Origin: Sulfobacillus acidophilus DSM 10332
GTDB taxonomy: Bacteria > Bacillota > Sulfobacillia > Sulfobacillales > Sulfobacillaceae
NCBI GenBank assembly: GCA_000237975.1
Contig: CP003179.1
Span: 496,001-560,000 of the forward strand
Length of the DNA stretch: 64,000 nucleotides
Direction: 5' to 3'
Of the stretch, positions 1-64,000 are shown piece by piece (position 1 is the stretch's first letter; each line of letters starts with the position of its first letter). The notes under the pieces are model-generated. The model was not told the DNA's origin, did not search any database, and was given only the letters and a program-made list of their open reading frames with translations. The position numbers and the translations under genes are program-made.

Positions 1-538
1 TGTCGAATGTGTGGCGTGCAAAACCCGAGTGTGGCGGTATACGAGATGACGACGGTCGCCGTGATGGCGTGCACGTCGGCTATGTCGTGTGTGTCTAGAT
101 AAGCCAGGAAATGCTGCAAATCCTTGTGGTATGCGGTCAGCGTCCCGGAGCTCAGACCAAACGCCTTTTTTTCCGCGATGTAAGCCTGCATGGTCTGCCC
201 CACCGCTCCCCATAGGTCGTAAAACTTCTGCCCCCGTCGAAATTTAATCATCCCTGTTTCGAGAAACTCGGTGAGGACGTTGGTGCAGTAGATGATGTCC
301 TGCTCCCACCGGTCGAGGTTCTCAAACTTGCGGGAGCCGATCAGGTGGTAAATGAACGCCTCCCCGCACATCGCCGAATAATTGACGTCCCCCCGGTCGT
401 TCATAAAGGTCCCGAGTCGTTGCCATGCGGACCGATATTGGCTCATGCGGGACTGCGGGACTCCGAATAGCCCAGCTTTTGTAAATAACGTAACACGGCC
501 GCCGTGACGGCGGCCAATGTCTGGGACTGCTCTGCCAT
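1..538 (-). pseudogene. Tyrosine recombinase, N-terminal part, frameshifted, truncated by window edge
   Basis: Translation from the ATG at 538 (good GAGGAGGT ribosome site upstream) gives a start beginning MAEQSQTLAAV, then stops after 31 residues. After removing one copy of an 8-bp tandem duplication at 446-461, the frame continues open to position 1. It then encodes a SAM-like core-binding domain, including the stretch LTAYHKDLQHFLAYLD. The restored N-terminus aligns by eye with the recombinases at 2745 and 20027 (LGY..., YR..W..L, ..G..Y). The catalytic domain lies outside the window. As it stands the gene cannot make a full protein unless the duplication reverts. Confidence 0.65.
446..461. 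repeat. Perfect 8-bp tandem duplication that frameshifts the recombinase gene
   Basis: TGCGGGAC occurs twice in a row (446-453 and 454-461). Deleting one unit restores the reading frame from the start at 538 to the window edge. The duplication is therefore the sole visible lesion in this partial gene. Confidence 0.8.
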
Positions 539-677
539 AGGATGACCTCCTCGAGGATTGTGGCTTGATTGCCTCCATCACTATAGGGGTCAGATAATGT
601 GAAGTAAATGGACATGGATGCTCCGCATGGCGGGGCGATTCCCCGTCAAACTTTACATTATCGCGCGCTTTCCATAA

Positions 678-709
678 CCCTTTTAATGCAAAGCTTTGCA
701 TTAAAAGGG
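678..709. repeat. 32-bp perfect palindrome, end of RIT-A
   Basis: The half-site CCCTTTTAATGCAAAG is followed directly by its exact reverse complement. The centre AGCT and arms fit TWATGYNNAGCTNNRCATWA, shared with palindromes at 2887-2912, 16681-16710 and 20173-20202. The palindrome directly abuts the truncated istA reading frame. Confidence 0.85.
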
Positions 710-1466
710 CAATGTGGAGGCGAATATCGGCTACTTGCGCCGCCATGTGATGGTGCCCCCGCCGATTTTACAGAGTTGGGACGGGGCGAATGACGCCGCC
801 TTAGCGCAGGCCCCCACACTCTGGACACGGCCGCACTACAAAAAGGGATTGCCCATTGCCGAGCTTTTTGAAACGGATCGGAAAGCCTTACGGGCCTTAC
901 CGACGAAACCGTTTCACCCCGTGCGCTATCTACGGGTCCAGACAGACGGATACGGGAAGTTTCGCTTGGATGCCCATCACTGGTATTCTTCCGGACCGGA
1001 GTGGGCGCGACAAGAGTTGGTGGTGGCAATCGGCGCGTTCACCGGGGTGCCCTACACACCCGATGGCACGCCGATTACCCGTCATGATCGACAATACGGC
1101 GAGACTCGGACCGACACCATCGACCCCCGTACCACCCTGCACCGATTATCACGGAGTCCCGGGGCTTTCCGCAATAGTCCTCTGCGCGGAAACTTACCGG
1201 AGCCCTTGGTGACCACATTGGATACCTATGCTCGCCAAGACCTCAAAGGCTGCCTTCAGGCACTGGCTGACGTGACGGAACGTTACGGATTCGATTTGGC
1301 GATTCAAGCGCTGGAGAACGCCGTGCAACACCACCAAATTGCTTACCCCGATATTCTTGTGCGCGCCGCCCGAATGGCGGAGTGGCCCTATCCCGAAGCG
1401 CAGACGGTGGACTTGAAGACCTATAACGTCTTGATCCCTTCCCGTGAAATGGAGGTGTCCCCTTGA
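708..1466 (+). pseudogene. istA: IS21-family transposase IstA, C-terminal half
   Basis: The open frame begins directly at the palindrome and encodes the region after the DDE core of IstA. It starts G-N-V-E-A-N-I-G-Y-L-R-R, matching the conserved motif just downstream of the catalytic domain. The C-terminal domain with its many Trp and Pro residues follows. The integrase catalytic part and DNA-binding N-terminus are missing, which fits insertion of the recombinase element into istA. The 3' end overlaps the istB start by 4 nt, the normal IS21 arrangement. Confidence 0.8.
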
Positions 1467-2212
1467 TCACCCCCCAAGAGCGCGCCGCTCGGCGCGCCGA
1501 CATTGCGCAGTGTTGCCGTCAGTTGGTATTGACACAAACCGCGGTCCAGCTGTGCGAAAAGGCCACCCCTCGTCAAGAAGAATTTCTGCTCCAAGTTCTG
1601 CGCGCGGAACTGGTCCAACGAGACCACAATCGCCGGGCGCGCTTGCTGGCCCGAGCAGGGTTTCCGGCCTACAAAACTCTCGAGGGCTTTGACCGGCAGG
1701 GCGTCCAGCTTCCCCGGACGCTGTCATGGGCGGATCTCGAGCAGGGCGATTTTATTCGCGACCATCGGAACCTGGTCCTCTATGGACCCGTCGGGACCGG
1801 GAAAACCCATTGCGGGGTCGCGTTAGGGTATGCCGCTTGCGAACGCGGGTTGACGGTGCGCTTTTTTACCGTCACCGACTTGGTGATGCGGCTAAGTGAG
1901 GCGAAACGGGCCGGAACTGTCGAACGCCTACTCCAGGATATCCAGCGGGCCGATTTGTTAATTTTAGACGAATGGGGCTATGTCCCGCTCGACCACGACG
2001 GCGCCCAACTGCTCTTTCGGGTCATTGCCAACTCGTACGAAACCCGCAGTCTGATTATCACCACTAACTTGGAGTTTTCCAAATGGGGGAGCGTCTTTAC
2101 CGATGAGCAAATGACGGCGGCCATGATTGATCGCTTGGCCCACCATGGGCATTTGGTGGTGTTTGAGGGAGAAAGTTATCGCATGAAACATGCCCTCATG
2201 AAAGAACGGTGA
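1463..2212 (+). CDS. istB: IS21-family helper ATPase IstB
   Basis: This 249-residue AAA+ ATPase assists IstA in target capture during IS21 transposition. It starts at a TTG preceded by GGAGGTG. Walker A is GPVGTGKTH near residue 110 and Walker B is LLILDEWGYVPL near residue 165. ITTNLEFSKW corresponds to the sensor region. Length and motifs are those of a complete IstB, so this copy looks intact. Its partner istA is truncated, so the element is probably not autonomous. Confidence 0.9.
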   Translation: MITPQERAARRADIAQCCRQLVLTQTAVQLCEKATPRQEEFLLQVLRAELVQRDHNRRARLLARAGFPAYKTLEGFDRQGVQLPRTLSWADLEQGDFIRDHRNLVLYGPVGTGKTHCGVALGYAACERGLTVRFFTVTDLVMRLSEAKRAGTVERLLQDIQRADLLILDEWGYVPLDHDGAQLLFRVIANSYETRSLIITTNLEFSKWGSVFTDEQMTAAMIDRLAHHGHLVVFEGESYRMKHALMKER

Positions 2213-2289
2213 CGAGAGGCCGTCACTCCGGGAACGGATGATGGTGGATTCGGATCCCGGTCGCATGCCACGACTCTCGTGGTCCGAAA

Positions 2290-2318
2290 ATTCCCCACCC
2301 TGGGTGGGGAATTTTTTT
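2290..2318 (+). terminator. Rho-independent terminator after istB
   Basis: An 11-bp GC-rich inverted repeat (2290-2300 with 2302-2312) is followed by a run of seven T. It lies about 80 bp after the istB stop and inside the IS21 right end. Confidence 0.75.
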
Positions 2319-2355
2319 GCTGATAGTGCCCAATTCTTCTTGACGAAATACAGAG

Positions 2356-2745
2356 GGAATAACCGCGGCGCTGACACTCCGTCTGAAACGCCGTAAGGAT
2401 GTCCCGAAAGGACTCGGAGACGTCGCCGGCTGGCGGATACGAATGCCGCCGCACAATCGTGCCGTGGAGCTGCATATCACTTAAGACGGCCAGAAATCGC
2501 AGTTGCCATCGATACTTGCGTGGGATCGGCTGCGGCTCCTCTGGCCAGGCAAACCCATTCCGCGCGGCGAAGAACTGCCGGCCAAACGCGTCGGAGTAGT
2601 ACCCCACGCCTTCCGCTTCGGCATAGCGTAGCAGCCGGTTGTAATACCGGCGGTAGGACACGATGGATTGGGGCGCATAGTGTAGTCGTTGCAATTCGGC
2701 CAACACGCGGTCGATCAATGTGGAAATCGGGATGGCTTCCGCCAT
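2356..2745 (-). pseudogene. Tyrosine recombinase, N-terminal fragment (RIT-B)
   Basis: From the ATG at 2745 (GGAGGCG ribosome site) about 130 codons encode a core-binding domain. It resembles the N-termini at 538 and 20027 (LHYAPQSIVSYRRYYNRLL, then a Y-rich segment and RFLAVLSDMQLHG). Coding similarity ends near 2356 where IS21 sequence begins, so the catalytic domain is lost. The open frame continues into IS DNA to 2176, but that tail is not native. Confidence 0.65.
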
Positions 2746-2886
2746 GAAAACGCCTCCTTAGAAGATGAATGAGCCGAACGGCTCGACTCCAGTGTGACCT
2801 GTTATGGGGAGGGATTCACGCACGAAGCCTGAATTGGTAGGTAGGAAAGCGGGTGACTTCACATAACTTGGAGCACTACATAATTT

Positions 2887-2912
2887 CCCTTATGTAGAGC
2901 TCTACATAAGGG
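2887..2912. repeat. 26-bp perfect palindrome, end of RIT-B
   Basis: CCCTTATGTAGAG is followed by its exact reverse complement. It fits the same AGCT-centred consensus as the other three palindromes and lies 142 bp upstream of the recombinase start at 2745. It abuts an istB frame at the Gly-Lys-Ser of the P-loop. Confidence 0.85.
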
Positions 2913-3414
2913 GAAGTCCCACCTCGCGATATCCTTGGGCCTCAAAGCCGTCGAAGCCGGATTCGGCGCGTACTTTGTCACCGCCGACCGCCTCTTACAG
3001 GATCTGGAGAAGGCGTATCATGAACATCGATTAGACCGGCGCATGCGGGTTTACCTCGCACCTAAGGTGCTGATCGTCGACGCATTGGGCTACCTGCCCT
3101 TATCGCGGGTAGCCGCGACGCTCTTCTTTCAACTCGTCTCCGCTCGCTACGAGCGGGGGAGTTTCATTCTGACCTCGAACAAGGGGTTTGCCGATTGGGG
3201 CGACGTCTGGGGGGATCCCGTCATCGCCACGGCCATTTTGGATCGATTGCTGCACCATTCCCATGTGGTGAACATCCGCGGGGACAGTTACCGACTGAAA
3301 GACAAGAAACGGGCTGGCGTGTGGACTGCGCCAGCCATCCCCGCATCCCCGGGAGATTCCGCCGGTGGGTCAAATTCGGTTGGCGCAAGTGGATCAAATT
3401 TAGATCGGCGTTGA
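2908..3414 (+). pseudogene. istB: IS21-family IstB, C-terminal part (second IS21 copy)
   Basis: The frame opens at the palindrome as K-G-K-S-H-L-A-I-S-L-G, the second half of Walker A. It continues through VLIVDALGYLPLS (Walker B) and LTSNKGFADWG to the C-terminus. Everything before the P-loop is missing. The 3' part (3363-3413) carries two related copies of a TCAAATT-containing repeat and the IS21 right end. The sequence differs clearly from the istB at 1463, so it is a different IS21. Confidence 0.75.
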
Positions 3415-3418
3415 CAAT

Positions 3419-3476
3419 GTCCAGTGTAACACTTGACGGCCTCCAAAATTGTCTAGTTTTTGGGGACCACTATAGA
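3419..3476. repeat. IS3-family terminal segment, copy of 4990-5047
   Basis: About 58 bp starting TGTCCAGTGTAACACTTGA is nearly identical, in the same orientation, to the segment directly upstream of the IS3 orfA at 4988. Here no orfA lies beside it. Instead an orfB fragment begins at 3482 in the opposite sense, so the copy marks a rearranged IS3 end. Confidence 0.6.
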
Positions 3477-3481
3477 TCGCT

Positions 3482-4196
3482 CTGAAGCATCGCATCGATG
3501 ACATTGACACCGATCGACCTTTTTACGGGTCCCGGCGGATGACGGCTCAGTTGAACCACGAGGGTTACGCCGTCAACCGCAAACGCGTGCAGCGCTACAT
3601 GCGGGAGATGGGGATTTGGGGACTCGCGCCGGGGCCCCAGACCAGCCCCCGACATCCACAGCACCCGGTGTATCCGTATTTATTGAAAGGCGTCACGCCG
3701 GCGTACCCCAATCATGTGTGGGGGATTGACGTGACCGATATCCGGCTGGTGCATGGTTGGCTATACCTGGTGGCCATTATGGATTGGTATTCACGGTTTG
3801 TCGTGGCGTGGGAACTCTCCGAAACCTTGGAACTGCCCTTTGTGCTCACGGCCGCGGAGCGGGCGTTGTCCATCGCCACCCCCACCATTTGGAATCACGA
3901 CCAAGGGAGTCATTTTACCAGCCCCCAATACACGGCCTTGTTGTTGGCCAAGGAGGTGCAAATCCGCAGGGACAGTCAAGGGCGGGCGTTGGCCAAGGTG
4001 TTTACGGAACGGCTGTGGCGCAGTGTGAAGTAAGTATGAAGAGGTGTATCTACACGATTACCGTTCCCCCCGGGAAGCCCGAACGGGCTTGAGCCGATCC
4101 TTGACGTTCTATAACTATCACCGGCTGCATCAATCCTTGGGCTACACGCCACCCGCGGCCCGGTATTCGCCCCTCCCGTCCCTCGACCGGGAGTGA
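3482..4196 (+). pseudogene. IS3-family transposase OrfB, C-terminal part, frameshifted
   Basis: The frame opens with LKHRIDDI and carries the HTH-like region (RMTAQLNHEGYAVNRKRVQRYM). The rve catalytic core follows, with WGIDVTDI, NHDQGSHF and FTERLWRSVK, so all three acidic positions are visible. A stop follows FTERLWRSVK because of a 4-bp tandem duplication (AAGT twice, about 4027-4034). Removing one unit restores YEEVYLHDY and the C-terminal YNYHRLHQSLGYTPP to the stop at 4196. The 5' half and orfA are missing. Confidence 0.8.
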
Positions 4197-4379
4197 TGTT
4201 TCCCGGGATTGAATCCCCCACAGACAGCCCTACGGGCTGGGCCTCCGGTTTGCCGACGGGCCGACAACGGCCCTCGCCAAACAGGAGGGTAATGGTTCCG
4301 ATGAAGACCCAAAGGAAGGAGGCCAGTCTCACACTTTGGGGGTCAAAAATCTGTCTTGACAATGGGGTCCACCTTAGGG
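4197..4379 (+). mobile_element. IS3 right end
   Basis: The untranslated end of the preceding IS3 closes with GTCCACCTTAG near 4379. The same segment follows another orfB remnant at 30190-30413, and its inverse begins at 31845. This end truncates the minus-strand orfB to the right. Confidence 0.6.
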
Positions 4380-4786
4380 TGCTGTGGATGCGGGGTGCTC
4401 GTATGCGGCCCTGGAGCAATCCCCCAAATCCCCATCTCGTGCATATAACGCTGGATGCGCTTGCGATTGACCGGGTGCCCTTCGCGTTGCAGCTGCGCGG
4501 TCATGCGCCGGGATCCGTAGAACGGGCGCTGGGTGTAGATTTCGTCGATGCGATGTTTGAGCGCCACTTCCTCGGGGGCCGGCCTGACGGGTCGGTAATA
4601 CAGACTCGTGCGATTCAGGCTCAGCAAGGCGGCCTGGGTCGTGAGCGGCAAGGCCTCCGGCCCCGTGTCGAGCCGCGCTCGACGTTCATCGCGCGAGAGG
4701 GTCGAGGCCAGATTTTTTTTTGAGCCACTCGAGCTGCGTCGTGAGCTTTCCGATTTCGGCATACCGCTCGGCGAGTTGCTGTTCAT
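4343..4786 (-). pseudogene. IS3-family OrfB, N-terminal part, truncated
   Basis: It encodes SRDERRARLDTG, LSLNRTSLYYRP, ALKHRIDEI and the HTH region up to HPQHPKVDP. It then runs into the IS3 end at about 4379, and the last 11 residues are read from that end. The catalytic core is missing. It is expressed from orfA by a probable -1 frameshift at the A9 run (see 4713-4721). Confidence 0.75.
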
Positions 4787-4988
4787 GGGCGTCGGCCTGC
4801 TGCTTGAGCGCCCGCGACTCCGTAAACCGGTGCGGAAAGTTGTCTAGCGCCTGGCGCTTCCAGCGATGCAATTGGCCGGGGTGAATCAGATACTCGGCGG
4901 CGATTTGCGTCACGGTCTTTTCTTCCTTGAGCATCTCGAGCACGACCTGCGCCTTGAATGTCGGAGTGTGATGTTTTTGCTTCGCCAT
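4686..4988 (-). CDS. IS3-family OrfA
   Basis: This 100-residue helix-turn-helix protein starts MAKQKHHTPTFKAQVVLEML. It contains an HTH_Tnp_1-type domain (TVTQIAAEYLIHPGQLHRWK) and a C-terminal leucine/Gln-rich coiled coil (EIGKLTTQLEWLKKK). An upstream in-frame ATG at 5021 exists but lies in the IS end, so 4988 is preferred. It appears intact although its orfB is truncated. Confidence 0.8.
   Translation of the reverse strand: MAKQKHHTPTFKAQVVLEMLKEEKTVTQIAAEYLIHPGQLHRWKRQALDNFPHRFTESRALKQQADAHEQQLAERYAEIGKLTTQLEWLKKKSGLDPLAR
4713..4721 (-). promoter_or_regulatory. A9 slippery run, probable programmed -1 frameshift
   Basis: On the minus strand nine A residues encode Lys-Lys-Lys near the end of orfA. 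Shifting by -1 there joins EWLKK directly to the orfB frame KKNLASTLSRDERRARL. Production of OrfAB by -1 slippage on A-rich runs is the rule in IS3 elements. Confidence 0.55.
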
Positions 4989-5027
4989 AACGTGTCCAGT
5001 GTAACACTTGAGGCCCTCCAAATTTGT

Positions 5028-5258
5028 CTAGTTTTCGGGGACCACTATAGAGTGAACTACAGAAATTTCTCTGTGAAGATGGTTGAACAAAACCTTTGTA
5101 CGTCGCCACGCCCGGAGGCGATACCCCTGACCACCATTCTTTATGGCGGCACGCTTATTCTGCTCACCCTTTTTGAACACCAGACCCTTGTTCCCTGTCT
5201 GGCCCATCCTGTGGAATCGGTCGCTCTCTATGACCTGTAGGTAGGCCTCGCTACCCAT
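5028..5258 (-). pseudogene. Small basic protein of unknown function, 3' end replaced by IS3
   Basis: The ATG at 5258 has GAGGAGGT close upstream and follows the response-regulator stop by 22 nt, so it could be the third gene of that operon. It begins MGSEAYLQVIESDRFHRMG. The last residues (SIVVPEN) are encoded by the IS3 end, so the native C-terminus is lost. I recognise no family. Confidence 0.35.
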
Positions 5259-5280
5259 CGACCTCCTCGGGGAAGTTCGG

Positions 5281-5907
5281 TCAAATCAACCCCCGTTGAT
5301 AGGCGATGACCACCGCTTCCACGCGATTTTTGGCTCCTAAGGTTTTAACGATGCGGTTGATATGGGCCTTCACGGTGTTTGCCGAATAGTTAAGGGCAAT
5401 GCCAATGTCCCGGTTGTTGAGCCCTTCGGCCGCCAAGGAGAGAATTTGAATGTCGACGGGATCCAGTGCGGCAGCCGGTTCCCGCTGGCCGTCTTCAAAC
5501 CAACGCACCACTTGGGCAGTGGCCCGGGGATCAAGCACGGCACCTCCCGCTACAATGCGCCGGATGCTCTCAACGAGCTCCGGCGCGGTAACGTCCTTGA
5601 TGATGTAGCCGCAGGCCCCGCTGGCCAGGGCTGAGCGAAGGAGCGCGTCATCGGTGTAACTGGTAAGTATAATACAGGCCGTGCGCAGTCCTGCGGACTT
5701 GACCATCTGACACAAGGCCGGACCTTGGATTCCGCTCATACGGATGTCTAACAAGGCCACATCGGGCTCGATGCGCTGGATGAGTTCCCACGCCTCGTTG
5801 CCGTTGGCTGCCTCTCCGACCACGCGAAAGTCGGGCGTCTCGGAGAGAACTTGGCGAATGCCGCGGCGGGTGAGTTCATGATCGTCTACCAACACGACGT
5901 CAATCAT
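5281..5907 (-). CDS. NarL/LuxR-type response regulator
   Basis: The protein has 208 residues. The receiver domain (1-120) shows DDHELTRRG at the N-terminus, the phosphorylation site in DVALLDIRMSG (Asp near 53), and Thr/Lys positions in IILTSYTD and IIKDV. The C-terminal LuxR helix-turn-helix (about 145-205) reads LSLAAEGLNNRDIGIALNYSANTVKAHI. It overlaps the kinase gene by 4 nt (ATGA), so the two are translationally coupled. Its targets are unknown. The divergent cox operon about 480 bp beyond the kinase is an attractive but untested candidate. Confidence 0.93.
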   Translation of the reverse strand: MIDVVLVDDHELTRRGIRQVLSETPDFRVVGEAANGNEAWELIQRIEPDVALLDIRMSGIQGPALCQMVKSAGLRTACIILTSYTDDALLRSALASGACGYIIKDVTAPELVESIRRIVAGGAVLDPRATAQVVRWFEDGQREPAAALDPVDIQILSLAAEGLNNRDIGIALNYSANTVKAHINRIVKTLGAKNRVEAVVIAYQRGLI

Positions 5908-7073
5908 GGCTGGATTCGGTTCGGTAGGGTGACCCGAACCGTTGTCCCCCCTTCATCATTCGTAAAAATGCGGAACGTGCCTCCGGCGCGCTGGGCCAAC
6001 GTAGCCATGGAGCGAACGCCATAGCTTAGTGAGGCCTTGACGCGGTGGGCAAAGTCGTCGGGGAGTCCTACACCGGCATCTTGTACTGCCACCAAGACTT
6101 CTTGCGACCGCACCGTCAGTGTCACCACGACGATGGGGCTCTGGCTGTGTTTGCGCACGTTATTCAAGGCTTCGTCAACAACGTTGCGGATGACAGGCCG
6201 GATTGCAGGCGAAACGTCTGCTTCGTTCCCATGCAGGAGGAACTTGGCTTCGATGCCGCTTTCCTTTTGAAATTGGTCAACCATCCGGGAGAGTTCTGCC
6301 GCCAATCCGGGCTCCGGGTTCAGTTCGGACAGGGAAAAGATGGCGTCTTTGACGGAGTGGAGCCCGTTTTCGGCCAACTCCTGCATCACCGTCAGCCGTT
6401 CCATTAATTCTGGGTACTCCTGGGGGAGGGCGCGACGGCACCGGTCGATTTCCATTTTGAGCAGAAACAAGGTTTGAGCAACGGAGGAGTGCAGCGACAT
6501 GCTGATGCGTTCCCGTTCCTTAAGCACCAGAAGCCAGGCCAGGCGATCCCGCGTTTGAGCACTGTCGATGGCAATCGCGGCTTGCGCGGCAAATGCCATC
6601 AAGAGATCCTGGTCCTTTTGGGTAAATGGCCGACCGCCCGGCACTTCCGCCAAAAACAAACTGCCGAGGAGGGTATTTCCCGACTTGAGGGGAACAGCCA
6701 GAAAGGGCCCCAATTTGGGATGGTCGGGCGGCTGCCGCGATGACATGGTGGGGTTGACCCGGTTCACCCGTACGGCCCGCCCCGTGTGGTAGGGTACCAT
6801 GAAAAGGCCGTGGCCGGACGGCAGCTGGCGGGCAGGGGGCACCCCGGACACTTTGAAATGGCGTAACTGCCGGGGGTTTTCCGGGTCCGCCACCACCAAG
6901 CCCCCCATGTGGACCCCAATCAGATCTCGGGCGCAATCTACAATAGTTTGTAGAAGCGTCTCTAGATCCACTTGCATCGCAATTTTTTGGTTAAGCATGA
7001 TTAAGGTTTCAAGTTCGCGAACCCGTCTGCTTAATTCTGAGGGTTCTTTCGGTAGCCGTTTGTGCACCGCCAT
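5904..7073 (-). CDS. GAF-domain sensor histidine kinase (NarX/DegS type)
   Basis: This cytoplasmic kinase has 389 residues and no membrane segments. A short coiled coil (SRRVRELETLIMLNQKIA) precedes a GAF domain at about 30-175. HisKA_3 carries the phospho-acceptor His in RERISMSLHSSVAQTLFLL. The HATPase domain has an N-box VVDEALNNVRKHS and a G1 box DAGVGLPDD. The GAF domain suggests sensing of a small ligand or redox state inside the cell. It is the first gene of the operon. Confidence 0.92.
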   Translation of the reverse strand: MAVHKRLPKEPSELSRRVRELETLIMLNQKIAMQVDLETLLQTIVDCARDLIGVHMGGLVVADPENPRQLRHFKVSGVPPARQLPSGHGLFMVPYHTGRAVRVNRVNPTMSSRQPPDHPKLGPFLAVPLKSGNTLLGSLFLAEVPGGRPFTQKDQDLLMAFAAQAAIAIDSAQTRDRLAWLLVLKERERISMSLHSSVAQTLFLLKMEIDRCRRALPQEYPELMERLTVMQELAENGLHSVKDAIFSLSELNPEPGLAAELSRMVDQFQKESGIEAKFLLHGNEADVSPAIRPVIRNVVDEALNNVRKHSQSPIVVVTLTVRSQEVLVAVQDAGVGLPDDFAHRVKASLSYGVRSMATLAQRAGGTFRIFTNDEGGTTVRVTLPNRIQP

Positions 7074-7115
7074 GAGCGTGTACCTTTCTAGACCATGCCG
7101 TACGTGCGTGCAGAA

Positions 7116-7124
7116 ATTATACCA
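7116..7124 (-). promoter_or_regulatory. Extended -10 promoter for the kinase-regulator operon
   Basis: On the minus strand TGGTATAAT (TGN plus TATAAT) lies about 45 bp upstream of the kinase start. There is no good -35, as is common with extended -10 elements. Confidence 0.5.
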
Positions 7125-7500
7125 TGATGGTTGTCACGCTTGTTTGGCAAAATACCTGAGTCACCCCAGTTTTTGGAATCCTTGCCCCACGCGGATTTCA
7201 GGGTCCGGACATCATGAGGCAGGGTTGGTGGGCGAGTTCGGGGCGGCAAGTGTTCGTGCCCGCATGGCGAGTTTCCGGCAAGACAGATGCGCCGGTGCGG
7301 TGTTCGCCAGACCGCCGCGCAACATCCGTCGCCTCCGCCCAGATGCCGAGCCCATCAGACGGACTGTCGGATGATTAAAGGCAGCACAAACACCGTAAGC
7401 CCCACAGATCTGTCTAGATGATTTAAAAAATACCATAATGGCAAGACTAATGTACCATTTTAGGTATTGCTTTCATCCTCTGATTCCTGCGAGAATATAC
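7125..7500. other. Intergenic region between the two-component genes and the cox operon
   Basis: No coding sequence is supported here; open frames are short or antisense shadows. The right part (7380-7500) is AT-rich and must contain the cox promoter. An AT-rich candidate -10 (GAGAATATAC near 7490-7499) lies just before the dyad at 7501, but no convincing -35 is visible. Confidence 0.4.
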
Positions 7501-7517
7501 GAAACCAGTCTGGTTTC
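7501..7517. promoter_or_regulatory. Dyad symmetric site upstream of coxM, candidate operator
   Basis: GAAACCAG-T-CTGGTTTC is a perfect 8+8 inverted repeat, 36 bp before the coxM ATG and directly after the probable -10 region. Position and symmetry suggest a regulator site near the transcription start. The binding protein is unknown. Confidence 0.5.
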
Positions 7518-7552
7518 TTCAAGCGGACCGGAAATTCAGGGGAGGCGAAAAC

Positions 7553-8440
7553 ATGTTTCCGAATGCCTTTTCCTATTACGCGCCCGAGACTCAAGACGAA
7601 GCGTTTGAGCTGTTAGGGCGATATGGATACGAGGGAAAGGTCCTTGCGGGCGGCCAGAGTTTGCTGCCGATGATGAAACTCAGGCTGGCGGCCCCGTCGG
7701 TGCTGATTGACATCAACCATCTGAAAGAGCTGGAGACAGTACAGGAAGCGGAAGACGCCCTGACTTTGGGGGCGCTAACCCGCCACGCCCAAATGGAGAT
7801 GAGGGTGTTCCCCCGTTATCCTCTGCTTCATGAGGCCGCCGGCCACATTGCCGACCCTTTGGTGCGAAACCGGGGCACGATGTCAGGGTCGCTGGCTCAT
7901 GCGGACCCCGCCGCCGATTGGGGTGCGGCGCTTTTGGCCATGAACGCCCGAGTTCGGATCCAAAGCCACGGCAAGAGCCGTGAGGTGCCGCTTCGGGAAT
8001 TTTTTGTTGATACCTTCACTACCGTGGTGGAGCCGGAGGAATTGGTCACTGCGGTTATCATCCCGGCGCCTCCGTCCCAAGATTTTGTCGCCGCTCGTTA
8101 TTTGAAACTGGAGCGCAAGGTCGGCGACTTTGCGGTGGTGGCGGTCGCGGTGACGGTTTCCATCAACCCTCAGGGCACCATCACCCATGCCGGCATCGGG
8201 CTTGCCGCAGTGGGGGTCACGCCGCTTGCAGCAACGCGCGCCGAATCCCTGCTTACGGGGCGGAGCCTGACTCCCGAGATCATTCGCGAAGCGGCGCAAA
8301 TTGCGTCGGAAGAGGCCGATCCGGTCAGCGATCGGCGCGGCAGCGAAGCCTACAAGCGGGCCATGGTGCGCGTGTTCGTGGAGCGTGGCTTGTCCGCGGT
8401 GTATTCGGATTGGCGGCGGGCCGTCGGGACTTCCGCCTGA
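7553..8440 (+). CDS. coxM: Aerobic CO dehydrogenase, FAD-binding medium subunit CoxM
   Basis: The 295-residue subunit passes electrons from the iron-sulfur subunit via FAD to the respiratory chain. The N-terminal FAD_binding_5 domain carries [14 protein letters not shown] near residue 32. The second FAD loop is [16 protein letters not shown] near 108. The C-terminal CO_deh_flav_C domain runs from about 180. The start ATG has GGGGAGGCG upstream. It is the first gene of an M-S-L order operon, the usual order for CO dehydrogenase. Confidence 0.95.
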
Positions 8441-8465
8441 AAATGCAGTGAAGGAGGCAGATTCC

Positions 8466-8972
8466 ATGGAGAAGACAACGATTCCTCCCGAAGTCATGGT
8501 GAGCGTCACCATCAACGGCGAGGTCCGTCAGGCGCCAGCGGAGCCACGTACCCTGTTGGCTTATTTTATTCGTGACACCTTGGGCCTCACCGGAACTCAT
8601 GTGGGGTGCGACACCACCAGCTGCGGGGCATGCACCGTGCTGCTGGATGGCGTGCCGGTCAAGTCCTGCACCGTGCTGGCGGTTCAAGCGAACGGGCATC
8701 AGATCGAGACCGTGGAGGGACTGGAGCACGACGGACGACTTCATCCATTGCAGCAAGCGTTCTGGGACAACCACGGGCTTCAGTGCGGGTTTTGCACGCC
8801 GGGCATGCTGATGACTACCACGGCGCTTTTGCGCAGAAAGTTAGACGTCACCGAAGACGAGGTGCGCCGTGCGATCTCCGGCAATCTTTGCCGGTGCACG
8901 GGATACGTCAACATCGTGAAGGCCGTGCTGGACGCACGCCAGCGCATGAAAGAAGAAAAAGCGGAGGTGTGA
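8466..8972 (+). CDS. coxS: Aerobic CO dehydrogenase, 2Fe-2S small subunit CoxS
   Basis: The 168-residue subunit carries two [2Fe-2S] clusters. The plant-ferredoxin type uses Cys48, Cys53, Cys56 and Cys68. The helical type uses Cys107, Cys110, Cys142 and Cys144 (CGFCTPGM ... LCRCTGY). The ATG at 8466 has AAGGAGG in good position; a longer in-frame extension would overlap coxM and is rejected. It connects the molybdenum site of CoxL to FAD in CoxM. Confidence 0.95.
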
Positions 8973-8975
8973 GCG

Positions 8976-11327
8976 ATGGCAATGGAAGCCACGGAGATTC
9001 AACCGCTAGGCAAGGCGATCAAGCGCAAAGAGGATCCCCGGTTGATTCGCGGCCAAGGACGGTACATGGATGATATTGTGCTGCCGAAAATGCTCTATAT
9101 GGCGCTGGCGCGAAGCCCCTACGCCCACGCGCGGATCAAGGCCATCCGACTCGACCGGGCTTATGAGGTTCCGGGCGTTGTCGCCATCATCACTGGCGAG
9201 GATCTGGCCAAAATGAACTTGGCCTGGATGCCGACCATGGCTGGGGACCGGCAAATGGTGCTGGCGACTGGAAAAGTGCTCTTTCAATACCAAGAAGTGG
9301 CCGCAGTCGTGGCGGAAACCCGGGCGGCGGCGGAAGACGCGGCAGAACGGATTGAAGTGGACTACGAGCCGCTGACTCCGGTGGTGGACCCGTTCTTTGC
9401 CTTGACTCCCGAGGCGCCGGTGCTGCGGGAAGACCGCGAGCAAAAGAATAACCACATCTTTCACTGGGAAGTCGGAGAACGTGACGCGACGGAGGCGGCG
9501 CTGACGGCGTCACCGATTCGGGTCAAGGAAAATATTCGCATGCCTCGGGTGCACCCGGCGCCCATTGAGCCCTGTGGCTGCATTGCCGACTACCAAAAGT
9601 CCACCGGGAAGTTGACGTGGTATGTCACCTCGCAGGCGCCACACGCGCACCGCACCGTGCTGGCCATGGTGACGGGCTTGCCGGAGCACATGATTCACGT
9701 GATTTCGCCCGACGTCGGCGGCGGTTTTGGCAACAAAGTGCCCGTTTACCCGGGCTATGTGTGCGCTGTCGCGTTGTCAATTAAGTTGGGCCGCCCCGTC
9801 AAGTGGGTAGAGACCCGGACAGAAAACCTCACCACGACCAACTTTGCTCGTGACTACCATATGACGGCGGAAATCGGGGCGACCGAGGACGGACGGGTCA
9901 CTGCACTCAAGGTGACCACCATTGCCGACCACGGTGCCTTCGACGCGGCCGCCGACCCGTCCAAATTCCCGGCGGGTTTGTTTAGCATCGTCACCGGCTC
10001 GTACCGGTTTCCGGTAGCTTTTGCCGAAGTGGACGGAGTCTATACCAATAAGGCGCCGGGGGGGGTAGCGTACCGTTGCTCGTTTCGCGTCACCGAAGCT
10101 TCGTTCCTCATCGAGCGAACGATGAACACACTGGCGCTGCGTCTGAATATCGATCCGGCGGAACTGCGGCGGCGCAACTTCATCCGCCCCGAGGAATTCC
10201 CGTATCACACGCCGCTCGGCTGGACCTACGACAGCGGCGATTACGAAAAAACCCTGAATAAGGCGTTGGCGCTCATTGATTATGAGAACCTGCGCAAAGA
10301 ACAGCAAGAGCGGCGCGCTCGGGGAGAGCTGGTCGGGATCGGTATCTCGACGTTTACTGAAATCGTGGGGGCGGGACCAAGCCACACGTTCGACATCATG
10401 GGCATTAAGATGTTCGACAGTTGTGAGATTCGCGTGCATCCAACGGGCAAGGTCATCGCACGGCTCGGCACTCGCCATCAAGGACAAGGGCACGAAACCA
10501 CCTTTGCGCAAGTCGTCGCCCAGGAATTGGGACTCTCTGCATCCGATGTGTTAATTGAAGAGGGCGATACCGACACGGCACCGTACGGTCTGGGCACCTA
10601 CGCGAGCCGTAGCACTCCGACGGCCGGTGGGGCGGCGGCCTTGGCGGCGCGGCGCATCCGGCAAAAGGCGGCCCAGATCGCGGCCCACCTGCTCGAAGTT
10701 TCTCCAGACGATGTGGAGTGGGACGGAGTGCGCTTTGTCGCCAAAGGCTTGCCGTCGCGCAGCGTCACGATGAGTGAGGTGGCGCTGGCTGCCTACACTA
10801 ATTTGCCCCCGGGAATGGAGCCGGGACTCGAGGCCACCTATTATTACGATCCGCCCAACCTGACCTTTCCTAATGGTGCCTATATCGCGGTGGTATCCAT
10901 CGACCGCGGGACTGGCCAGGTCAAGGTGGAGCGCTTTGTCGCCGTCGACGATTGCGGCACCGTGATTAACCCCATGGTGGTCGAAGGCCAGGTTCACGGC
11001 GGGTTGACCGAAGGCTTCGGCATCGCCTTTATGCAGGAAATCGCGTTTGACCAAGATGGCAACAATCTGGCGCCTAACTTCATGGACTATTTGGTACCCA
11101 CTGCGGTGGAAACGCCGCGCTGGGAAACGGCACTTACTCAAACCCCGTCACCCCATCATCCCATCGGTGCCAAAGGGGTGGGTGAGTCGCCTAACGTGGG
11201 GTCGCCGGCGGCTTTTGTCAATGCAGTGGTGGATGCGCTGTCGCCCTACGGGATCACCAATCTGGAAATGCCGCTGTTTCCTTGGAAAATCTGGGAGATT
11301 CTCCACCAACACGGTCTCGCGCTGTAA
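8976..11327 (+). CDS. coxL: Aerobic CO dehydrogenase, molybdenum large subunit CoxL (form I)
   Basis: The 783-residue catalytic subunit oxidises CO to CO2 at a Mo-S-Cu centre bound through molybdopterin cytosine dinucleotide. The active-site loop reads AYRCSFR (residues 365-371). This matches the AYXCSFR signature of form I true CO dehydrogenases, with the copper-binding Cys at 368. GAKGVGESPNVG places the catalytic Glu at 737. The length is close to the usual roughly 800 residues. It starts 3 nt after coxS and no lesions were seen. Confidence 0.95.
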   Translation: MAMEATEIQPLGKAIKRKEDPRLIRGQGRYMDDIVLPKMLYMALARSPYAHARIKAIRLDRAYEVPGVVAIITGEDLAKMNLAWMPTMAGDRQMVLATGKVLFQYQEVAAVVAETRAAAEDAAERIEVDYEPLTPVVDPFFALTPEAPVLREDREQKNNHIFHWEVGERDATEAALTASPIRVKENIRMPRVHPAPIEPCGCIADYQKSTGKLTWYVTSQAPHAHRTVLAMVTGLPEHMIHVISPDVGGGFGNKVPVYPGYVCAVALSIKLGRPVKWVETRTENLTTTNFARDYHMTAEIGATEDGRVTALKVTTIADHGAFDAAADPSKFPAGLFSIVTGSYRFPVAFAEVDGVYTNKAPGGVAYRCSFRVTEASFLIERTMNTLALRLNIDPAELRRRNFIRPEEFPYHTPLGWTYDSGDYEKTLNKALALIDYENLRKEQQERRARGELVGIGISTFTEIVGAGPSHTFDIMGIKMFDSCEIRVHPTGKVIARLGTRHQGQGHETTFAQVVAQELGLSASDVLIEEGDTDTAPYGLGTYASRSTPTAGGAAALAARRIRQKAAQIAAHLLEVSPDDVEWDGVRFVAKGLPSRSVTMSEVALAAYTNLPPGMEPGLEATYYYDPPNLTFPNGAYIAVVSIDRGTGQVKVERFVAVDDCGTVINPMVVEGQVHGGLTEGFGIAFMQEIAFDQDGNNLAPNFMDYLVPTAVETPRWETALTQTPSPHHPIGAKGVGESPNVGSPAAFVNAVVDALSPYGITNLEMPLFPWKIWEILHQHGLAL

Positions 11328-11339
11328 GGGGGAGGACAC

Positions 11340-12290
11340 ATGGATGCGGTGTTGCAAGAGGCAGCACGCCTGGATTTAGCCCAAGAACCCTATGTGATGG
11401 TGACCGTAGTGCGGACCGTGCCGCCGACTTCGGCTACCGTGGGCGCGCGTGCGTTGGTGAGCGTAGACCGAAAGATCACAGGGTACGTCGGTGGGGAGTG
11501 TACCCGACGGATTTTGCTGGAGGTGGTAGAGGAGGCGCTGGCCGATGGCCGCCCGCGCATTCTGTTGCTCACCCCGGATTCGGAGGGGTCGGTGAGAGAC
11601 GCGGGTCAGGGGATTTTGGTCAAACCGATGACCTGCCATTCCGGCGGCACTGTGGAACTGTTTGTGGAGCCGCGACTGGCCGATCCGGTTCTTTTGGTGG
11701 TGGGGGATTCTCCTGTGGCGCAAAGTCTCGCGGAGCTCGCCGCGCAGCTCCCGTTTACCGTGCGCCGGGCTTCTATGTCTGAGGCTGACGATTGGGAGTC
11801 CTTAAAAAACCAGATTGAACAGCATGCGGTAGCGGGCAGTTACGTGGTGGTGGCGACGATGGGCCAATATGACGATTGGGCGATCGACGTGCTGCGCGAC
11901 GTGCCCATCCAATATTTAGGTGTGGTGGCCAGCCCTCGTCGTGGGGAGCTTTTGCGCCAACGCTTCGAGCAAGGCCAGCGCCAGGACGAGGCGTGCGTGG
12001 TGTCCGTGCCCGCGGGGTTGGATTTGGGATCCCGCCACCCCGGGGAGATCGCGGTGAGCATCCTCGCAGAAATCATTCAAATCCGCCGTCAACACGGTGC
12101 GGTGCCGGTGGTTCGGGTAGCCGCGCCGCCGGAAGACGACCTGGTGGTGACCGATCCGGTCTGCCACATGCAGGTCAAGCTCCGCGAGACCCCATACCGT
12201 ACCCGCTATGGCGGCAAGGAGTGGGGGTTTTGCGCGCAGTCGTGCCTTGACGCGTTTTTGCAAGAACCCGAGCGCTATTTAGGGAATTAA
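11340..12290 (+). CDS. XdhC/CoxI-family maturation factor with C-terminal YHS domain
   Basis: The 316-residue protein begins with an XdhC/CoxI domain (VRTVPPTSATVGARALV ... VGGECTRRILLEVV). A Rossmann-like XdhC_C region follows (LLVVGDSPVAQSLAELA, then YLGVVASPRRGELL, HPGEIAVSILAEI). The last about 45 residues form a YHS domain (DPVCHMQV ... YGGKEWGFCAQSCLDAFLQEPERY) with two Cys pairs able to bind metal. XdhC proteins bind molybdenum cofactor and help insert the sulfurated form. The YHS fusion suggests metal (possibly copper) handling, which is inference. Confidence 0.85.
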   Translation: MDAVLQEAARLDLAQEPYVMVTVVRTVPPTSATVGARALVSVDRKITGYVGGECTRRILLEVVEEALADGRPRILLLTPDSEGSVRDAGQGILVKPMTCHSGGTVELFVEPRLADPVLLVVGDSPVAQSLAELAAQLPFTVRRASMSEADDWESLKNQIEQHAVAGSYVVVATMGQYDDWAIDVLRDVPIQYLGVVASPRRGELLRQRFEQGQRQDEACVVSVPAGLDLGSRHPGEIAVSILAEIIQIRRQHGAVPVVRVAAPPEDDLVVTDPVCHMQVKLRETPYRTRYGGKEWGFCAQSCLDAFLQEPERYLGN

Positions 12291-12303
12291 CAAACAGGAG
12301 GTC

Positions 12304-12762
12304 ATGACGATGAAATCGTATCAAGGGGCCGTGACCATTGACGCACCGGTCGACGTCGTGTGGGACTTTGTCCGCAATCCGGACGCGATTGGCGCTTGTA
12401 TGCCGGATGTGGTGGAATATCACGCTCAGGACGGGCATCACCTCACCGCCAAAGTGCGGGTGGGTGTGGGCCCGGTGCGGGCAATTTTTGACTTGAGTGC
12501 TGAGGTCAGAGAATTGTCGGGCCCCCGACAGGCCCGGCTTGCTGCCAAAGGCGGTGGGATGGGCAGCGGCTTTCAGCTTGTCAGCGACATGACTGTCAAG
12601 CCGGATGATGCACAAGGCACACGCCTTGAATGGGTGGCGGAGGTCACCGTGAGCGGGCCTTTGGCGACGTTGGGCGGCCGGGTGCTGGACAACCAAGTGA
12701 AGAGGATTACGGAACAGGTTTTTGAAAACATTCGGAAGGGCGTTGCGGCTCAATCGGTGTAG
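12304..12762 (+). CDS. coxG: CoxG, SRPBCC-fold CO dehydrogenase accessory protein
   Basis: The 152-residue protein of the CoxG family begins SYQGAVTIDAPVDVVWDFVRNPD. It continues through CMPDVVEYHAQDGHHLTAKVRVGVGPVRAIFDL, the typical pattern. CoxG has been linked to quinone delivery or membrane recruitment of CO dehydrogenase in other bacteria. GGAGG precedes the start. It lies between xdhC-YHS and coxD. Confidence 0.9.
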   Translation: MTMKSYQGAVTIDAPVDVVWDFVRNPDAIGACMPDVVEYHAQDGHHLTAKVRVGVGPVRAIFDLSAEVRELSGPRQARLAAKGGGMGSGFQLVSDMTVKPDDAQGTRLEWVAEVTVSGPLATLGGRVLDNQVKRITEQVFENIRKGVAAQSV

Positions 12763-12807
12763 GTCAGGAGGTCGCTGCATCTCAACATCAGGCAAAGGGG
12801 TGTTCCG

Positions 12808-13659
12808 GTGATTCCCCTGGACACATGGATTGAACGGCTCAATCAGGTAGGATACGTGGCCGATGAAAGGGTGGCGGCCACCTGTCATCTGATGGAGACG
12901 CTGAAACGTCCCCTGTTGGTGGAGGGTCCGGCCGGAGTCGGCAAAACGCTCTTGGCCAAGGCATTGGCGCAGAGCATGGGACGGCCCTTGGTGCGTCTTC
13001 AATGCTATGAAGGCCTGGACCAAACCAAAGCGCTTTACGACTGGAACTACCCCAAGCAGTTTCTGGCGGCGCGCGTGGCAGGGGAGGGAGCCGCCGTAGA
13101 GTCACTCTATACCCGGGACTTTTTATTGGAGCGGCCGCTTCTGACCGCTCTGCGACTGAAGCCCGCCCCGGTTCTCTTAATTGACGAGGTGGAGCGGGCC
13201 GATGAGGAATTCGAGGCCCTGTTGCTGGAGCTTTTGGGGGAATTTCAAATCACTATTCCGGAATTGGGCACGATTGTCGCCGACGAGCCCCCGTGGGTCG
13301 TGCTCACCTCCAACCGCACCCGCGATTTGTCCGATGCGCTCCGGCGGCGCTGCCTGTATCTGTGGTTGGACTACCCCTCTCCTGAACGGGAACTGGCAAT
13401 TATTCACCGCGAAGTGCCTAGCCTGTCCCTAGAGGTGGCCGCGAGTATTGTGGGGGCGGTTCGAAGGCTGCGCGGGTGGAATCTCATTAAACCGCCGGGG
13501 ATTGCGGAATCACTCGACTGGGCACGCGTACTGGCAGCGTGTGAAGCGGCCCCCATCACAGAGGATGTTTTGCGGTGGACGCTGACCTGCGTGCTGAAAA
13601 CCCAAGACGATTGGGCGAGAGTGGAGGCGGAAGGGCTTCGGGCGCTATGGACCAGCTAA
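12808..13659 (+). CDS. coxD: CoxD, MoxR-type AAA+ ATPase
   Basis: The 283-residue chaperone ATPase starts at a GTG. Walker A is GPAGVGKTLLAKAL near residue 39. Walker B is LLIDEVERADEEFEALLLELL near 121. Sensor 1 is VVLTSNRTRDLSDALRRR. In Oligotropha CoxD is needed to build the CuSMo active site, acting with the VWA protein CoxE. It overlaps coxE by 13 nt. Confidence 0.92.
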   Translation: MIPLDTWIERLNQVGYVADERVAATCHLMETLKRPLLVEGPAGVGKTLLAKALAQSMGRPLVRLQCYEGLDQTKALYDWNYPKQFLAARVAGEGAAVESLYTRDFLLERPLLTALRLKPAPVLLIDEVERADEEFEALLLELLGEFQITIPELGTIVADEPPWVVLTSNRTRDLSDALRRRCLYLWLDYPSPERELAIIHREVPSLSLEVAASIVGAVRRLRGWNLIKPPGIAESLDWARVLAACEAAPITEDVLRWTLTCVLKTQDDWARVEAEGLRALWTS

Positions 13660-14756
13660 CCGTGGGGACACTCGAGGAGGCGATGGAGCGCCAAGTGTCC
13701 GGATTTACCGCGTTTCTTCGCCGCCACGGTTTTCCTTCGACAGTTTTGGACACCAAGGCGGCGCTTGAGGTCTTGAGAGAGGTGCTGCCTACCAACCGTG
13801 ACGCGATTGAGGTCTACTGGCAGTCAATCTACGCCACGACCAAGGAACAATGGGAAGTCTTTCCGGCCCTTTTCCGGCGCTATTTTGATTCCAAGGGTCC
13901 CCGGTTGACCGGGCGAGAGGCGGTTGTGGAGGACGACCAGACAGGACTGTCGGGACCACCGGCAGAGGTACCCGACGTGCCGAAGTTGACGCTCCAATCA
14001 TCAGCGCGGGCACTGTTGGCGTATAGTCCCCGGTGGGGAGGCGACGTTTCCCTCTCGCCAGATCCGGACCTCGATGTGGCGCGGATGAAACCTTGGACCC
14101 GGGTGGTGCTAAATCACTGGGCGCACCCGAGGGGACAGCGCTGGAAGTCGCCGTGCGGGCCCACCATCAATTGGCCTGGGACGGTAAGGACTGGCTTTCG
14201 CCACGGTGGCGACGCGGTTCAGTGGACCCGGCAGCATCGCAGACGTATGCGTCCCCGGCTGGTAGCCGTGATTGACGTGTCAGGTTCTATGGCGGCTTAT
14301 GCCCCTTTTTATTTAGGTTTGGTGTGGCACCTGGTGCGGATGGGATCGCGGGTGGAGTGTTTTGTGTCCAGTAATCGCATGGTCCGGGTGACGGAGGCTT
14401 TGAGACGCAGTAGGCCCGGAGGCCAACCGGTGGCCGACGCCGGCAAGATGGGAGGCGGCACCCGGCTCGGTTGGGCGTTTTCCGTTCTCCAGCACAAGCA
14501 CCGAACCCTCCTAAACTTCAAAACGACGCTATTGGTGGCCTCCGATGGATTTGACGCGGGTGACATTTGGATGTTGGTGGAGACCTTTCCCAGGATTGCT
14601 CAGGCAGTGGGGCAAGTCATTTGGATGAACCCTTTGCTTTTGGAACCCGGCTATGAGCCGCGGTCGGCCGCCTTAAAGGTGGTCTTGCCATATTGTGCGG
14701 CGCATGTTGGGGTGCGAGATGCTCTCTCATGGGTCGAGTACGCCAAGAGTCTTTAG
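13647..14756 (+). CDS. coxE: CoxE, VWA-domain protein
   Basis: The 369-residue protein starts at the ATG 13647, inside the end of coxD; a longer in-frame start at 13575 would overlap coxD much more. The C-terminal von Willebrand A domain begins VAVIDVSGSM near residue 207, a full MIDAS DxSxS. GGGTRLGWAF and VASDGFDAGD supply the later MIDAS residues. It is the expected CoxD partner in maturation of the CO dehydrogenase active site. Confidence 0.92.
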   Translation: MDQLTVGTLEEAMERQVSGFTAFLRRHGFPSTVLDTKAALEVLREVLPTNRDAIEVYWQSIYATTKEQWEVFPALFRRYFDSKGPRLTGREAVVEDDQTGLSGPPAEVPDVPKLTLQSSARALLAYSPRWGGDVSLSPDPDLDVARMKPWTRVVLNHWAHPRGQRWKSPCGPTINWPGTVRTGFRHGGDAVQWTRQHRRRMRPRLVAVIDVSGSMAAYAPFYLGLVWHLVRMGSRVECFVSSNRMVRVTEALRRSRPGGQPVADAGKMGGGTRLGWAFSVLQHKHRTLLNFKTTLLVASDGFDAGDIWMLVETFPRIAQAVGQVIWMNPLLLEPGYEPRSAALKVVLPYCAAHVGVRDALSWVEYAKSL

Positions 14757-14892
14757 ACTTGAGGGTGTACAGGATGACTGTAGCCTTGGAATCGGGAATC
14801 CGGGCTGGGCGCATCGACCAGAGCGACTGAAATCACTGGGTAAACGCTTCACAGGCTTACCGACAAGCAATACGACGAGGGGTGGTGGTGTT

Positions 14893-15906
14893 ATGTCATC
14901 AATTCGGGAAGCCCGCCAGATTTGGGAGTTGGCGGAGGAGGCCAAGGCTTCCAATCAGGCGGTTGTCCTCGCGACATTGATTACGGTCCGAGGGTCTGCC
15001 TATCGTCGGCCGGGCGCGAAAATGGTGATGCGGCAAGACGGGCGGATGCGGGGCACCATAAGCGGGGGATGCTTGGAAGGGGACTTGTTTTTACATGCGG
15101 AAGCCGTGATGGTCTCTCAAAAACCGAGTCTTCATCATTATGACCTGACCGAGGATGAAATGTGGGGGCTCGGCATTGGCTGTAAAGGGACCGTCGATAT
15201 CTGGCTCGAACCGATTGTCTGGGAGAATCCGTTTTGGCAAGCGTTTGGCGAAGCCGTGAAACAGGATTCTCCGGTGTTATGGGGCGCAGAGTTGCCTGAG
15301 GGACGCCGGTTTGTGTGGAGGATGGATGTCCGGGCGGGCGATGTGCCACAGTGGGCCTCAATTCCCGTCGAAGGCCATGGTGCCGATTTCGGCGTGCGGG
15401 AAGGTTTCTGGTGGGACATTATGCGCCCCCCGCAGCGGTTGGTTATTGCCGGGGCCGGACACGATGCTGAGCCGGTGGCTCGCCTGGCGCATCAGGTGGG
15501 ATTCGAGGTGGTTGTGTTGGACCCACGGCCGCATGTGAATAACGCGGATCATTTTCCGACGGCGGAACACTGGGTGAAGGACGCTGGTGACGTCGATCCC
15601 TCCACGCTTCAAGGAGCGTATTGGGTCATTATGAATCATCATCAACGGCGCGATGAAGACAGTATTCGTTGTGCAGCTAAAACCGCCCCACGATTTGTGG
15701 GTATTTTGGGCCCGCGTCAGCGCACCGAAGAAATGCTGGCTCACGTGGGAGTGATGCCAGACACGCTGCCGATTCACGCCCCTGTGGGGATCGATCTAGG
15801 CGCAGAAACTCCCGACGAGGTGGCCGTCAGTATTGTCGGCGAACTCATGGCTTATCGCCGGGGAAGTCATGGGGGGTCGCTTCACGGCCGGGACCACATC
15901 CATTAA
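14893..15906 (+). CDS. XdhC-family molybdenum-cofactor maturation protein
   Basis: The 337-residue protein has the full XdhC_CoxI (VLATLITVRGSAYRRPGAKMVM ... GTISGGCLEGDL) and XdhC_C (RLVIAGAGHDAEPVARLAHQVGFEVVVLDPR) domains. VGILGPRQRTEEML and GLDLGAETPDEVAVSIVGE motifs are also visible. It is the second XdhC-type protein of the operon, this one without YHS. The ATG at 14893 was chosen for domain length and the GGTGGTGGTG upstream. A 136-nt gap separates it from coxE. Confidence 0.9.
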   Translation: MSSIREARQIWELAEEAKASNQAVVLATLITVRGSAYRRPGAKMVMRQDGRMRGTISGGCLEGDLFLHAEAVMVSQKPSLHHYDLTEDEMWGLGIGCKGTVDIWLEPIVWENPFWQAFGEAVKQDSPVLWGAELPEGRRFVWRMDVRAGDVPQWASIPVEGHGADFGVREGFWWDIMRPPQRLVIAGAGHDAEPVARLAHQVGFEVVVLDPRPHVNNADHFPTAEHWVKDAGDVDPSTLQGAYWVIMNHHQRRDEDSIRCAAKTAPRFVGILGPRQRTEEMLAHVGVMPDTLPIHAPVGIDLGAETPDEVAVSIVGELMAYRRGSHGGSLHGRDHIH

Positions 15907-16052
15907 TACACCGGACGGCGGGCGGGGTGCGGCTGGTGAGCCGGACCAAGCCGGCATTCCATCATCCACGCCCATTTGCTGGATGAATCGGGCGAGCCCG
16001 TGGTGCGGACGAGACAGACCACGATATCACATTCCCGCCATCGCGGAGACGT
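15907..16052. other. Short non-coding stretch after the cox operon
   Basis: I see no supported gene. The cox operon ends here, and the IS66 remnant starts at its terminal repeat at 16053. Confidence 0.4.
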
Positions 16053-16677
16053 AAACGTAAAATAATCCCCACCTTGGCGGCGGGGATCGTTTGTGATGGA
16101 GGGGGATTAGGGGGCTGATGGGATGGGTTGCGCTTTCACGTGAACCGGTAACGTGGCCGACCAGGGTAAGCAATCGGCCCAGCTGGCCGCGTTCTCCAAG
16201 GCGCGCTGCGGCAATTCCTCAAACAGATATTGAAGATAGGCACGCGGTTCCAAACCGTTTTCTTTGGCGGTTTGAATCCGCTGGCTTGCGCCCCGCGCGG
16301 CGTATTGGCAAAGAGCCAGTTTTTTCGACCGGTCACAAAGGGTTTGATGGCGCGTTCACTGCGGTTGTTGTCCACCTCGAGGCGCCCATCCTCCAGAAAC
16401 CGCGTGAGCGGTTTCCATTGATTCAGGCAATAGGTCACTGCCTTGCCCAGGGCACTCCGCGGCAAGACCTGGCGTTCTTGGGTCCGTAACCACCGGGCAA
16501 ACTGAGCCAGCACCGGCCGACTCCGCACTTGACGTGCCGCGTGCCGTTCCGCCGGGGATGCGTCCCGCAGATCCCGTTCAATCCGAAAGATCGTATTACA
16601 GAATTCCAGACCCTCGCGAATCGTACTGGGGCCCTCGCGTGCCGCGGGCGGCAAGATTTGCAGGGCTTCCATAAAGT
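16053..16677 (-). pseudogene. tnpC: IS66-family transposase TnpC, C-terminal part, with IS end
   Basis: On the minus strand the frame runs from RYFMEALQ through AVTYCLNQWKPLTRFLEDG, VDNNRSERAIKPFVTGRKNWLFANTPRGAQAS. A deletion with frameshift follows, and another frame continues as IQTAKENGLEPRAYLQYLFEELPQ to SWADCLPWS and a stop at 16107. The N-terminal half is missing, because the gene is cut at the ARR-x-F motif by the palindrome of RIT-C. The IS66 end GTAAACGTAAAATAATCCCC lies at 16053-16072. Confidence 0.8.
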
Positions 16678-16680
16678 ACC

Positions 16681-16734
16681 GTCGCTAATGTGTAGCTACA
16701 CATTAGCGACGTAATGATAAGCTGGCCGTAATGG
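16681..16734. repeat. Left inverted repeat of RIT-C (30-bp palindrome plus 24 bp)
   Basis: Positions 16681-16710 form a perfect palindrome with half-site GTCGCTAATGTGTAG. Positions 16711-16734 complete a 54-bp inverted repeat identical to 20149-20202. Confidence 0.9.
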
Positions 16735-16745
16735 AAAGTTGACGC

Positions 16746-16773
16746 GAGAAATGGCTGAGTGAGGCCATTTCTC
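16746..16773 (-). terminator. Hairpin at the end of the recombinase trio
   Basis: GAGAAATGGC and GCCATTTCTC form a 10-bp stem with an 8-nt loop, just after the stop of the last recombinase. A second pair (ATGGAAAGT/ACTTTCCAT) nests around it. There is no clear T run, so termination is only suggested. Confidence 0.4.
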
Positions 16774-16796
16774 CGTCGATCACTTTCCATTTCATG

Positions 16797-17825
16797 TCAC
16801 GAGGACCCGAGGCCTTTCAGCCATGTGAGTAACTCTGTGTTCGCTTGCCATGGAGGTAACGTTTCCGAAACGATACCGCCGCTATGGCGTTCCAAGGCCT
16901 TCCGCTTCATTTCGCTGTCGACCCGTGCATACATTTCGGTGGTCTTGAGGTCGACATGGCCCAGAAGATCCCGGATATATACGAGATTCACTCCGGCCTG
17001 GAGCAAATGCATGGCCTTCGAATGGCGGAACCCATGGGGCGACACCGTGTCCGGAAGGGTGCCCGGAGAAACCCGGGCGGCTTGTTGAACATACTTGGTC
17101 ACGATATAGGCCACCCCTTCACGAGAGAGTTTGCTTCCCGCCCGGTTTTGAAACAACGGGTACGCACTCGCTTGGGGGTGGGTCAACTTGCGTTCCTGCC
17201 GATATTGCTCCAGGAGGCGCCCCATGGGCGGCATTAGCGGCACAATCCGACTTTTTTGTCCCTTGCCCGTGAGCCGCATCGTGGATACGGGGCCCTCTTT
17301 GATATCCCCTGCGACGACGTCGCAGAGTTCCTGAACCCGGGCGCCTGTATCATAAAGAAGGCTCAATAACACGGCATCCCGCCGCCCGCCAGGGACGGCC
17401 AGGTTGGGAAGGCTCAGAAGAAACTTCATCTGTTCGACGGTTAAATACGGCATTGGCCCTGAGGCCGTTTTTTTAAGAGGAATCGCCCGTAATTGCTGCG
17501 CCTGCATCATGAACTCCGGCTGCTCTCGTTGGAGATACTGCACAAAGGCGTACAAGGCCGCCAAGCGGACATTCCGCGTGGACACGCTGCAGTGACGATG
17601 CGTTTCGATCCAGTCCAAGAAGTGCTCGATGGTTGGGCGCGTTAAATCCTGCAAGCGGATTTTATCGGGGGGCGTGGCACACTGGGTGTCAAAAAACTCG
17701 ATAAGCAGTTTAAACATATCCCGATAGGACAGCACCGTATTCGTGCTTAATCCCCGCACCCCCGGGAGATACGTGGCCAAGTACTGTGACACGCGGTAGG
17801 CGAAATCAGTGGGTTGGGCCATCAT
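16797..17825 (-). CDS. Tyrosine recombinase, third of the RIT trio
   Basis: The 342-residue integrase has a core-binding domain at 10-110. The catalytic domain shows Arg in YDTGARVQELCDV, Lys in GKGQKSRIVPL, HGFRHSKAMHLL (HxxR), GHVDLKTTEMYARV (His and nucleophile Tyr). The set is complete. The ATG at 17825 overlaps the preceding gene by 20 nt. In the trio it would act with the other two on the terminal repeats. Confidence 0.92.
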   Translation of the reverse strand: MMAQPTDFAYRVSQYLATYLPGVRGLSTNTVLSYRDMFKLLIEFFDTQCATPPDKIRLQDLTRPTIEHFLDWIETHRHCSVSTRNVRLAALYAFVQYLQREQPEFMMQAQQLRAIPLKKTASGPMPYLTVEQMKFLLSLPNLAVPGGRRDAVLLSLLYDTGARVQELCDVVAGDIKEGPVSTMRLTGKGQKSRIVPLMPPMGRLLEQYRQERKLTHPQASAYPLFQNRAGSKLSREGVAYIVTKYVQQAARVSPGTLPDTVSPHGFRHSKAMHLLQAGVNLVYIRDLLGHVDLKTTEMYARVDSEMKRKALERHSGGIVSETLPPWQANTELLTWLKGLGSS

Positions 17826-18786
17826 TCACCTCCGGAATCGTTGTCCCGGTCACTTGAACGACCGCCGTGATCACCTCAGGATATAAGTCGGCGGTTAGCC
17901 GTACATACCCCTCCGTGGCCGTCGGGGAGGCATGGCCGACATAGGCGGACAAAATCGGGAGTGCCGCATATACATCAAGGCCTTCGTCCACAAGATGCTT
18001 CAGGGCCCGGACACAAAACGTGTGTCGCAGATCGTGAACGCGCGGTCCGGTTCCCCGTCCCGCATGGGGTATCCCCGCACGCCACAAGCTCTGTCGGAAC
18101 TGGCGATAAATCCAATGGCGGCTGGGGGGCTGTCCATTCCGGGTTTCAAAAAACCACGTCGGAGCGGGCTGGCGCGTGAGCAGATGTGCCCGCCAGCGTT
18201 GTAGGCCGTCTCGGAGGGACGGCGAGACCGCGACTAGCCGATCCTTTCCCCCTTTGCTTTCGCGGATCAGAAGGGTCCCCCGCACCCAATCTACGTCGGC
18301 GAACCGGAGCTGACAGGCTTCGGACACGCGCAATCCCGTCCCATATAACAGCCGGAATAGCATGGGCAGCAGAAGATGCTTGTCGGTTCCCGGATAGACC
18401 TCCATCGTGTCACACGCGTGAAAAAATCCGGTGATTTCCTTCTCGGAAAAGATATAGGGCACGTATGGTGCCGATTGGCGCTTCAAGGGGGGGAGCAAGG
18501 GCGTTATGTAGCCGCGAGATCGGGCCCATTGCAAAAACACTCGAAGACAGCTCACCCGGATCCGCTGGGTTCCCCAGCGTTCACCCGGCACCCGTGCGAC
18601 CCATCGGTCGACAACTGTCTGGGGAATGACGCGATCCCGGATGGGATCGTCCTGGGCGACTCGAGCGAGCCGGGCGAGCTGCTCCGATTCCACGCGATAT
18701 CGGTAGCCAAGCGCCTGCTTGTGGGTCACGAACTCGTCGATGAGTCGACCGAGCTCACCGGGCAACGACGGACGGGGTGCCGCCAT
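17806..18786 (-). CDS. Tyrosine recombinase, second of the RIT trio
   Basis: The 326-residue protein has catalytic residues in YGTGLRVSEACQLRFADV, ESKGGKDRLVAV, VHDLRHTFCVRAL and GHASPTATEGYVRL. The core-binding N-terminus includes LGYRYRVESEQLARLARV. Its ATG overlaps the stop of the first recombinase in a TAATG junction, so translation is coupled. Confidence 0.92.
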   Translation of the reverse strand: MAAPRPSLPGELGRLIDEFVTHKQALGYRYRVESEQLARLARVAQDDPIRDRVIPQTVVDRWVARVPGERWGTQRIRVSCLRVFLQWARSRGYITPLLPPLKRQSAPYVPYIFSEKEITGFFHACDTMEVYPGTDKHLLLPMLFRLLYGTGLRVSEACQLRFADVDWVRGTLLIRESKGGKDRLVAVSPSLRDGLQRWRAHLLTRQPAPTWFFETRNGQPPSRHWIYRQFRQSLWRAGIPHAGRGTGPRVHDLRHTFCVRALKHLVDEGLDVYAALPILSAYVGHASPTATEGYVRLTADLYPEVITAVVQVTGTTIPEVNDGPTH

Positions 18787-20027
18787 TAGAATCCCTCCTT
18801 ATCCACGTTCCAGTCGAACACGGGAACCGGCAGCGCACAACGACGGAGCTGCTCGACCCCGATTTTGAGGTATCCGCTCGTGGTTCGCGTATGCGTATGC
18901 CCGAGAATCTCGGCGATAACCGGTAGCGGCACATTGTCTTCGAGCAAGGCGCTGGCCAACGAATGCCGCATGGCATGCGGCCCCGAACGGTGGCCAGGCT
19001 TGGGTTCCACACCTCCCCGGGCCATGTATCGTTTGACGATACCGGATAAGGCAGAGGCTGTGAGGGGTTGGATGGGCGGAACGTGGCGGAGAAAAATCAC
19101 GTGGCCGTCGGTGGGCGGCCGACCATATTTGGCATAATCAATAATGGCCATTCCCACCTCTTCCGGCAGCGGCAAGATGACACGCTTTCCGGTCTTCTCC
19201 AACACTCGGTCAATCACGTTACTCTCCCAGCGGAGGTCGGCAAAGGTCAGGTGGCGAATGTCCCCGGACCGGAGACCCAGCCGTGCAGCGAGTAAGAGCA
19301 TCGCGTAATCCCGCTTCCCGGTGGGATTGGCTCGATCGACCGCCCCGAGGATTTGCTCGATCTCCGCCGCCGAAAAAGTGGAAGGCAAATGCGCGTCCGG
19401 CGGCCGCCGGACGTTGGGCACGGCCGGTGACCAATCCTGCGCGACCAGTCCCTGGGTATGCAGATATCGGAGAAAGACGCGCAGAGCGCCGAGCGCATTG
19501 TAGAGCGTCGCGGGCGTGTCGCTGCAGAGCATGTCCGTGTAGGCGAGAATCGTAGGGGCCGTGATTTGTGTGAACTCCGTCACATTGTGGTTTTCCAAGT
19601 ACAGCAGAAACTTCCCCAAGAATTTCTCATACGCTTGAAGCGTCACCGGCGACCGTTGCATGCGCTGGGCCGCTTGAAAATCGGTCAGAACGTCCGAATA
19701 CCGCATGAGCAGGGAAACCGCCGACGTCCGGTACCGTGGTCTTACCATGCCGTGCAGGTAATACTCGTTGAGGACCGTGATGGCCCGAGCCCGGACCCTG
19801 TCCTCATTGGTGAGCGCGGTGAAGATCGTGATATGGTAAACCTCTTCCAGAAAGTCGAGCCCGACCTGGGTATCATAATGGAGGCCACGATCCGCCATAT
19901 ACCCGGCGAGCTGACCCCAGGGACGCCGGTAGCGATTGATAACGGGAGGACCATACCCCACCCGTTTTAATTCGCCTTCGACGCCTGCGAGGAGATCGGC
20001 TAGCGGAAACGAACATCGCTGGTTCAT
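18786..20027 (-). CDS. Tyrosine recombinase, first of the RIT trio
   Basis: The 413-residue protein is the longest of the three, with an extended N-terminal region (1-180) like the broken copies at 538 and 2745. Catalytic motifs are ARLGLRSGDIRHLTF, TGKRVILPLPEEV, PHAMRHSLASALLEDNVPLPV and GHTHTRTTSGYLKI. AGGAGGTAGATGAC precedes the start. The ATAATGTGAAGT motif at 20088-20099 lies upstream, as in RIT-A. Confidence 0.92.
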   Translation of the reverse strand: MNQRCSFPLADLLAGVEGELKRVGYGPPVINRYRRPWGQLAGYMADRGLHYDTQVGLDFLEEVYHITIFTALTNEDRVRARAITVLNEYYLHGMVRPRYRTSAVSLLMRYSDVLTDFQAAQRMQRSPVTLQAYEKFLGKFLLYLENHNVTEFTQITAPTILAYTDMLCSDTPATLYNALGALRVFLRYLHTQGLVAQDWSPAVPNVRRPPDAHLPSTFSAAEIEQILGAVDRANPTGKRDYAMLLLAARLGLRSGDIRHLTFADLRWESNVIDRVLEKTGKRVILPLPEEVGMAIIDYAKYGRPPTDGHVIFLRHVPPIQPLTASALSGIVKRYMARGGVEPKPGHRSGPHAMRHSLASALLEDNVPLPVIAEILGHTHTRTTSGYLKIGVEQLRRCALPVPVFDWNVDKEGF

Positions 20028-20148
20028 GTCATCTACCTCCTTGGTTGTCCTTGTGGGACAGCGCCACTATAGACCAGCCAGGAGGAAATAATGTGAAGTT
20101 AAGCGGCCATTAGATGACGGATTTTCTGGCGTGGTGATGACCGACTGG

Positions 20149-20202
20149 CCATTACGGCCAGCTTATCATTACGTCGCTAATGTGTAGCTACACATTAGCG
20201 AC
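20149..20202. repeat. Right inverted repeat of RIT-C
   Basis: It is the exact reverse complement of 16681-16734; the outer 30 bp (20173-20202) are palindromic. It lies 146 bp upstream of the first recombinase start, measured from 20173. Confidence 0.9.
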
Positions 20203-20528
20203 GGCATTTTGTGGAATCGCTCCAAACCGTGCCGCCCGCGGCGCGCGAGGGCCCGAGTGCGATTCGCGAGGGTCTGGAATTTTGCAATACGATCTTTCGG
20301 ATCGAACGGGATCTGCGGGACGCCTCCCCGGCGGAACGGCATGCGGCGCGCCAGGCCCGGAGTCGGCCGGTCCTGGCCCGGTTTGCCCGGTGGTTACGGA
20401 CCCAAAAACGGCAGATCTTGCCCCAAAGTCCTTTGGGCAAGGCGGTGACCTATTGTCTCAATCAATGGAAACCGCTCACGTGGTTTCTGGAGGATGGGCG
20501 GCTCGGGGTGGACAACACCCGCCGTTCA
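20203..20528 (+). pseudogene. tnpC: IS66-family TnpC fragment
   Basis: It begins R-H-F-V-E-S-L-Q directly after the palindrome and continues to WKPLTWFLEDGRLGVDN, where similarity stops. It is clearly homologous to 16677-16107 on the other side of RIT-C but not identical, so the two flanks come from different IS66 copies. The insertion point is the same codon in both. Confidence 0.8.
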
Positions 20529-20694
20529 TATTCTTCGTACAGCTTGGTGATCGACAGTGGGGCCAACCCCCTTTGGCTAGCGTTAAGGATTCGTGCCGCA
20601 CCATCTTAAAAGAGGCTATCTATAGTCGGCACAGCGAATTCTCGGTCGTTGCCAATGTGGCAGCACCCGGCGTGATTGTTCACCATCCAGGTAT
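20529..20694. other. Unassigned stretch between the IS66 fragment and the tetR promoter
   Basis: A short open frame continues from the IS66 fragment to about 20609 but matches no family I recognise. Nothing else is supported. Confidence 0.35.
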
Positions 20695-20723
20695 TTGACG
20701 CCCGTGAGGGCTTATGATACGAT
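20695..20723 (+). promoter_or_regulatory. Sigma-A-type promoter of the tetR operon
   Basis: TTGACG (20695-20700), a 17-bp spacer and TACGAT (20718-20723). Confidence 0.65.
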
Positions 20724-20728
20724 ATGGG

Positions 20729-20742
20729 TGACCAGTCAGTCA
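20729..20742. promoter_or_regulatory. Candidate TetR operator
   Basis: TGACCAGTCAGTCA overlaps the expected transcription start and contains the perfect TGAC-CA-GTCA half-site pair. TGAC/GTCA-rich operators are typical of TetR regulators of lipid or efflux genes. Autoregulation is inferred. Confidence 0.45.
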
Positions 20743-20764
20743 TTAAAACATGCGAGGTGGCCTT

Positions 20765-21382
20765 GTGGATTCTGGAGACAAACGCGAAGAGTTGTTGCGG
20801 GCGGCTGCGGCCGAATTTGCGGAGAAAGGATTTGACCGAGCCAATATCAACGAGATTGCGCTGCGGGCCGGTTTGGGCAAGGGCACGGTGTATCTCTATT
20901 TTGCCAGCAAAAAAGATCTCTATCTGGCGGTACTCCAGTACATCGTAGACCAATTTAACGCGTTATCGGAGACGATTTTGGCTCAGCCGATCTCCCCCGT
21001 GGATCAACTGGCCCGCGCGGTCGACGCGTTCATTCATCTGGATCCCGCGTTAATCCCGTTTGCACGCATTTGGGTGCGCCATCAGTTTCACCATACGCCG
21101 GAGTTTCGTGAGGAAGTGGATGCGATTTTTGCCCAGTTGCGGCAACCCTTCTGTGAGATTGTGGAATCCGGGGTGGCGAGCGGGGTGTTTGCCACCGCGT
21201 ACCCAACCATTACGGGGTACTTCATTCTCAGCCTGCTGGTCATGGTCATGCCGGAACTCGATCCCCCCGTCCATATGCCGATTTTGCCGATCGAAGATCG
21301 GGTGGGGTTTATGTTGGACACCGCACAAAAGATGTTAGCGCCGGGGGCGTTGCCGGCGCCGCTGATCCTGAAAGGAGGATAA
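20765..21382 (+). CDS. TetR-family transcriptional regulator
   Basis: The protein has about 205 residues. The N-terminal HTH reads AAEFAEKGFDRANINEIALRAGLGKGTVYLYFASKKDLYLAVL. The GTG at 20765 has GAGGTGG at good spacing, while the in-frame ATG at 20750 has none, so the GTG is preferred. The C-terminal ligand domain is divergent. It is the first gene of a seven-gene operon and probably its repressor. Confidence 0.9.
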   Translation: MDSGDKREELLRAAAAEFAEKGFDRANINEIALRAGLGKGTVYLYFASKKDLYLAVLQYIVDQFNALSETILAQPISPVDQLARAVDAFIHLDPALIPFARIWVRHQFHHTPEFREEVDAIFAQLRQPFCEIVESGVASGVFATAYPTITGYFILSLLVMVMPELDPPVHMPILPIEDRVGFMLDTAQKMLAPGALPAPLILKGG

Positions 21383-21388
21383 GGTCGC

Positions 21389-22015
21389 ATGGATGTGTTG
21401 GATCAGGCATTAACGACGCTCGATGCCGGGGGTCTGATCATCGTCGCCGATGACGAAGAGCGCGAAAATGAAGGGGATTTCATCGGCTTGGCGGATCGCG
21501 TGACCCCGGAGATGATCAATTTCATGATTACGCATGGCCGGGGGCTGGTGTGCTTTCCCATGGCCCGCCCGTTGGCTGACCGTTTGAAACTCTCGCGCAT
21601 GGTCCCGGACACGGCGGATCCGTTTCGGACGGCGTTTACTCAGTCGATTGACGCCCATCCACGGTTCGGGGTGACCACGGGGATTTCCGCCGGGGATCGG
21701 GCGTTGACGATTCAGGTGGCCCTCCGGGAGGATGTGTGTCCCGAGGACCTGGTACGGCCGGGCCATATCTTCCCGTTGATTGCGCATGACGGGGGGGTGT
21801 TTGTCCGGCGCGGCCATACAGAAGCCGCGGTGGATTTGGCCCGCCTCGCCGGTCATCAGCCCGCGGGCGTGATTGTCGAGATTTTGCGTCCCGACGGCAC
21901 CATGGCGCGGCGCGACGACTTGCGTTCCCTGGCTCGAGTGTTCCGGTTGCCGTATTTAACCGTATCGGATATCGTGCTGGCGCGCCGGGCCGTAGAGTCG
22001 CCCGTCTCATCCTAG
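21389..22015 (+). CDS. ribB: 3,4-dihydroxy-2-butanone-4-phosphate synthase RibB
   Basis: The 208-residue enzyme makes the four-carbon riboflavin precursor from ribulose 5-phosphate. Motifs are DDEERENEGDFIG (acidic metal/phosphate loop), HGRGLVCFPM, FGVTTGISAGDRA, RPGHIFPL and RRGHTEAAVDLARLAG. It has the length of stand-alone RibB, without the GTP cyclohydrolase II half. It lies 6 nt after tetR and 12 nt before the acyltransferase, away from other riboflavin genes, and shows no FMN riboswitch. Confidence 0.93.
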   Translation: MDVLDQALTTLDAGGLIIVADDEERENEGDFIGLADRVTPEMINFMITHGRGLVCFPMARPLADRLKLSRMVPDTADPFRTAFTQSIDAHPRFGVTTGISAGDRALTIQVALREDVCPEDLVRPGHIFPLIAHDGGVFVRRGHTEAAVDLARLAGHQPAGVIVEILRPDGTMARRDDLRSLARVFRLPYLTVSDIVLARRAVESPVSS

Positions 22016-22027
22016 CGACAGGGGGGC

Positions 22028-23278
22028 ATGAGAATGATTGATCGACTGTCTCGTGGCCTGATTGTACCCTTGACGCAGTGGTTTATGTTAGATCACCTGG
22101 AGGGAACGGAGCATATTCCGGCGTCCGGAGGATATTTGATTGTCGCCAACCACGCCAGTTTTTTCGATCATTTTGTCGTGGCGGCGGTCATTCAACGGAC
22201 CCGCGGTCACCAGGTGAAGTTTCTTACCAAAAAAGAAAGTTTTGAGCACCCGTTGTCGCGGTGGTGGCATACCGCCGTGGGGTGCATTCCGCTCAACCGG
22301 CAGGCCGCCGACACTCAGGCGATTCGGGCCACCTTGCGCGCACTGGCTGACGGGCAGGTGGTGTGTGTCTATCCGGAAGGCACCCGGACGCTGACAGGAT
22401 TTTTGCAATCGGGTAAACCGGGAGCCGCTCTTCTTGCCGCGCTTGCTCAGGTTCCGCTGCTCCCGATCGGCATTGCCGGGACATTCGACGTGCTCCCGAA
22501 ACATCGCGTATGGCCGCAACGCCAACGGGTGACCGTCCGCATCGGCGAGCCCCTGGCGATCCCGGCCTTGCCCCGCCGTCAGCGTGATGCCGCTCTCGCC
22601 GAGTGGACGCAGAGGATCATGGATCGCCTCGCGTCGTTAAGTGGTGAACCGACCTGGCCCGACGCGGTCCCCAGCGAACCCGAGACATCGTATGAAAGAC
22701 GGTTACAGGCCGCGCGATATTGGAACGACCGGGGAATTCAAGCCGCCGACCAGCATCAGGGCGTCAGCGCTCAGCGATACCATTGGCGGGCGCGGTATAT
22801 TACCGCCGAACTTCTCCGAGACCGTCACATCACGGCCGATGTGTGGTTTGAATATGGGCGGGCGGTCGGACGCCTCGCGCTGACTCAATACGGTCCACGA
22901 AAGTTACTGAGCCTATGGCAATCGCACCAAGCCTTTCAGCACGCGCTTGACCTGGATGGCAATCACGCGCATGCGCATTACGCCTTGGGATTGTGGTATC
23001 AAATGGTGCCGCGGGCTCTGGGCGGGAGTGTGTCCCGGGCGTTGGCCTATTTCCACGCCGCCACCCGATTAGCTCCCGATCAGATGGGGTTTTGGATGGG
23101 CCTCGGCCGGTGTGCCATGGCCGCCCGTCAATGGGATGTGGCGGAACGCGCGTTTCAGCACGCCGTGCAATTGCCCGCGCAGACGGTCGCGGACCGGCGC
23201 CGCCACTTGGAGGCCAATGCCTGGTTATTACGGTGGCATCTGGAACAGGACATCAGCGAGGTGAAAAACCATGCTTAA
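22028..23278 (+). CDS. PlsC-type acyltransferase with C-terminal TPR-like domain
   Basis: The protein has 416 residues. An N-terminal 1-acylglycerol-3-phosphate acyltransferase domain shows VANHASFFDHF (the NHX4D motif), VGCIPLNRQ, and VYPEGTRTLTGFLQSGKPGAALLA. From about 225 a helical repeat region (HAQHAHYALGLWYQM-like, ALAYFHAATRLAPDQMGFWMGLGRCAMAARQWDVAERAFQHAV) looks like TPR repeats. This is much longer than a simple PlsC. It overlaps the MmpL gene by 8 nt. Lipid acylation at the membrane is inferred. Confidence 0.85.
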   Translation: MRMIDRLSRGLIVPLTQWFMLDHLEGTEHIPASGGYLIVANHASFFDHFVVAAVIQRTRGHQVKFLTKKESFEHPLSRWWHTAVGCIPLNRQAADTQAIRATLRALADGQVVCVYPEGTRTLTGFLQSGKPGAALLAALAQVPLLPIGIAGTFDVLPKHRVWPQRQRVTVRIGEPLAIPALPRRQRDAALAEWTQRIMDRLASLSGEPTWPDAVPSEPETSYERRLQAARYWNDRGIQAADQHQGVSAQRYHWRARYITAELLRDRHITADVWFEYGRAVGRLALTQYGPRKLLSLWQSHQAFQHALDLDGNHAHAHYALGLWYQMVPRALGGSVSRALAYFHAATRLAPDQMGFWMGLGRCAMAARQWDVAERAFQHAVQLPAQTVADRRRHLEANAWLLRWHLEQDISEVKNHA

Positions 23279-25535
23279 AAAATGGATAGAATGGGTGACT
23301 GGTCACCCACGATGGGTCGTCGGATTGTGGGTCGGGGTGTTGCTGTTGTCGTTGCTCTGGGCGCCGCGTCTGCCGGGTGTCTTATCGGCGGGGGGGTTTA
23401 GCAACCCGCGCAGTCCCTCGGCGGTGGCCGCGCGGGTCATGGCCCGCGATTTTCCGCAACAAAATCCCAACACCCTGCTGGTCGTGGTGGCGAATTCCCG
23501 AGACACCGTTTGGTCGCCCGCCGTGCGGCGTCCGGTGGAACACCTCGCCGCGCGTGTGCGGCGGCAACCGTGGGTCCAGAGTGTCACTACGCCCTATCAC
23601 CCTCTTAACCCGGTGATGATGGGAGACCAGGGCCATGCCGCCTTGGTGATCGTGCGTCTTGCGACGACGCATAGTACCGTGGCCCAAAATCTGGTGCCGC
23701 GGTTGACGCGGCTGGTGGCGGAGGGCTTACCAGCGTCGGATCAGTTTTGGGTGACCGGCGGTCCGGCGTTGAATGCCGCGTTAAACACCGCCACACAGCA
23801 GGACGTAACGGCGGCCGAGCGCATTGCGGTCCCGTTACTGGTCATCGTGTTGTTGTGGGTGACGCGGTCGTTGGTCGCGACGGCAATCCCGCTCCTCGTC
23901 GCCGGATTTGTGTTGCCGACGACCATGGCGCTCGCGTATGCGGTGGCGCGTTATCACACCTTGAACATTCTGCTGACGAACGCGATTAGCATGATTGGCC
24001 TTGGCGTAGTGGTGGATTATGCCTTGTTTATCGTCAGCCGTTATCGCCAGGAGTTGGAGAGCGCCATCCCGGTGGTGGCGGTCGAGCGGGCCATGGCTAG
24101 TGCAGGCCGGGCGGTATTCTTTTCCGGATTAACGGTCATGGTCAGTCTCGCAGCACTCTTTTTGGCGCGCCTGATGATTTTTACGTCGATTGCGGTGGGG
24201 GGCGTGCTTGTGGTCGCCGTGGCGGTGACCGCGGCGTGGACGCTCCTCCCGGCCGGCCTTGTCCTCCTCGGCCCGCGCATTCGCCGCGGGACGTTGCCCG
24301 GCGCCGCGCCCACGGTCGCCCGGACCCGGTGGCGGCGGTGGGTCGACCGGGTCATCGCGCATCCGCTCGCGTTTTTGGTGCCGGGATTGCTCGGGCTCGC
24401 CGTGTTAGCCGTGCCGGTGGCGACGGTTCGCATGCAAGTGCCGGTGGCCTCGGCGCGGTCCTTGCCGGCGCAGAGTCCGGCGCGGCAAGGCTTGTCGTTT
24501 CTGACGCAACATTTTCACGCCCCCGACTTATTTCCCGTGGATATTGTGGTGGCGAGTCCCACCCCGCTGACCACGCCCCAAGCCTTGCAACCCATCGCTA
24601 CGCTCACCGCCCGTTTGCAGGCGGTGCCGGGTGTCGCAGAGGTCATTGGCCCCACGATGTGGGCGCCCCAGTGGTCGACGGCTCAATATGCCGCCGCGAT
24701 TCGCGATTGGCGGACCCTGCCGGCCGCCCTGCAAAACGCCGTGACCGATACCGTGGCGGTGGCACATGGGGGACGCACGGCATTGATTATGGTGGTGCCG
24801 CGGACGGGACCTAACAGTGTCGCGGCCCATACGCTGGTGGCGCGCTTGCGGCAAGCCATCCCGCGCTGGACCGCAGGCACCGGCATCACCGCTTGGATCG
24901 GCGGCCAGACCGCGACCGGGTACGACTTCGACCGCAGTGTCCAGCACCGGTTACCCGGGATTATCCTGGCGGTGTTTGGCGTGAGCCTCGTGATTTTGGC
25001 CTGGACCTTCCGGTCCCTGGGATTGCCGCTTCAGGCATTAGTCTTCAATGCGCTGGTGACCCTCGCCAGTCTCGGGGGCCTCGTCGCGGTCTTTCAGTGG
25101 GGGTGGGGCACCGGCCACGCGGCCGGCTCGATCAATTCGGTCACGCCGGTCGTCTTATTTGCGGTGCTGTTCGGGCTCAGCATGGACTACGAAGTGTTCA
25201 TTGTCAGCCGGATCCGGGAATACCGGCAAGCGGGTTTGTCGACGGCGCACAGCATTCGCGAGGGCGTGGCGGAAACCGCCCGCTTGGTGACCGGTGCGGC
25301 GGCAATCATGATCGCCGTGTTCGTGGCGTTTGCGACCGTGCCGGTGGGCGTCGTCCGCCAGTTGGGCTTTGCCCTCGCGCTCGCGATCGCCTTGGATGCG
25401 GTGGTCGTGCGCACGGTGATCGTGCCGGCGGCCATGCGGGTGCTCGGCGAATTCAATTGGTGGCCCCTGGCCCGGAGGCTCCCGTCGCCGCGCGTCCCGG
25501 CGCCGACGCTGTCTTGGAAGGAGGAATCGCCATGA
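23271..25535 (+). CDS. MmpL-family RND transporter
   Basis: The 754-residue membrane protein has the MMPL pattern. A first TM segment (WVVGLWVGVLLLSLLW) precedes a large outer loop, then five TM segments with GLGVVVDYALFIVSRYRQEL. A second loop and TM block follows with LFGLSMDYEVFIVSRIREY. GGFSNPRSPSAVAA is typical of Gram-positive members. Such proteins export lipids or hydrophobic drugs using proton force. Location after an acyltransferase suggests lipid export. Confidence 0.93.
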   Translation: MLKKWIEWVTGHPRWVVGLWVGVLLLSLLWAPRLPGVLSAGGFSNPRSPSAVAARVMARDFPQQNPNTLLVVVANSRDTVWSPAVRRPVEHLAARVRRQPWVQSVTTPYHPLNPVMMGDQGHAALVIVRLATTHSTVAQNLVPRLTRLVAEGLPASDQFWVTGGPALNAALNTATQQDVTAAERIAVPLLVIVLLWVTRSLVATAIPLLVAGFVLPTTMALAYAVARYHTLNILLTNAISMIGLGVVVDYALFIVSRYRQELESAIPVVAVERAMASAGRAVFFSGLTVMVSLAALFLARLMIFTSIAVGGVLVVAVAVTAAWTLLPAGLVLLGPRIRRGTLPGAAPTVARTRWRRWVDRVIAHPLAFLVPGLLGLAVLAVPVATVRMQVPVASARSLPAQSPARQGLSFLTQHFHAPDLFPVDIVVASPTPLTTPQALQPIATLTARLQAVPGVAEVIGPTMWAPQWSTAQYAAAIRDWRTLPAALQNAVTDTVAVAHGGRTALIMVVPRTGPNSVAAHTLVARLRQAIPRWTAGTGITAWIGGQTATGYDFDRSVQHRLPGIILAVFGVSLVILAWTFRSLGLPLQALVFNALVTLASLGGLVAVFQWGWGTGHAAGSINSVTPVVLFAVLFGLSMDYEVFIVSRIREYRQAGLSTAHSIREGVAETARLVTGAAAIMIAVFVAFATVPVGVVRQLGFALALAIALDAVVVRTVIVPAAMRVLGEFNWWPLARRLPSPRVPAPTLSWKEESP

Positions 25536-26149
25536 TTTATACCATGGGGCTGTCGTCGCAGATCCCGTCCAGTCACCCATGGACCAGTGATCAATCGGTA
25601 TCCCTGCGCCCGGAGGATTGGGTGGTGGTCGACCCCAGCGGGTCCCGGTGCGAATGGGAGTTAGTGTCTTACCACCCGTATCGGTACCGATTGCGCGCGA
25701 TTGTCCCGACAGGGCAACAACAAGCACTGTTAGCCCGGTTTGTCCGCGAAGGGGGCCGCCTGGTCACGTTTATGACCAACGATTGGGACCGCCAAGGACG
25801 GGTATGGACCTTTACGGAGGAAATTGACGCGTATCCCGAGGTGTTACCGATTCATGCAAGGGGCGAGGATTGGGCTGAACTGCTGATTCCCCCCTATGAC
25901 TGGCTCGATGGCATCGAGCCCGGGCTGGCCCCTATCGCGGCACAGCTCGCGACGACGCGCGAATCCTGGGCTTGGACGCGTGAGGGTCAACACTATACCG
26001 CTTGGGCGTTAATGCCGTCCTGGACGGCGATTCCGATCGGGAAAGGATGGGTCCTGATCGGGCCCCGACCCCATCTCTCAAGCATGGCATCCTTCGAGAC
26101 GATGGTGTCGATGTTGTGGGACACGCTGTTGCAGGAGGGCATCGCATGA
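25532..26149 (+). CDS. Protein of unknown function in the MmpL operon
   Basis: The 205-residue soluble protein has no signal or membrane segment. ATG 25532 overlaps the MmpL stop (ATGA-type), so it is translationally coupled. It is rich in Trp and acidic residues (WTSDQSVSLRPEDWVVVDP; WAELLIPPYDWLDGIEPG). I do not recognise a family. Confidence 0.75.
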   Translation: MIYTMGLSSQIPSSHPWTSDQSVSLRPEDWVVVDPSGSRCEWELVSYHPYRYRLRAIVPTGQQQALLARFVREGGRLVTFMTNDWDRQGRVWTFTEEIDAYPEVLPIHARGEDWAELLIPPYDWLDGIEPGLAPIAAQLATTRESWAWTREGQHYTAWALMPSWTAIPIGKGWVLIGPRPHLSSMASFETMVSMLWDTLLQEGIA

Positions 26150-26886
26150 AACCGCTAACGGGTCGCGTCGCGTTAGTGACCGGCGCGTCGGGAGGCCTGG
26201 GCCAACCCATTGCCGCCGCGCTCGCCCAAGCGGGTGCGGCCGTGGCCATCCATTATGGGCACCATGTCGACGGGGCCCGCCAGGCGCTGGCGGCCATCGA
26301 AGCGCAGGGGGGACAGGGGATGGTGGTTTCGGCCAATATCCAACACGAAACGGCGGTGCGATCGATGGTCGACCAGGTGGTGGCCCGGTACCAACGGCTG
26401 GACATTCTCGTGAATAATGCCGGGATCACCCGGGATGGCCTGTTGATTCAGATGGCTCAGGATGCCTGGGACGAGGTCATCAACACAAATTTGCGCGGCG
26501 CGTTTTATTGTGCCAAGTACGCCTTGCGGGCCATGCTCCGCCAAAAATCCGGGACGGTCATTAATGTGTCGTCGATTAGCGGCCTCTTGGGCAATGCGGG
26601 GCAAGCCAACTATGCCGCCGCCAAAGCGGGGCTCATTGGGTTAACGCTCGCGATAGCCCAGGAGTATGCCGCCCGAGGCATTACCGCCAATGCGGTCGTC
26701 CCGGGCATTATCGACACGCCGATGAGCCGGGCCGTGACGTCGCGCGTGGTGGACCGAAAACTCGAGGCGATTTTGCTGCGTCGTCCCGGCACCCCGGACG
26801 AGGTGGCGCAAGCCATCGTGCTGTTAGCACAGAATCCGTATATCAACGGCACCGTGTTGCGGGTGGATGGCGGCATTCGCTTTTAA
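26146..26886 (+). CDS. FabG-like short-chain dehydrogenase/reductase
   Basis: The 246-residue classical SDR has cofactor motif TGASGGLG near residue 12 and NNAG near 90. The catalytic Ser is in NVSSISGLLG, and YAAAKAG gives the Tyr-x3-Lys pair. It resembles 3-oxoacyl-ACP reductase in length and motifs (ITANAVVPGIIDTPM). ATG 26146 overlaps the upstream stop by 4 nt. In this operon an acyl-chain or polyketide reduction is plausible. Confidence 0.88.
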   Translation: MKPLTGRVALVTGASGGLGQPIAAALAQAGAAVAIHYGHHVDGARQALAAIEAQGGQGMVVSANIQHETAVRSMVDQVVARYQRLDILVNNAGITRDGLLIQMAQDAWDEVINTNLRGAFYCAKYALRAMLRQKSGTVINVSSISGLLGNAGQANYAAAKAGLIGLTLAIAQEYAARGITANAVVPGIIDTPMSRAVTSRVVDRKLEAILLRRPGTPDEVAQAIVLLAQNPYINGTVLRVDGGIRF

Positions 26887-26903
26887 AAGGGAGGATCTGC
26901 GTG

Positions 26904-27341
26904 ATGACAACGGCACGGGAGATCATGATTAACCAACAGCCTGATGACGTGTGGCGCCATGTGGCCGACATCGCGGAATGGCCCCGGTGGAATGGCGCGA
27001 TCCTCGCCTTAAAGCCGTTGGATGGGCGGGGAAGCCCTGAGTGGCGCGTGCAACTGCCGGGCATCGGTTGGGCGCTGGTATCTATTCACATGGATCCGGA
27101 GACGCGACGATTGACCTATCGAATGCGGGGCAAAGGCGCCGCCGAAGACGGCCAGGTGGAGGTGTTGTCGGCTCCCGATAATGCGTCCCGGGTCCGCTAC
27201 ACCATTCATTATCGGGGATGGGCGGCCTGGTGGCCCCCCTTGAGAAATACGGCCGCGTGGCGACTCAGCCGGTTGAAAGAATGGTGTGAAACCGGAGCGG
27301 TGCGGGATCCCTGGGCTTTGGACACGTCCAACATTCTTTAG
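26904..27341 (+). CDS. SRPBCC-fold (polyketide cyclase/START-like) protein
   Basis: The 145-residue protein begins TTAREIMINQQPDDVWRHVADIAEWPRWN, the usual start of polyketide-cyclase/SRPBCC proteins that bind hydrophobic ligands. ATG 26904 follows GGGAGG; a GTG at 26901 is also in frame. It is the last gene of the tetR operon. Confidence 0.8.
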   Translation: MTTAREIMINQQPDDVWRHVADIAEWPRWNGAILALKPLDGRGSPEWRVQLPGIGWALVSIHMDPETRRLTYRMRGKGAAEDGQVEVLSAPDNASRVRYTIHYRGWAAWWPPLRNTAAWRLSRLKEWCETGAVRDPWALDTSNIL

Positions 27342-27670
27342 CAGGGGCATCGGTGAACAGCCATGGAGATGTACAGTACCAGCTAGAATAGCTGCCCAAT
27401 TTCTGCAAGGCGGGGACCTGTCGCGTGGCCGCCGTGGCTAAGAGCCCTAAGGTAAAGGCCATGTGACAGCCCTGCCGTTGTAAGCGGCGCGGTAGCATCC
27501 AGGCGGCCATTGGGAACCGGGGAGACTTCGCGATGGTCACGGCGGCAGCGTCCGCGCTGGTTTATAATCCCAGGATACGACGGTCAGGGGTTTCCCTAGG
27601 CCGGACTCGTGTGCCACTATGGTTGCGCTTTATTCCCTCCCCTTATAGCCATAACCGCAGGGAGAAGGCT
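27342..27670. other. Non-coding stretch after the tetR operon
   Basis: No gene is supported. A 91-codon minus-strand frame across 27265-27540 overlaps the SRPBCC gene and has no recognisable family; it may be decayed mobile DNA. Confidence 0.35.
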
Positions 27671-27854
27671 ATTCTTCAATATCTGTTTGAGTAATTGCCG
27701 TAGCGCGACATGGCGAACGCGGCTAGTTGGGTTGATTGCTTACCCTGGTCGGCCGCGTTACCGGTCCATGTGAAAGCCCGGCCCCGTCGGCCCCCTAATC
27801 TCCATCAATCACAAACGATCCCTGCCGCCCCGGTGGGGATTATTCTACGTTTAC
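27671..27854 (+). pseudogene. tnpC: IS66 right-end remnant (TnpC C-terminus)
   Basis: The sequence parallels 16230-16053 in reverse. It encodes a TnpC C-terminus (LQYLFE, then NAASWVDCLPWSAALPVHVKA) with two stop codons. It closes with the IS66 end at 27835-27854, inverse of 16053-16072. Confidence 0.7.
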
Positions 27855-27886
27855 TTGTTGACAACAAACAAACTTTAAATTGGCCA

Positions 27887-27916
27887 TTGACCGTTAAGGT
27901 ACTATGGCGGTACGAT
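27887..27916 (+). promoter_or_regulatory. Promoter of the ArsR-like/MFS operon
   Basis: TTGACC (27887-27892), an 18-bp spacer and TACGAT (27911-27916). Upstream at 27855-27867 is the small palindrome TTGTTGACAACAA. Confidence 0.6.
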
Positions 27917-27929
27917 TAGGATAACCTAA
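27916..27929. promoter_or_regulatory. Candidate operator for the downstream regulator
   Basis: TTAGG-ATAA-CCTAA is a 5+5 inverted repeat overlapping the end of the -10 and the transcription start. A further GATTAGGAG follows at 27932-27940. Confidence 0.45.
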
Positions 27930-27951
27930 ACGATTAGGAGTTAACAATCAA

Positions 27952-28548
27952 TTGGATGACATCCAGCGTCAATTGCGGGTTCTCGCCCATCCCTTACGCC
28001 TGCAAGTACTGAATGCATTAGAGAATCACCGACGGGCGACGGGCAAACAACTTGCCGATATGTTACAGGTACCTCCGGCCCGTCTGCACCACCATCTCAA
28101 AATGCTTGAACGGGCGAACTTAATTTATATCGATGAAGAAGTCCCGCGCGGTGGAGTTATCGAAAAGTATTATCGTTTGCGCAATACGCCGATTCGGCCG
28201 CCGCGACAACTCTTTGAACATCCCGACCCTGGAATTCGTGCGGCGGCCTGGCAAACGGCGGTTTTGGAGCTGCCGACACTGTTTCACAGCGCGTTACAAC
28301 GCCTCGCTCATCTGTCTGAAGGAGTCGACAATCCCGTGAGCGGAGAGATCGCGGCGTGGGACACATGGGACTTGACACAAGAGCAGGCCGAACGCATTGC
28401 ATTACTCCTCGAAGCCGCATGGTATGAAATTTCACAAGTAGTCACGGTACCGACAGACCCTGGAATGCATCGATTCCGCTTCTCCGTGTTTGTCGGCACA
28501 TTTTTGCGGGAATCCGATAGCGGAACCGATAGAATAGAAAACTCATAG
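27952..28548 (+). CDS. ArsR-like winged-helix transcriptional regulator
   Basis: The 198-residue protein has an N-terminal winged helix (LAHPLRLQVLNALENHRRATGKQLADMLQVPPARLHHHLKMLERANLI). The C-terminal domain resembles those of multidrug-type HTH_20 regulators. It starts at TTG 27952 with AGGAG upstream. It is followed in the same direction by a small ORF, an exporter and an SDR, and probably represses them. Confidence 0.85.
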   Translation: MDDIQRQLRVLAHPLRLQVLNALENHRRATGKQLADMLQVPPARLHHHLKMLERANLIYIDEEVPRGGVIEKYYRLRNTPIRPPRQLFEHPDPGIRAAAWQTAVLELPTLFHSALQRLAHLSEGVDNPVSGEIAAWDTWDLTQEQAERIALLLEAAWYEISQVVTVPTDPGMHRFRFSVFVGTFLRESDSGTDRIENS

Positions 28549-28569
28549 GAAGGGAGAGAAATAGGATTC

Positions 28570-28734
28570 ATGGTGGTAGAGTCCATACTTCGAGAAGAAT
28601 GGGGATTTCGCACGATTTTTTACGCGTATTTGACGGGCCTGACGGCCACGGCGCGGGATCTTTTGGACCAATTTTGGGGCGATCCCCCCAATGCCCCTAC
28701 AGTGCGCGTGTGTCATGGTGAGCGTCCCCAATGA
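28570..28734 (+). CDS. Small ORF (54 aa) translationally coupled to the MFS gene
   Basis: The ATG at 28570 follows GGGAGAG. The frame begins MVVESILREEWGFRTIFYAYLTG and ends with TGA overlapping the MFS ATG at 28731 (ATGA). It lies between regulator and exporter, so it is probably translated. Function is unknown. It has no clear membrane segment. Confidence 0.5.
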   Translation: MVVESILREEWGFRTIFYAYLTGLTATARDLLDQFWGDPPNAPTVRVCHGERPQ

Positions 28735-29894
28735 CGGGGTCGAACCCGAACCCTCGCATCGAGTGGATAGTGGCGCTCGCGAGCTTGGCCCTCGTGCTGG
28801 ATGATTGGGCCCAAAATCTCTTGTTGCCACTCATTCCGATGTGGCGTCACGAACTGGGATGGCAGGGATGGCAAATTGGCACAGCCCTTGGAGCGGAATC
28901 TGCGGTGGTCGTGTGGGCCAGCCCACTGGTTGGTTATTACCTGCGCGAACCACGTACAGCGCGAACCCTGGCAACTCTCGCATTAGGAATGTTTGGGATG
29001 GCCTTAGTGGTCTATGGGCACGCTCAGGCATACGGGTGGTGGGTAGCGGCGCGGCTTACGCAAGGGGCCGCCGTAGCGGTGAGTTTTCCCGCGATCTTTG
29101 TCTGGGCGAATCACCTCCTTCCCATGCGCGATCGTGAACGACGTCTTCAAACCATCAATGTCATCACGGCCGGCGGCGCATTAGGGACGCCCTTGGTCAG
29201 TGGGGGTGTATTGCAACTCTTAGGGCGTTCCGACGCCTTTTGGGCGATGGCCGGTCTCGTGGCAGCGCTGATGGTGGCCTTTCTTCTCACGCCGATTCCT
29301 CCGGGTTCGGTTGTCTGTCCCACTGCCCATTCCAGGGAAATCCCGCCCCAGGTTGGGCTCATGTGGGGAGTGGTCGCCTTAGTCATGTTCGGTGTAGGGC
29401 TGTTGCAGACCGCCTTGCCGCTCGCGGTGGCCGTACCGTTGCAGTGGAGCCCCTTGGCTATTGGCTTTTTCTTTTTCGTCCTCGGGGTTGTCTTTGTGGT
29501 TCCGCAAGTGTTTATCCGTCAAGGTGAACGACGGTCAGCACTGTGGGTGCTAGGCATTGGCGCTGCACTGATGACGGTTCTCGGCTTTGTTTCATCCGGT
29601 TGGGTACGTGCGGCCGTGGCCGTCGGCATTACGTTGAGTTTTGTCCCGGCCTTCTCCTGGGCCCTACGGGCGGCGAGCACTGGTCCGCGTGCCGGCGTTG
29701 GTTTTGGGTGGTTTGAGTCGGGGATTGCAACAGGGCTGCTCGCTGGCACCACCATTGGTGGAGTACTCTGGAGTTGGGGCGGGGGTCTCGCTATGTTCGG
29801 TATCGGGGCACTCATCTTAGCGGGCGGTATCGGCGTCTTGGTCGGATGGCCAGGCCGAACGACCTATACGCAAAAGGAGACGCAGATTCCATGA
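28731..29894 (+). CDS. MFS exporter
   Basis: The 387-residue membrane protein has about 12 hydrophobic segments. These include LASLALVLDDWAQNLLLPLIP (TM1), a Gly-rich MFS motif region near REPRTARTLATLALGMFGMAL, and LGTPLVSGGVLQLLG (antiporter-like motif C region). The substrate is unknown. It lies downstream of an ArsR-like regulator and overlaps the next gene by 4 nt. Confidence 0.88.
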   Translation: MTGSNPNPRIEWIVALASLALVLDDWAQNLLLPLIPMWRHELGWQGWQIGTALGAESAVVVWASPLVGYYLREPRTARTLATLALGMFGMALVVYGHAQAYGWWVAARLTQGAAVAVSFPAIFVWANHLLPMRDRERRLQTINVITAGGALGTPLVSGGVLQLLGRSDAFWAMAGLVAALMVAFLLTPIPPGSVVCPTAHSREIPPQVGLMWGVVALVMFGVGLLQTALPLAVAVPLQWSPLAIGFFFFVLGVVFVVPQVFIRQGERRSALWVLGIGAALMTVLGFVSSGWVRAAVAVGITLSFVPAFSWALRAASTGPRAGVGFGWFESGIATGLLAGTTIGGVLWSWGGGLAMFGIGALILAGGIGVLVGWPGRTTYTQKETQIP

Positions 29895-30187
29895 CGCCTC
29901 CACCGAATCCGGTCGTCTGTATTACGGGGTCTTCCAGTGGTTTTGGACTGGAAGCAACGATAGCATTTGCCCGTCGTGGATACACCGTAGTGGCTACCAT
30001 GCGTGATGTATCACGCCAGACGGCCTTGGTCGCTCGTCTGACCCCGTTAGGGCTGCTGTCACGCGTTCTAATTGTGCCGTTGGACGTCACCGATGCGGCA
30101 AGTATCCGTGCGGCCGTGGATACCATCGACCAACGCCTTGGCCGCATAGACGTCTTGGTCAATAACGCAGGACTGCATCAATCCTGA
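29891..30187 (+). pseudogene. Short-chain dehydrogenase, truncated by an IS3 remnant
   Basis: Coding starts at ATG 29891 (overlapping the MFS stop) with TGSSSGFGLEATIAFARRG and reaches RIDVLVNNAG. IS3 sequence (LHQS and stop) begins at about 30170. The catalytic Ser and Tyr-x3-Lys region is lost. Confidence 0.85.
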
Positions 30188-30413
30188 GGCTACACGCTAC
30201 CCGCGGCTTGGTATACGCCCCTCCCGTCTCTCGCCGAGAGAGGAGGGGCCCGGGATTGAATCCCTCCTAGACAGCCCTACGGGCTGGGCCTCCGGTTTTG
30301 CCGACGGTCTAACAATGGCCCGCGCCAAACCGGAGGGTAGTGGTTTCGATGAAACTCAAAGAACGGAGGCCAGTCTCACACTTAGGAGTTAAAAATCTGT
30401 CTTGATAATGAGG
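30165..30413 (+). mobile_element. IS3 3'-end remnant
   Basis: It encodes the OrfB C-terminus (LHQS, stop, GYTLPAA) and closes with the IS3 end reading TCCACCTTAG at 30413. It parallels 4127-4379 almost base for base. Confidence 0.75.
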
Positions 30414-30522
30414 TCCACCTTAGTTCGTAGGCAGGGGCTTGCTGGGGGGCGAAGCCGCGATATCTTGACGGTAGGAGCCTCGTGAAGAGGGTCCGTCTTC
30501 CAATTCCAGGAGGTGATCGATC

Positions 30523-30564
30523 ATGAAAAAGCCGGTGCGGCGGATCGCGGTGGCCACGCGCTAA
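30523..30564 (+). CDS. Probable 13-residue leader peptide
   Basis: MKKPVRRIAVATR follows a very strong ribosome site (AGGAGGTGATCG) at ideal spacing and ends in TAA. A 10-bp GC stem-loop follows 18 nt later, and then an MFS exporter. Short basic leader peptides upstream of efflux or resistance genes commonly stall on ribosome-targeting antibiotics. That role is inferred here. Confidence 0.5.
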   Translation: MKKPVRRIAVATR

Positions 30565-30582
30565 TCACCGCAGTGTCCACGC

Positions 30583-30608
30583 GGGCGACCGCATTTCCGC
30601 GGTCGCCC
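30583..30608 (+). promoter_or_regulatory. Stem-loop between leader peptide and MFS gene, candidate attenuator
   Basis: GGGCGACCGC and GCGGTCGCCC pair perfectly around the loop ATTTCC. Only a weak T stretch (CTTTAT) follows, so it may act as attenuator or as an RNA structure controlling translation. Confidence 0.5.
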
Positions 30609-30649
30609 CGCTTTATAACACCATAGTTTGTATGGGAGATGAGGGGTAG

Positions 30650-31885
30650 ATGAGCAACACCCAGACCCTATGGCGGTCTCGCAAATTCCTCTGGTTCGCG
30701 GTCGGCAATACGGGCAATAATGTGGGAGATGCCCTTTACGCCATTGTTATGCCCCTGTTCGTCTACCATCTCACTCATCATCTGACAGCAATGAGTGTGA
30801 TGACCGCCTTAGCGATGTCGCCTTTGTTGTTTGGGCCGGGCACTGGGGTTCTGGTCGATCGCTGGGGTGCCAACCGTCTGGTTGCGCCCGCTCTGGGAAT
30901 TCAGGTGATCGCGGGGAGCCTCATCGCCATATTGGGCATGACCCATCGGTTGCCGATCGGCCTGCTGTATGTGCTGGGCGGCATCTTGGAAGTTGCCGGT
31001 GGCGTGTACCGCGGGGCGTGGATGGCAGCTTTGCCCCGTCTATTCCCGGGCCGCGGGCCGGAAGCGCGGGCTGCCTTGGGTATTCTTTATGTCATCACGA
31101 CTTTAATCGGCCCGTTTTTATCAGGCTTGCTGTTGCCGCGCTTAGGGTACATCGCCCTCCTGTGGATCAATGTCGCCTCGTATATATTGCCTATTGTGGT
31201 CAGTATCACGGGGGTTCCCTATCCGGTCACCCTGCCAGAGACCACCCGCATTTCTGTGGTGCATCAACTGCTTGAAGGGTGGGCAGCGTTACGCAGCCTC
31301 CCGGTACTGTTCCGAGCCATTCTAATCGAGGCGGCTCAAAATCTCGTGATATCGAGCGGCTTGACGACGGTACTGATTTATTACCTCCGCCACACCTTTC
31401 ACCTGGCGCCTGGTTGGGTGAGTTGGATCGTAATGGCCGACGGAGTGGGTGCCCTGATCGCCTCTATCGTGGTACCGCGATGGGGACCCAAGGGGATCCG
31501 GTGGATCCCGGTGGTGGGCAGCGGCTTGGCGGCGGGCGCCTCATTTTTATTGATGGTATCTGTTTGGTGGATCGTGCCGGTCGTGTTGGTCCTGTTGCCG
31601 CTTGGGGTAACCGGCATTTCCACCGCGATCGAAATGGCGGTCTATCATCAAATTGCGCCGGACGTGCTTGGACGAGTCAACGGCATCAGCCGCCTGATCC
31701 GTGGACTTCCGGCATTTGCGTGCCCCCTCCTTTTGGCCGCCCTAACCCATGTGCTTACTGTGCAGGGCACGTTTTTGGTCATTGCGGTGATGATGACGAT
31801 GCTTGCGGCAGCAACACTGCATCTGACGCGGAAGACAAAGATAACTAAGGTGGACCCCCTGTCAAGACAGATTTTCGCTGAGTGA
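30650..31885 (+). CDS. MFS exporter (MefA/EntS-like), C-terminus replaced by IS3 end
   Basis: The 411-residue protein has 12 hydrophobic segments (GNTGNNVGDALYAIVMPLFVYHL; GTGVLVDRWGANRLVAPALGI is the loop 2-3 motif). It resembles the MFS_3 group that exports macrolides or siderophores. The last roughly 11 residues (KVDPLSRQIFAE) are encoded by an IS3 end starting at 31845, so the native tail is lost. The core transporter appears intact. Confidence 0.85.
   Translation: MSNTQTLWRSRKFLWFAVGNTGNNVGDALYAIVMPLFVYHLTHHLTAMSVMTALAMSPLLFGPGTGVLVDRWGANRLVAPALGIQVIAGSLIAILGMTHRLPIGLLYVLGGILEVAGGVYRGAWMAALPRLFPGRGPEARAALGILYVITTLIGPFLSGLLLPRLGYIALLWINVASYILPIVVSITGVPYPVTLPETTRISVVHQLLEGWAALRSLPVLFRAILIEAAQNLVISSGLTTVLIYYLRHTFHLAPGWVSWIVMADGVGALIASIVVPRWGPKGIRWIPVVGSGLAAGASFLLMVSVWWIVPVVLVLLPLGVTGISTAIEMAVYHQIAPDVLGRVNGISRLIRGLPAFACPLLLAALTHVLTVQGTFLVIAVMMTMLAAATLHLTRKTKITKVDPLSRQIFAE
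31845..31875 (+). repeat. IS3 terminal repeat, inverse of 30383-30413
   Basis: CTAAGGTGGACCCCCTGTCA and the following CAAGACAGATTTT match the inverse of the ends at 4379 and 30413. No IS3 coding sequence follows. Confidence 0.65.
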
Positions 31886-31909
31886 TCCCCAATTTTGGGG
31901 ATGACTCAG
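31878..31909. terminator. Stem-loop after the MFS gene
   Basis: CTGAGT-g-ATCCCC pairs with GGGGAT-g-ACTCAG around AATTTT. It spans the MFS stop and could end its transcript, although no T run follows. Confidence 0.35.
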
Positions 31910-32397
31910 TCGACGCCGACCTAGCGTAACAGCTCTAAGAATGGCACAGTAGATTTAGTCATCCCATTCGGTCCTCCTGTGGAAAGATGTTGCCAATCTC
32001 TCGGAAACCGAATGGGATGCGTGATTGTTCAGACATTATCTGGCAAATACCCGCCCCGAATTTTCCACCACCTAATTAGACTCTACTTCATCATGACGTC
32101 AACCCCCGGACGACGGCTTGAAGCAGAAATCGGGACTCACCCGAATTGCCGGCGGCCTCAAAACGTAGGTGGGTAGGATTTGACGATTACAATGGTTTCA
32201 ATCACTTCATGCGCTCCTTGTTGGCTAGTTTTAATTTAGGGAGTAAAGTAGAGCAGGTATCACAACTTCGAGGTGCGGACGATGTGTTGGACAGTGGATT
32301 AACGGGTCGGAGGCCCGCCAAGGGGTGGCCCGTCGTGGATGGTTATCAGGGCAGTCGTCCAAGCCCATCAGCGAGCCGGAGCAACTGACCCCTGCGG
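31910..32397. other. Intergenic region with no supported gene
   Basis: Only short open frames are present. I recognise no family or repeat here. Confidence 0.4.
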
Positions 32398-33315
32398 TTA
32401 TTCTTGATGAAAGGACAGGGTATCGGAATGTGTAATAGGCATGTGGGCGGTTGCCCAACGGGAGAGATAAGCGATCATGGCCTGTGAACAGGTGGTCAAC
32501 GCGGGTTCCCATTGATGCGATCGGGCAATAGCAACAACTTGCCGGAACGGTCCGTCTGTGAGCGGGCGCATAGTGATTCGTTGGGTATCTTCGTGGGCTA
32601 TCGCGGATAGGGGCATCACAGTAATGGCTTGCCCCGTTCGAACAGCGCCAATCAGAGATCCGCCAAAGGGAATCTCGAGGGCTACGTTCAGCCGGACACC
32701 CCGCGTCATCATCCAGTGATCCATGGTCTGCCGCACATCGCAACCGACAGGGAACATTACTATAGGATTTCCGTCAAGCAACTCCCCAGGAATGGGGCAA
32801 TATTGCGCCAGTGGGTCATCCCCATTCATGACCACCACTAGGGGATCACGAAACAGTTTCGTCTGCCGGCACCCGGTGGGGGCGGACTTTTCGTCGAGGA
32901 GCCCCAGGTCTATTTCTTCACGAAGAAAGGCTTGCCGAATTAAGTTCGACGTGGGGTAAATGGCCACATCAGCCATTTTTCCGTAGTCAATGTTAAGAAC
33001 CCAAAGCAAACGGGGCAATACCGTGGTCGCTAAACTCGGCAGTGCGCCGATTCGCACCGGAACAGCCGGGGGACCAACGGAACGCTGAACGTCATCCCAA
33101 GCATTTAACAGGACCTGAAATGGTGCAACCACCCGGGCTCCAGTATCAGTAAGGATCATGCCCTGCGGAGTGCGGACAAATAGTGGCGTACCCAGCAATT
33201 CCTCGAGGCGGCGAATATGTTTACCGGCGGCAGCCGGGGTCAAATGCAGTTTCTGGGCGGCGCGTGTTATACTGCCGGTCTCAACGGTACTCAGAAAGGT
33301 TTGTATCCATTCCAG
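32398..33315 (-). CDS. LysR-family transcriptional regulator
   Basis: The protein has about 305 residues. The HTH reads EWIQTFLSTVETGSITRAAQKLHLTPAAAGKHIRRLEELLGTPLFVRTPQGMILTDTGARV. The substrate-binding domain follows (VPVRIGALPSLATTVLPRLL). No ATG, GTG or TTG begins the conserved N-terminus. A CTG at 33315 before EWIQTF fits the usual LysR start and has a G-rich site upstream, so the start is unusual or mutated. It is divergent from the reductase gene at 33423 and likely controls it. Confidence 0.85.
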   Translation of the reverse strand: MEWIQTFLSTVETGSITRAAQKLHLTPAAAGKHIRRLEELLGTPLFVRTPQGMILTDTGARVVAPFQVLLNAWDDVQRSVGPPAVPVRIGALPSLATTVLPRLLWVLNIDYGKMADVAIYPTSNLIRQAFLREEIDLGLLDEKSAPTGCRQTKLFRDPLVVVMNGDDPLAQYCPIPGELLDGNPIVMFPVGCDVRQTMDHWMMTRGVRLNVALEIPFGGSLIGAVRTGQAITVMPLSAIAHEDTQRITMRPLTDGPFRQVVAIARSHQWEPALTTCSQAMIAYLSRWATAHMPITHSDTLSFHQE

Positions 33316-33422
33316 TTGGATAACCGCCGCCCCCTTTCCAAACCGTTTCTTCCTTTATCCCGAATGGAACTTCCGATGCCTGGGGTCCCGTGTTACCGTG
33401 GAACCAAGGAGAGATGAATGAT

Positions 33423-34052
33423 ATGACAACCGTTGCGGTTCTGGGCACCGGCCGAATGGGCACGGCACTCACCAAACTCTTAACCGAGACCTCGGCAACA
33501 GTGTGGTGGTCTTCACGCCATCCTGAAGGGGTGGCCCAGCGCCATTTTTCCTGGGCAAATCCCGTCACGTTTTGTACGTATCAAGATGCCTTACAGGCAG
33601 ACGTCATCATTCCGGCACTCTGGTATCACGACTTGATGGATTGGATCGCCGATAAGACGGATCCTCTTTCAGGAAAAATACTAGTCGATATAACCAATCC
33701 GTTCAATGCGGCATTTGATGATTTGACGCTCGAGTGCCATACGTCTGCGGCAGAGGAAATCCAAGCACGCCTCCCGGCAACCTTTGTGGTGGGGTGTTTC
33801 AAAAACACCTTTTGGTCAGTTTTAGAAGACCCCCGTTTCGAGGAACCAATCAGCGATGTCTTTGTCACCAGCGACCATGCCGCTGCGAAATCTCGGGTTT
33901 TGGCGCTGTTTCAACCGCTGCCGTTTCGATTTTTGGATGCGGGGGGCTTGCGGAACAATCGCATCATTGAACGCATGACCGTGCTCGCTCGGGAATTGGC
34001 CATCCGTTATGATCATTATCCGCGTGTTGCGTATCGTCTATGGGGTCGATAG
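33423..34052 (+). CDS. F420-dependent NADP reductase-like Rossmann protein
   Basis: The 209-residue protein has an N-terminal dinucleotide-binding motif VLGTGRMGTALTKLL. VDITNPFN and VVGCFKNTFWSVLEDPRF are typical of the NADP-oxidoreductase coenzyme-F420-dependent family. ATG 33423 has GGAGAG at 9-nt spacing; an in-frame ATG at 33414 is too close to it. The substrate is unknown. Confidence 0.75.
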   Translation: MTTVAVLGTGRMGTALTKLLTETSATVWWSSRHPEGVAQRHFSWANPVTFCTYQDALQADVIIPALWYHDLMDWIADKTDPLSGKILVDITNPFNAAFDDLTLECHTSAAEEIQARLPATFVVGCFKNTFWSVLEDPRFEEPISDVFVTSDHAAAKSRVLALFQPLPFRFLDAGGLRNNRIIERMTVLARELAIRYDHYPRVAYRLWGR

Positions 34053-34260
34053 ACGGATAGACCCGACCAGGGAGTAGGGCAATCCGCCATGTCAACGGCA
34101 TCATTCGTAATGGGTCCTAATGGTGCGGTCCATCATGTTAACCGAACTGGCGCGCCGAAATGAGGTCGGAATGCGTTGAATGAGCGTAGTTCCTATTGAC
34201 CCTTGAAAGAAATCCCAACTGTTGCATCTGTGCAAACTAGATCCAAAAGGGGGTTGTCTA

Positions 34261-34755
34261 ATGGTTAGGCCCGCACGACCGTCCGATTCCACGTCAATAG
34301 CACTTGTGCAAATTCAGACGTGGCACTCGACCTATGGTACTCTTCTTCCTGAAACGTATTTAGATTCAATGCAACTTGAGGACTACGCAGCAAAATGGTC
34401 GGATTGGCTAGCACACAAGGAAGGGCTTGCTGTCTTTGTGTCAGAAGATCACGGCCGGATCGTTGGTTTTGCGTGAGGTGGGCCAGCAAACGCCGATCCG
34501 ACGCTAGCTGAGGTTTACGTTCTCTACGTATTGAAGGAGTTTCAAGGTGCTGGACATGGAACTGAATTGATTAGTCGTCTTTTTGATGAATTTATTAAAA
34601 GATCCTACAGACTTGCCATGGTTTGGGTTTTGTCTGAAAATCCCTATAGAGGCTTTTATGAGAAACTCGGTGGGATACCGTTTCAAGTGCGAACCATTGA
34701 GATCGCAGGCCAGGCGTTCAGTGAAACTGCATACAAATTTTCGCTAACTGACTAA
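34261..34755 (+). pseudogene. GNAT acetyltransferase with an in-frame TGA
   Basis: The frame opens VRPARPSDSTSIALVQIQTWHSTYGTLLPETYLD and is interrupted by TGA at 34474-34476. It continues in the same frame as GGPANADPTLAEVYVLYVLKEFQGAGHGTELISRLFDEF (acetyl-CoA loop QGAGHGTEL) to FYEKLGG and the stop at 34755. One base change would restore a 164-residue GNAT. It is more AT-rich than its neighbours. Confidence 0.8.
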
Positions 34756-34844
34756 ATTTTTTGAGGGATACCCTTGAATTCCCGAATTCAGATTATATGC
34801 CGGGGGATACCTGATATCTGCAATCGGCGACCAGGTAGCACGGA

Positions 34845-35055
34845 AGTGGTGAGCGTGTTCGGTCACATCAAAGAAGACAGGCGGTTTTTGTTACGGGGGT
34901 TGGAAAAAGTAAGAACCGAATGGGGAAGCTTGAGCATCGCCCATAACCTCCTCAAAAAGGCCGGATGACCCGGAGGGTCATTTTTTCACCTGGTGTGTCG
35001 TGACCCCATATGCCGCCAACAAAAGAAGGCTGCCCCTTTTGGGACAGCCCCCGTT
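34845..35055 (+). mobile_element. IS1182-family 3'-end remnant
   Basis: Coding for SVFGHIKEDRRFLLRGLEKVRTEWGSLSIAHNLLKK (given here as key residues FGHIKEDR and AHNLLKK) is the C-terminus of IS1182-type transposases and stops at 34968. A terminator follows, then near 35029-35055 an imperfect repeat ending GGACAGCCCC, typical of these IS ends. The rest of the transposase is absent. Confidence 0.6.
34965..34986 (+). terminator. Rho-independent terminator
   Basis: ATGACCC-GGA-GGGTCAT is followed by six T. It lies directly at the stop codon of the IS1182 fragment. Confidence 0.7.
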
Positions 35056-35081
35056 TCCGACGTAGTCTAACGTGTTTATGA

Positions 35082-35378
35082 TTATGATTCCCTGTGTACT
35101 AGGAGTGGCAAAAATCCAGGCAAAAACCGGGCCACTTCCCATGCCGCAATGGACCCCCAACCCAACACCCGTGGGGCAATTCCAGGAAGTTTCGCGGTGG
35201 ACAGCGAAATATCAGTCACTGTCGCCGATGACATACTGCGGAACCCCATTTCCGTGCCCATCGTGTCCAAGGCGCACTGAAGACACGGAGTTATCCCCAG
35301 CACCGTTAGTGGGCCGACCATTAACGGTGCGATCTGATTAAAGCACGGAATCTCCATCCGTAGGGCAGCAAGGGCCAC
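35082..35378 (-). pseudogene. Possible remnant of a ThiF-like (E1) peptide-cyclisation protein
   Basis: The 98-codon frame contains IAPLMVGPLTVLGITPCLQC, resembling the GPL..PG.TPC..C segment of E1-like partner proteins in azole-peptide (TOMM) synthesis. No other such genes are nearby. The assignment rests on this one motif and is weak. Confidence 0.25.
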
Positions 35379-35477
35379 CGACCTGCTTGCTTCATAATAG
35401 GTCGTACATTCTCAATCCAATTGTACAGAAATCAATGAACAATCCTAGTTGTCTTGGCGATTTTTGAAGGAATATCT

Positions 35478-35690
35478 TCCACCCGCCATCCCCTAAAATT
35501 TTTACGAGCGTTGCTCGACTCACTTGAAAAAGCGCGGCCCAATGGGTCACCAACCGGCAGGACGCGGCAGATCGTTCCCAGTTGGCCAACGGTTGAGGAA
35601 CTAGTCTGGCCTCTTGGCACAATTTTTGGAGAACCTCTCTCGGCACCAACAAGGCCCGGCGAAGGTATCGGTTCGATTTCCGACTGCGGG
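35478..35690 (-). pseudogene. Remnant resembling an ImmA/IrrE C-terminal region
   Basis: In one minus-strand frame SRKSNRYLRRALLVPREVLQKL and LFQVSRATLVKILGDGGW resemble the ALL.PRE.L and V.R.TL..RL segments. These follow the zinc site in ImmA-type peptidases. No HExxH is present. It lies downstream of the intact ImmA gene at 35900. Confidence 0.3.
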
Positions 35691-35899
35691 CGTCCCGGGC
35701 CTGATGTGTGGTTGGCGGCCTGTGGTTTTCGGCCACGCGTGGCCTAACTCGCGCGATGGTAAATTGCGGGAATACTGAAGGCTCACGGCAGGAGAGCATC
35801 CTTGTTTGGAAGCTGCTCCCGATCCGTCGAATCCTACTGCCTTGTCTGAGGTCGGGAAAACCCATGATTGGTTTCTGGCCAAGTTCCGTATCGGGAAGA

Positions 35900-36508
35900 T
35901 CACTGACTGACCGATTGGCTGATCCTCAGTCGCTCCCACGCTCGCCATACTGGGCCGGGGCTGACCCATGGTACGAGGTCCTCCACGAGTCCGAAATCCA
36001 CCAGGGCTTGCAACAATGTTTGAAGACTGACGGCATAATACCGTGCCAGCTCCGTTATTGCGTGTGTCTGTTGTTCGGCCACAAACCATGCCATAAGCGG
36101 TTGCGGCGTGGCGCGATGGACTAAATCGTCGGGCGGGATGAGCAACGCACTGGCAAAGGCATCCGCCTCCCGCTCTTCAATCCATCGCCCCGGGTGATCA
36201 ATGGCGTGGGTCGTATCGTGGAAATAGTGGCCCAATTCATGAGCCACCGTAAAGCGCTGACGGATGCGCGGCGCCCGTCGTGCCACCAATATATGGCCAC
36301 CGTCTTGGCCAACCTTTCGCAAGAATATGCCGTCGATCTCCAAATCTTTTATGGCGACCCGAATATCCCAGTGCGCGGCGATGGCCATGAGATTTCGGGG
36401 AATTTGCTGGTATTGCCGGGGGACACGTTGGATAATATCCTGGGCAAAGGCCGCCGCCTCACGGCGGCGGTCGGCGATGGTCGTTTCGTCAATCTTGGGC
36501 ATCCGCAT
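35900..36508 (-). CDS. ImmA/IrrE-family metallopeptidase
   Basis: The protein has 202 residues. The zinc motif is FTVAHELGHYFHDT (HExxH), with the third ligand probably in EEREADAFASALLIPPDDL. The start ATG at 36508 overlaps the XRE regulator gene by 20 nt. Such peptidases cleave their partner repressors to switch mobile-element or stress genes, and the gene order XRE-peptidase matches that model. Confidence 0.9.
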   Translation of the reverse strand: MRMPKIDETTIADRRREAAAFAQDIIQRVPRQYQQIPRNLMAIAAHWDIRVAIKDLEIDGIFLRKVGQDGGHILVARRAPRIRQRFTVAHELGHYFHDTTHAIDHPGRWIEEREADAFASALLIPPDDLVHRATPQPLMAWFVAEQQTHAITELARYYAVSLQTLLQALVDFGLVEDLVPWVSPGPVWRAWERLRISQSVSQ

Positions 36509-36872
36509 CCTCCGACCCGTGCTCTCGCGCTTGTTCTCGCCGGAGTTGTCGCAAAATCCGGATATAGTCCATGACTTGCTTCCGATCTTGAGCGGACAAG
36601 CCGGTTCCGCGCAACGCCCATTCGAACGCATCCGGCTCGTCGGCATCGGGATTTTCCGGGGGGATCAAATCCCGTAACGTAACGCCGAGGACATCGGCCA
36701 CGGCGACCAATCGCTGGACGGTCATACCGACTACGCCGGATTCCAACCGGAGATATTGGGAACGTGACAATCCGACACGCTCAGCCACAACGTCTGCCGA
36801 TAACCCCACGCGCCGTCGTAACGCTCGGATCCGGCTCCCAATTCGGCGAGCCATCGATTCATCCGATACCAT
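36489..36872 (-). CDS. XRE-family HTH regulator, partner of ImmA-type peptidase
   Basis: The protein has 127 residues. HTH_3 reads IGSRIRALRRRVGLSADVVAERVGLSRSQYLRLESGVVGMTVQRLVAVADVLGVTLRDLI. The acidic C-terminal tail ends EHGSEDADAQD. The start ATG at 36872 is chosen by domain fit; longer in-frame starts lack support. It probably represses its own operon until the peptidase is activated. Confidence 0.9.
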   Translation of the reverse strand: MVSDESMARRIGSRIRALRRRVGLSADVVAERVGLSRSQYLRLESGVVGMTVQRLVAVADVLGVTLRDLIPPENPDADEPDAFEWALRGTGLSAQDRKQVMDYIRILRQLRREQAREHGSEDADAQD

Positions 36873-37579
36873 AATCGTTGCCTCCATGACCGTGGTGATG
36901 AAATGTACCTTCATTGTATCGTACGGAAGAGATGCGCGACAATATTTAATCTGAAGCATATTATGAACAAATACGCATGAACTACGACGCATATGTATTG
37001 TTTTAGCGCAACATTTTTGGTAGGATAACGATATGAATCGCCGAAGGATGGCCGTTGGTCTCCCGTGACCAGCCACCCCATCCCGTGAAGACCGGCACAT
37101 CAGTTGAGCGGGGGCACGCCGAGGGCGGACCCGCGGCCGGACTGGCTCCGATCACCATCGACGGAGGGTGCCTCACATCGCCTGGTCGGTCGGAATCCCC
37201 TTTTCGGTTAGCGCAGACGGGGCGTGGAGGACCCGCTCAACCCGGTAGTCGTTCGCCAGGGCCCAGGCGATGGCCTGCGTCGATGCCCGACAGCTTTTTT
37301 GGGGGTATAGCTGTCTGGGATCTCGGTGAGAGCGGGAGGAAATGCCCCCTCACGTCAACGAGGCTTGCGACGCCGCGAACGCCGTATCGTCGTCGGACCG
37401 GCGATGCGGGCCCCGCCCCGTCCCGGGTGTTTCGGCTAAGTTTATTTGGCTTTACTGACTTCAATGGTTTGTGAGGTTTTTGGTAAATTTAGATGGATTT
37501 CTTGGTGGCACCAGAGGAGGTCTCCAGGGAAAATACGAGGGCCTCGGACAGTTGGCACCTGTACCGAGGCCAGTGAAAG
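36873..37579. other. Region with no convincing gene between XRE and the transposon
   Basis: Short frames only. An AT-rich block (36880-37040) probably holds the promoter of the XRE operon. The GC-rich part 37100-37440 has frames without a recognisable family. Confidence 0.4.
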
Positions 37580-38230
37580 TTGCGATCTTTCTTGGCTATC
37601 TTATGGCATTTTTGGCCGTCCTTCAAGGCCTATGAGCAGAGTTGGGACGTTGCCTGGCCCACGATTACGTGCCCGAACGGGCACGGTCCTCTCGCAAAAA
37701 ACGGGACCTATTGCCGCGATTACGTGGATGCCCAAGGAGCCCATTCGCTACGCGTGCAACGGTATCGCTGCCGGCCCTGCCAGCAGACGTGGACGCTGTT
37801 CCCCACGTTTGCCACCCCGTTTTCGGCGTATGCCCAAGGCGTCGTCTGGGCGGTCGCCATCTGGCATCGGGAACACGGGTGGTCCTGGCGACGCATTCAA
37901 GCGTGGTGCACGGCCCATCATGTTCCAGTCCATATTCGCACGTTGCAACGCTGGGCGCGACAGTGGAGCCGACGCATGACGGCCTGTTTGCAACAATTGA
38001 TGGTCTGGATTGCGGACAACGGCTATCGGGATCAGGTGGATGTCTGGGGGCGGGTGGACACGGATACGGCGTTTCAGGCATGGCGACAGTTGTGGCGCGG
38101 CCTGCAGCAGCGTATGGCCGCGTGGCGGAGGGGATCCCTTTGGGTGGGACCGACGCTCTTGGGTTTAGGCTGTCACACGGAATGCCGAATGGCACGGGGA
38201 CCAACGGCTGGGGTAGGGTCAGGTGATTGA
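37580..38230 (+). CDS. DUF6431-like zinc-finger protein of a DDE transposon
   Basis: The 216-residue protein starts at TTG. CPNGHG and YRCRPCQQTWTLFPTFATPF form a zinc-finger-like N-terminal domain, followed by a Trp/Arg-rich helical region (WSWRRIQAWCTAHHVPVHIRTLQRWARQW). Proteins of this kind are found next to DDE transposases. Here it precedes such a gene by 30 nt. The C-terminal end after HTECRMARG may be altered. Confidence 0.55.
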   Translation: MRSFLAILWHFWPSFKAYEQSWDVAWPTITCPNGHGPLAKNGTYCRDYVDAQGAHSLRVQRYRCRPCQQTWTLFPTFATPFSAYAQGVVWAVAIWHREHGWSWRRIQAWCTAHHVPVHIRTLQRWARQWSRRMTACLQQLMVWIADNGYRDQVDVWGRVDTDTAFQAWRQLWRGLQQRMAAWRRGSLWVGPTLLGLGCHTECRMARGPTAGVGSGD

Positions 38231-38260
38231 CCATTTCTGCCATGAGGAGGCTGATGACCC

Positions 38261-38857
38261 ATGTTGTCATCTCGGACGACACCCGAACTAATTGCGGCGT
38301 TTCGTTACCATGTCATTGCTCCGTTAGTGAGTCGACCGCTCTCGTATGGCGAGCAGCGTGCGCTCATTCAGACCCTCTGCCAGCAAATCTGGCAGGCGCC
38401 CGATGGCGAGCCGGTAACCCTGAGTCCGCGCACGATTTATCGGTGGTTGGCGGCGTATCGTGCCGGCGGTTGGACGGCCTTAGCGCCCGCGCCGCGGGCG
38501 GATGTAGGCACCATGCGCCATCTTGATCCGGAAATCTTAGCTCTCGCTATCCAACTCCGTGAAGAAAATCCCACCCGGTCTGTCCAACAGATTATTCGGG
38601 TGATGGAGTTGGCCCACCGGATTGAGCCGGGATCGGTGAAATATAGCACGCTTACGTACCACTTTCGTCGGCGGGGTGTTCTGGCAAAACAAGCGCCCGA
38701 TCCGGAGCACGTTCTCCGGCGCCGCCAAGCCCCGTATGCGAATGCGGAATGGCAAGGTGACACCCAGTATACGGTCCGTCTTCCGGATCCAGCCCGACCG
38801 GGCCGGACCAAACAAGCCTATCTCTTTGCATTCATCGACGATTACAGTGGATGTTAG
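38261..38857 (+). pseudogene. HTH/rve DDE transposase, truncated by IS3
   Basis: The protein begins with HTH segments (PVTLSPRTIYRWLAAYRAGGWTALAPAPRADVG) as in Mu/IS481-like transposases. It enters the rve domain at EWQGDTQYTVRL (first catalytic Asp) and AYLFAFIDDYSG. It is cut at that point by the IS3 element starting near 38862, so the remaining acidic residues are lost. Confidence 0.8.
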
Positions 38858-38922
38858 TCTAAATTGTGGACACCTCGAATTGAGACAGGGTGATACAATA
38901 ATTCTCCATTGAGGTGAATCCG

Positions 38923-39210
38923 ATGGCCAATCCGTATGATTGAGCGTTTAAAGAACAAGCGATTCAACTCGTGTTGACCCAACAAAAAAGTGGGGCCCAA
39001 ATGGCCCGCGAACTGGGCATTCCCAGCAAAACCTTGTATGCCTGGGTTGCTGCCGACAAAGCCGACCCGGTCGAACCCTTTGTGGGCAGTGGGCATCTGA
39101 CAGCGGAGGACCAAGCTCTGCGCGATTTGCAGCGGCGTATTCGGGATCTCGAAGAGGAAAATGCGATCCGAAAAAAAGCGATGCGCCTCGTCACCAACGA
39201 TCGGAAGTAA
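38923..39210 (+). pseudogene. IS3 OrfA with early in-frame TGA
   Basis: MANPYD is followed by TGA at 38941 and then AFKEQAIQLVLTQQKSGAQMARELGIPSKTLYAWVAADKADP to a coiled coil (LRDLQRRIRDLEEENAIRKKA). An A7 run (about 39172-39178) near the end is the expected frameshift site. Translation could only restart at an internal ATG (38971 or later). Confidence 0.75.
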
Positions 39211-40074
39211 TCTTTCAGTTCATTCATGAACACCGCTCACCTTCTCGATCACGAAGATGTGCCCGATCCTCGACGTCTCGCGAAGCGGGCATGATGCCTG
39301 GTGCCATCGCCCTCCCAGTCCCCGGGCACAAGCCCGAGCTCGGCGGGTCGAACGGATTCGAGCGGTGTTTACGGCATCGGGCGAACAATATGGCAGCCCC
39401 AAAATCACCGCCGTGTTATGGCGGGAGGCGAGCACATGAGTCAAATAACGGTGGCGCGGTTGATGCACGACCATCGGCTGCGGTCCCGGGTCGTGCGCCA
39501 ATATAAGGCCACGACCCATTCGCGGCACGCATTCCCCGTACACGAGAACGGGCTGAATCAAGCCTTTACCACGGATCGCCCGCATGCCGTGTGGATGGCG
39601 GATATCCCGGACATCCCCACCGAGGAAGGCTGGCTCTCTTGAGCCAGCCTCCAGGACTTGTATATCCGAAAAATTGTGGGATGGGCGGTGGATCGGCGCA
39701 TGACGCAAGACTGAGTTTTCCGGGCCTTAGACCGCGCGGTCACGCACAGCCGGCCGCCGGCTGGCGTGCTGCATCACTGGAATCGCGGGAGCCCATAGGC
39801 CGCGACGGCGTACCAAGAGCACCTTCAGCAATACGGGATGACGGCCAGCATGAGTCGGAAGGGGAATTGCGATGATAATGCCATGATGGAATCATGGCAT
39901 AGCCTCCTGAAAAAGGAGCTCATTGACCTGACGAAATTTCGAAGCCGAGACGAAGCCGAACGGGCAATCTTTGCCTATATCGAGATTTTCTATAATCGGC
40001 AGCGGATCCATGGTGCCCTGGATTATCAGACTCCGGCCGAGGCCGATGCGGCGTATCATGCGCGACACGGCTAA
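39204..40074 (+). pseudogene. IS3 OrfB with several stops and frameshifts
   Basis: Pieces in different frames give FQFIHEHRS, MCPILDVSRSG, RAVFTASGEQYGSPKITAVLW, VWMADIPDIPTEEGWLS (TGA), ASLQDLYIRKIVGWAVDRRMTQD (TGA), and MTASMSRKGNCDDNAMMESWHSLLKKEL. The last piece, with RSRDEAERAIFAYIEIFYNRQRIHGALDY, is the C-terminal part of the catalytic domain. Confidence 0.8.
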
Positions 40075-40109
40075 TGTCTCCATTTCGGGTGTCCATTTTA
40101 TTGACATAG

Positions 40110-40464
40110 GTCCAGTGTTGCAGTCCTGAACCGACAATCCCGGGTTGCCGGTCCCCGGCGTTCGACGCGCTAACCCATCCGTTTCGCCGCGTTTGGGGTA
40201 GGAAGCGGGGCACAGCAGGGATGGAGCCAAATCGTGATCTACTGGATCGCTGGGCGAGACGAAAAAGACCAAGAGAACAATCGCTCCGATCTGCGGCACG
40301 GCACTGATCAGGAGCCACCAGCCGGATCGGCCTACGTCATGTAACCAACGGAATACGATCCGCTTGCGTTGGACAATGTCGGGGTTTCTGATGGTTTGGT
40401 AAGTTAATAACAAGCCGTCCGTCCCCCGTTTTATCCCAGCCCCCCAATGAGTGTCAACAATCAC
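40110..40464 (-). pseudogene. DUF805 membrane-protein fragment
   Basis: RWLHDVGRSGWWLLISAVPQIGAIVLLVFFVSPSDP is the signature of the DUF805 C-terminal membrane hairpin. The N-terminal two membrane segments are missing and replaced by unrelated sequence. The 3' part is adjacent to the IS3 end. Confidence 0.55.
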
Positions 40465-40504
40465 AGGGGCTTTGTAAAATACTTTGAAGGAGGCTCTTTA
40501 AGGC

Positions 40505-40648
40505 ATTGCGTCGGGCGAGCCTGTTATCATCGAAAATCCGGATCGCTCAACGATTATTGGTGCCATTGTGTTTCATCCTACAACGAGCGGTGCGGTTGGT
40601 GGCTTAACTGGATTCGACGCTGCTGGTTTCTTGGATGGCATTCAATAA
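40505..40648 (+). other. Small open frame upstream of the GHKL ATPase gene
   Basis: A 47-codon frame without ATG/GTG/TTG start reads ASGEPVIIENPDRSTIIGA and then a Gly-rich hydrophobic stretch (SGAVGGLTGF). GGAGG lies 16 nt before an ATT codon at 40505. It may be a truncated gene end, or the upstream ATG at 40447 may have been joined to it before a frameshift. Confidence 0.25.
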
Positions 40649-40766
40649 GCTGAATAATAGGGATATCAGCTAAGCCGAGAGACCCAGACGGCCCATCAGT
40701 GAGTGTTACCAAGCTCGAAGCCTGGCTATTGCCAAGCAAGTGACTATGGGGAAAGGTGGCGGTTGA

Positions 40767-40901
40767 TTGAGCGCGTTCGATTCATTGTCCGAAACGGATC
40801 AGCGATGGCACGCCCTGCAACGGCAGTTGGTCAACGACTCCTTGCGCCTGCTCATGGGGGAGTCACACAAATTAGGACTTGATCCTCGACGGCGCCGTTA
40901 A
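40767..40901 (+). CDS. Small ORF (44 aa) upstream of the GHKL ATPase
   Basis: TTG 40767 follows GAAAGGTGGCGG. The product begins with SAFDSLSETDQRWHALQRQ and ends LGLDPRRRR, a short helical, charged peptide. It might be a remnant. The 130 nt to 41032 are AT-rich and hold the likely promoter of the next two genes. Confidence 0.25.
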   Translation: MSAFDSLSETDQRWHALQRQLVNDSLRLLMGESHKLGLDPRRRR

Positions 40902-41031
40902 CATCGGAAGCTTACACTGACCAAGCATCATCAATAATTCATAGAATTTACAAAATTTAGGTGCGGAGAACGAGATTGAATTACAATGGTCATCAAGAAA
41001 AAATTTCGACACTGGTTAAGGGGGGCAATTT

Positions 41032-43029
41032 ATGGCGGCTAATAATAAGTATCAAATGGTTATTTCTCGTCAAACCATAGACAAACTTGGAATCAAATTA
41101 TATGACAGAGTTTCAGCGGTGTTGGCCGAACTAATTGCCAACGCCTACGATGCCGATGCCACTTTCGTACGTATATTTGCTCCTTTGGGAGTATACCTTA
41201 CTTCGAAGACCTCAGATTTTCACGAACAAGATCAGCAATACACAATAATAATCGAAGACAATGGCCACGGAATGACTGCCGAAGAAGTCAACGAGTTTTA
41301 TCTAAAGGTTGGTACCGATCGGCGACGAGATTCAAGGCGCGGATCGTTGTCACGTGTTCGACAGCGAAAAGTAATGGGAAGGAAGGGAATCGGCAAGTTA
41401 GCCCCTTTTGGTATCTGTAAAGAAATTGAAATAATTACTGCTGGTGGCGATCCTATCCCAGGTGAGGGCTATGTCGTCTCGAATTTTATTATGAAACTGG
41501 ACGGAATTTTAGAAGAAAGCATAGAACCATATGCTCCGATTCCCGGAGAGCTAGATGATACACGTTCATCTCTAACGGGAACTAAGATTATTTTGAGAAA
41601 TTTTGCCCATCGTTTTGTTCCCGACAAAGAATCACTACACCGACAATTAGCGGCTCGATTTGGCCTGTCGAGGAGCGAGTGGGAAGTCGAGGTGCACGAT
41701 ACTTTAACCAAAGATTCATTTTTTGTTGGAGAATTGCAAATCGACATTTTGGATGATACACGGATAGACTTAGAGAACCGTCCAATCGTGCTCGACAACC
41801 AACGAATTTTACCTATCACCGGATGGGTTGCTTACGCCAAGACATCATACAGGGATGAAGTGATGGCGGGCATCCGGATTTATTCTCGAGGAAAAATTGT
41901 TGCTCAGACTCGAGATTTTGACATTCCCTCAGGGTTTACGGGGGAATACAAAATGCGAAGTTATTTAGTGGGCGTCGTTCATGCCGATTGGTTAGATGAA
42001 GAAGAAGATCTTATTCGATCTGATCGACAAGATATCCTATGGAATACTGAATATGGCCAAGCTTTGCAACAATGGGGTCGCTCTTTGATTTCCGAATTGG
42101 CCGCTCGGGCTGAAACGTCCATTCAGCGACGGACATGGGACGAATTTTTGGACATCTCTCAACTTAGGGACCGTCTCGAGGCGGAGTTTCCAAACACTGC
42201 CGAATTAAAGTCGAGCGTTATGGACGCAGCAAAAGTTTTACTAAAAGGAGTAGATCGGGACCTATTGCGAAATCAAGATTTTATTGACAGTGTTGTTAAC
42301 TTAGCATTTGCCTTAGGACCACATCGAACTCTTTTGAACAAACTTCGTGAGGCTGCAGAAGCTAGTAACTCGCCGTTTGGGACCGTAGTTGAGCTTTTTC
42401 GAAGCGCACGTATTGCTGAAGCTTATTCATTGGGCCAAATCGCGTATGAACGGGTCAAATCCGTTGAGCGATTGGAAACATTGATTCATACCGCAGGTAC
42501 GGATGAATTAGAGCTTCAGCACCTTATTGAGTCTGCTCCATGGTTGATCGCGCCAGACTGGACGCCGCTAAGCGCGAATCAATCTTTGAATCGATTTCGG
42601 ATGGCATTTGAAAAGTGGTATACACTGGAACACGATAAACCTATTACCACGACTGCCATCGGATGTTCCTCTATGCGGCCGGACTTTATATTGATAAACC
42701 TGCGCGGAGAATTGCATATAGTTGAAATTAAAGAGCCGTCTCATACCCTTCACGACGATGAATTCAAGAGAATAATCAATTATAATGATGCAATCACAAG
42801 CTTCCTTGAACAAAACCCTGCCTACAGACAGGATTTTCCAAATGTGGTTGTGACTCTCATCTGTGACAAAGTTAGTCTTCAGGAAACTGTTAATAAACAG
42901 CTATTAGCTGCTCTTGAACGTGATGGAGCTCTTGTGCGGCGTACATGGATTGAATTTCTTCGAAGCACACAACAAGCTCATGAAGACTTTCTTGAAACTG
43001 TGAGGCAATCAGGAGAGATTAATACCTAG
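41032..43029 (+). CDS. MORC/MutL-like GHKL ATPase with C-terminal PD-(D/E)XK nuclease motif
   Basis: The protein has 665 residues. N-box is ELIANAYDAD (33-42), G1 box is EDNGHGM (75-81), G2 is GRKGIGKLAPFG (116-127), and a G3-like SLTGTKI follows. Together these give a complete GHKL ATP site of the MutL/MORC type (HATPase_c_3). The middle region is a probable S5-like and helical linker. The C-terminal domain carries RPDFIL (Asp551) and HIVEIKEP (Glu565, Lys567), a classic PD-(D/E)XK nuclease core as in Shedu-like or Mrr-like domains. It sits 2 nt before a long-form C5 methyltransferase start. ATP-driven DNA cleavage controlled by methylation is inferred. Base composition is more AT-rich than the flanks. 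Confidence 0.85.
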   Translation: MAANNKYQMVISRQTIDKLGIKLYDRVSAVLAELIANAYDADATFVRIFAPLGVYLTSKTSDFHEQDQQYTIIIEDNGHGMTAEEVNEFYLKVGTDRRRDSRRGSLSRVRQRKVMGRKGIGKLAPFGICKEIEIITAGGDPIPGEGYVVSNFIMKLDGILEESIEPYAPIPGELDDTRSSLTGTKIILRNFAHRFVPDKESLHRQLAARFGLSRSEWEVEVHDTLTKDSFFVGELQIDILDDTRIDLENRPIVLDNQRILPITGWVAYAKTSYRDEVMAGIRIYSRGKIVAQTRDFDIPSGFTGEYKMRSYLVGVVHADWLDEEEDLIRSDRQDILWNTEYGQALQQWGRSLISELAARAETSIQRRTWDEFLDISQLRDRLEAEFPNTAELKSSVMDAAKVLLKGVDRDLLRNQDFIDSVVNLAFALGPHRTLLNKLREAAEASNSPFGTVVELFRSARIAEAYSLGQIAYERVKSVERLETLIHTAGTDELELQHLIESAPWLIAPDWTPLSANQSLNRFRMAFEKWYTLEHDKPITTTAIGCSSMRPDFILINLRGELHIVEIKEPSHTLHDDEFKRIINYNDAITSFLEQNPAYRQDFPNVVVTLICDKVSLQETVNKQLLAALERDGALVRRTWIEFLRSTQQAHEDFLETVRQSGEINT

Positions 43030-43091
43030 AGATGCCAAACCATTTTGCGTCTTCGTTAAAAATTGCGGTTATCAGCTTGAATGGAGGACAA

Positions 43092-44501
43092 ATGCCGGTG
43101 ACATCCGAAGTGCGTGACTTTTTACATGTCGATCCTCCCGTAATTCCGGGCAATCGGACGGCCGTGTCGCTTTTTTCGGGGGCGGGTCTGAGTGACATGG
43201 GTTATGAATTAGCGGGGTTCCATTTTCAGATTAATGTGGAACTGAATGTACAACGTTGTCAAGTGGGTCAACCTAATTTTCCAGGCTCCACATGGATTAA
43301 TGGAGACGTTCGGGATGTGACAGATATTATCGTTCAAGTGTATCAAAAAAAAACGAGAAGGCCTTTGGATTTGCTTACGGTAACCCCTCCGTGCCAAGGA
43401 ATGAGCTCCTCCAACCCGAGCCGAGGCCGTCGCCATTCGCCCCAAGCTGAACTGCATGAGGAGCGAAATAAGCTTTTGCTAGCGGCAGTTCCAGTGGCCC
43501 AGTCCTTGAATCCAAAAATCATCGTGGCGGAAAATGTGCGGCAAATTCTCACGCTACAAATTTGGGAAGGAGACCAACGAAAGTTATTGGTGGATGTATT
43601 TAAGAAAAGACTTCCAAATTACGCTGTTTTTACCGGGGTTATTCAAGCGGCCGATTACGGAATTCCGCAAAACCGACGCCGAGGCTTGATTGTCGCAATT
43701 CGCAGAGACCAACCATGGCTGGATGCTTTAATTGATCGTGGGTTGCTCCCATGGCCGGTTCCAACTCATGCGGAAAACCCGGAAAGCAATCGGAAATCTT
43801 GGATATCGTTAAAAGATTGGTTTGACTCGATGAACTACGAACCGTTGGACGGGTCTTCGCCAAGGACATCTCGAGGCACTGATCCGCTCCATTATGTACC
43901 TCATTATGACGACGATCGTTACTTATGGATACGAGACATTCCACCATATAGCGGTCGCAACGCTTATCAAAATTCCCGGTGTCCATCATGTGGGCATGAT
44001 CCCGTACCGGAAGGTTTAGCTTACTGCAATGCGTGTGGTGGAATAATGCGTAACAGACCATATGTGCTGGATAAGGAAACGGCTAAGGTACGTCTCGTGA
44101 AGGGATTTGCCTCAAGTTATCGCCGTATGAACGCCTATGGACCCGCCCCTACCATTACCACGAATTCGAGTAGTATAGGGAGTGATTTTAAGATTCATCC
44201 GTGGGAAAACCGGGTTCTCAGCATTCGTGAATGTGCGGATCTCCAAACAGTTCCCCGGTTTTTTGATTGGTCTTGGGCTCTCACTACGGGACATCCTTAC
44301 ACAATTCGCCAGGTTGTGGGGGAAGCATTGCCGACCTACTTTACTTACCTTCACGGAAAAGTACTGGCACGACTTTTAATTGGAGAACCCCCACATGAAT
44401 CGTGGTTGGCTCGGGCAGATAACCGAAGGTTGCGAGAAATGCCCACGGAGCATATAGACATACTGGGTGATCATTGTGAAGCCATTGAACCCTGTATGTG
44501 A
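43092..44501 (+). CDS. C5-cytosine DNA methyltransferase with zinc-ribbon insert
   Basis: The enzyme has 469 residues. Motifs in order are TAVSLFSGAGLSDMG (I), TPPCQGMSSSNP (IV, catalytic Cys), VAENVRQIL (VI), YGIPQNRRRGLIVAI (VIII), SIRECADLQTVP (IX) and VVGEALP (X). Between VIII and IX, in the target-recognition region, lie CPSCGH and CNACGG, a zinc-ribbon pair. ATG 43092 has GGAGG at 6-nt spacing. An upstream ATG at 43032, 2 nt after the ATPase stop, is in frame but has no good site. It probably modifies host DNA against the adjacent ATPase-nuclease. Confidence 0.92.
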   Translation: MPVTSEVRDFLHVDPPVIPGNRTAVSLFSGAGLSDMGYELAGFHFQINVELNVQRCQVGQPNFPGSTWINGDVRDVTDIIVQVYQKKTRRPLDLLTVTPPCQGMSSSNPSRGRRHSPQAELHEERNKLLLAAVPVAQSLNPKIIVAENVRQILTLQIWEGDQRKLLVDVFKKRLPNYAVFTGVIQAADYGIPQNRRRGLIVAIRRDQPWLDALIDRGLLPWPVPTHAENPESNRKSWISLKDWFDSMNYEPLDGSSPRTSRGTDPLHYVPHYDDDRYLWIRDIPPYSGRNAYQNSRCPSCGHDPVPEGLAYCNACGGIMRNRPYVLDKETAKVRLVKGFASSYRRMNAYGPAPTITTNSSSIGSDFKIHPWENRVLSIRECADLQTVPRFFDWSWALTTGHPYTIRQVVGEALPTYFTYLHGKVLARLLIGEPPHESWLARADNRRLREMPTEHIDILGDHCEAIEPCM

Positions 44502-44562
44502 CATTCCTTGACACTCAATTTACTAAGATAAGGATGAAACAACTCAGACTCACTGTGTTAAT

Positions 44563-44883
44563 TTATGGATCCCAATAGGCGATCCTTACGAACTTCTGGA
44601 TGCCTTTCGGATTGAGGACATACCAGGTGGGCTGCCAAAACCGCAAGTCGGGGGTTTGCGCCAGCCACTCCATCAGGGGAACATGGCACACGGCCGTGGC
44701 TTTCACGCCCACGGCCCGCCGCGCGTATGGCGCGGCGTGGCGGTGCAGCCAGGCGACCAATTGCTCGGCTCCCGCCTGATTGTTGGGAACGGTCGTCCGG
44801 GCGACCAGGCCATCGGCCGCCATCGCGCAGACGAATGATCGTCGAGACGGGTGTCGATGGCCGACGTACAACACAGTGTCCAA
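44563..44883 (-). pseudogene. IS110-family transposase N-terminal fragment
   Basis: VLYVGHRHPSRRSFVCAMAADG, then GVKATAVCHVPLMEWLAQTP and YVLNPKGIQKF match the DEDD-type N-terminal domain of IS110 transposases in order. The acidic catalytic residues are partly substituted and the Tnp20 half is absent. Confidence 0.6.
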
Positions 44884-45183
44884 TGGATCTCATCTCCCTT
44901 CCCGCCGAAATGCAAATCTCTCCAAACCCGTGGCACACGGAATATTGGCGTGTCGCGCATCGAAGGTCCTGGTCAAACCAGGCGCAACATCCGTATCCGC
45001 CGCGATTCGAACGGTCTTCATCGTCACAGCCGAAAATGGGCTCAGCTGGCCCACTTCCTTCACGCTCCTGACAGAGCCCGGTGCCGCTGTATTGAGGATA
45101 TATAGGTGCGTTTTCACCTTCCAATGAGGGATTAGTAGCACTATTCGAAAAAACTTCCAAAACCCGAGAGGAGTTTTCATGTG
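44884..45183. other. No supported gene
   Basis: Only shadow frames are seen. The ribosome site GAGGAG at about 45167 belongs to the small ORF at 45184. Confidence 0.35.
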
Positions 45184-45413
45184 ATGGATTCTTGGGAAGA
45201 GCACTTCGCCGCCCTGGCGGCCAACCGGACACGTCATGTCTGGGAAATTCCCGTAGCCGGAGGTGGTCAACCGTTGGAACCAATGGTATGGCCTCTCATC
45301 GAGATTTTCTGGGCCTTAAGGATTCCGACGGTCGGATCCTGCGACTGACCCCGCCCGAACGATCGGCCTTGGCGAGTGTAGGGTTGTGGGATGCATCGGT
45401 CCAACCTCGTTGA
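45184..45413 (+). pseudogene. Small protein at the head of the PrgI/VirB11 cluster, probably frameshifted
   Basis: ATG 45184 gives MDSWEEHFAALAANRTRHVWEIPVAGG. A shift near 45310 would join it to FLGLKDSDGRILRLTPPERSALASVGLWD, which ends at 45413. Both halves look protein-like but neither frame alone spans the gene. No family is recognised. Confidence 0.35.
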
Positions 45414-45606
45414 ACTCGATTAGTTCAGGTGTTTTTGTCCCCGACTGACCCCCGGACTATGGCGGTGGGTGTCCGTGAACCGATTGGCCGGAGGTAGAAT
45501 TCGATTGGCTGAAGCGTGGGGCCCAGCCCGTTGATCTAGCACGACCGCATCCCGTGGGTAGGGCGGCCCTCGCAACACGTGTGGCGTTTCTGAGGAGGTG
45601 GTTTCG

Positions 45607-45900
45607 GTGCAAGTCATGGTCCCGGCGGAATACCGCCAAAACGTCCGCTGGTTTTTGAATTTGGATGCCGGGTCGTTTGCCCTCTTGGTGGGCGGCGCGG
45701 CGGTGGGGTTTAGTGTCTTGAAAGGGCATGCGCCGCTTGCGGAACGCATTCCGGAGTCGTTGGCGGTGCTCGGGTTGACCATCGCGCTGGCTGTGGTGCG
45801 GTGGCCCATTGACCACGGGGATCGGGCCACCACATGGTTGCGCCGCGGGTGGGAGTACTACTGGCGGGCCAAGCGCGGCAGCGCATGGGGTGCCGAGTAA
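45607..45900 (+). CDS. PrgI-like conjugation membrane protein
   Basis: The 97-residue protein starts at GTG after GAGGAGGTGG. It begins VQVMVPAEYRQNVRWFLNLDAG, has two membrane segments (SFALLVGGAAVGFSVL; SLAVLGLTIALAVVRWPI), and ends DHGDRATTWLRRGWEYYW. This matches PrgI/VirB3-type proteins of Gram-positive type IV secretion. A decayed copy lies at 49963. Confidence 0.6.
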   Translation: MQVMVPAEYRQNVRWFLNLDAGSFALLVGGAAVGFSVLKGHAPLAERIPESLAVLGLTIALAVVRWPIDHGDRATTWLRRGWEYYWRAKRGSAWGAE

Positions 45901-45934
45901 ACGAACCATAAATTCTCTTAAGGAGGAAAATCGG

Positions 45935-46573
45935 TTGAACTCACCACTTACGTTATCGCACTTAGTGGCCGATCGCATGCTCGATCCGGTCACGGCGGAT
46001 CAATTGGTTGACCATCTCCGTAACAAGCGCCGTCTCTTGATCACGGGGCTTCCGGGGACAGGCAAGACGACACTGTTGCGGGCCTTGGCTCTTGAAGCCA
46101 TTTCGTCCGAGCAATCGCTGGTGCTTTTGCAACCATTCGACGAGGTGCAGGCTCACCCGGCGTTTCCGCATGGCGTCACGATAACAGGCCCCGTTATCCC
46201 TTTGCTTTTACAGACCGTCGCGTTGTTGCGCCCGGATTATGTGCTGATCAACGACATGTCGTGGGATGCGGATCAGTTGCAGGCCCTGACGGCAGAGCGG
46301 TCGGCGGGCGTGGTGAGCACGCTCGTGATGCGATCGCCAGAGGACGTCCTGTCCTATGTGGGGTGGACTACCCAACGTCTTTCGGGAGATCTCCGTCTTT
46401 CCTCCGCAGAATTGCGCGCCATCGTATCCCGTGCGTGGGATCTCATCGTGCATTGCGCGTGGGTCACGGATCAGGACGGGCAGCGCCGGCGGCAGGTGAC
46501 CCTGGTCGGCACGATGCAGCCTGACGGCTCGATCGTGCCCTGGGAGTCGTTCGCGACGGCGCCCGTGGGATAA
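45935..46573 (+). CDS. VirB11/CpaF-like secretion ATPase (short)
   Basis: The 212-residue protein starts at TTG after AAGGAGG. Walker A is LITGLPGTGKTTLLRALA. DYVLINDMSWDADQLQALTAE is in the Walker B position, and a GVVSTLVMRSPEDVLSYVG segment resembles the His-box region. It lacks the usual N-terminal domain of VirB11 proteins. It would power pilus or DNA secretion with the flanking PrgI and prepilin peptidase. Confidence 0.7.
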   Translation: MNSPLTLSHLVADRMLDPVTADQLVDHLRNKRRLLITGLPGTGKTTLLRALALEAISSEQSLVLLQPFDEVQAHPAFPHGVTITGPVIPLLLQTVALLRPDYVLINDMSWDADQLQALTAERSAGVVSTLVMRSPEDVLSYVGWTTQRLSGDLRLSSAELRAIVSRAWDLIVHCAWVTDQDGQRRRQVTLVGTMQPDGSIVPWESFATAPVG

Positions 46574-46577
46574 GAAT

Positions 46578-47991
46578 GAGAATGCCCCATTTTTCGTGGA
46601 AATTGAAACTAGCGATCCCGATGGCTCTCTGGTTTACTAGAGAGGTCTAACCCATCATGAAGGAGGAATCGCTAGTGGCTTCCAGTATAACGAAAAAGTC
46701 CCGCTCGGAACAGACGCTGACCGTGCCGTGGGTAGACATTCTCCAGGATGCGGAAGACGGCTTATTGGCGCTGTCGATCCGGGTCGGATTGCAGGTCTTG
46801 CAACAGATGATGGCGGCCGAGGTGGAGCAGTTAGCGGGGCCTAAAGGACGTCATGATCCGCAACGCCAAGCGGTCCGACACGGGACCGAAGTCGGGAGCG
46901 TCTTTTTGGGGGATCGCAAAATCTCCGTTTCGCACCCACGGGTGCGGGCAGCCGATGGCTCGGAGGAAATTCCGTTAGACACCTACCATCAGTTTCAGGA
47001 CCCGACGCTGGCGACCCAAGCCGTACTGGAACGGATGCTGTATGGCTTAGCGAGCCGCCAGCAGCGCCATGCCGATGCCGCCTTTGAATCCGCGATGGAG
47101 CAGCCGGGCCCCAGCAAAAGCACGGTGAGCCGGCGCTTTATCCAAGCCACCCAACAGGCCCTCGACCGCTTCCTCCAACGCCGGTTGGATGACCGGACGT
47201 GGGTTGTGGTGATGATCGATGGTTTGCGCGTGGCCGACCACATGGTGGTCGGGGCCTTAGGGATTGATGCGGAAGGCCACAAACGCGTACTGGGATTGGT
47301 GGAAGGGGCCACCGAAAATCATACCGTGGTCACGGCCTTATTACAGGATCTGATCACCCGCGGCCTGACGGCCGCGCACGGATTACTCGTGGTCATCGAT
47401 GGCGCCAAGGCCTTAGCCAAAGCGGTGCGCGAGGTCTGGGGGGATCGCGTCCTCATCCAACGCTGCCAAATTCACAAGCAACGGAATGTGCTGGACCACC
47501 TGCCGAAATCGGCCGAAAATCGTGTCCGCCAGCGCTTACGGAAAGCGTATCAAGAACCGGATGCGGACAAGGCCGCCCAGGCATTAGAAGCGCTCGCGAA
47601 AGAGCTTGAACGGGACCATCCCGGCGCCGCCGGGAGCCTCCGAGAAGGGTTGGAAGAGACCCTCACCGTGCAGCGTTTGGGTCTTCCGGGCCTCTTGCGC
47701 CAAACGTTGGCCAACACCAATGCCATGGAATCTCTTAACAGTCAATTTCGGACCCATGCGCAGAACGTCAAACATTGGACCAATGGGCAACAAGTCTTAC
47801 GCTGGTTGGCGTCGGCGAGCTTTTTCATCGAAGACACGTTGACGCGGATCCCGGGCTATCGCGAGATTCCCGTGTTGCAAACGGCCTTAAAATCAGCAGT
47901 GGCGCATAAACCCGAACAAAAAACCGAGCAAATCGGTTAAATCATGAGAAAGGATACGCTAGCGAAATTCCACGAAACCTGGGACAACCTC
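46578..47991 (+). mobile_element. IS256-family insertion, copy 1 (1414 bp)
   Basis: It is flanked by the 8-bp target duplication ATAAGAAT (46570-46577 and 47992-47999). Ends begin GAGAATGCCCC and, inverted, GAGGTTGTCCC, with shared inner repeat TTTCGTGGAA. It separates a VirB11-like gene from a prepilin-peptidase gene. Restoring the target gives a stop and a start in the sequence TAAGAATG. Confidence 0.92.
46657..47940 (+). CDS. IS256-family transposase, copy 1
   Basis: The 427-residue mutator-type transposase has GPKGRHDPQRQAVRHGTEVG near the N-terminus. The catalytic region shows VVMIDGLRVADHMVVGALGID (Asp) and LLVVIDGAKALAKAVREVWG (Asp). NTNAMESLNSQFRTH carries the Glu, with the CxxH-like RCQIHKQRNVLDHL between. 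The frame is intact. The protein is identical to copy 2 at 59663. Confidence 0.95.
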   Translation: MKEESLVASSITKKSRSEQTLTVPWVDILQDAEDGLLALSIRVGLQVLQQMMAAEVEQLAGPKGRHDPQRQAVRHGTEVGSVFLGDRKISVSHPRVRAADGSEEIPLDTYHQFQDPTLATQAVLERMLYGLASRQQRHADAAFESAMEQPGPSKSTVSRRFIQATQQALDRFLQRRLDDRTWVVVMIDGLRVADHMVVGALGIDAEGHKRVLGLVEGATENHTVVTALLQDLITRGLTAAHGLLVVIDGAKALAKAVREVWGDRVLIQRCQIHKQRNVLDHLPKSAENRVRQRLRKAYQEPDADKAAQALEALAKELERDHPGAAGSLREGLEETLTVQRLGLPGLLRQTLANTNAMESLNSQFRTHAQNVKHWTNGQQVLRWLASASFFIEDTLTRIPGYREIPVLQTALKSAVAHKPEQKTEQIG

Positions 47992-47997
47992 ATAAGA

Positions 47998-48435
47998 ATG
48001 CTTACACGACTGACGTTATTGGTCCTCGTGGCGCTCTGGAGTTTGCCCATTGCCGTGATTGATGCCCGTACCCGCCAGATTCCGAATGGGGCAATTGGAC
48101 TCGGTGGTATCGTCGCGTTGGCCTGGGCCATCGGCACCCAGACGCTCACGGCCCATCTCCTGGGGGCTGCGGCATTAGCGGCCATCGGCCTTGTCGGATA
48201 TCTAACCGGTGGGTTCGGTGCTGGTGACGTCAAGTATTTGATGGTGTTAGGGCTATGGTTCGGATTCTGGCGTGGAGGACTTGCCTTGGGATGCGCCGCC
48301 GCTGGCGGCGCACTCTGGGGGCTTACCACATGGCTGGTTACCGGAGACCGGCCGACGACGATGGCTTTTGGTCCGTGGTTGGCCGTGGGGACGATTCTGG
48401 CGGCGATGGTTTCGACGGCAGATTTAGGCGTTTAA
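47998..48435 (+). CDS. A24-type prepilin peptidase
   Basis: The 145-residue multi-spanning membrane protease starts MLTRLTLLVLVALWSLP. The aspartates are in AVIDARTRQIPN and GGFGAGDVKYLM (GxGD). It lacks the N-terminal methylase domain, so it belongs to the short TadV/CpaA-like type. The ATG at 47998 lies in the IS256 target duplication. Before insertion it followed the VirB11-like stop by 1 nt. Confidence 0.88.
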   Translation: MLTRLTLLVLVALWSLPIAVIDARTRQIPNGAIGLGGIVALAWAIGTQTLTAHLLGAAALAAIGLVGYLTGGFGAGDVKYLMVLGLWFGFWRGGLALGCAAAGGALWGLTTWLVTGDRPTTMAFGPWLAVGTILAAMVSTADLGV

Positions 48436-48640
48436 AACCCGACAGGCCCCAAGTTCCGCAGGAGGATTAGGTGCATGCCGACGACGTAGGTCCGGGAATA
48501 CGTGACGGCGGTTCGCCGGGTATTCAGTCAAGACACGAGCCTCTTCAGGGGGGACCATCCCGTTCGGGTGGTTGAAGTGGGCGAGAACCCGTTTCCGATG
48601 ACCAGGTCCCCCCATGTGTTTGCGATGGCAGGCTATCGTC
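48436..48640. other. Gap between the convergent prepilin peptidase and doxA genes
   Basis: No supported gene and no obvious terminator. Confidence 0.35.
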
Positions 48641-49183
48641 CTATTGTCCGGCGGGCACCGACACATGCCATTTAAGCCCACTGACGTCCTCTACCACGAC
48701 CGTGACGTGCGAAAGCTTCTGAAGCCTCGGGGCATCTTGAGCAGGAATCGGCAAGGTTACTGTGGCTTCGGCGGACAACGGTACCACCAATCCCCAGGGA
48801 CCCGTGGTGATTCGCTGAAAATAATACGTATTATGAATCGCCCGGGATGGCAACCCGGCGAGCTGTTTGGGCCCCCACACCGCCACGGGGTGATGGGTGG
48901 TCGGATTAACCAGGGCCACTTTCTCCACGAACGATCCATAGGTATCCGGACCATTTGGCCGATAAATCACAAGGTCGAGGGCGTTCGGCGTCAACCGGGT
49001 GCCGGTTAAGGTCAAGGACGGCGTCTTGTTATAGTTCACTAAGGTTCCCCATAGCCCGTGGTGTTCAAACTGATAGGCCCAGAGGGTTAAAAAGATGGCC
49101 ACGACCAACATCCAAAGGCTGGTCTTGCGAACGGCGGCGGCTTGTCGCGGCGTGGTGCTGACGTCAGTCGTAAGTGCTTTCAT
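48641..49183 (-). CDS. doxA: Thiosulfate:quinone oxidoreductase small subunit DoxA
   Basis: The 180-residue protein has one N-terminal membrane segment (KTSLWMLVVAIFLTLWAYQ). The outer domain is rich in beta strands (LTLTGTRLTPNALDLVIYRPNGPDTYGSFVEKVALV). This is the pattern of the DoxA subunit known from Acidianus. ATG 49183 has AAAGGAGCG upstream and lies 26 nt after doxD, so both form one operon. It oxidises thiosulfate to tetrathionate and passes electrons to quinone. Confidence 0.75.
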   Translation of the reverse strand: MKALTTDVSTTPRQAAAVRKTSLWMLVVAIFLTLWAYQFEHHGLWGTLVNYNKTPSLTLTGTRLTPNALDLVIYRPNGPDTYGSFVEKVALVNPTTHHPVAVWGPKQLAGLPSRAIHNTYYFQRITTGPWGLVVPLSAEATVTLPIPAQDAPRLQKLSHVTVVVEDVSGLKWHVSVPAGQ

Positions 49184-49209
49184 GACGGATCGCTCCTTTT
49201 TTGTATCGG

Positions 49210-49785
49210 TTATGTTAAATGCAAGTCCCATCGGCCGATCCGTAGGTGGCCGTCCCAATATTTGTGAATCCAGCGGTCGACCCCCAGTCCGCCGGCGCCC
49301 ACAAACATCAGGATCATCGCCGCGATGCCTTCCACTGAACCGATTTGAAATTCGTCCACGCAGGCCGTGCCAAGCCATCCGTTGCCGAACAGCATGCTAA
49401 AGGAGAGCACCGCCGCCCCGAAGGCGGCCAACCGGGTCAGAGTACCCGTCAGCAAAAACAATCCGACCACAAACTCTACCCAACTAAAGATAATCAAAAA
49501 GTCCCATGCCCAATGCGGATGCAACAACAGCCACCGGATCATCCCCTGAATCGGGGGCAACGCGTGCGGCATCATGGTGCTGAACTTATGGGCAATATTA
49601 TGCTTGGAGTACCAGTCCATTTTGCTCGGCGCATTCAGGTAGCGCCGGGCCCAGGCCGTAAAGAATTGAAATCCGATAATAAAGCGAAGCGGCCATAAGT
49701 ACGATGACGGAACCCAGCCGTCCACATCCTTAGCTCGGGAATCTTCCGTGGTTGCAAACACCTCGGTGGTTTTCGCCGATACCAT
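49210..49785 (-). CDS. doxD: Thiosulfate:quinone oxidoreductase DoxD (DoxX superfamily)
   Basis: The 191-residue membrane protein has about four hydrophobic segments (YLWPLRFIIGFQFFTAWARRYL; AWDFLIIFSWVEFVVGLFLLTGTLTRL; LFGNGWLGTACVDEFQIG; AAMILMFVGAGGLGVDRWI). These match TQO DoxD. GGGAGG precedes the ATG at 49785. It pairs with DoxA downstream and supports a sulfur-oxidising lifestyle. Confidence 0.8.
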   Translation of the reverse strand: MVSAKTTEVFATTEDSRAKDVDGWVPSSYLWPLRFIIGFQFFTAWARRYLNAPSKMDWYSKHNIAHKFSTMMPHALPPIQGMIRWLLLHPHWAWDFLIIFSWVEFVVGLFLLTGTLTRLAAFGAAVLSFSMLFGNGWLGTACVDEFQIGSVEGIAAMILMFVGAGGLGVDRWIHKYWDGHLRIGRWDLHLT

Positions 49786-49962
49786 AACAATACCTCCCTG
49801 TGATGCCCTCCTTAAATGCCGGTTTCAGTCTAATCCGGACGCTGGATATCCTAAATGGCCTAACGGACCACGGGGAGAGGAACTCTTGTCCCTGAAGCAT
49901 GTGAGCTAAAAGGCTCGCTGGTTAGGGTGGGGTCGGTGGAGCAAAATTTGGGAGGAATGGGT
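49786..49962. other. Promoter region of doxDA
   Basis: It contains the divergent upstream region of doxD. No clear -35/-10 pair stands out and no gene is supported. Confidence 0.35.
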
Positions 49963-50181
49963 ATGCAGGTGGTGGTACCCACCTGGTACCCACCGAATAT
50001 TAGCAACGCGTGTAATGGCTTATGAACTTGGGGACCCAAGGTATTCGGCGTGATGGCCTTCACCAGGGCCTGGGCGTGGGTTCGATGGCCGTTGGATCCG
50101 GGGGATCGGGCCATAACACGGCTCCGGCGCGCCTGTGATTATTCTTGGGGGGCCATGTGCGGGAATGCGTGGAGCGGATAA
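49963..50181 (+). pseudogene. Decayed second copy of the PrgI-like gene
   Basis: After GGGAGGA the frame reads MQVVVPTWYPPNIS and has an internal TGA and deletion. It ends FTRAWAWVRWPLDPGDRAITRLRRACDYSW, matching VRWPIDHGDRATTWLRRGWEYYW of the gene at 45607. It is clearly a diverged, broken paralogue. Confidence 0.7.
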
Positions 50182-50430
50182 GCTGAGGCAAGATGCCGCT
50201 GCTGGCGGGGTCTTGGACCCTCTCGATCTCGCCAATTGCCGTGGTCGCCCGAACCCATCCCGCGTCGGTCGATTGGACTCTAGAGTCTTCTGGCACGACA
50301 GTCTAACCAAAGGGATCATTGCCTTTCCCATTGATTTCGAAAAACTTAGGGGTGCTCTTGAATTACATAAACGGCGAGAGTCTTTGTCCCGATATTCTCT
50401 CAAATGCCTATCAGAGGAGGGAACGACACA

Positions 50431-50790
50431 ATGGCTCACTGGGTTCCGCTTTGGTTGCCGCCGGATATCCGCCATGTCGCCGTCGCACGCTTGGCGGCAA
50501 CCGGGTTCTTTGGCGTAGGAGGGCTGGCCAGTGTATGGCGCCGTACACGCGCCGTCGGATGGGGGATAATGGCCAGTGCCGTGGTCGGGCTGTTTGCGGC
50601 CGGGGTCCTTTGGGGCGGCCATAGGTTGTTGAAAGAGATGGTGAATATCATGTCCAATTGCATAATGTCCCGTGGTTATATTGGATCGGCAGAAATTTTC
50701 GCCCTTCGTGTGGGCCATCCCCAGGCAATGGTTCCCATCGCGATCCCTCCGGCAGATACTCCCAAGATTACCAGCCCGGTTAGGTGGTAG
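50431..50790 (+). CDS. Small membrane protein, 3' end overlaps the opposite MFS gene
   Basis: ATG 50431 follows GAGGAGGG. The product begins MAHWVPLWLPPDIRHVAVARLAATGFFGVGG and has a second hydrophobic segment (GWGIMASAVVGLFAAGVLWGG). The part after about residue 80 is antisense to the MFS gene, so the true gene may be truncated near 50675. It follows the PrgI pseudogene, hence it may be conjugation-related. Confidence 0.4.
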   Translation: MAHWVPLWLPPDIRHVAVARLAATGFFGVGGLASVWRRTRAVGWGIMASAVVGLFAAGVLWGGHRLLKEMVNIMSNCIMSRGYIGSAEIFALRVGHPQAMVPIAIPPADTPKITSPVRW

Positions 50791-51941
50791 TGTGCTAAGG
50801 TCACCCCGCCAAAGAGCGTAATGATTGCGGCGACGATGTCTGATCCGAAATCTGCCATACCCATGATCGTTCCCCGTTCCCTGGGGGGGACAGCCTCGGC
50901 CAGTTCCCCGAGGCCCGCCATCCACGCAATGCACCAGCCCACGCCGACAACAAATAAACTTATGCTGATGGTGAGGGGTGTCAGCGATACGATAGCCATT
51001 GTCGCCGTCGCGGCAATCATGGCGACGGCACCCATTAAGGCCATACGGGGACGGGGCGTACGGGTCGCCCATCCACCGGCCCATCGCATAGGACCAAACA
51101 TGCCGGTAAAGTGGACGGCCATGACGATCATAATGGTGCGTGATCCGGCACCCATCTGTTTCAGCACTTCGCCAGCCAGGGCCATATCCATCACCATGAC
51201 GCCGTAAATCACACTAATCGCCAACAATATCGCGCCGATCCGACGGTGGCCCGTTCGCGGGAGGACGGACCGGTGCGGAACATCCTGATCCGTTTCCCAT
51301 GCGTGCGCCATCTGAATCGGATCCGGGCGTAAAAGGCCCCAGGTGCCGATCATTCCCATGATCCAGAGTATTGCCACAAGAAACCATGGGTCGGCGAGCA
51401 TGCGCATGGTGGCCTGAGGGGACCTGCCCGTGGCGACGGCCATTCCCAAATAAGCTCCCAGCAAGGCCCCGGTTTGAACCACGCCGATCCCCCGCGTACG
51501 TGCTTGGGGCGGGTATAAATCAGCGGCGGCGGCTTTGAGTAGCCGCAATATCCCGATGCCCATTCCCGTCAAGATCCAGGCGGCCCAGAGCCATAGAACC
51601 GTCTGGGTCCCCATACTCAAACCGGCCGCCAGTGCTCCGAGTCCGCCGATGAAAAACCCCCCGCTCAAGAGAGGGCGGCGCCCAACGCGGTCCGAGAGCC
51701 ATCCGGCCGGTACGGATGTCATCCCCGCCAATCCGAAAACGATAGCCGGACCGAGACCGGCCACAGCCGGAGATCCGACAACGCGTGCCGTCACGATGGC
51801 GGAGAATCCCGACACCATTTCGATCAATACATATAATACGGCGGCACTGCTGGTGAGGACGATGACATGCTTTCGGGAGACGGATGGGCGGGCCGTTGTT
51901 GGGGCATTCGAGGCTTTCACGGGGTTCCTCTTTTCCTTCAT
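50676..51941 (-). CDS. MFS exporter downstream of an isocyanide-synthase-like gene
   Basis: The protein has about 421 residues with 12 hydrophobic segments. PAGWLSDRVGRRPLLSGGFFIGGLGALAAGL is the MFS motif A region. ATG 51941 lies 14 nt after the upstream stop; another ATG at 51971 overlaps it. Close linkage to the isocyanide-synthase-like pseudogene suggests export of that product, which is inference. Confidence 0.85.
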   Translation of the reverse strand: MKEKRNPVKASNAPTTARPSVSRKHVIVLTSSAAVLYVLIEMVSGFSAIVTARVVGSPAVAGLGPAIVFGLAGMTSVPAGWLSDRVGRRPLLSGGFFIGGLGALAAGLSMGTQTVLWLWAAWILTGMGIGILRLLKAAAADLYPPQARTRGIGVVQTGALLGAYLGMAVATGRSPQATMRMLADPWFLVAILWIMGMIGTWGLLRPDPIQMAHAWETDQDVPHRSVLPRTGHRRIGAILLAISVIYGVMVMDMALAGEVLKQMGAGSRTIMIVMAVHFTGMFGPMRWAGGWATRTPRPRMALMGAVAMIAATATMAIVSLTPLTISISLFVVGVGWCIAWMAGLGELAEAVPPRERGTIMGMADFGSDIVAAIITLFGGVTLAHYHLTGLVILGVSAGGIAMGTIAWGWPTRRAKISADPI

Positions 51942-51954
51942 ATGGTATCGGCAT

Positions 51955-52880
51955 TTAGGTATGTCGTTCATAAAACACGGTGACGCCAAATGGATCAATG
52001 ATCCGCGTCACGTCCCCGGTAATCAGCAACTCCGGTTCAATCGTCACGCGATGCCGTCGCATGCGGGAGACATATTCGATTACGGCGATTCCATGGTAAG
52101 GCAACAACGTGGATCGCAATTTATACTCGGGATAGACGCGTAGTCCCAATACGGGAATATTCTTCATATGAATGGTTGCACGAATACCGTGGGGAAAAAA
52201 TACCTCCTCCCATTGCATGCCTTGAACGCACGGGACTCCGTGAGACTTTGTCGGGCTTGGTCGATCAAGGCCATTTTTACGGGCGGTCCTGCGGCGGACG
52301 ATGCGTCCGATGCAAAACTTCTTTTAATTCTACGTAGGACAAGCGTAGTTTTCGTTTATTAATACTCGCCAGCCATTGTTCATAGGAAGCCGCCGACAGA
52401 CCATCTGCTAAAGGATTATGCGTCAATTGGTGCCCCCAATTATTATAATGTAAAATCAATTCCGGTAGATTGGCGGCAATTAAATCATCGTGTACCCGAA
52501 CGCTCGACATTGGCTTGTAGTGAGCGGATATATTCTTGACTTTCGACTGCGGTCACTCCAAAGGGCAATCCATAAAACGTGCTGTCGGAGACGATATGAA
52601 ATTTCAACCCTGGCGCGTAGATTTTGCGCATCCATTGGGCCATATGTCCCATGTGTCGAAAGGCCACCTCTTCTGCAGTTGTGGCCGTGGTGGGCTGCTG
52701 CCGCTTAACGGGATTACCAATCACGCAGAACACCGGGAGGATGATTTCAATTGGGCGCTGGGCGACGCAAGCTGCGGAAACTTTTTGACGAATGGCTTCT
52801 GCGTCGCGAAATCGCGACCGGCTGTTGGGTGCGGGTGAACCCCCGAGTCCATAGGTGAATCGTACTCGTAAACCCGGACA
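51955..52880 (-). pseudogene. DIT1/PvcA-type isocyanide (isonitrile) synthase, frameshifted
   Basis: Pieces in successive frames align in order with the family. These are EAIRQKVSAACVAQRPIEIILPVFCVIGNPVKRQ and EEVAFRHMGHMAQWMRKIYAPGLKFHIVSDSTFYG (about 52800-52500). SVRVHDDLIAANLPELILHYNNWG follows (52510-52277), then VKMALIDQARQSLTESRAF (near 52270-52220). The C-terminus EEVFFPHGIRATIHMKNIPVLGLRVYPEYKLRSTLLPYHGIAVIEY ends at 51955. At least three frameshifts separate them. Family members convert an amino acid and ribulose 5-phosphate to an isonitrile. Confidence 0.6.
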
Positions 52881-52972
52881 GGTGCGGGCCCTTGGAGGCG
52901 TCCGCGCCTATCTTTTTGCGCCGATGGGTAGACAGTAGATTCCTATACATAGTATTCTATATAACGAGGTGA

Positions 52973-53311
52973 ATGTTCTTGGGGATCGATAATCTTGTCC
53001 CGTCGCTGCCGGTCTTGCTCATTTTACGCGCACTCGAAGAGGGCCCCGCCCACGGATACAAAATTGCCCGATGGATCGACGAGCAATCCGATCATCGCCT
53101 GCTGCTGAAAGAGGGCACCTTGTATCCGACTTTGCATCAGTTGGAACAACACGGGTTAATTCAGGGACAATGGGATCGTACCCATACCAAACGTCCCACC
53201 AAAGTCTACGCGTTAACTCCGATGGGCCGTCAGCGACTCGAGGCTGATCGGGAGCGGTGGATGCAGCAAGTGGTGGCGGCGCAACACGTTTTAGGGTATG
53301 GAGGCATCTAA
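52973..53311 (+). CDS. PadR-family transcriptional regulator
   Basis: The 112-residue winged-helix protein contains LLILRALEEGPAHGYKIARWIDEQSDHRLLLKEGTLYPTLHQLEQHGLI. ATG 52973 follows GAGGTG. The AT-rich region just upstream (52940-52965, TATACATAGTATTCTATATA) holds the promoter and an imperfect dyad, likely its own operator. It lies divergent to the isocyanide-synthase pseudogene and 2 nt before the HAAS gene. Confidence 0.92.
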   Translation: MFLGIDNLVPSLPVLLILRALEEGPAHGYKIARWIDEQSDHRLLLKEGTLYPTLHQLEQHGLIQGQWDRTHTKRPTKVYALTPMGRQRLEADRERWMQQVVAAQHVLGYGGI

Positions 53312-53313
53312 CC

Positions 53314-53937
53314 ATGGATCATCACCCGTATCTTCACCGCGTGACACGTGGTCTCTTCGGACGGCGAAAGGCCCAATTGATTCGGGCGGAACTGGAGAGC
53401 CATCTCTTGTATGCCGAAGAGGAGTTAATGGCGCAGGGTTGGTCACCCGAGGATGCAGCCCGCGAGGCCGAACACCGTTTGGGTGATCCGCGGGTTCAAG
53501 CATCCGCCTGGCGGCGATTCTACTATACGTCTTGGTTGAACGGGGCGACGGCCATGGGGTTCATCGTGGGACTGATTGCGGGAACGGAACCCTGGTGGAT
53601 GGGCGGATCCCCTTGGCAAGCGAATATCATGGAAGCCAGTGCGTTGATGGGGATCATTCTTGCCGTCATCGAAGTGGGACGACTAGGGCGCCGCCAGGCG
53701 TGGACTGCGAGTCGGGTATCCGCCCAATCATTCTTGGGGGCGTTTTGGATAACGGCGTTGGGGAGTAGCGGACTTGTCGGCATTTTGCATCCCATACCGC
53801 CGGTTGGCATGGTGGACTGGTATAACTGGGGTTACGTCAAGCACCTGGCCGCGGTGGGGATGCTGGTGACCGGTATGACGAGCGGCGTCTGGTGGGGGCT
53901 TCGAAAACCGTCGTGGCCGCTTCCCGAGAGGCGATGA
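53314..53937 (+). CDS. HAAS/DUF1700-like membrane protein
   Basis: The 207-residue protein begins with a HAAS-type helical domain (HRVTRGLFGRRKAQLIRAELESHLLYAEEELMAQGWSPEDAAREAEHRLGDP), followed by four hydrophobic segments. PadR plus HAAS-domain proteins commonly precede ABC exporters in Gram-positive bacteria, probably as sensors or anchors. Confidence 0.85.
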   Translation: MDHHPYLHRVTRGLFGRRKAQLIRAELESHLLYAEEELMAQGWSPEDAAREAEHRLGDPRVQASAWRRFYYTSWLNGATAMGFIVGLIAGTEPWWMGGSPWQANIMEASALMGIILAVIEVGRLGRRQAWTASRVSAQSFLGAFWITALGSSGLVGILHPIPPVGMVDWYNWGYVKHLAAVGMLVTGMTSGVWWGLRKPSWPLPERR

Positions 53938-53943
53938 TGGACG

Positions 53944-54780
53944 ATGTTTCGGAGCGAATGGCATCGGATCCAATCTCGGTGGAAACAGTGGCTTTTCGCC
54001 GTGACGATTATGGTGGTCTTTATCGGTCAGGGACTGTGGAGCTATGCTCGGGTGCCGTCGGTCGATACGCACCAGAATGCGTATATGGCCTATCTCTCGG
54101 CACTCGGCAGCGGATCCTCGGCATACTGGATTGGGGTTTTGCCGTTAATCGCGGTTCTCATTGCGGCCGACAGTGTGGCGTGGGATCGGCGCACGGGCAG
54201 CTTGCGTTTTTACTTAGCGCGCACGGATCGCCTGCGCTACATTTTGGGCAAATGGCTGGCCGTGATGGCCTTTACGGCCCTAATTGTGGCCTTGGGCCTG
54301 GCGATTTCCGGCAGTGTCGCCGCGATCGCTTTTCCCGATACGTTACCGCCTTGGCACTGGGTCCACGGCGTGGCAACGCTCACAACCGCCGGGGTTCCCG
54401 CGATGTACCGCAATCCCTACCCCGTATTTGCCCACGCCCTGTTCTTCCGGCACCCGCTGCTCTATGCGGTTCTGATCAGTGGATTGGTTCTTTTGTCGGC
54501 GGGTGTCTGGGCCTCGCTCGCTCTCGTGCTGTCGCTGTGGACGACGAATATCTATATGGTGTTGGCAGGCCCTTGGATTGTCTACCTGGGTTCAACGATT
54601 CTTCTGGGGTTGCCCATGGTGGCGGCCACGCCGTGGGCGCCGCTGGTCATGTCGGGACCGTTGGTGAATAGCTTTTCGGGGCCGGTCGTCGCGGCACTGG
54701 CATATTGGGCGTTGGCCTTGATGTTTTTTGGATGGGTTTTGATCGCGTCCTTTCGCCGAAGGAGGGATTTTCTTGATTGA
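53944..54780 (+). CDS. ABC-2-type transporter permease
   Basis: The 278-residue protein has six hydrophobic segments (QWLFAVTIMVVFIGQGLWSYA; SSAYWIGVLPLIAVLIAADSVAWDRRTG). The DSxAxDRRTGSLRFYLARTDR segment is typical of ABC-2 permeases. It overlaps the ATPase start by 8 nt. Confidence 0.88.
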   Translation: MFRSEWHRIQSRWKQWLFAVTIMVVFIGQGLWSYARVPSVDTHQNAYMAYLSALGSGSSAYWIGVLPLIAVLIAADSVAWDRRTGSLRFYLARTDRLRYILGKWLAVMAFTALIVALGLAISGSVAAIAFPDTLPPWHWVHGVATLTTAGVPAMYRNPYPVFAHALFFRHPLLYAVLISGLVLLSAGVWASLALVLSLWTTNIYMVLAGPWIVYLGSTILLGLPMVAATPWAPLVMSGPLVNSFSGPVVAALAYWALALMFFGWVLIASFRRRRDFLD

Positions 54781-55474
54781 TCAGAAGGAACCGACGCCGC
54801 CCGGGGTACCCGCCATCGTTGCGCAAGGTGTCACCAAAGCTTTAGGGCATGAGGTTGTGCTGGCGAATCTGGATTTAACGGTTCACTTCGGAGAAATTAT
54901 CGGGATTGTCGGCCCTAACGGATCGGGGAAAACCCTGTTGTTGCGTCTCTTGTGCGGATTTGCGTATCCCGATGCCGGCACGATTCAGGTGGACGGGCGC
55001 GATCTGTCCCGGCCGGGATGGGCGGGCCATCTCGCCACGAACGTGGGGGTCCTTATTGAAACGCCCGGATTCTTACCGTATTTGTCCGGTTTCGACAACT
55101 TACGCCTTTTGGCGCTGATTCAAAATCGCATTGGCCCTTCACAAATTCGCGAAGCCTTGGAACGCGTCGGGCTGGATCCTCATAATCGTCGCCCGGTTCG
55201 CACATATTCCTTGGGTATGCGACAACGACTTGGTATCGCCCAGGCGATTATGGAGCAGCCCCGAATCCTTTTGCTCGATGAACCCACTAACGGACTGGAT
55301 CCCGAATTTACCGACGCCTTTTTGGCCCTGATGCGACGCTTGCGCGATGGAGGTACCGCGATTGTCTGGACCTCGCACGAGCTCGACGAGGTGCGTTCGG
55401 TGGCCGATCGGGTGCTGACTGTGCGCCAGCAGCGACTCGTGGCCGTGTCATCCGGAGGCCACATACTCTCATGA
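54773..55474 (+). CDS. ABC transporter ATPase
   Basis: The 233-residue protein has Walker A GPNGSGKTLLLRLL and signature YSLGMRQRLGIAQAIME. Walker B is RILLLDEPTNGLDPEF and the H-loop is VWTSHELDEV. It starts at TTG 54773. It serves the flanking permeases in an exporter of unknown substrate. Confidence 0.95.
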   Translation: MIDQKEPTPPGVPAIVAQGVTKALGHEVVLANLDLTVHFGEIIGIVGPNGSGKTLLLRLLCGFAYPDAGTIQVDGRDLSRPGWAGHLATNVGVLIETPGFLPYLSGFDNLRLLALIQNRIGPSQIREALERVGLDPHNRRPVRTYSLGMRQRLGIAQAIMEQPRILLLDEPTNGLDPEFTDAFLALMRRLRDGGTAIVWTSHELDEVRSVADRVLTVRQQRLVAVSSGGHILS

Positions 55475-56283
55475 AGGCGGATGTTGTCGCTGCGTTGACC
55501 CGGCGGCGTTGGTGGGTTGTTCCCGCTCTCGCGGCGGCGGCTACCCTGCTAGCCTTATCTGAACTCGAGAGCTTCCCCGCTGCGGCAGTCCTGGTGAATC
55601 AATGGGATGTCTTGTTGGGCGTGTTTGATGCGCCCTTCATCGCGGTCGTCGTTTTGCCGGTTTCCTATTTTTCTTTGACCGTTGACATGCTTTCGCCCAC
55701 GTTTACCGAACGGGGCGGGTATTTCGCCTTGGGACGCCACGCGACCCGGTGGCAGTGGTGGGTCCGCAAGATGTTGGCGCTGGGTATTTTGACCATTATA
55801 TTTGTCGGCGTTCTCTGGGCGACGGCCATCGTGGTCAGCGGCATGACCGTGCCCTGGGGCTTCACCTGGAGCCGCTTCGCCGCGGCGACCGGCATCCACT
55901 ATCCGGGCGGGCTCTCACCCGGGCCATTGCGTCAGCCGCCCTGGCTCATCATGGCCGACATGACCCTGCTCTTGAGTGTGGGACTATATGCCTGGGGATT
56001 GGTGGTGTTGGTGGTAGGATGGGTCACCCGCCATGCGATTTGGGGGTGGGTGATGGGGGCGGTCTTGGCCATGGTGTCCTATGGCCTGTGGATGGTGCAT
56101 GGCGGAACCCCCGGCTGGGCGTGGGCCCCGATGAATCAGCTGTTATTGAGTACACACCGAGGGTTTCGTGTGTCGGATCCGCCGGGAACCCCAACCGTTT
56201 GGGGTTCCCTCATCACCGAGATGGGTGTCGGGATGGTGGCCGTGGTCGTAGGTTTTGCGGTGTTCCGGCGCCGCGTGTTGTGA
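55471..56283 (+). CDS. ABC exporter permease subunit
   Basis: The 270-residue protein has six hydrophobic segments, including PALAAAATLLALSELES and MLALGILTIIFVGVLWATAIVV. ATG 55471 overlaps the ATPase stop. There is no sequence-level family recognition beyond the operon context. Confidence 0.75.
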   Translation: MKADVVAALTRRRWWVVPALAAAATLLALSELESFPAAAVLVNQWDVLLGVFDAPFIAVVVLPVSYFSLTVDMLSPTFTERGGYFALGRHATRWQWWVRKMLALGILTIIFVGVLWATAIVVSGMTVPWGFTWSRFAAATGIHYPGGLSPGPLRQPPWLIMADMTLLLSVGLYAWGLVVLVVGWVTRHAIWGWVMGAVLAMVSYGLWMVHGGTPGWAWAPMNQLLLSTHRGFRVSDPPGTPTVWGSLITEMGVGMVAVVVGFAVFRRRVL

Positions 56284-57014
56284 TGACCAGAAGAGGAATC
56301 ATCCGGCTGGCATCCCGAGAACTTGGGCGTCGATGGCCGGGCGCGCTCGGATTATTTGGGGTCGGGATGCTGCGGGGGATGCTGGAAGGCACACCGGCGG
56401 GATCGCCGACGCTGCCGCGGGTTCTAGCGCGGGCTTGGCAGGGCGTGCCCCCGCATGCCTCCATCCTCTTCATCTTTTTGTGGATGGTCGTCCCCCTGTG
56501 CTGGGGGCTTATCGTCGGCGAGCCGTGGGTCCTTGACCGACCGGGATGGCATCGCATGGTGGCGATCCGAGTCAGAACCCGCTGGGCCTGGTGGAGCGGC
56601 ACACTCGTGGCGTTGTTCGCATCAGCCATCCCGGCAACAGGTCTCCTCCTTGGAGGGAGTCTTATGGCCGCGATCGGCATCCATCATGTGCGCTGGTCGA
56701 CGACACTCTGGCCGACGCTGGGTAATCTGGCGGTCATGCTGCTGGAAATATTGTGGGCCTATCTCGCGCTCTTGATCGCCTTCAGCATGATCAGCCGGCG
56801 ACCGGGTGGGGCCCTCATGGCCACTCTGGGGCTGGGCTATCTCGCAAATGCATGGTTGCCGAGACAGCCTTGCCGTTCCTGGGTGCCGCCGCTGGCTGGC
56901 CAATATCCGATGCCGACTTTACCTCATGATGTCCGAGCGGCGGGGGGTGTCGTCATCGCGGTGTTATTCATCACCGCGCTATATTGGGGGCATTGGCGAA
57001 AATTGTCCTTATAG
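56283..57014 (+). CDS. ABC exporter permease-like membrane protein
   Basis: The 243-residue protein has about six hydrophobic segments (ASILFIFLWMVVPLCWGLIVG; WWSGTLVALFASAIPATGLLLGGSL; LAVMLLEILWAYLALLIAFSMIS). ATG 56283 overlaps the previous stop (TGATG). It is the last gene of the PadR-led operon. Confidence 0.72.
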   Translation: MTRRGIIRLASRELGRRWPGALGLFGVGMLRGMLEGTPAGSPTLPRVLARAWQGVPPHASILFIFLWMVVPLCWGLIVGEPWVLDRPGWHRMVAIRVRTRWAWWSGTLVALFASAIPATGLLLGGSLMAAIGIHHVRWSTTLWPTLGNLAVMLLEILWAYLALLIAFSMISRRPGGALMATLGLGYLANAWLPRQPCRSWVPPLAGQYPMPTLPHDVRAAGGVVIAVLFITALYWGHWRKLSL

Positions 57015-57270
57015 AGAACAAGGCGCCATACCTCAAATACGGTTGGGTCCGAGTTTGGGTATGGGAGTGCTCGTGCGGGCAGGAAGCACGGAATGTAATG
57101 ACGCATCCTTCCAGACGGTATACCTTCTTAGCTGTTTTCGCCGGGTTAATTTTCGACGGGATGGTTGTTGTCTGTGGAAGTTGCTTGGAAAACCGTAGGT
57201 TTATGATGAATGATGCGAACCTCCTTGTTTCATCCGATGAAGAGTCATCATGATGTGGCGGAATTTACCA
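57015..57270. other. Intergenic region without supported gene
   Basis: Short frames only; the next promoter lies at its right end. Confidence 0.4.
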
Positions 57271-57279
57271 TGATATAAT
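57271..57279 (+). promoter_or_regulatory. Extended -10 promoter
   Basis: TGATATAAT is a perfect TGN plus TATAAT extended -10, 39 bp before the next start. The -35 (TGATGT) is weak. Confidence 0.55.
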
Positions 57280-57317
57280 CGCGGTGGGCAACCCATCTCA
57301 CGGAGGAGCACGGGCGA

Positions 57318-57875
57318 TTGATCCATATTATTTGGCGGGACAGCAATCACCTCAGTCTCGAATCTTGTCGGGTGACAGGAGGCGGGACTACCATCATCAC
57401 GGGCGAAGTCGTCGGGAATCTTCAGGGTTTTTGGGGGACCTTGACATATGAGGTTCACTGCCGGCCTGACGGCAGTACGCACTGGGTGCGTAGTCGGGTC
57501 TGCCATGAACAGGGCGAAATGTTCTGGACGATGAACCGGGAAGAGGATGGACGCTGGCGTGTGAATGGGGAACTTGACCCGAGTCTTGCCTCCTGTCAAG
57601 ATGTGGACATCGGGGTGACGCCGTCGACAAACACTCTGGTCATCCGTCGGCTTGGGTTGAAAGTGGGGGCATCCCAGGACTTGTCCGCGGCGTGGCTCCG
57701 CTTTCCGGATCTCACCGTGCATGTGTTGCCGCAACGCTATACGCGGATCTCCACCGACGTTTACCGTTATGAATCCCTAGCCAGCGGCTTTCAGGCGATG
57801 TTACAGGTCGATGAATATGGTATCGTCCGGAAATATGACGATTTGTGGGAAAGCCTTTCGGTGTTTGAGCGGTAA
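57318..57875 (+). CDS. Putative glycolipid-binding domain protein
   Basis: The 185-residue protein contains DGRWRVNGELDPSLASCQDVDIGVTPSTNTLVIRRLGLKVG and YTRISTDVYRYESLASGFQAMLQVDEYGIVRKYDDLW. This order is characteristic of the putative glycolipid-binding family (DUF1089). TTG 57318 follows GGAGGAG. It is monocistronic. Confidence 0.8.
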   Translation: MIHIIWRDSNHLSLESCRVTGGGTTIITGEVVGNLQGFWGTLTYEVHCRPDGSTHWVRSRVCHEQGEMFWTMNREEDGRWRVNGELDPSLASCQDVDIGVTPSTNTLVIRRLGLKVGASQDLSAAWLRFPDLTVHVLPQRYTRISTDVYRYESLASGFQAMLQVDEYGIVRKYDDLWESLSVFER

Positions 57876-58137
57876 TCTATACCTAACCACAAGCTACCCT
57901 AATGTCTTTCATCGTGTTCTTGGGGCGCATGCAAAAAGCAAGCGCTGGATAACCTCGTTTTCAAAACCGCTGCTTAACCTCCACGACATGGGTTCAAGTG
58001 CAAACTCATTTAATCAGTGATATCATACCGGACAAAGGAATTGCGAAATATTCTCAGGAGACAGGCACGTGGCACTTGGGACCCCCGTACCGCCTCGATT
58101 TCAGCGCCATAATACTGGACAGAAGGTTCTTCAACGG
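57876..58137. other. No supported gene
   Basis: I see short frames only. Confidence 0.35.
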
Positions 58138-58278
58138 ATGGCGATATTTCTCTGGCGCTATACCTTATGGCTCAACGCGATTGTAGGCCTCTTGCTGTTG
58201 GCCGAGCGTTGGTTTTTGTTTCATATTGCGACATGGGTGTTTGTTGTGACACCTCTTTCGCACGTGGGCGATTGGTGA
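58138..58278 (+). CDS. Small membrane protein (46 aa)
   Basis: ATG 58138 gives MAIFLWRYTLWLNAIVGLLLLAERWFLF followed by a second hydrophobic stretch (IATWVFVVTPL). The ribosome site is weak. It ends 10 nt from the IS1634 gene and may be truncated. Confidence 0.3.
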   Translation: MAIFLWRYTLWLNAIVGLLLLAERWFLFHIATWVFVVTPLSHVGDW

Positions 58279-59611
58279 TTCCACATTTTAACCGGTGCGT
58301 CGTTCGGGAATCTGCGTATAGATCGCGGCGGTGAACCCGGCCGCCGCCAATATCGCGGACACCGTCTTCTGGTAGAGAGGCGGGACGACCAACTGTCGCG
58401 TCTGATCATGCCCTCGGATCACCACTAAGGGTCGGAGATGGTGCAGGATTTCTTGGCCCGTGGGCCGCGCGAGGCGGCCCCGGGACGGCGTCGGCAGCGG
58501 CGGTCCTTGGCGGACGCGCCGTTCCAACAGACTGAGCACGAGACAGGCGAGCAGCAGGACATCGCCTAAGGCCTCCACGCGTTCCGGTTTCTGCACAAAC
58601 AACGCATCCACGAAGGCGGGATCCTTCAAAAAATGAAACCGCTGCTCAATGACGGTTTGGCCTTTGTATTCTTCCAGGAGCCGTCGGGCGTCAAAATCTT
58701 CGGCAGCCAGATTGGTGATCAGCACAAAGGTTGAGGCGCGTTCTCGCGCGGCTTGGAGACGATCCGGATCGGGCGATCCCACGGTCGGCTGCACGCGATA
58801 GCGCGTGATGGTTGGCGGGGCGGGCGCTTGGGCCCGCGGCCGGCCCCGCGTGGGCCGTTTTTGAGGGACGGTTTCGGCCACCACGGTCGTGGAGACGGTA
58901 TGCCAGACGGCGGTGGCCTGCCATTGGGCGCCGGCGGCTTCGGCATCGGCGGCGCAGGCGAAGGTCCGCGCGCCGAAGGCCGCGGCTGTCCGCGTCAACT
59001 GCTGGAACTCCCGCGTCACCGCTCGGTCCAGGGTCTGGGCCTTCCGGCGGTCGAGATGACTCGACCGATAGACCACCAAGCGATAGTCCCGGCCCTCAAT
59101 CTGGCCATGCTGTTCCGACGCCTGGTAGGTCGCGGCGTCCGCCCGGACGCCGATGCGGCCCAGCGGCCTCCACACATCGGCGGCCCAAGCCGCGGCTTTG
59201 ACGTCGGCGGCCACGTGATACGTATCCGGTAAGCGGGATAGGAAGCGGAGCTGACGCTCCGCCAGGAGCTCCAGGTTGGGGCCGGTCACCAAGGCCGAGT
59301 CGGCCACGTACACCAACTGCCGCAACTGAGTGGGCGAAAAATCGTCGTCGAGGGCGGCCACCATCTCAGCATTTAAGGTCTTGTCGCTGCGGTTCCCCTC
59401 TTGAACGGTCCCGACGACCGGGATCCCCTCCCGGGTCCCTAAGAGCGTCAAAATCATTGGGCGGAGATCGGGCCGATGATCCTTGGAGTGCCCATAGGCC
59501 GGAGTGACCCCCGACCCGGAGCCCGCATCCGGATACGTGCCATACACCGATCGCGTCGTACTATCCCAGTGGACAAACAGGGGGCCGTCGGGATACCAGA
59601 CCCGGTCATGC

Positions 59612-61025
59612 GAGGTTGTCCCAGGTTTCGTGGAATTTCGCTAGCGTATCCTTTCTCATGATTTAACCGATTTGCTCGGTTTTTTGTTCGGGTTTATGCG
59701 CCACTGCTGATTTTAAGGCCGTTTGCAACACGGGAATCTCGCGATAGCCCGGGATCCGCGTCAACGTGTCTTCGATGAAAAAGCTCGCCGACGCCAACCA
59801 GCGTAAGACTTGTTGCCCATTGGTCCAATGTTTGACGTTCTGCGCATGGGTCCGAAATTGACTGTTAAGAGATTCCATGGCATTGGTGTTGGCCAACGTT
59901 TGGCGCAAGAGGCCCGGAAGACCCAAACGCTGCACGGTGAGGGTCTCTTCCAACCCTTCTCGGAGGCTCCCGGCGGCGCCGGGATGGTCCCGTTCAAGCT
60001 CTTTCGCGAGCGCTTCTAATGCCTGGGCGGCCTTGTCCGCATCCGGTTCTTGATACGCTTTCCGTAAGCGCTGGCGGACACGATTTTCGGCCGATTTCGG
60101 CAGGTGGTCCAGCACATTCCGTTGCTTGTGAATTTGGCAGCGTTGGATGAGGACGCGATCCCCCCAGACCTCGCGCACCGCTTTGGCTAAGGCCTTGGCG
60201 CCATCGATGACCACGAGTAATCCGTGCGCGGCCGTCAGGCCGCGGGTGATCAGATCCTGTAATAAGGCCGTGACCACGGTATGATTTTCGGTGGCCCCTT
60301 CCACCAATCCCAGTACGCGTTTGTGGCCTTCCGCATCAATCCCTAAGGCCCCGACCACCATGTGGTCGGCCACGCGCAAACCATCGATCATCACCACAAC
60401 CCACGTCCGGTCATCCAACCGGCGTTGGAGGAAGCGGTCGAGGGCCTGTTGGGTGGCTTGGATAAAGCGCCGGCTCACCGTGCTTTTGCTGGGGCCCGGC
60501 TGCTCCATCGCGGATTCAAAGGCGGCATCGGCATGGCGCTGCTGGCGGCTCGCTAAGCCATACAGCATCCGTTCCAGTACGGCTTGGGTCGCCAGCGTCG
60601 GGTCCTGAAACTGATGGTAGGTGTCTAACGGAATTTCCTCCGAGCCATCGGCTGCCCGCACCCGTGGGTGCGAAACGGAGATTTTGCGATCCCCCAAAAA
60701 GACGCTCCCGACTTCGGTCCCGTGTCGGACCGCTTGGCGTTGCGGATCATGACGTCCTTTAGGCCCCGCTAACTGCTCCACCTCGGCCGCCATCATCTGT
60801 TGCAAGACCTGCAATCCGACCCGGATCGACAGCGCCAATAAGCCGTCTTCCGCATCCTGGAGAATGTCTACCCACGGCACGGTCAGCGTCTGTTCCGAGC
60901 GGGACTTTTTCGTTATACTGGAAGCCACTAGCGATTCCTCCTTCATGATGGGTTAGACCTCTCTAGTAAACCAGAGAGCCATCGGGATCGCTAGTTTCAA
61001 TTTCCACGAAAAATGGGGCATTCTC
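59612..61025 (-). mobile_element. IS256-family insertion, copy 2 (1414 bp)
   Basis: It has the same length and ends as copy 1, in opposite orientation, flanked by the direct repeat CGGTCATGC (59603-59611 and 61026-61034). It is inserted in an IS1634 transposase gene. Confidence 0.92.
59663..60946 (-). CDS. IS256-family transposase, copy 2
   Basis: The 427-residue protein is identical to the one at 46657 and has an intact frame. Identity indicates recent transposition of this IS. Confidence 0.95.
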   Translation of the reverse strand: MKEESLVASSITKKSRSEQTLTVPWVDILQDAEDGLLALSIRVGLQVLQQMMAAEVEQLAGPKGRHDPQRQAVRHGTEVGSVFLGDRKISVSHPRVRAADGSEEIPLDTYHQFQDPTLATQAVLERMLYGLASRQQRHADAAFESAMEQPGPSKSTVSRRFIQATQQALDRFLQRRLDDRTWVVVMIDGLRVADHMVVGALGIDAEGHKRVLGLVEGATENHTVVTALLQDLITRGLTAAHGLLVVIDGAKALAKAVREVWGDRVLIQRCQIHKQRNVLDHLPKSAENRVRQRLRKAYQEPDADKAAQALEALAKELERDHPGAAGSLREGLEETLTVQRLGLPGLLRQTLANTNAMESLNSQFRTHAQNVKHWTNGQQVLRWLASASFFIEDTLTRIPGYREIPVLQTALKSAVAHKPEQKTEQIG

Positions 61026-61469
61026 CGGTCATGCAGTAAGGCGCGTGTCGCCACCGCACTAAAGACGGTGGCCCCACCCGCGGCCGCAATTTTGTCGAGG
61101 GCCCGTCCGAGCGCATCATCGGTTAAGTCGGTGGCGGTAATCCCCGCTCCTAACAGCAGGGGCGTATCGGTGAGCGCAAATTGCTCATGCATCCGGTATA
61201 AGGGCTGCCGAGCGGTCAGAACATTGATGACTAAGGCTAAGATCCGCTCTCCGGGGGAGAGGTGACAGCGCTCGGGATCCCACTGCACGCATTGGTCAAT
61301 GGCGGCCACGAGGCCGATCTCTTCGCACAGGGCCCGAATCACCGGCCCCGCCCCGACGATGTAAGGTGTGTTCATACGCAGGTTATTCGACACACGGATC
61401 CCCAAGTCCTTTGCGTCGGGGCTGCAAAAAATTATTTTTTTCTGTCAAGCGACGTGCGGAAGATGTGTT

Positions 61470-62069
61470 GTGACGAGCGCCTTTGCGATTATGCTGGCCA
61501 TTCCTCAAACGTTTGCGTCACGGTTTATTCGCTCCCGATTTGGCGACGAGATTACCCGAATTATCTTGGAGGACTTGCTGCAACCCGTAGAACCTGCAAT
61601 ACGAGAGCGTGTTCATTTGCGGTGCAATGTGATGATTCGAGAAGGGTCCGTCTTAAAGATGCTAGCGGCCTATCCCGAGAAAACCGATCCGATGGGCACG
61701 GTCTCTTGGAATATTGAACAAGGGTGCTGTGGACTTGCCGTTCGCCGCCAAGAGCCGGTAGTTTTAAACCTTATTGAATTTCAAGGCAAACCCTATGACG
61801 CATTACTTGATCCGGAGGATGAACTGCCGAAATGGGGACTGACCCGGGAGCAATGGGAGCATACTCGTGACCTCGGGTCGATCGTGAGCATTCCGATATT
61901 TTCCATGGGACCTTCACCGGAAATTATCGGGGTATTAAACTTTGACGCCACCGGCCCCAAGGAAGAATGGCTCGAGTGTGCACCAGATATTAAGGAGCAA
62001 TTTTTTAAACGGGCGATGGTTGTCCGGCGGGTGCTCGGATTGATCCTGATGAGCCAAAAGACTATATAA
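61470..62069 (+). CDS. GAF-like sensory domain protein
   Basis: The protein has about 199 residues from GTG 61470 (ATG 61491 also possible). VHLRCNVMIREGSVLKMLAAYPE, EQGCCGLAVRRQEPVVLNL and DLGSIVSIPIFSMGPSPEIIGVLNFDATGP follow the usual GAF order. No output domain is visible. The 5' end is close to the IS1634 copy, so an upstream part may have been lost. A small membrane protein gene follows 20 nt later. Confidence 0.6.
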   Translation: MTSAFAIMLAIPQTFASRFIRSRFGDEITRIILEDLLQPVEPAIRERVHLRCNVMIREGSVLKMLAAYPEKTDPMGTVSWNIEQGCCGLAVRRQEPVVLNLIEFQGKPYDALLDPEDELPKWGLTREQWEHTRDLGSIVSIPIFSMGPSPEIIGVLNFDATGPKEEWLECAPDIKEQFFKRAMVVRRVLGLILMSQKTI

Positions 62070-62089
62070 TGAGGTAGGGGGTGGTTAGT

Positions 62090-62266
62090 ATGGTACAGGT
62101 TGAACGATTGGATAGTGCTACGGAAATCGTCACCGACCCACGATTTGGGCCGCCTCAACCGTCTGAGTTGGACATGATGCATCGCCAGTCAGAGTGGAAT
62201 TTTTTCTTCTTGGTTTTCGCGATGGGCCTGATTTTTAATTTGTTTCTAACCCGATCGCGTCGGTAA
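62090..62266 (+). CDS. Small C-tail-anchored protein (58 aa)
   Basis: ATG 62090 follows AGGGGGTGG. It begins MVQVERLDSATEIVTDPRFG and ends with one hydrophobic helix (WNFFFLVFAMGLIFNLFL) and TRSRR, so it is probably membrane-anchored with the N-terminus in the cytoplasm. It likely forms an operon with the GAF gene. Confidence 0.5.
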   Translation: MVQVERLDSATEIVTDPRFGPPQPSELDMMHRQSEWNFFFLVFAMGLIFNLFLTRSRR

Positions 62267-62312
62267 TCCCCTTTTTCCCCGAATAATACGGCAACCGCTC
62301 AGTTCTTTCTTT

Positions 62313-62358
62313 AAGAATGATCACCGAATCGCGGAAAGAATGATCACCGAATCGCGGA
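62313..62358. repeat. Two tandem 23-bp repeats, probable IS21-end remnant
   Basis: AAGAATGATCACCGAATCGC plus GGA occurs twice head to tail. Multiple short direct repeats of this type lie at ends of IS21-family elements, but no IS21 gene is adjacent. Confidence 0.55.
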
Positions 62359-62971
62359 AGCCACCGTCGTGATTAATGAGCGGTAACCACATGTTGTATG
62401 CAATGAGAGGAGGCCACTCTCTACGGCAGGTCTTGCCATGCCTGCGAAAATGGTTATAACTAAGTTAATAGCCTCGACGATAATGGACCAGTAGTGACAG
62501 ATGAGCAGTTGTCCGAGCGATTCACCACTCCGATGCTGATGACGCTTGATTTATCCTGTTGATGGGAAGCAGATAAATAGGGACCGCACTATGCTGGGAA
62601 ACACTTGCTGTGGCCAGCAGACGAGGGGTTAGTTCTCACACCTCATGACGATGGTATTTGCCAATATCGAGTCGTTGAAGCGCCAAGCCCACGCCTTCAT
62701 GGACCGGATTTTCCAGAGTGGAACCGGCTATTGAGCAACCCCTGGGGCACCACGGCCCGAGTGGTCTTGTCCACCTACCCGACACCGGCTTGGATGCCAG
62801 CGTGAACCAAAGCGGTGAGTTCCAGCGGACGGGACCCGCATGCGATTGAGGTCATGGGACGGCGAATAATGCGGCGGGGGATTCCCGGGGTACTGCTCTG
62901 CCGTTTCGGACCTTTCGCTTACGCGGATGGCGGATAGGCTGCCCCGCTTTAGGGGGTTCGTGGCTCCGACA
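62359..62971. other. Region without confirmed gene
   Basis: One plus-strand frame (62605-62805) contains EGLVLTPHDDGICQYRVVEAPSPRL and ARVVLSTYPTPAWMPA, which looks protein-like but has no good start and no known family. It could be the 3' end of a lost gene. Confidence 0.35.
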
Positions 62972-63370
62972 TCAGGAGCCACCTTGTCCTGAGCGTTTAT
63001 TCGGACCGTTGGATGACGAGGTTTTTTGCTGTTGCTTCTTTTTCAAAAACGAAATTTTTCCGCTGGGTTCCAATCGAGCTTCCTTTACGTCCTTTAACGT
63101 CATATCATTTTGCCGCAGTTCCATGGCCAAGTCGGCTTCCGACACCCGGACTTCATTCAGGTTATCCTTGTCGGCTTTACCGTCCACCACAATTAACGTC
63201 GGCGTACCCTGAGTCAAGCGCTCGAGCCAACGAAACCGGAGGTTCAACCAGGTCAACCCCCATTGAAGGATGCCCAGCATGACGGTCACGACAATTGCAT
63301 GATAAAGCGGGGTGCTGGTCTCCATGCCCAGGGCGACGGCTTCCCCTGTTATAATTCTAAAGGGTATGGA
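62972..63370 (-). pseudogene. DUF421 (YetF-like) protein, N-terminally truncated
   Basis: GEAVALGMETSTPLYHAIVVTVMLGILQWGLTWLNLR is the last membrane segment. LTQGTPTLIVVDGKADKDNLNEVRVSEADLAMELRQNDMTLKDVKEARLEPSGKISFLKKK is the cytoplasmic domain of YetF/YcaP proteins. The first membrane segments are missing upstream. ATG codons at 63325 or 63439 could permit expression of a fragment. Confidence 0.65.
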
Positions 63371-63439
63371 ATTTGTGCCGGGTATCAAACGCGCTCGTGG
63401 TTTACCCGTCGGGCGTGGACGGATCATGCGCAATGGCAT

Positions 63440-63963
63440 GGCGGGACATCATCCGGGAGTTTTCCCGCCATGCCATGATACGGGTATCCTGCCGCATTTT
63501 GCCGACCGTTATACGACGGCGTTCCCCGCGAGTTGACGCGCTGGTCTTGGCGGACCGTCGCCAATCGGGGATAATACCTCTAACACATTTTCCCAATTGG
63601 GGGATCACGACCCATGACATTGGACGAGATGGTCGCTCAAATCAACGCAGCGGCGGGCATGACGCTGACCGTGATGATGACCTGAGAACGCTGCGGACAG
63701 CGATTTCCGGGTAGTCCGCGGATGCGGGTGGCCCGGTGCCTTCCGTGTCGGGATGCCCTGCGCCGACAGCGGGGTGCGGGGGCGTTAGGTCGGCGTTTGG
63801 GAATTTGCCCTTCCCCTTACTTCCCGTAACCCGGGTCTCCGGTTGGGGGAATCCCTCGGTAAATCGGTTGCGTTCGGGGCGGGGAGGGCGGTGCAGGCGG
63901 CCGGGCTCCCTCGCGCTGAGGCCGAGGTACTTCCCAAATGCACTAACATTCGAGGAGTAGCTT
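63440..63963. other. Region without supported gene
   Basis: Short frames only, including a 23-codon frame from ATG 63614 (MTLDEMVAQINAAAGMTL) that may be the start of a decayed gene. Confidence 0.35.
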
Positions 63964-64000
63964 ATGGAATGGACTTCGTCAGCAAGTCGATTGCGCACGA
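63964..64000 (+). CDS. Start of a gene cut by the right edge
   Basis: ATG 63964 follows GAGGAG at good spacing and is open to the window end (MEWTSSASRLRT). Too short to identify. Confidence 0.25.
   Translation, partial: MEWTSSASRLRT

Follow-up and report, generated by a model that had tools for sequence, protein, structure and literature searches.

Organization of the locus

A remnant of a DIT1/PvcA-family gene lies at 52826-51955 on the minus strand of the window, by which we mean the whole stretch of 64,000 nucleotides of Sulfobacillus acidophilus DSM 10332 analysed here, and it is made up of four coding pieces separated by three frame changes (Table 1). Its stop codon is followed, after a gap of 34 bp, by an intact gene for a transporter of the MFS type. 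A six-frame search of the whole genome with the PF05141 (DIT1_PvcA) profile matched window positions 52485-52775 (genome positions 548485-548775) with an E-value of 3.1e-10 and 40.8 bits, above the curated Pfam cut-off of 26.4 bits, and found no second match in the 3,557,831 bp of the two contigs. When taken on its own, the ORF at 52733-52485 reached an E-value of 2.2e-8 against the same profile.

Table 1. Features at the remnant and beside it, in window coordinates.
Feature	Start	End	Strand	Remarks
Relic piece 1	52487	52826	-	Begins at about residue 91-113 of the intact protein (NSRSRF...); PF05141 match
Relic piece 2	52277	52510	-	Other frame; tblastn with Jiella, Rhodobacterales and Nocardia (52504-52304); frameshift-aware alignment
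Relic piece 3	52215	52280	-	First frame again; contains ALIDQARQSLTESRAFKA; frameshift-aware alignment with four intact homologues
Relic piece 4	51955	52218	-	Third frame; R-x-T-I-H, YPEYK and LLPYHG motifs, and stop codon
MFS transporter gene, intact	50676	51920	-	PF07690, E 4.4e-26
Expected place of the lost 5' part	52827	52972		Nothing resembling the N-terminal extension of intact relatives (tblastn, 15 relatives)
PadR-family regulator gene	52973	53311	+	PF03551, E 5e-22; divergent, adjoins the truncation

Searches by tblastn with intact relatives matched three separate frames in the expected order (52826-52494, 52504-52304 and 52230-51970), with combined E-values down to 1e-65 and identities of up to 55% in both the first and the last of these stretches. 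Since the best score of these queries against the rest of the window, or against the window reversed, was 27 bits, versus 127 bits at the relic, chance similarity is excluded. Piece 1 retains the K, D and Y residues that are conserved in the PF05141 family, and in piece 2 the conserved S-x5-N motif has been hit by the loss of 4 residues, as seen in the frameshift-aware alignment. Piece 4, which alone gives no Pfam match, is up to 55% identical to the Jiella protein by tblastn and shares 47% identity with a stretch of a plasmid gene from Moraxella osloensis, and it carries the YPEYK...LLPYHG signature at 52134-52091. The alignment with four intact homologues locates the frame changes near 52514, 52284-52332 and 52216, not far from the sites at 52500, 52277 and 52218 named in an earlier note on this DNA. 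That note had recognised DIT1/PvcA pieces in the right order in three frames, a description borne out by the profile match and the ordered matches of relatives, and the profile search that it had proposed as a test of DIT1_PvcA kinship turned out positive (E 3.1e-10).

The same note had described the downstream exporter gene as intact, which agrees with the PF07690 match of its product (92.1 bits, profile positions 6-345 of 347, near full length) in an open frame. Its start is likely the GTG at 51920 behind AGGAAAAGAGG, the ORF being open from 51998; promoter-like sites were found only at chance level. On the other side of the relic, a divergent gene set at 52973-57014 (plus strand) comprises the PadR regulator, a HAAS-domain protein and ABC-2 type transporter genes; the PadR gene heads this ABC-transporter set and is probably unrelated to the relic.

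Intact relatives and their distribution

A DNA pattern for the C-terminal YPEY-x5-LxPYHG motif, derived from the window and the Moraxella gene, occurred at 21 loci in 84,980 species genomes, nearly all of which encode family members. Scanning genome contigs with piece 1 yielded no close relatives, and profile and pattern scans of viral contigs gave no family match, a phage search being likewise blank. Intact relatives are present in Jiella, Roseibium, Rhodobacterales, Thauera, Oceanospirillum, Sideroxydans and Nocardia as proteins of ~400 aa with an N-terminal extension of ~100 aa, and all eight of those scanned exceed the PF05141 cut-off. The extension is absent from the window copy, along with the rest of its 5' end. 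Closest to the relic in sequence are the synthases of Jiella, Roseibium and Rhodobacterales, with pieces up to 55% identical. The search for an intact homologue, which had also been suggested as a test, succeeded in several bacteria.

Two branches are distinguished within the subfamily. The K-branch comprises Jiella, Roseibium, Labrenzia, a Rhodobacterales strain, Thauera, Sideroxydans, Oceanospirillum, Nocardia, Commensalibacter, Moraxella, Psychrobacter (placed there by motif and similarity, outside the tree) and the window, and the Y-branch a Streptomyces strain together with assembled genomes labelled Euryarchaeota, Bacteroidetes, Flavobacteriaceae and Verrucomicrobia. Both branches together (a 24-row group) split from the other included PF05141 proteins at 100/99 support, and the window relic falls in the K-branch at 82/76 on a long branch, as expected for a relic.

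Family members are rare. Counting the query genome in each case, near full-length members number 3 among 249 genomes in the Nocardia order, 2 among 398 in the Thauera phylum and 1 among 346 in the Nocardia phylum, and PF05141 had no match in 153 other genomes of the class to which the window belongs. Such a scattered occurrence suggests horizontal transfer, by which S. acidophilus would have acquired the genes.

Neighbouring genes of the synthase

The linkage between synthase and MFS gene put forward in the earlier note recurs in eight other organisms, an MFS gene being directly downstream of the synthase in Thauera, Sideroxydans, Oceanospirillum, Nocardia, Commensalibacter, Psychrobacter, M. 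catarrhalis and M. osloensis. Thauera butanivorans, Oceanospirillum sediminis and Commensalibacter, with synthases 43-53% identical to relic pieces 1 and 4, resemble Sulfobacillus in having the synthase followed directly by the MFS gene, but their loci are intact and continue with a HAD phosphatase gene that Sulfobacillus lacks; the Thauera locus also has a divergent AraC/DJ-1-type regulator with no counterpart in Sulfobacillus. HAD genes are part of five loci in all, since in Labrenzia and the Rhodobacterales strain such a gene directly follows the synthase, and where scanned the HAD protein is phosphoglycolate-phosphatase-like, scoring below the equivalog cut-off. Unlike Sulfobacillus, the Jiella, Roseibium and Rhodobacterales loci have no adjacent MFS gene, and among loci of this type HAD is adjacent only in Rhodobacterales and Labrenzia; in Jiella, Roseibium and two more loci from actinobacteria, the synthase has neither an MFS nor a HAD gene as its neighbour. 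No match to PF02668, to which the PvcB/IsnB dioxygenases belong, was found in the S. acidophilus, Thauera, Commensalibacter and Jiella genomes, and in five others checked none was adjacent to the synthase.

Sequence comparison makes a common origin of the window MFS and the MFS proteins of the intact modules likely. In a single-sequence search, the Sideroxydans partner MFS matches only the window MFS protein in the S. acidophilus genome (E 7e-7), while a profile built from eight partner MFS proteins gives it 41 bits along its entire length, against 20 bits or less for the other MFS proteins of this genome that were compared. Both results, the same gene order and spacing as in intact modules, and the absence of a close homologue of the window MFS from 60 related genomes argue against the alternative that an unrelated Sulfobacillus gene came to lie beside the relic by chance. 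This alternative appears unlikely, even though it would be in line with the low identity to module MFS proteins (about 23%), with the about equally good matches, over part of its length, of generic MFS proteins from related genomes, with a G+C content of about 60% as against 46-50% in the relic, and with a search of the S. acidophilus genome using the module-MFS profile, in whose listing the window MFS was absent. The protein was probably lost at the first stage of that search, because direct scoring ranked it top among those compared.

Several further loci show other arrangements or other broken copies. In the Y-branch, SDR and zinc-alcohol-dehydrogenase genes neighbour the synthase (loci L041, 3852-7722; L045, 4827-7871; L043, 4341-6559), and the Bacteroidetes locus has a gene of PF04029 (2-phosphosulfolactate phosphatase family), a different accessory set that again includes a phosphatase-type protein. 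In a 2.3-Mb genome of the Nocardia order, an MFS gene also directly follows a third PF05141 gene, one of more distant kinship (L046, 4074-6478). The copy on the small Moraxella osloensis plasmid pNP7-7 shares with Sulfobacillus the synthase and MFS genes and a broken synthase, but differs in that an IS5-family insertion splits the latter (L003, 5728-7764). The synthase is likewise broken in M. catarrhalis, as two overlapping frames in a draft genome (L020, 4566-5716), and in Psychrobacter phenylpyruvicus, where its halves lie on two contigs, one beside an apparent transposase fragment (L010, 1-891); the MFS gene is open in all three.

Fold, motifs and likely product of the intact enzyme

The fold was predicted for an intact relative, the Thauera synthase. 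The resulting model (mean pLDDT of 84) has a predicted PvcA fold, with Z-scores of 26.2 over 286 residues against PvcA (PDB 3e59) and 23.9 against PIsnA with L-Tyr or isonitrile product (PDB 9dh4, 9dhm), the next fold being that of tyrosyl-tRNA synthetases at Z 9.9. The subfamily is like PvcA/IsnA-type synthases in its PF05141 match, in its predicted fold (Z 24-26) and in the R-x-[ST]-I-H and P-[WY]-H-G motifs that it shares with the solved isonitrile synthases; it is unlike them in its identity of about 20%, its ~100-residue N-terminal extension, its YPEY motif and its lack of a PvcB/IsnB-type dioxygenase partner, the window copy being broken besides. Against the L-tyrosine isonitrile synthase model NF045653, the relic piece scores 21 bits and the intact relatives 30-42, well short of the equivalog threshold of 600, and with so low a score the substrate or chemistry may differ. 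The absence of the dioxygenase points to a simpler isonitrile, or to something else, as the product. PvcA/IsnA enzymes join the amino nitrogen of L-Trp or L-Tyr to a carbon of ribulose-5-phosphate (PMC7949033).

From the family, predicted fold, conserved neighbours and decay documented here, we consider that the locus is the decayed remnant of a module of an N-extended PvcA-type synthase and an MFS transporter, the intact form of which would make and export an isonitrile or a similar product, and give this reading a probability of roughly 70%. Most likely, the intact synthase would use a sugar phosphate, for instance ribulose-5-phosphate, to convert an amino acid's amino group to an isonitrile or a near relative of one; where a HAD phosphatase is present, its substrate would be an intermediate or by-product that carries phosphate, and export of the product would fall to the MFS protein. 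The synthase gene of S. acidophilus is missing its 5' end and has accumulated frameshifts and small deletions, and the transporter gene, still open, may not have decayed yet or may have been retained for another substrate. Another system in which a PF05141 enzyme works with an MFS exporter is the yeast DIT1-DIT2-DTR1 dityrosine pathway, which differs in being eukaryotic and in having a P450 partner.

A product other than an isonitrile, such as a sugar-amine adduct bearing a phosphate, which the HAD protein would remove before export by the MFS protein, with the relic as a dead copy, would accommodate the missing PvcB/IsnB-type dioxygenase partner, the phosphatase-type partners from unrelated families, namely HAD in one branch and PF04029 in the Bacteroidetes locus, the deep split from other PF05141 proteins and the N-terminal extension. 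Nonetheless, the subfamily retains the fold and the C-terminal motifs of the solved isonitrile synthases, and a non-isonitrile product seems unlikely.

Isonitriles are ligands of copper and iron, and among them are compounds with antibiotic or host-directed activity; to our knowledge, only a few gene arrangements for their synthesis are known in bacteria. A search mostly of the open literature gave fungal and PvcAB/IsnAB-type loci, and nothing on this subfamily. The module, with a synthase related to the isonitrile synthases, is a seemingly undescribed variant of their loci, divergent, rare and easily lost. The odds appear evenly balanced on a broader proposal, in which the intact module (N-extended PvcA-fold synthase, MFS exporter and phosphoglycolate-phosphatase-like HAD, without dioxygenase) represents an undescribed small-molecule pathway that occurs scattered among bacteria, in which the phosphatase would work on the sugar-phosphate side, and which has been repeatedly acquired and repeatedly lost (Sulfobacillus, Moraxella, Psychrobacter). 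As an event, the relic is ordinary; its value is as a lead to this rare and different arrangement, of which culturable environmental bacteria hold intact forms that are directly testable, and in which the recurrent phosphatase offers an entry point to the part of the reaction that involves the sugar phosphate.

Decay of the synthase gene

The alignment of the relic to intact proteins starts only at residue 91-113, with the first ~90-110 codons absent. The possibility that the N-terminal part sits upstream in another frame was not borne out, tblastn with 15 relatives giving no match upstream of 52826. No ATG, GTG or TTG occurs between the upstream stop (52910) and 52733, a position already within the domain, so that the relic has no intact ORF with a start codon, the mark of a functional PF05141 member. 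Short stretches have been lost in addition to the frame changes, as revealed by the frameshift-aware alignment, and neither a repeat nor a transposon was found at the truncation point. The DSM 10332 genome was finished with 454 and Illumina reads, the latter used for polishing, with a stated error rate below 1 in 100,000 (PMC3558970). Thus, the missing 5' end, the lack of a start codon, the short losses and this error rate establish the relic as a pseudogene and not a sequence error.

That the gene is intact in the organism, with frame changes introduced by sequencing or assembly, is scarcely credible: although two pieces remain about 50-55% identical to relatives and retain the family motifs, some 90-110 first codons and any usable start codon are gone, small stretches are missing besides, and three errors within 280 bp would have a probability of about 4e-9 at the stated rate. 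The preserved identity and motifs instead indicate that decay was recent or slow. Hence, where the earlier note had left real decay and sequence error side by side, decay stands and error falls away; its suggestion of isonitrile synthesis in an acidophile is unsupported, the gene being dead and the genome holding no second copy. The relic shows only that S. acidophilus once had a synthase gene and lost it, which is not unusual in a genome in which 155 pseudogenes have been counted (PMC3558970).

Genomic surroundings

Downstream of the MFS gene, at 48641-49785 on the minus strand, lie genes for DoxA and DoxD, the small subunits of thiosulfate:quinone oxidoreductase, which overlap by a stretch of reading frame and fit a sulfur-oxidising host. 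Farther along, an intact Mutator-family (PF00872) transposase gene (46657-47940, plus strand) is flanked by an ORF for a STAND-like NTPase (45809-46573) and a gene for a type IV leader peptidase (47944-48435).
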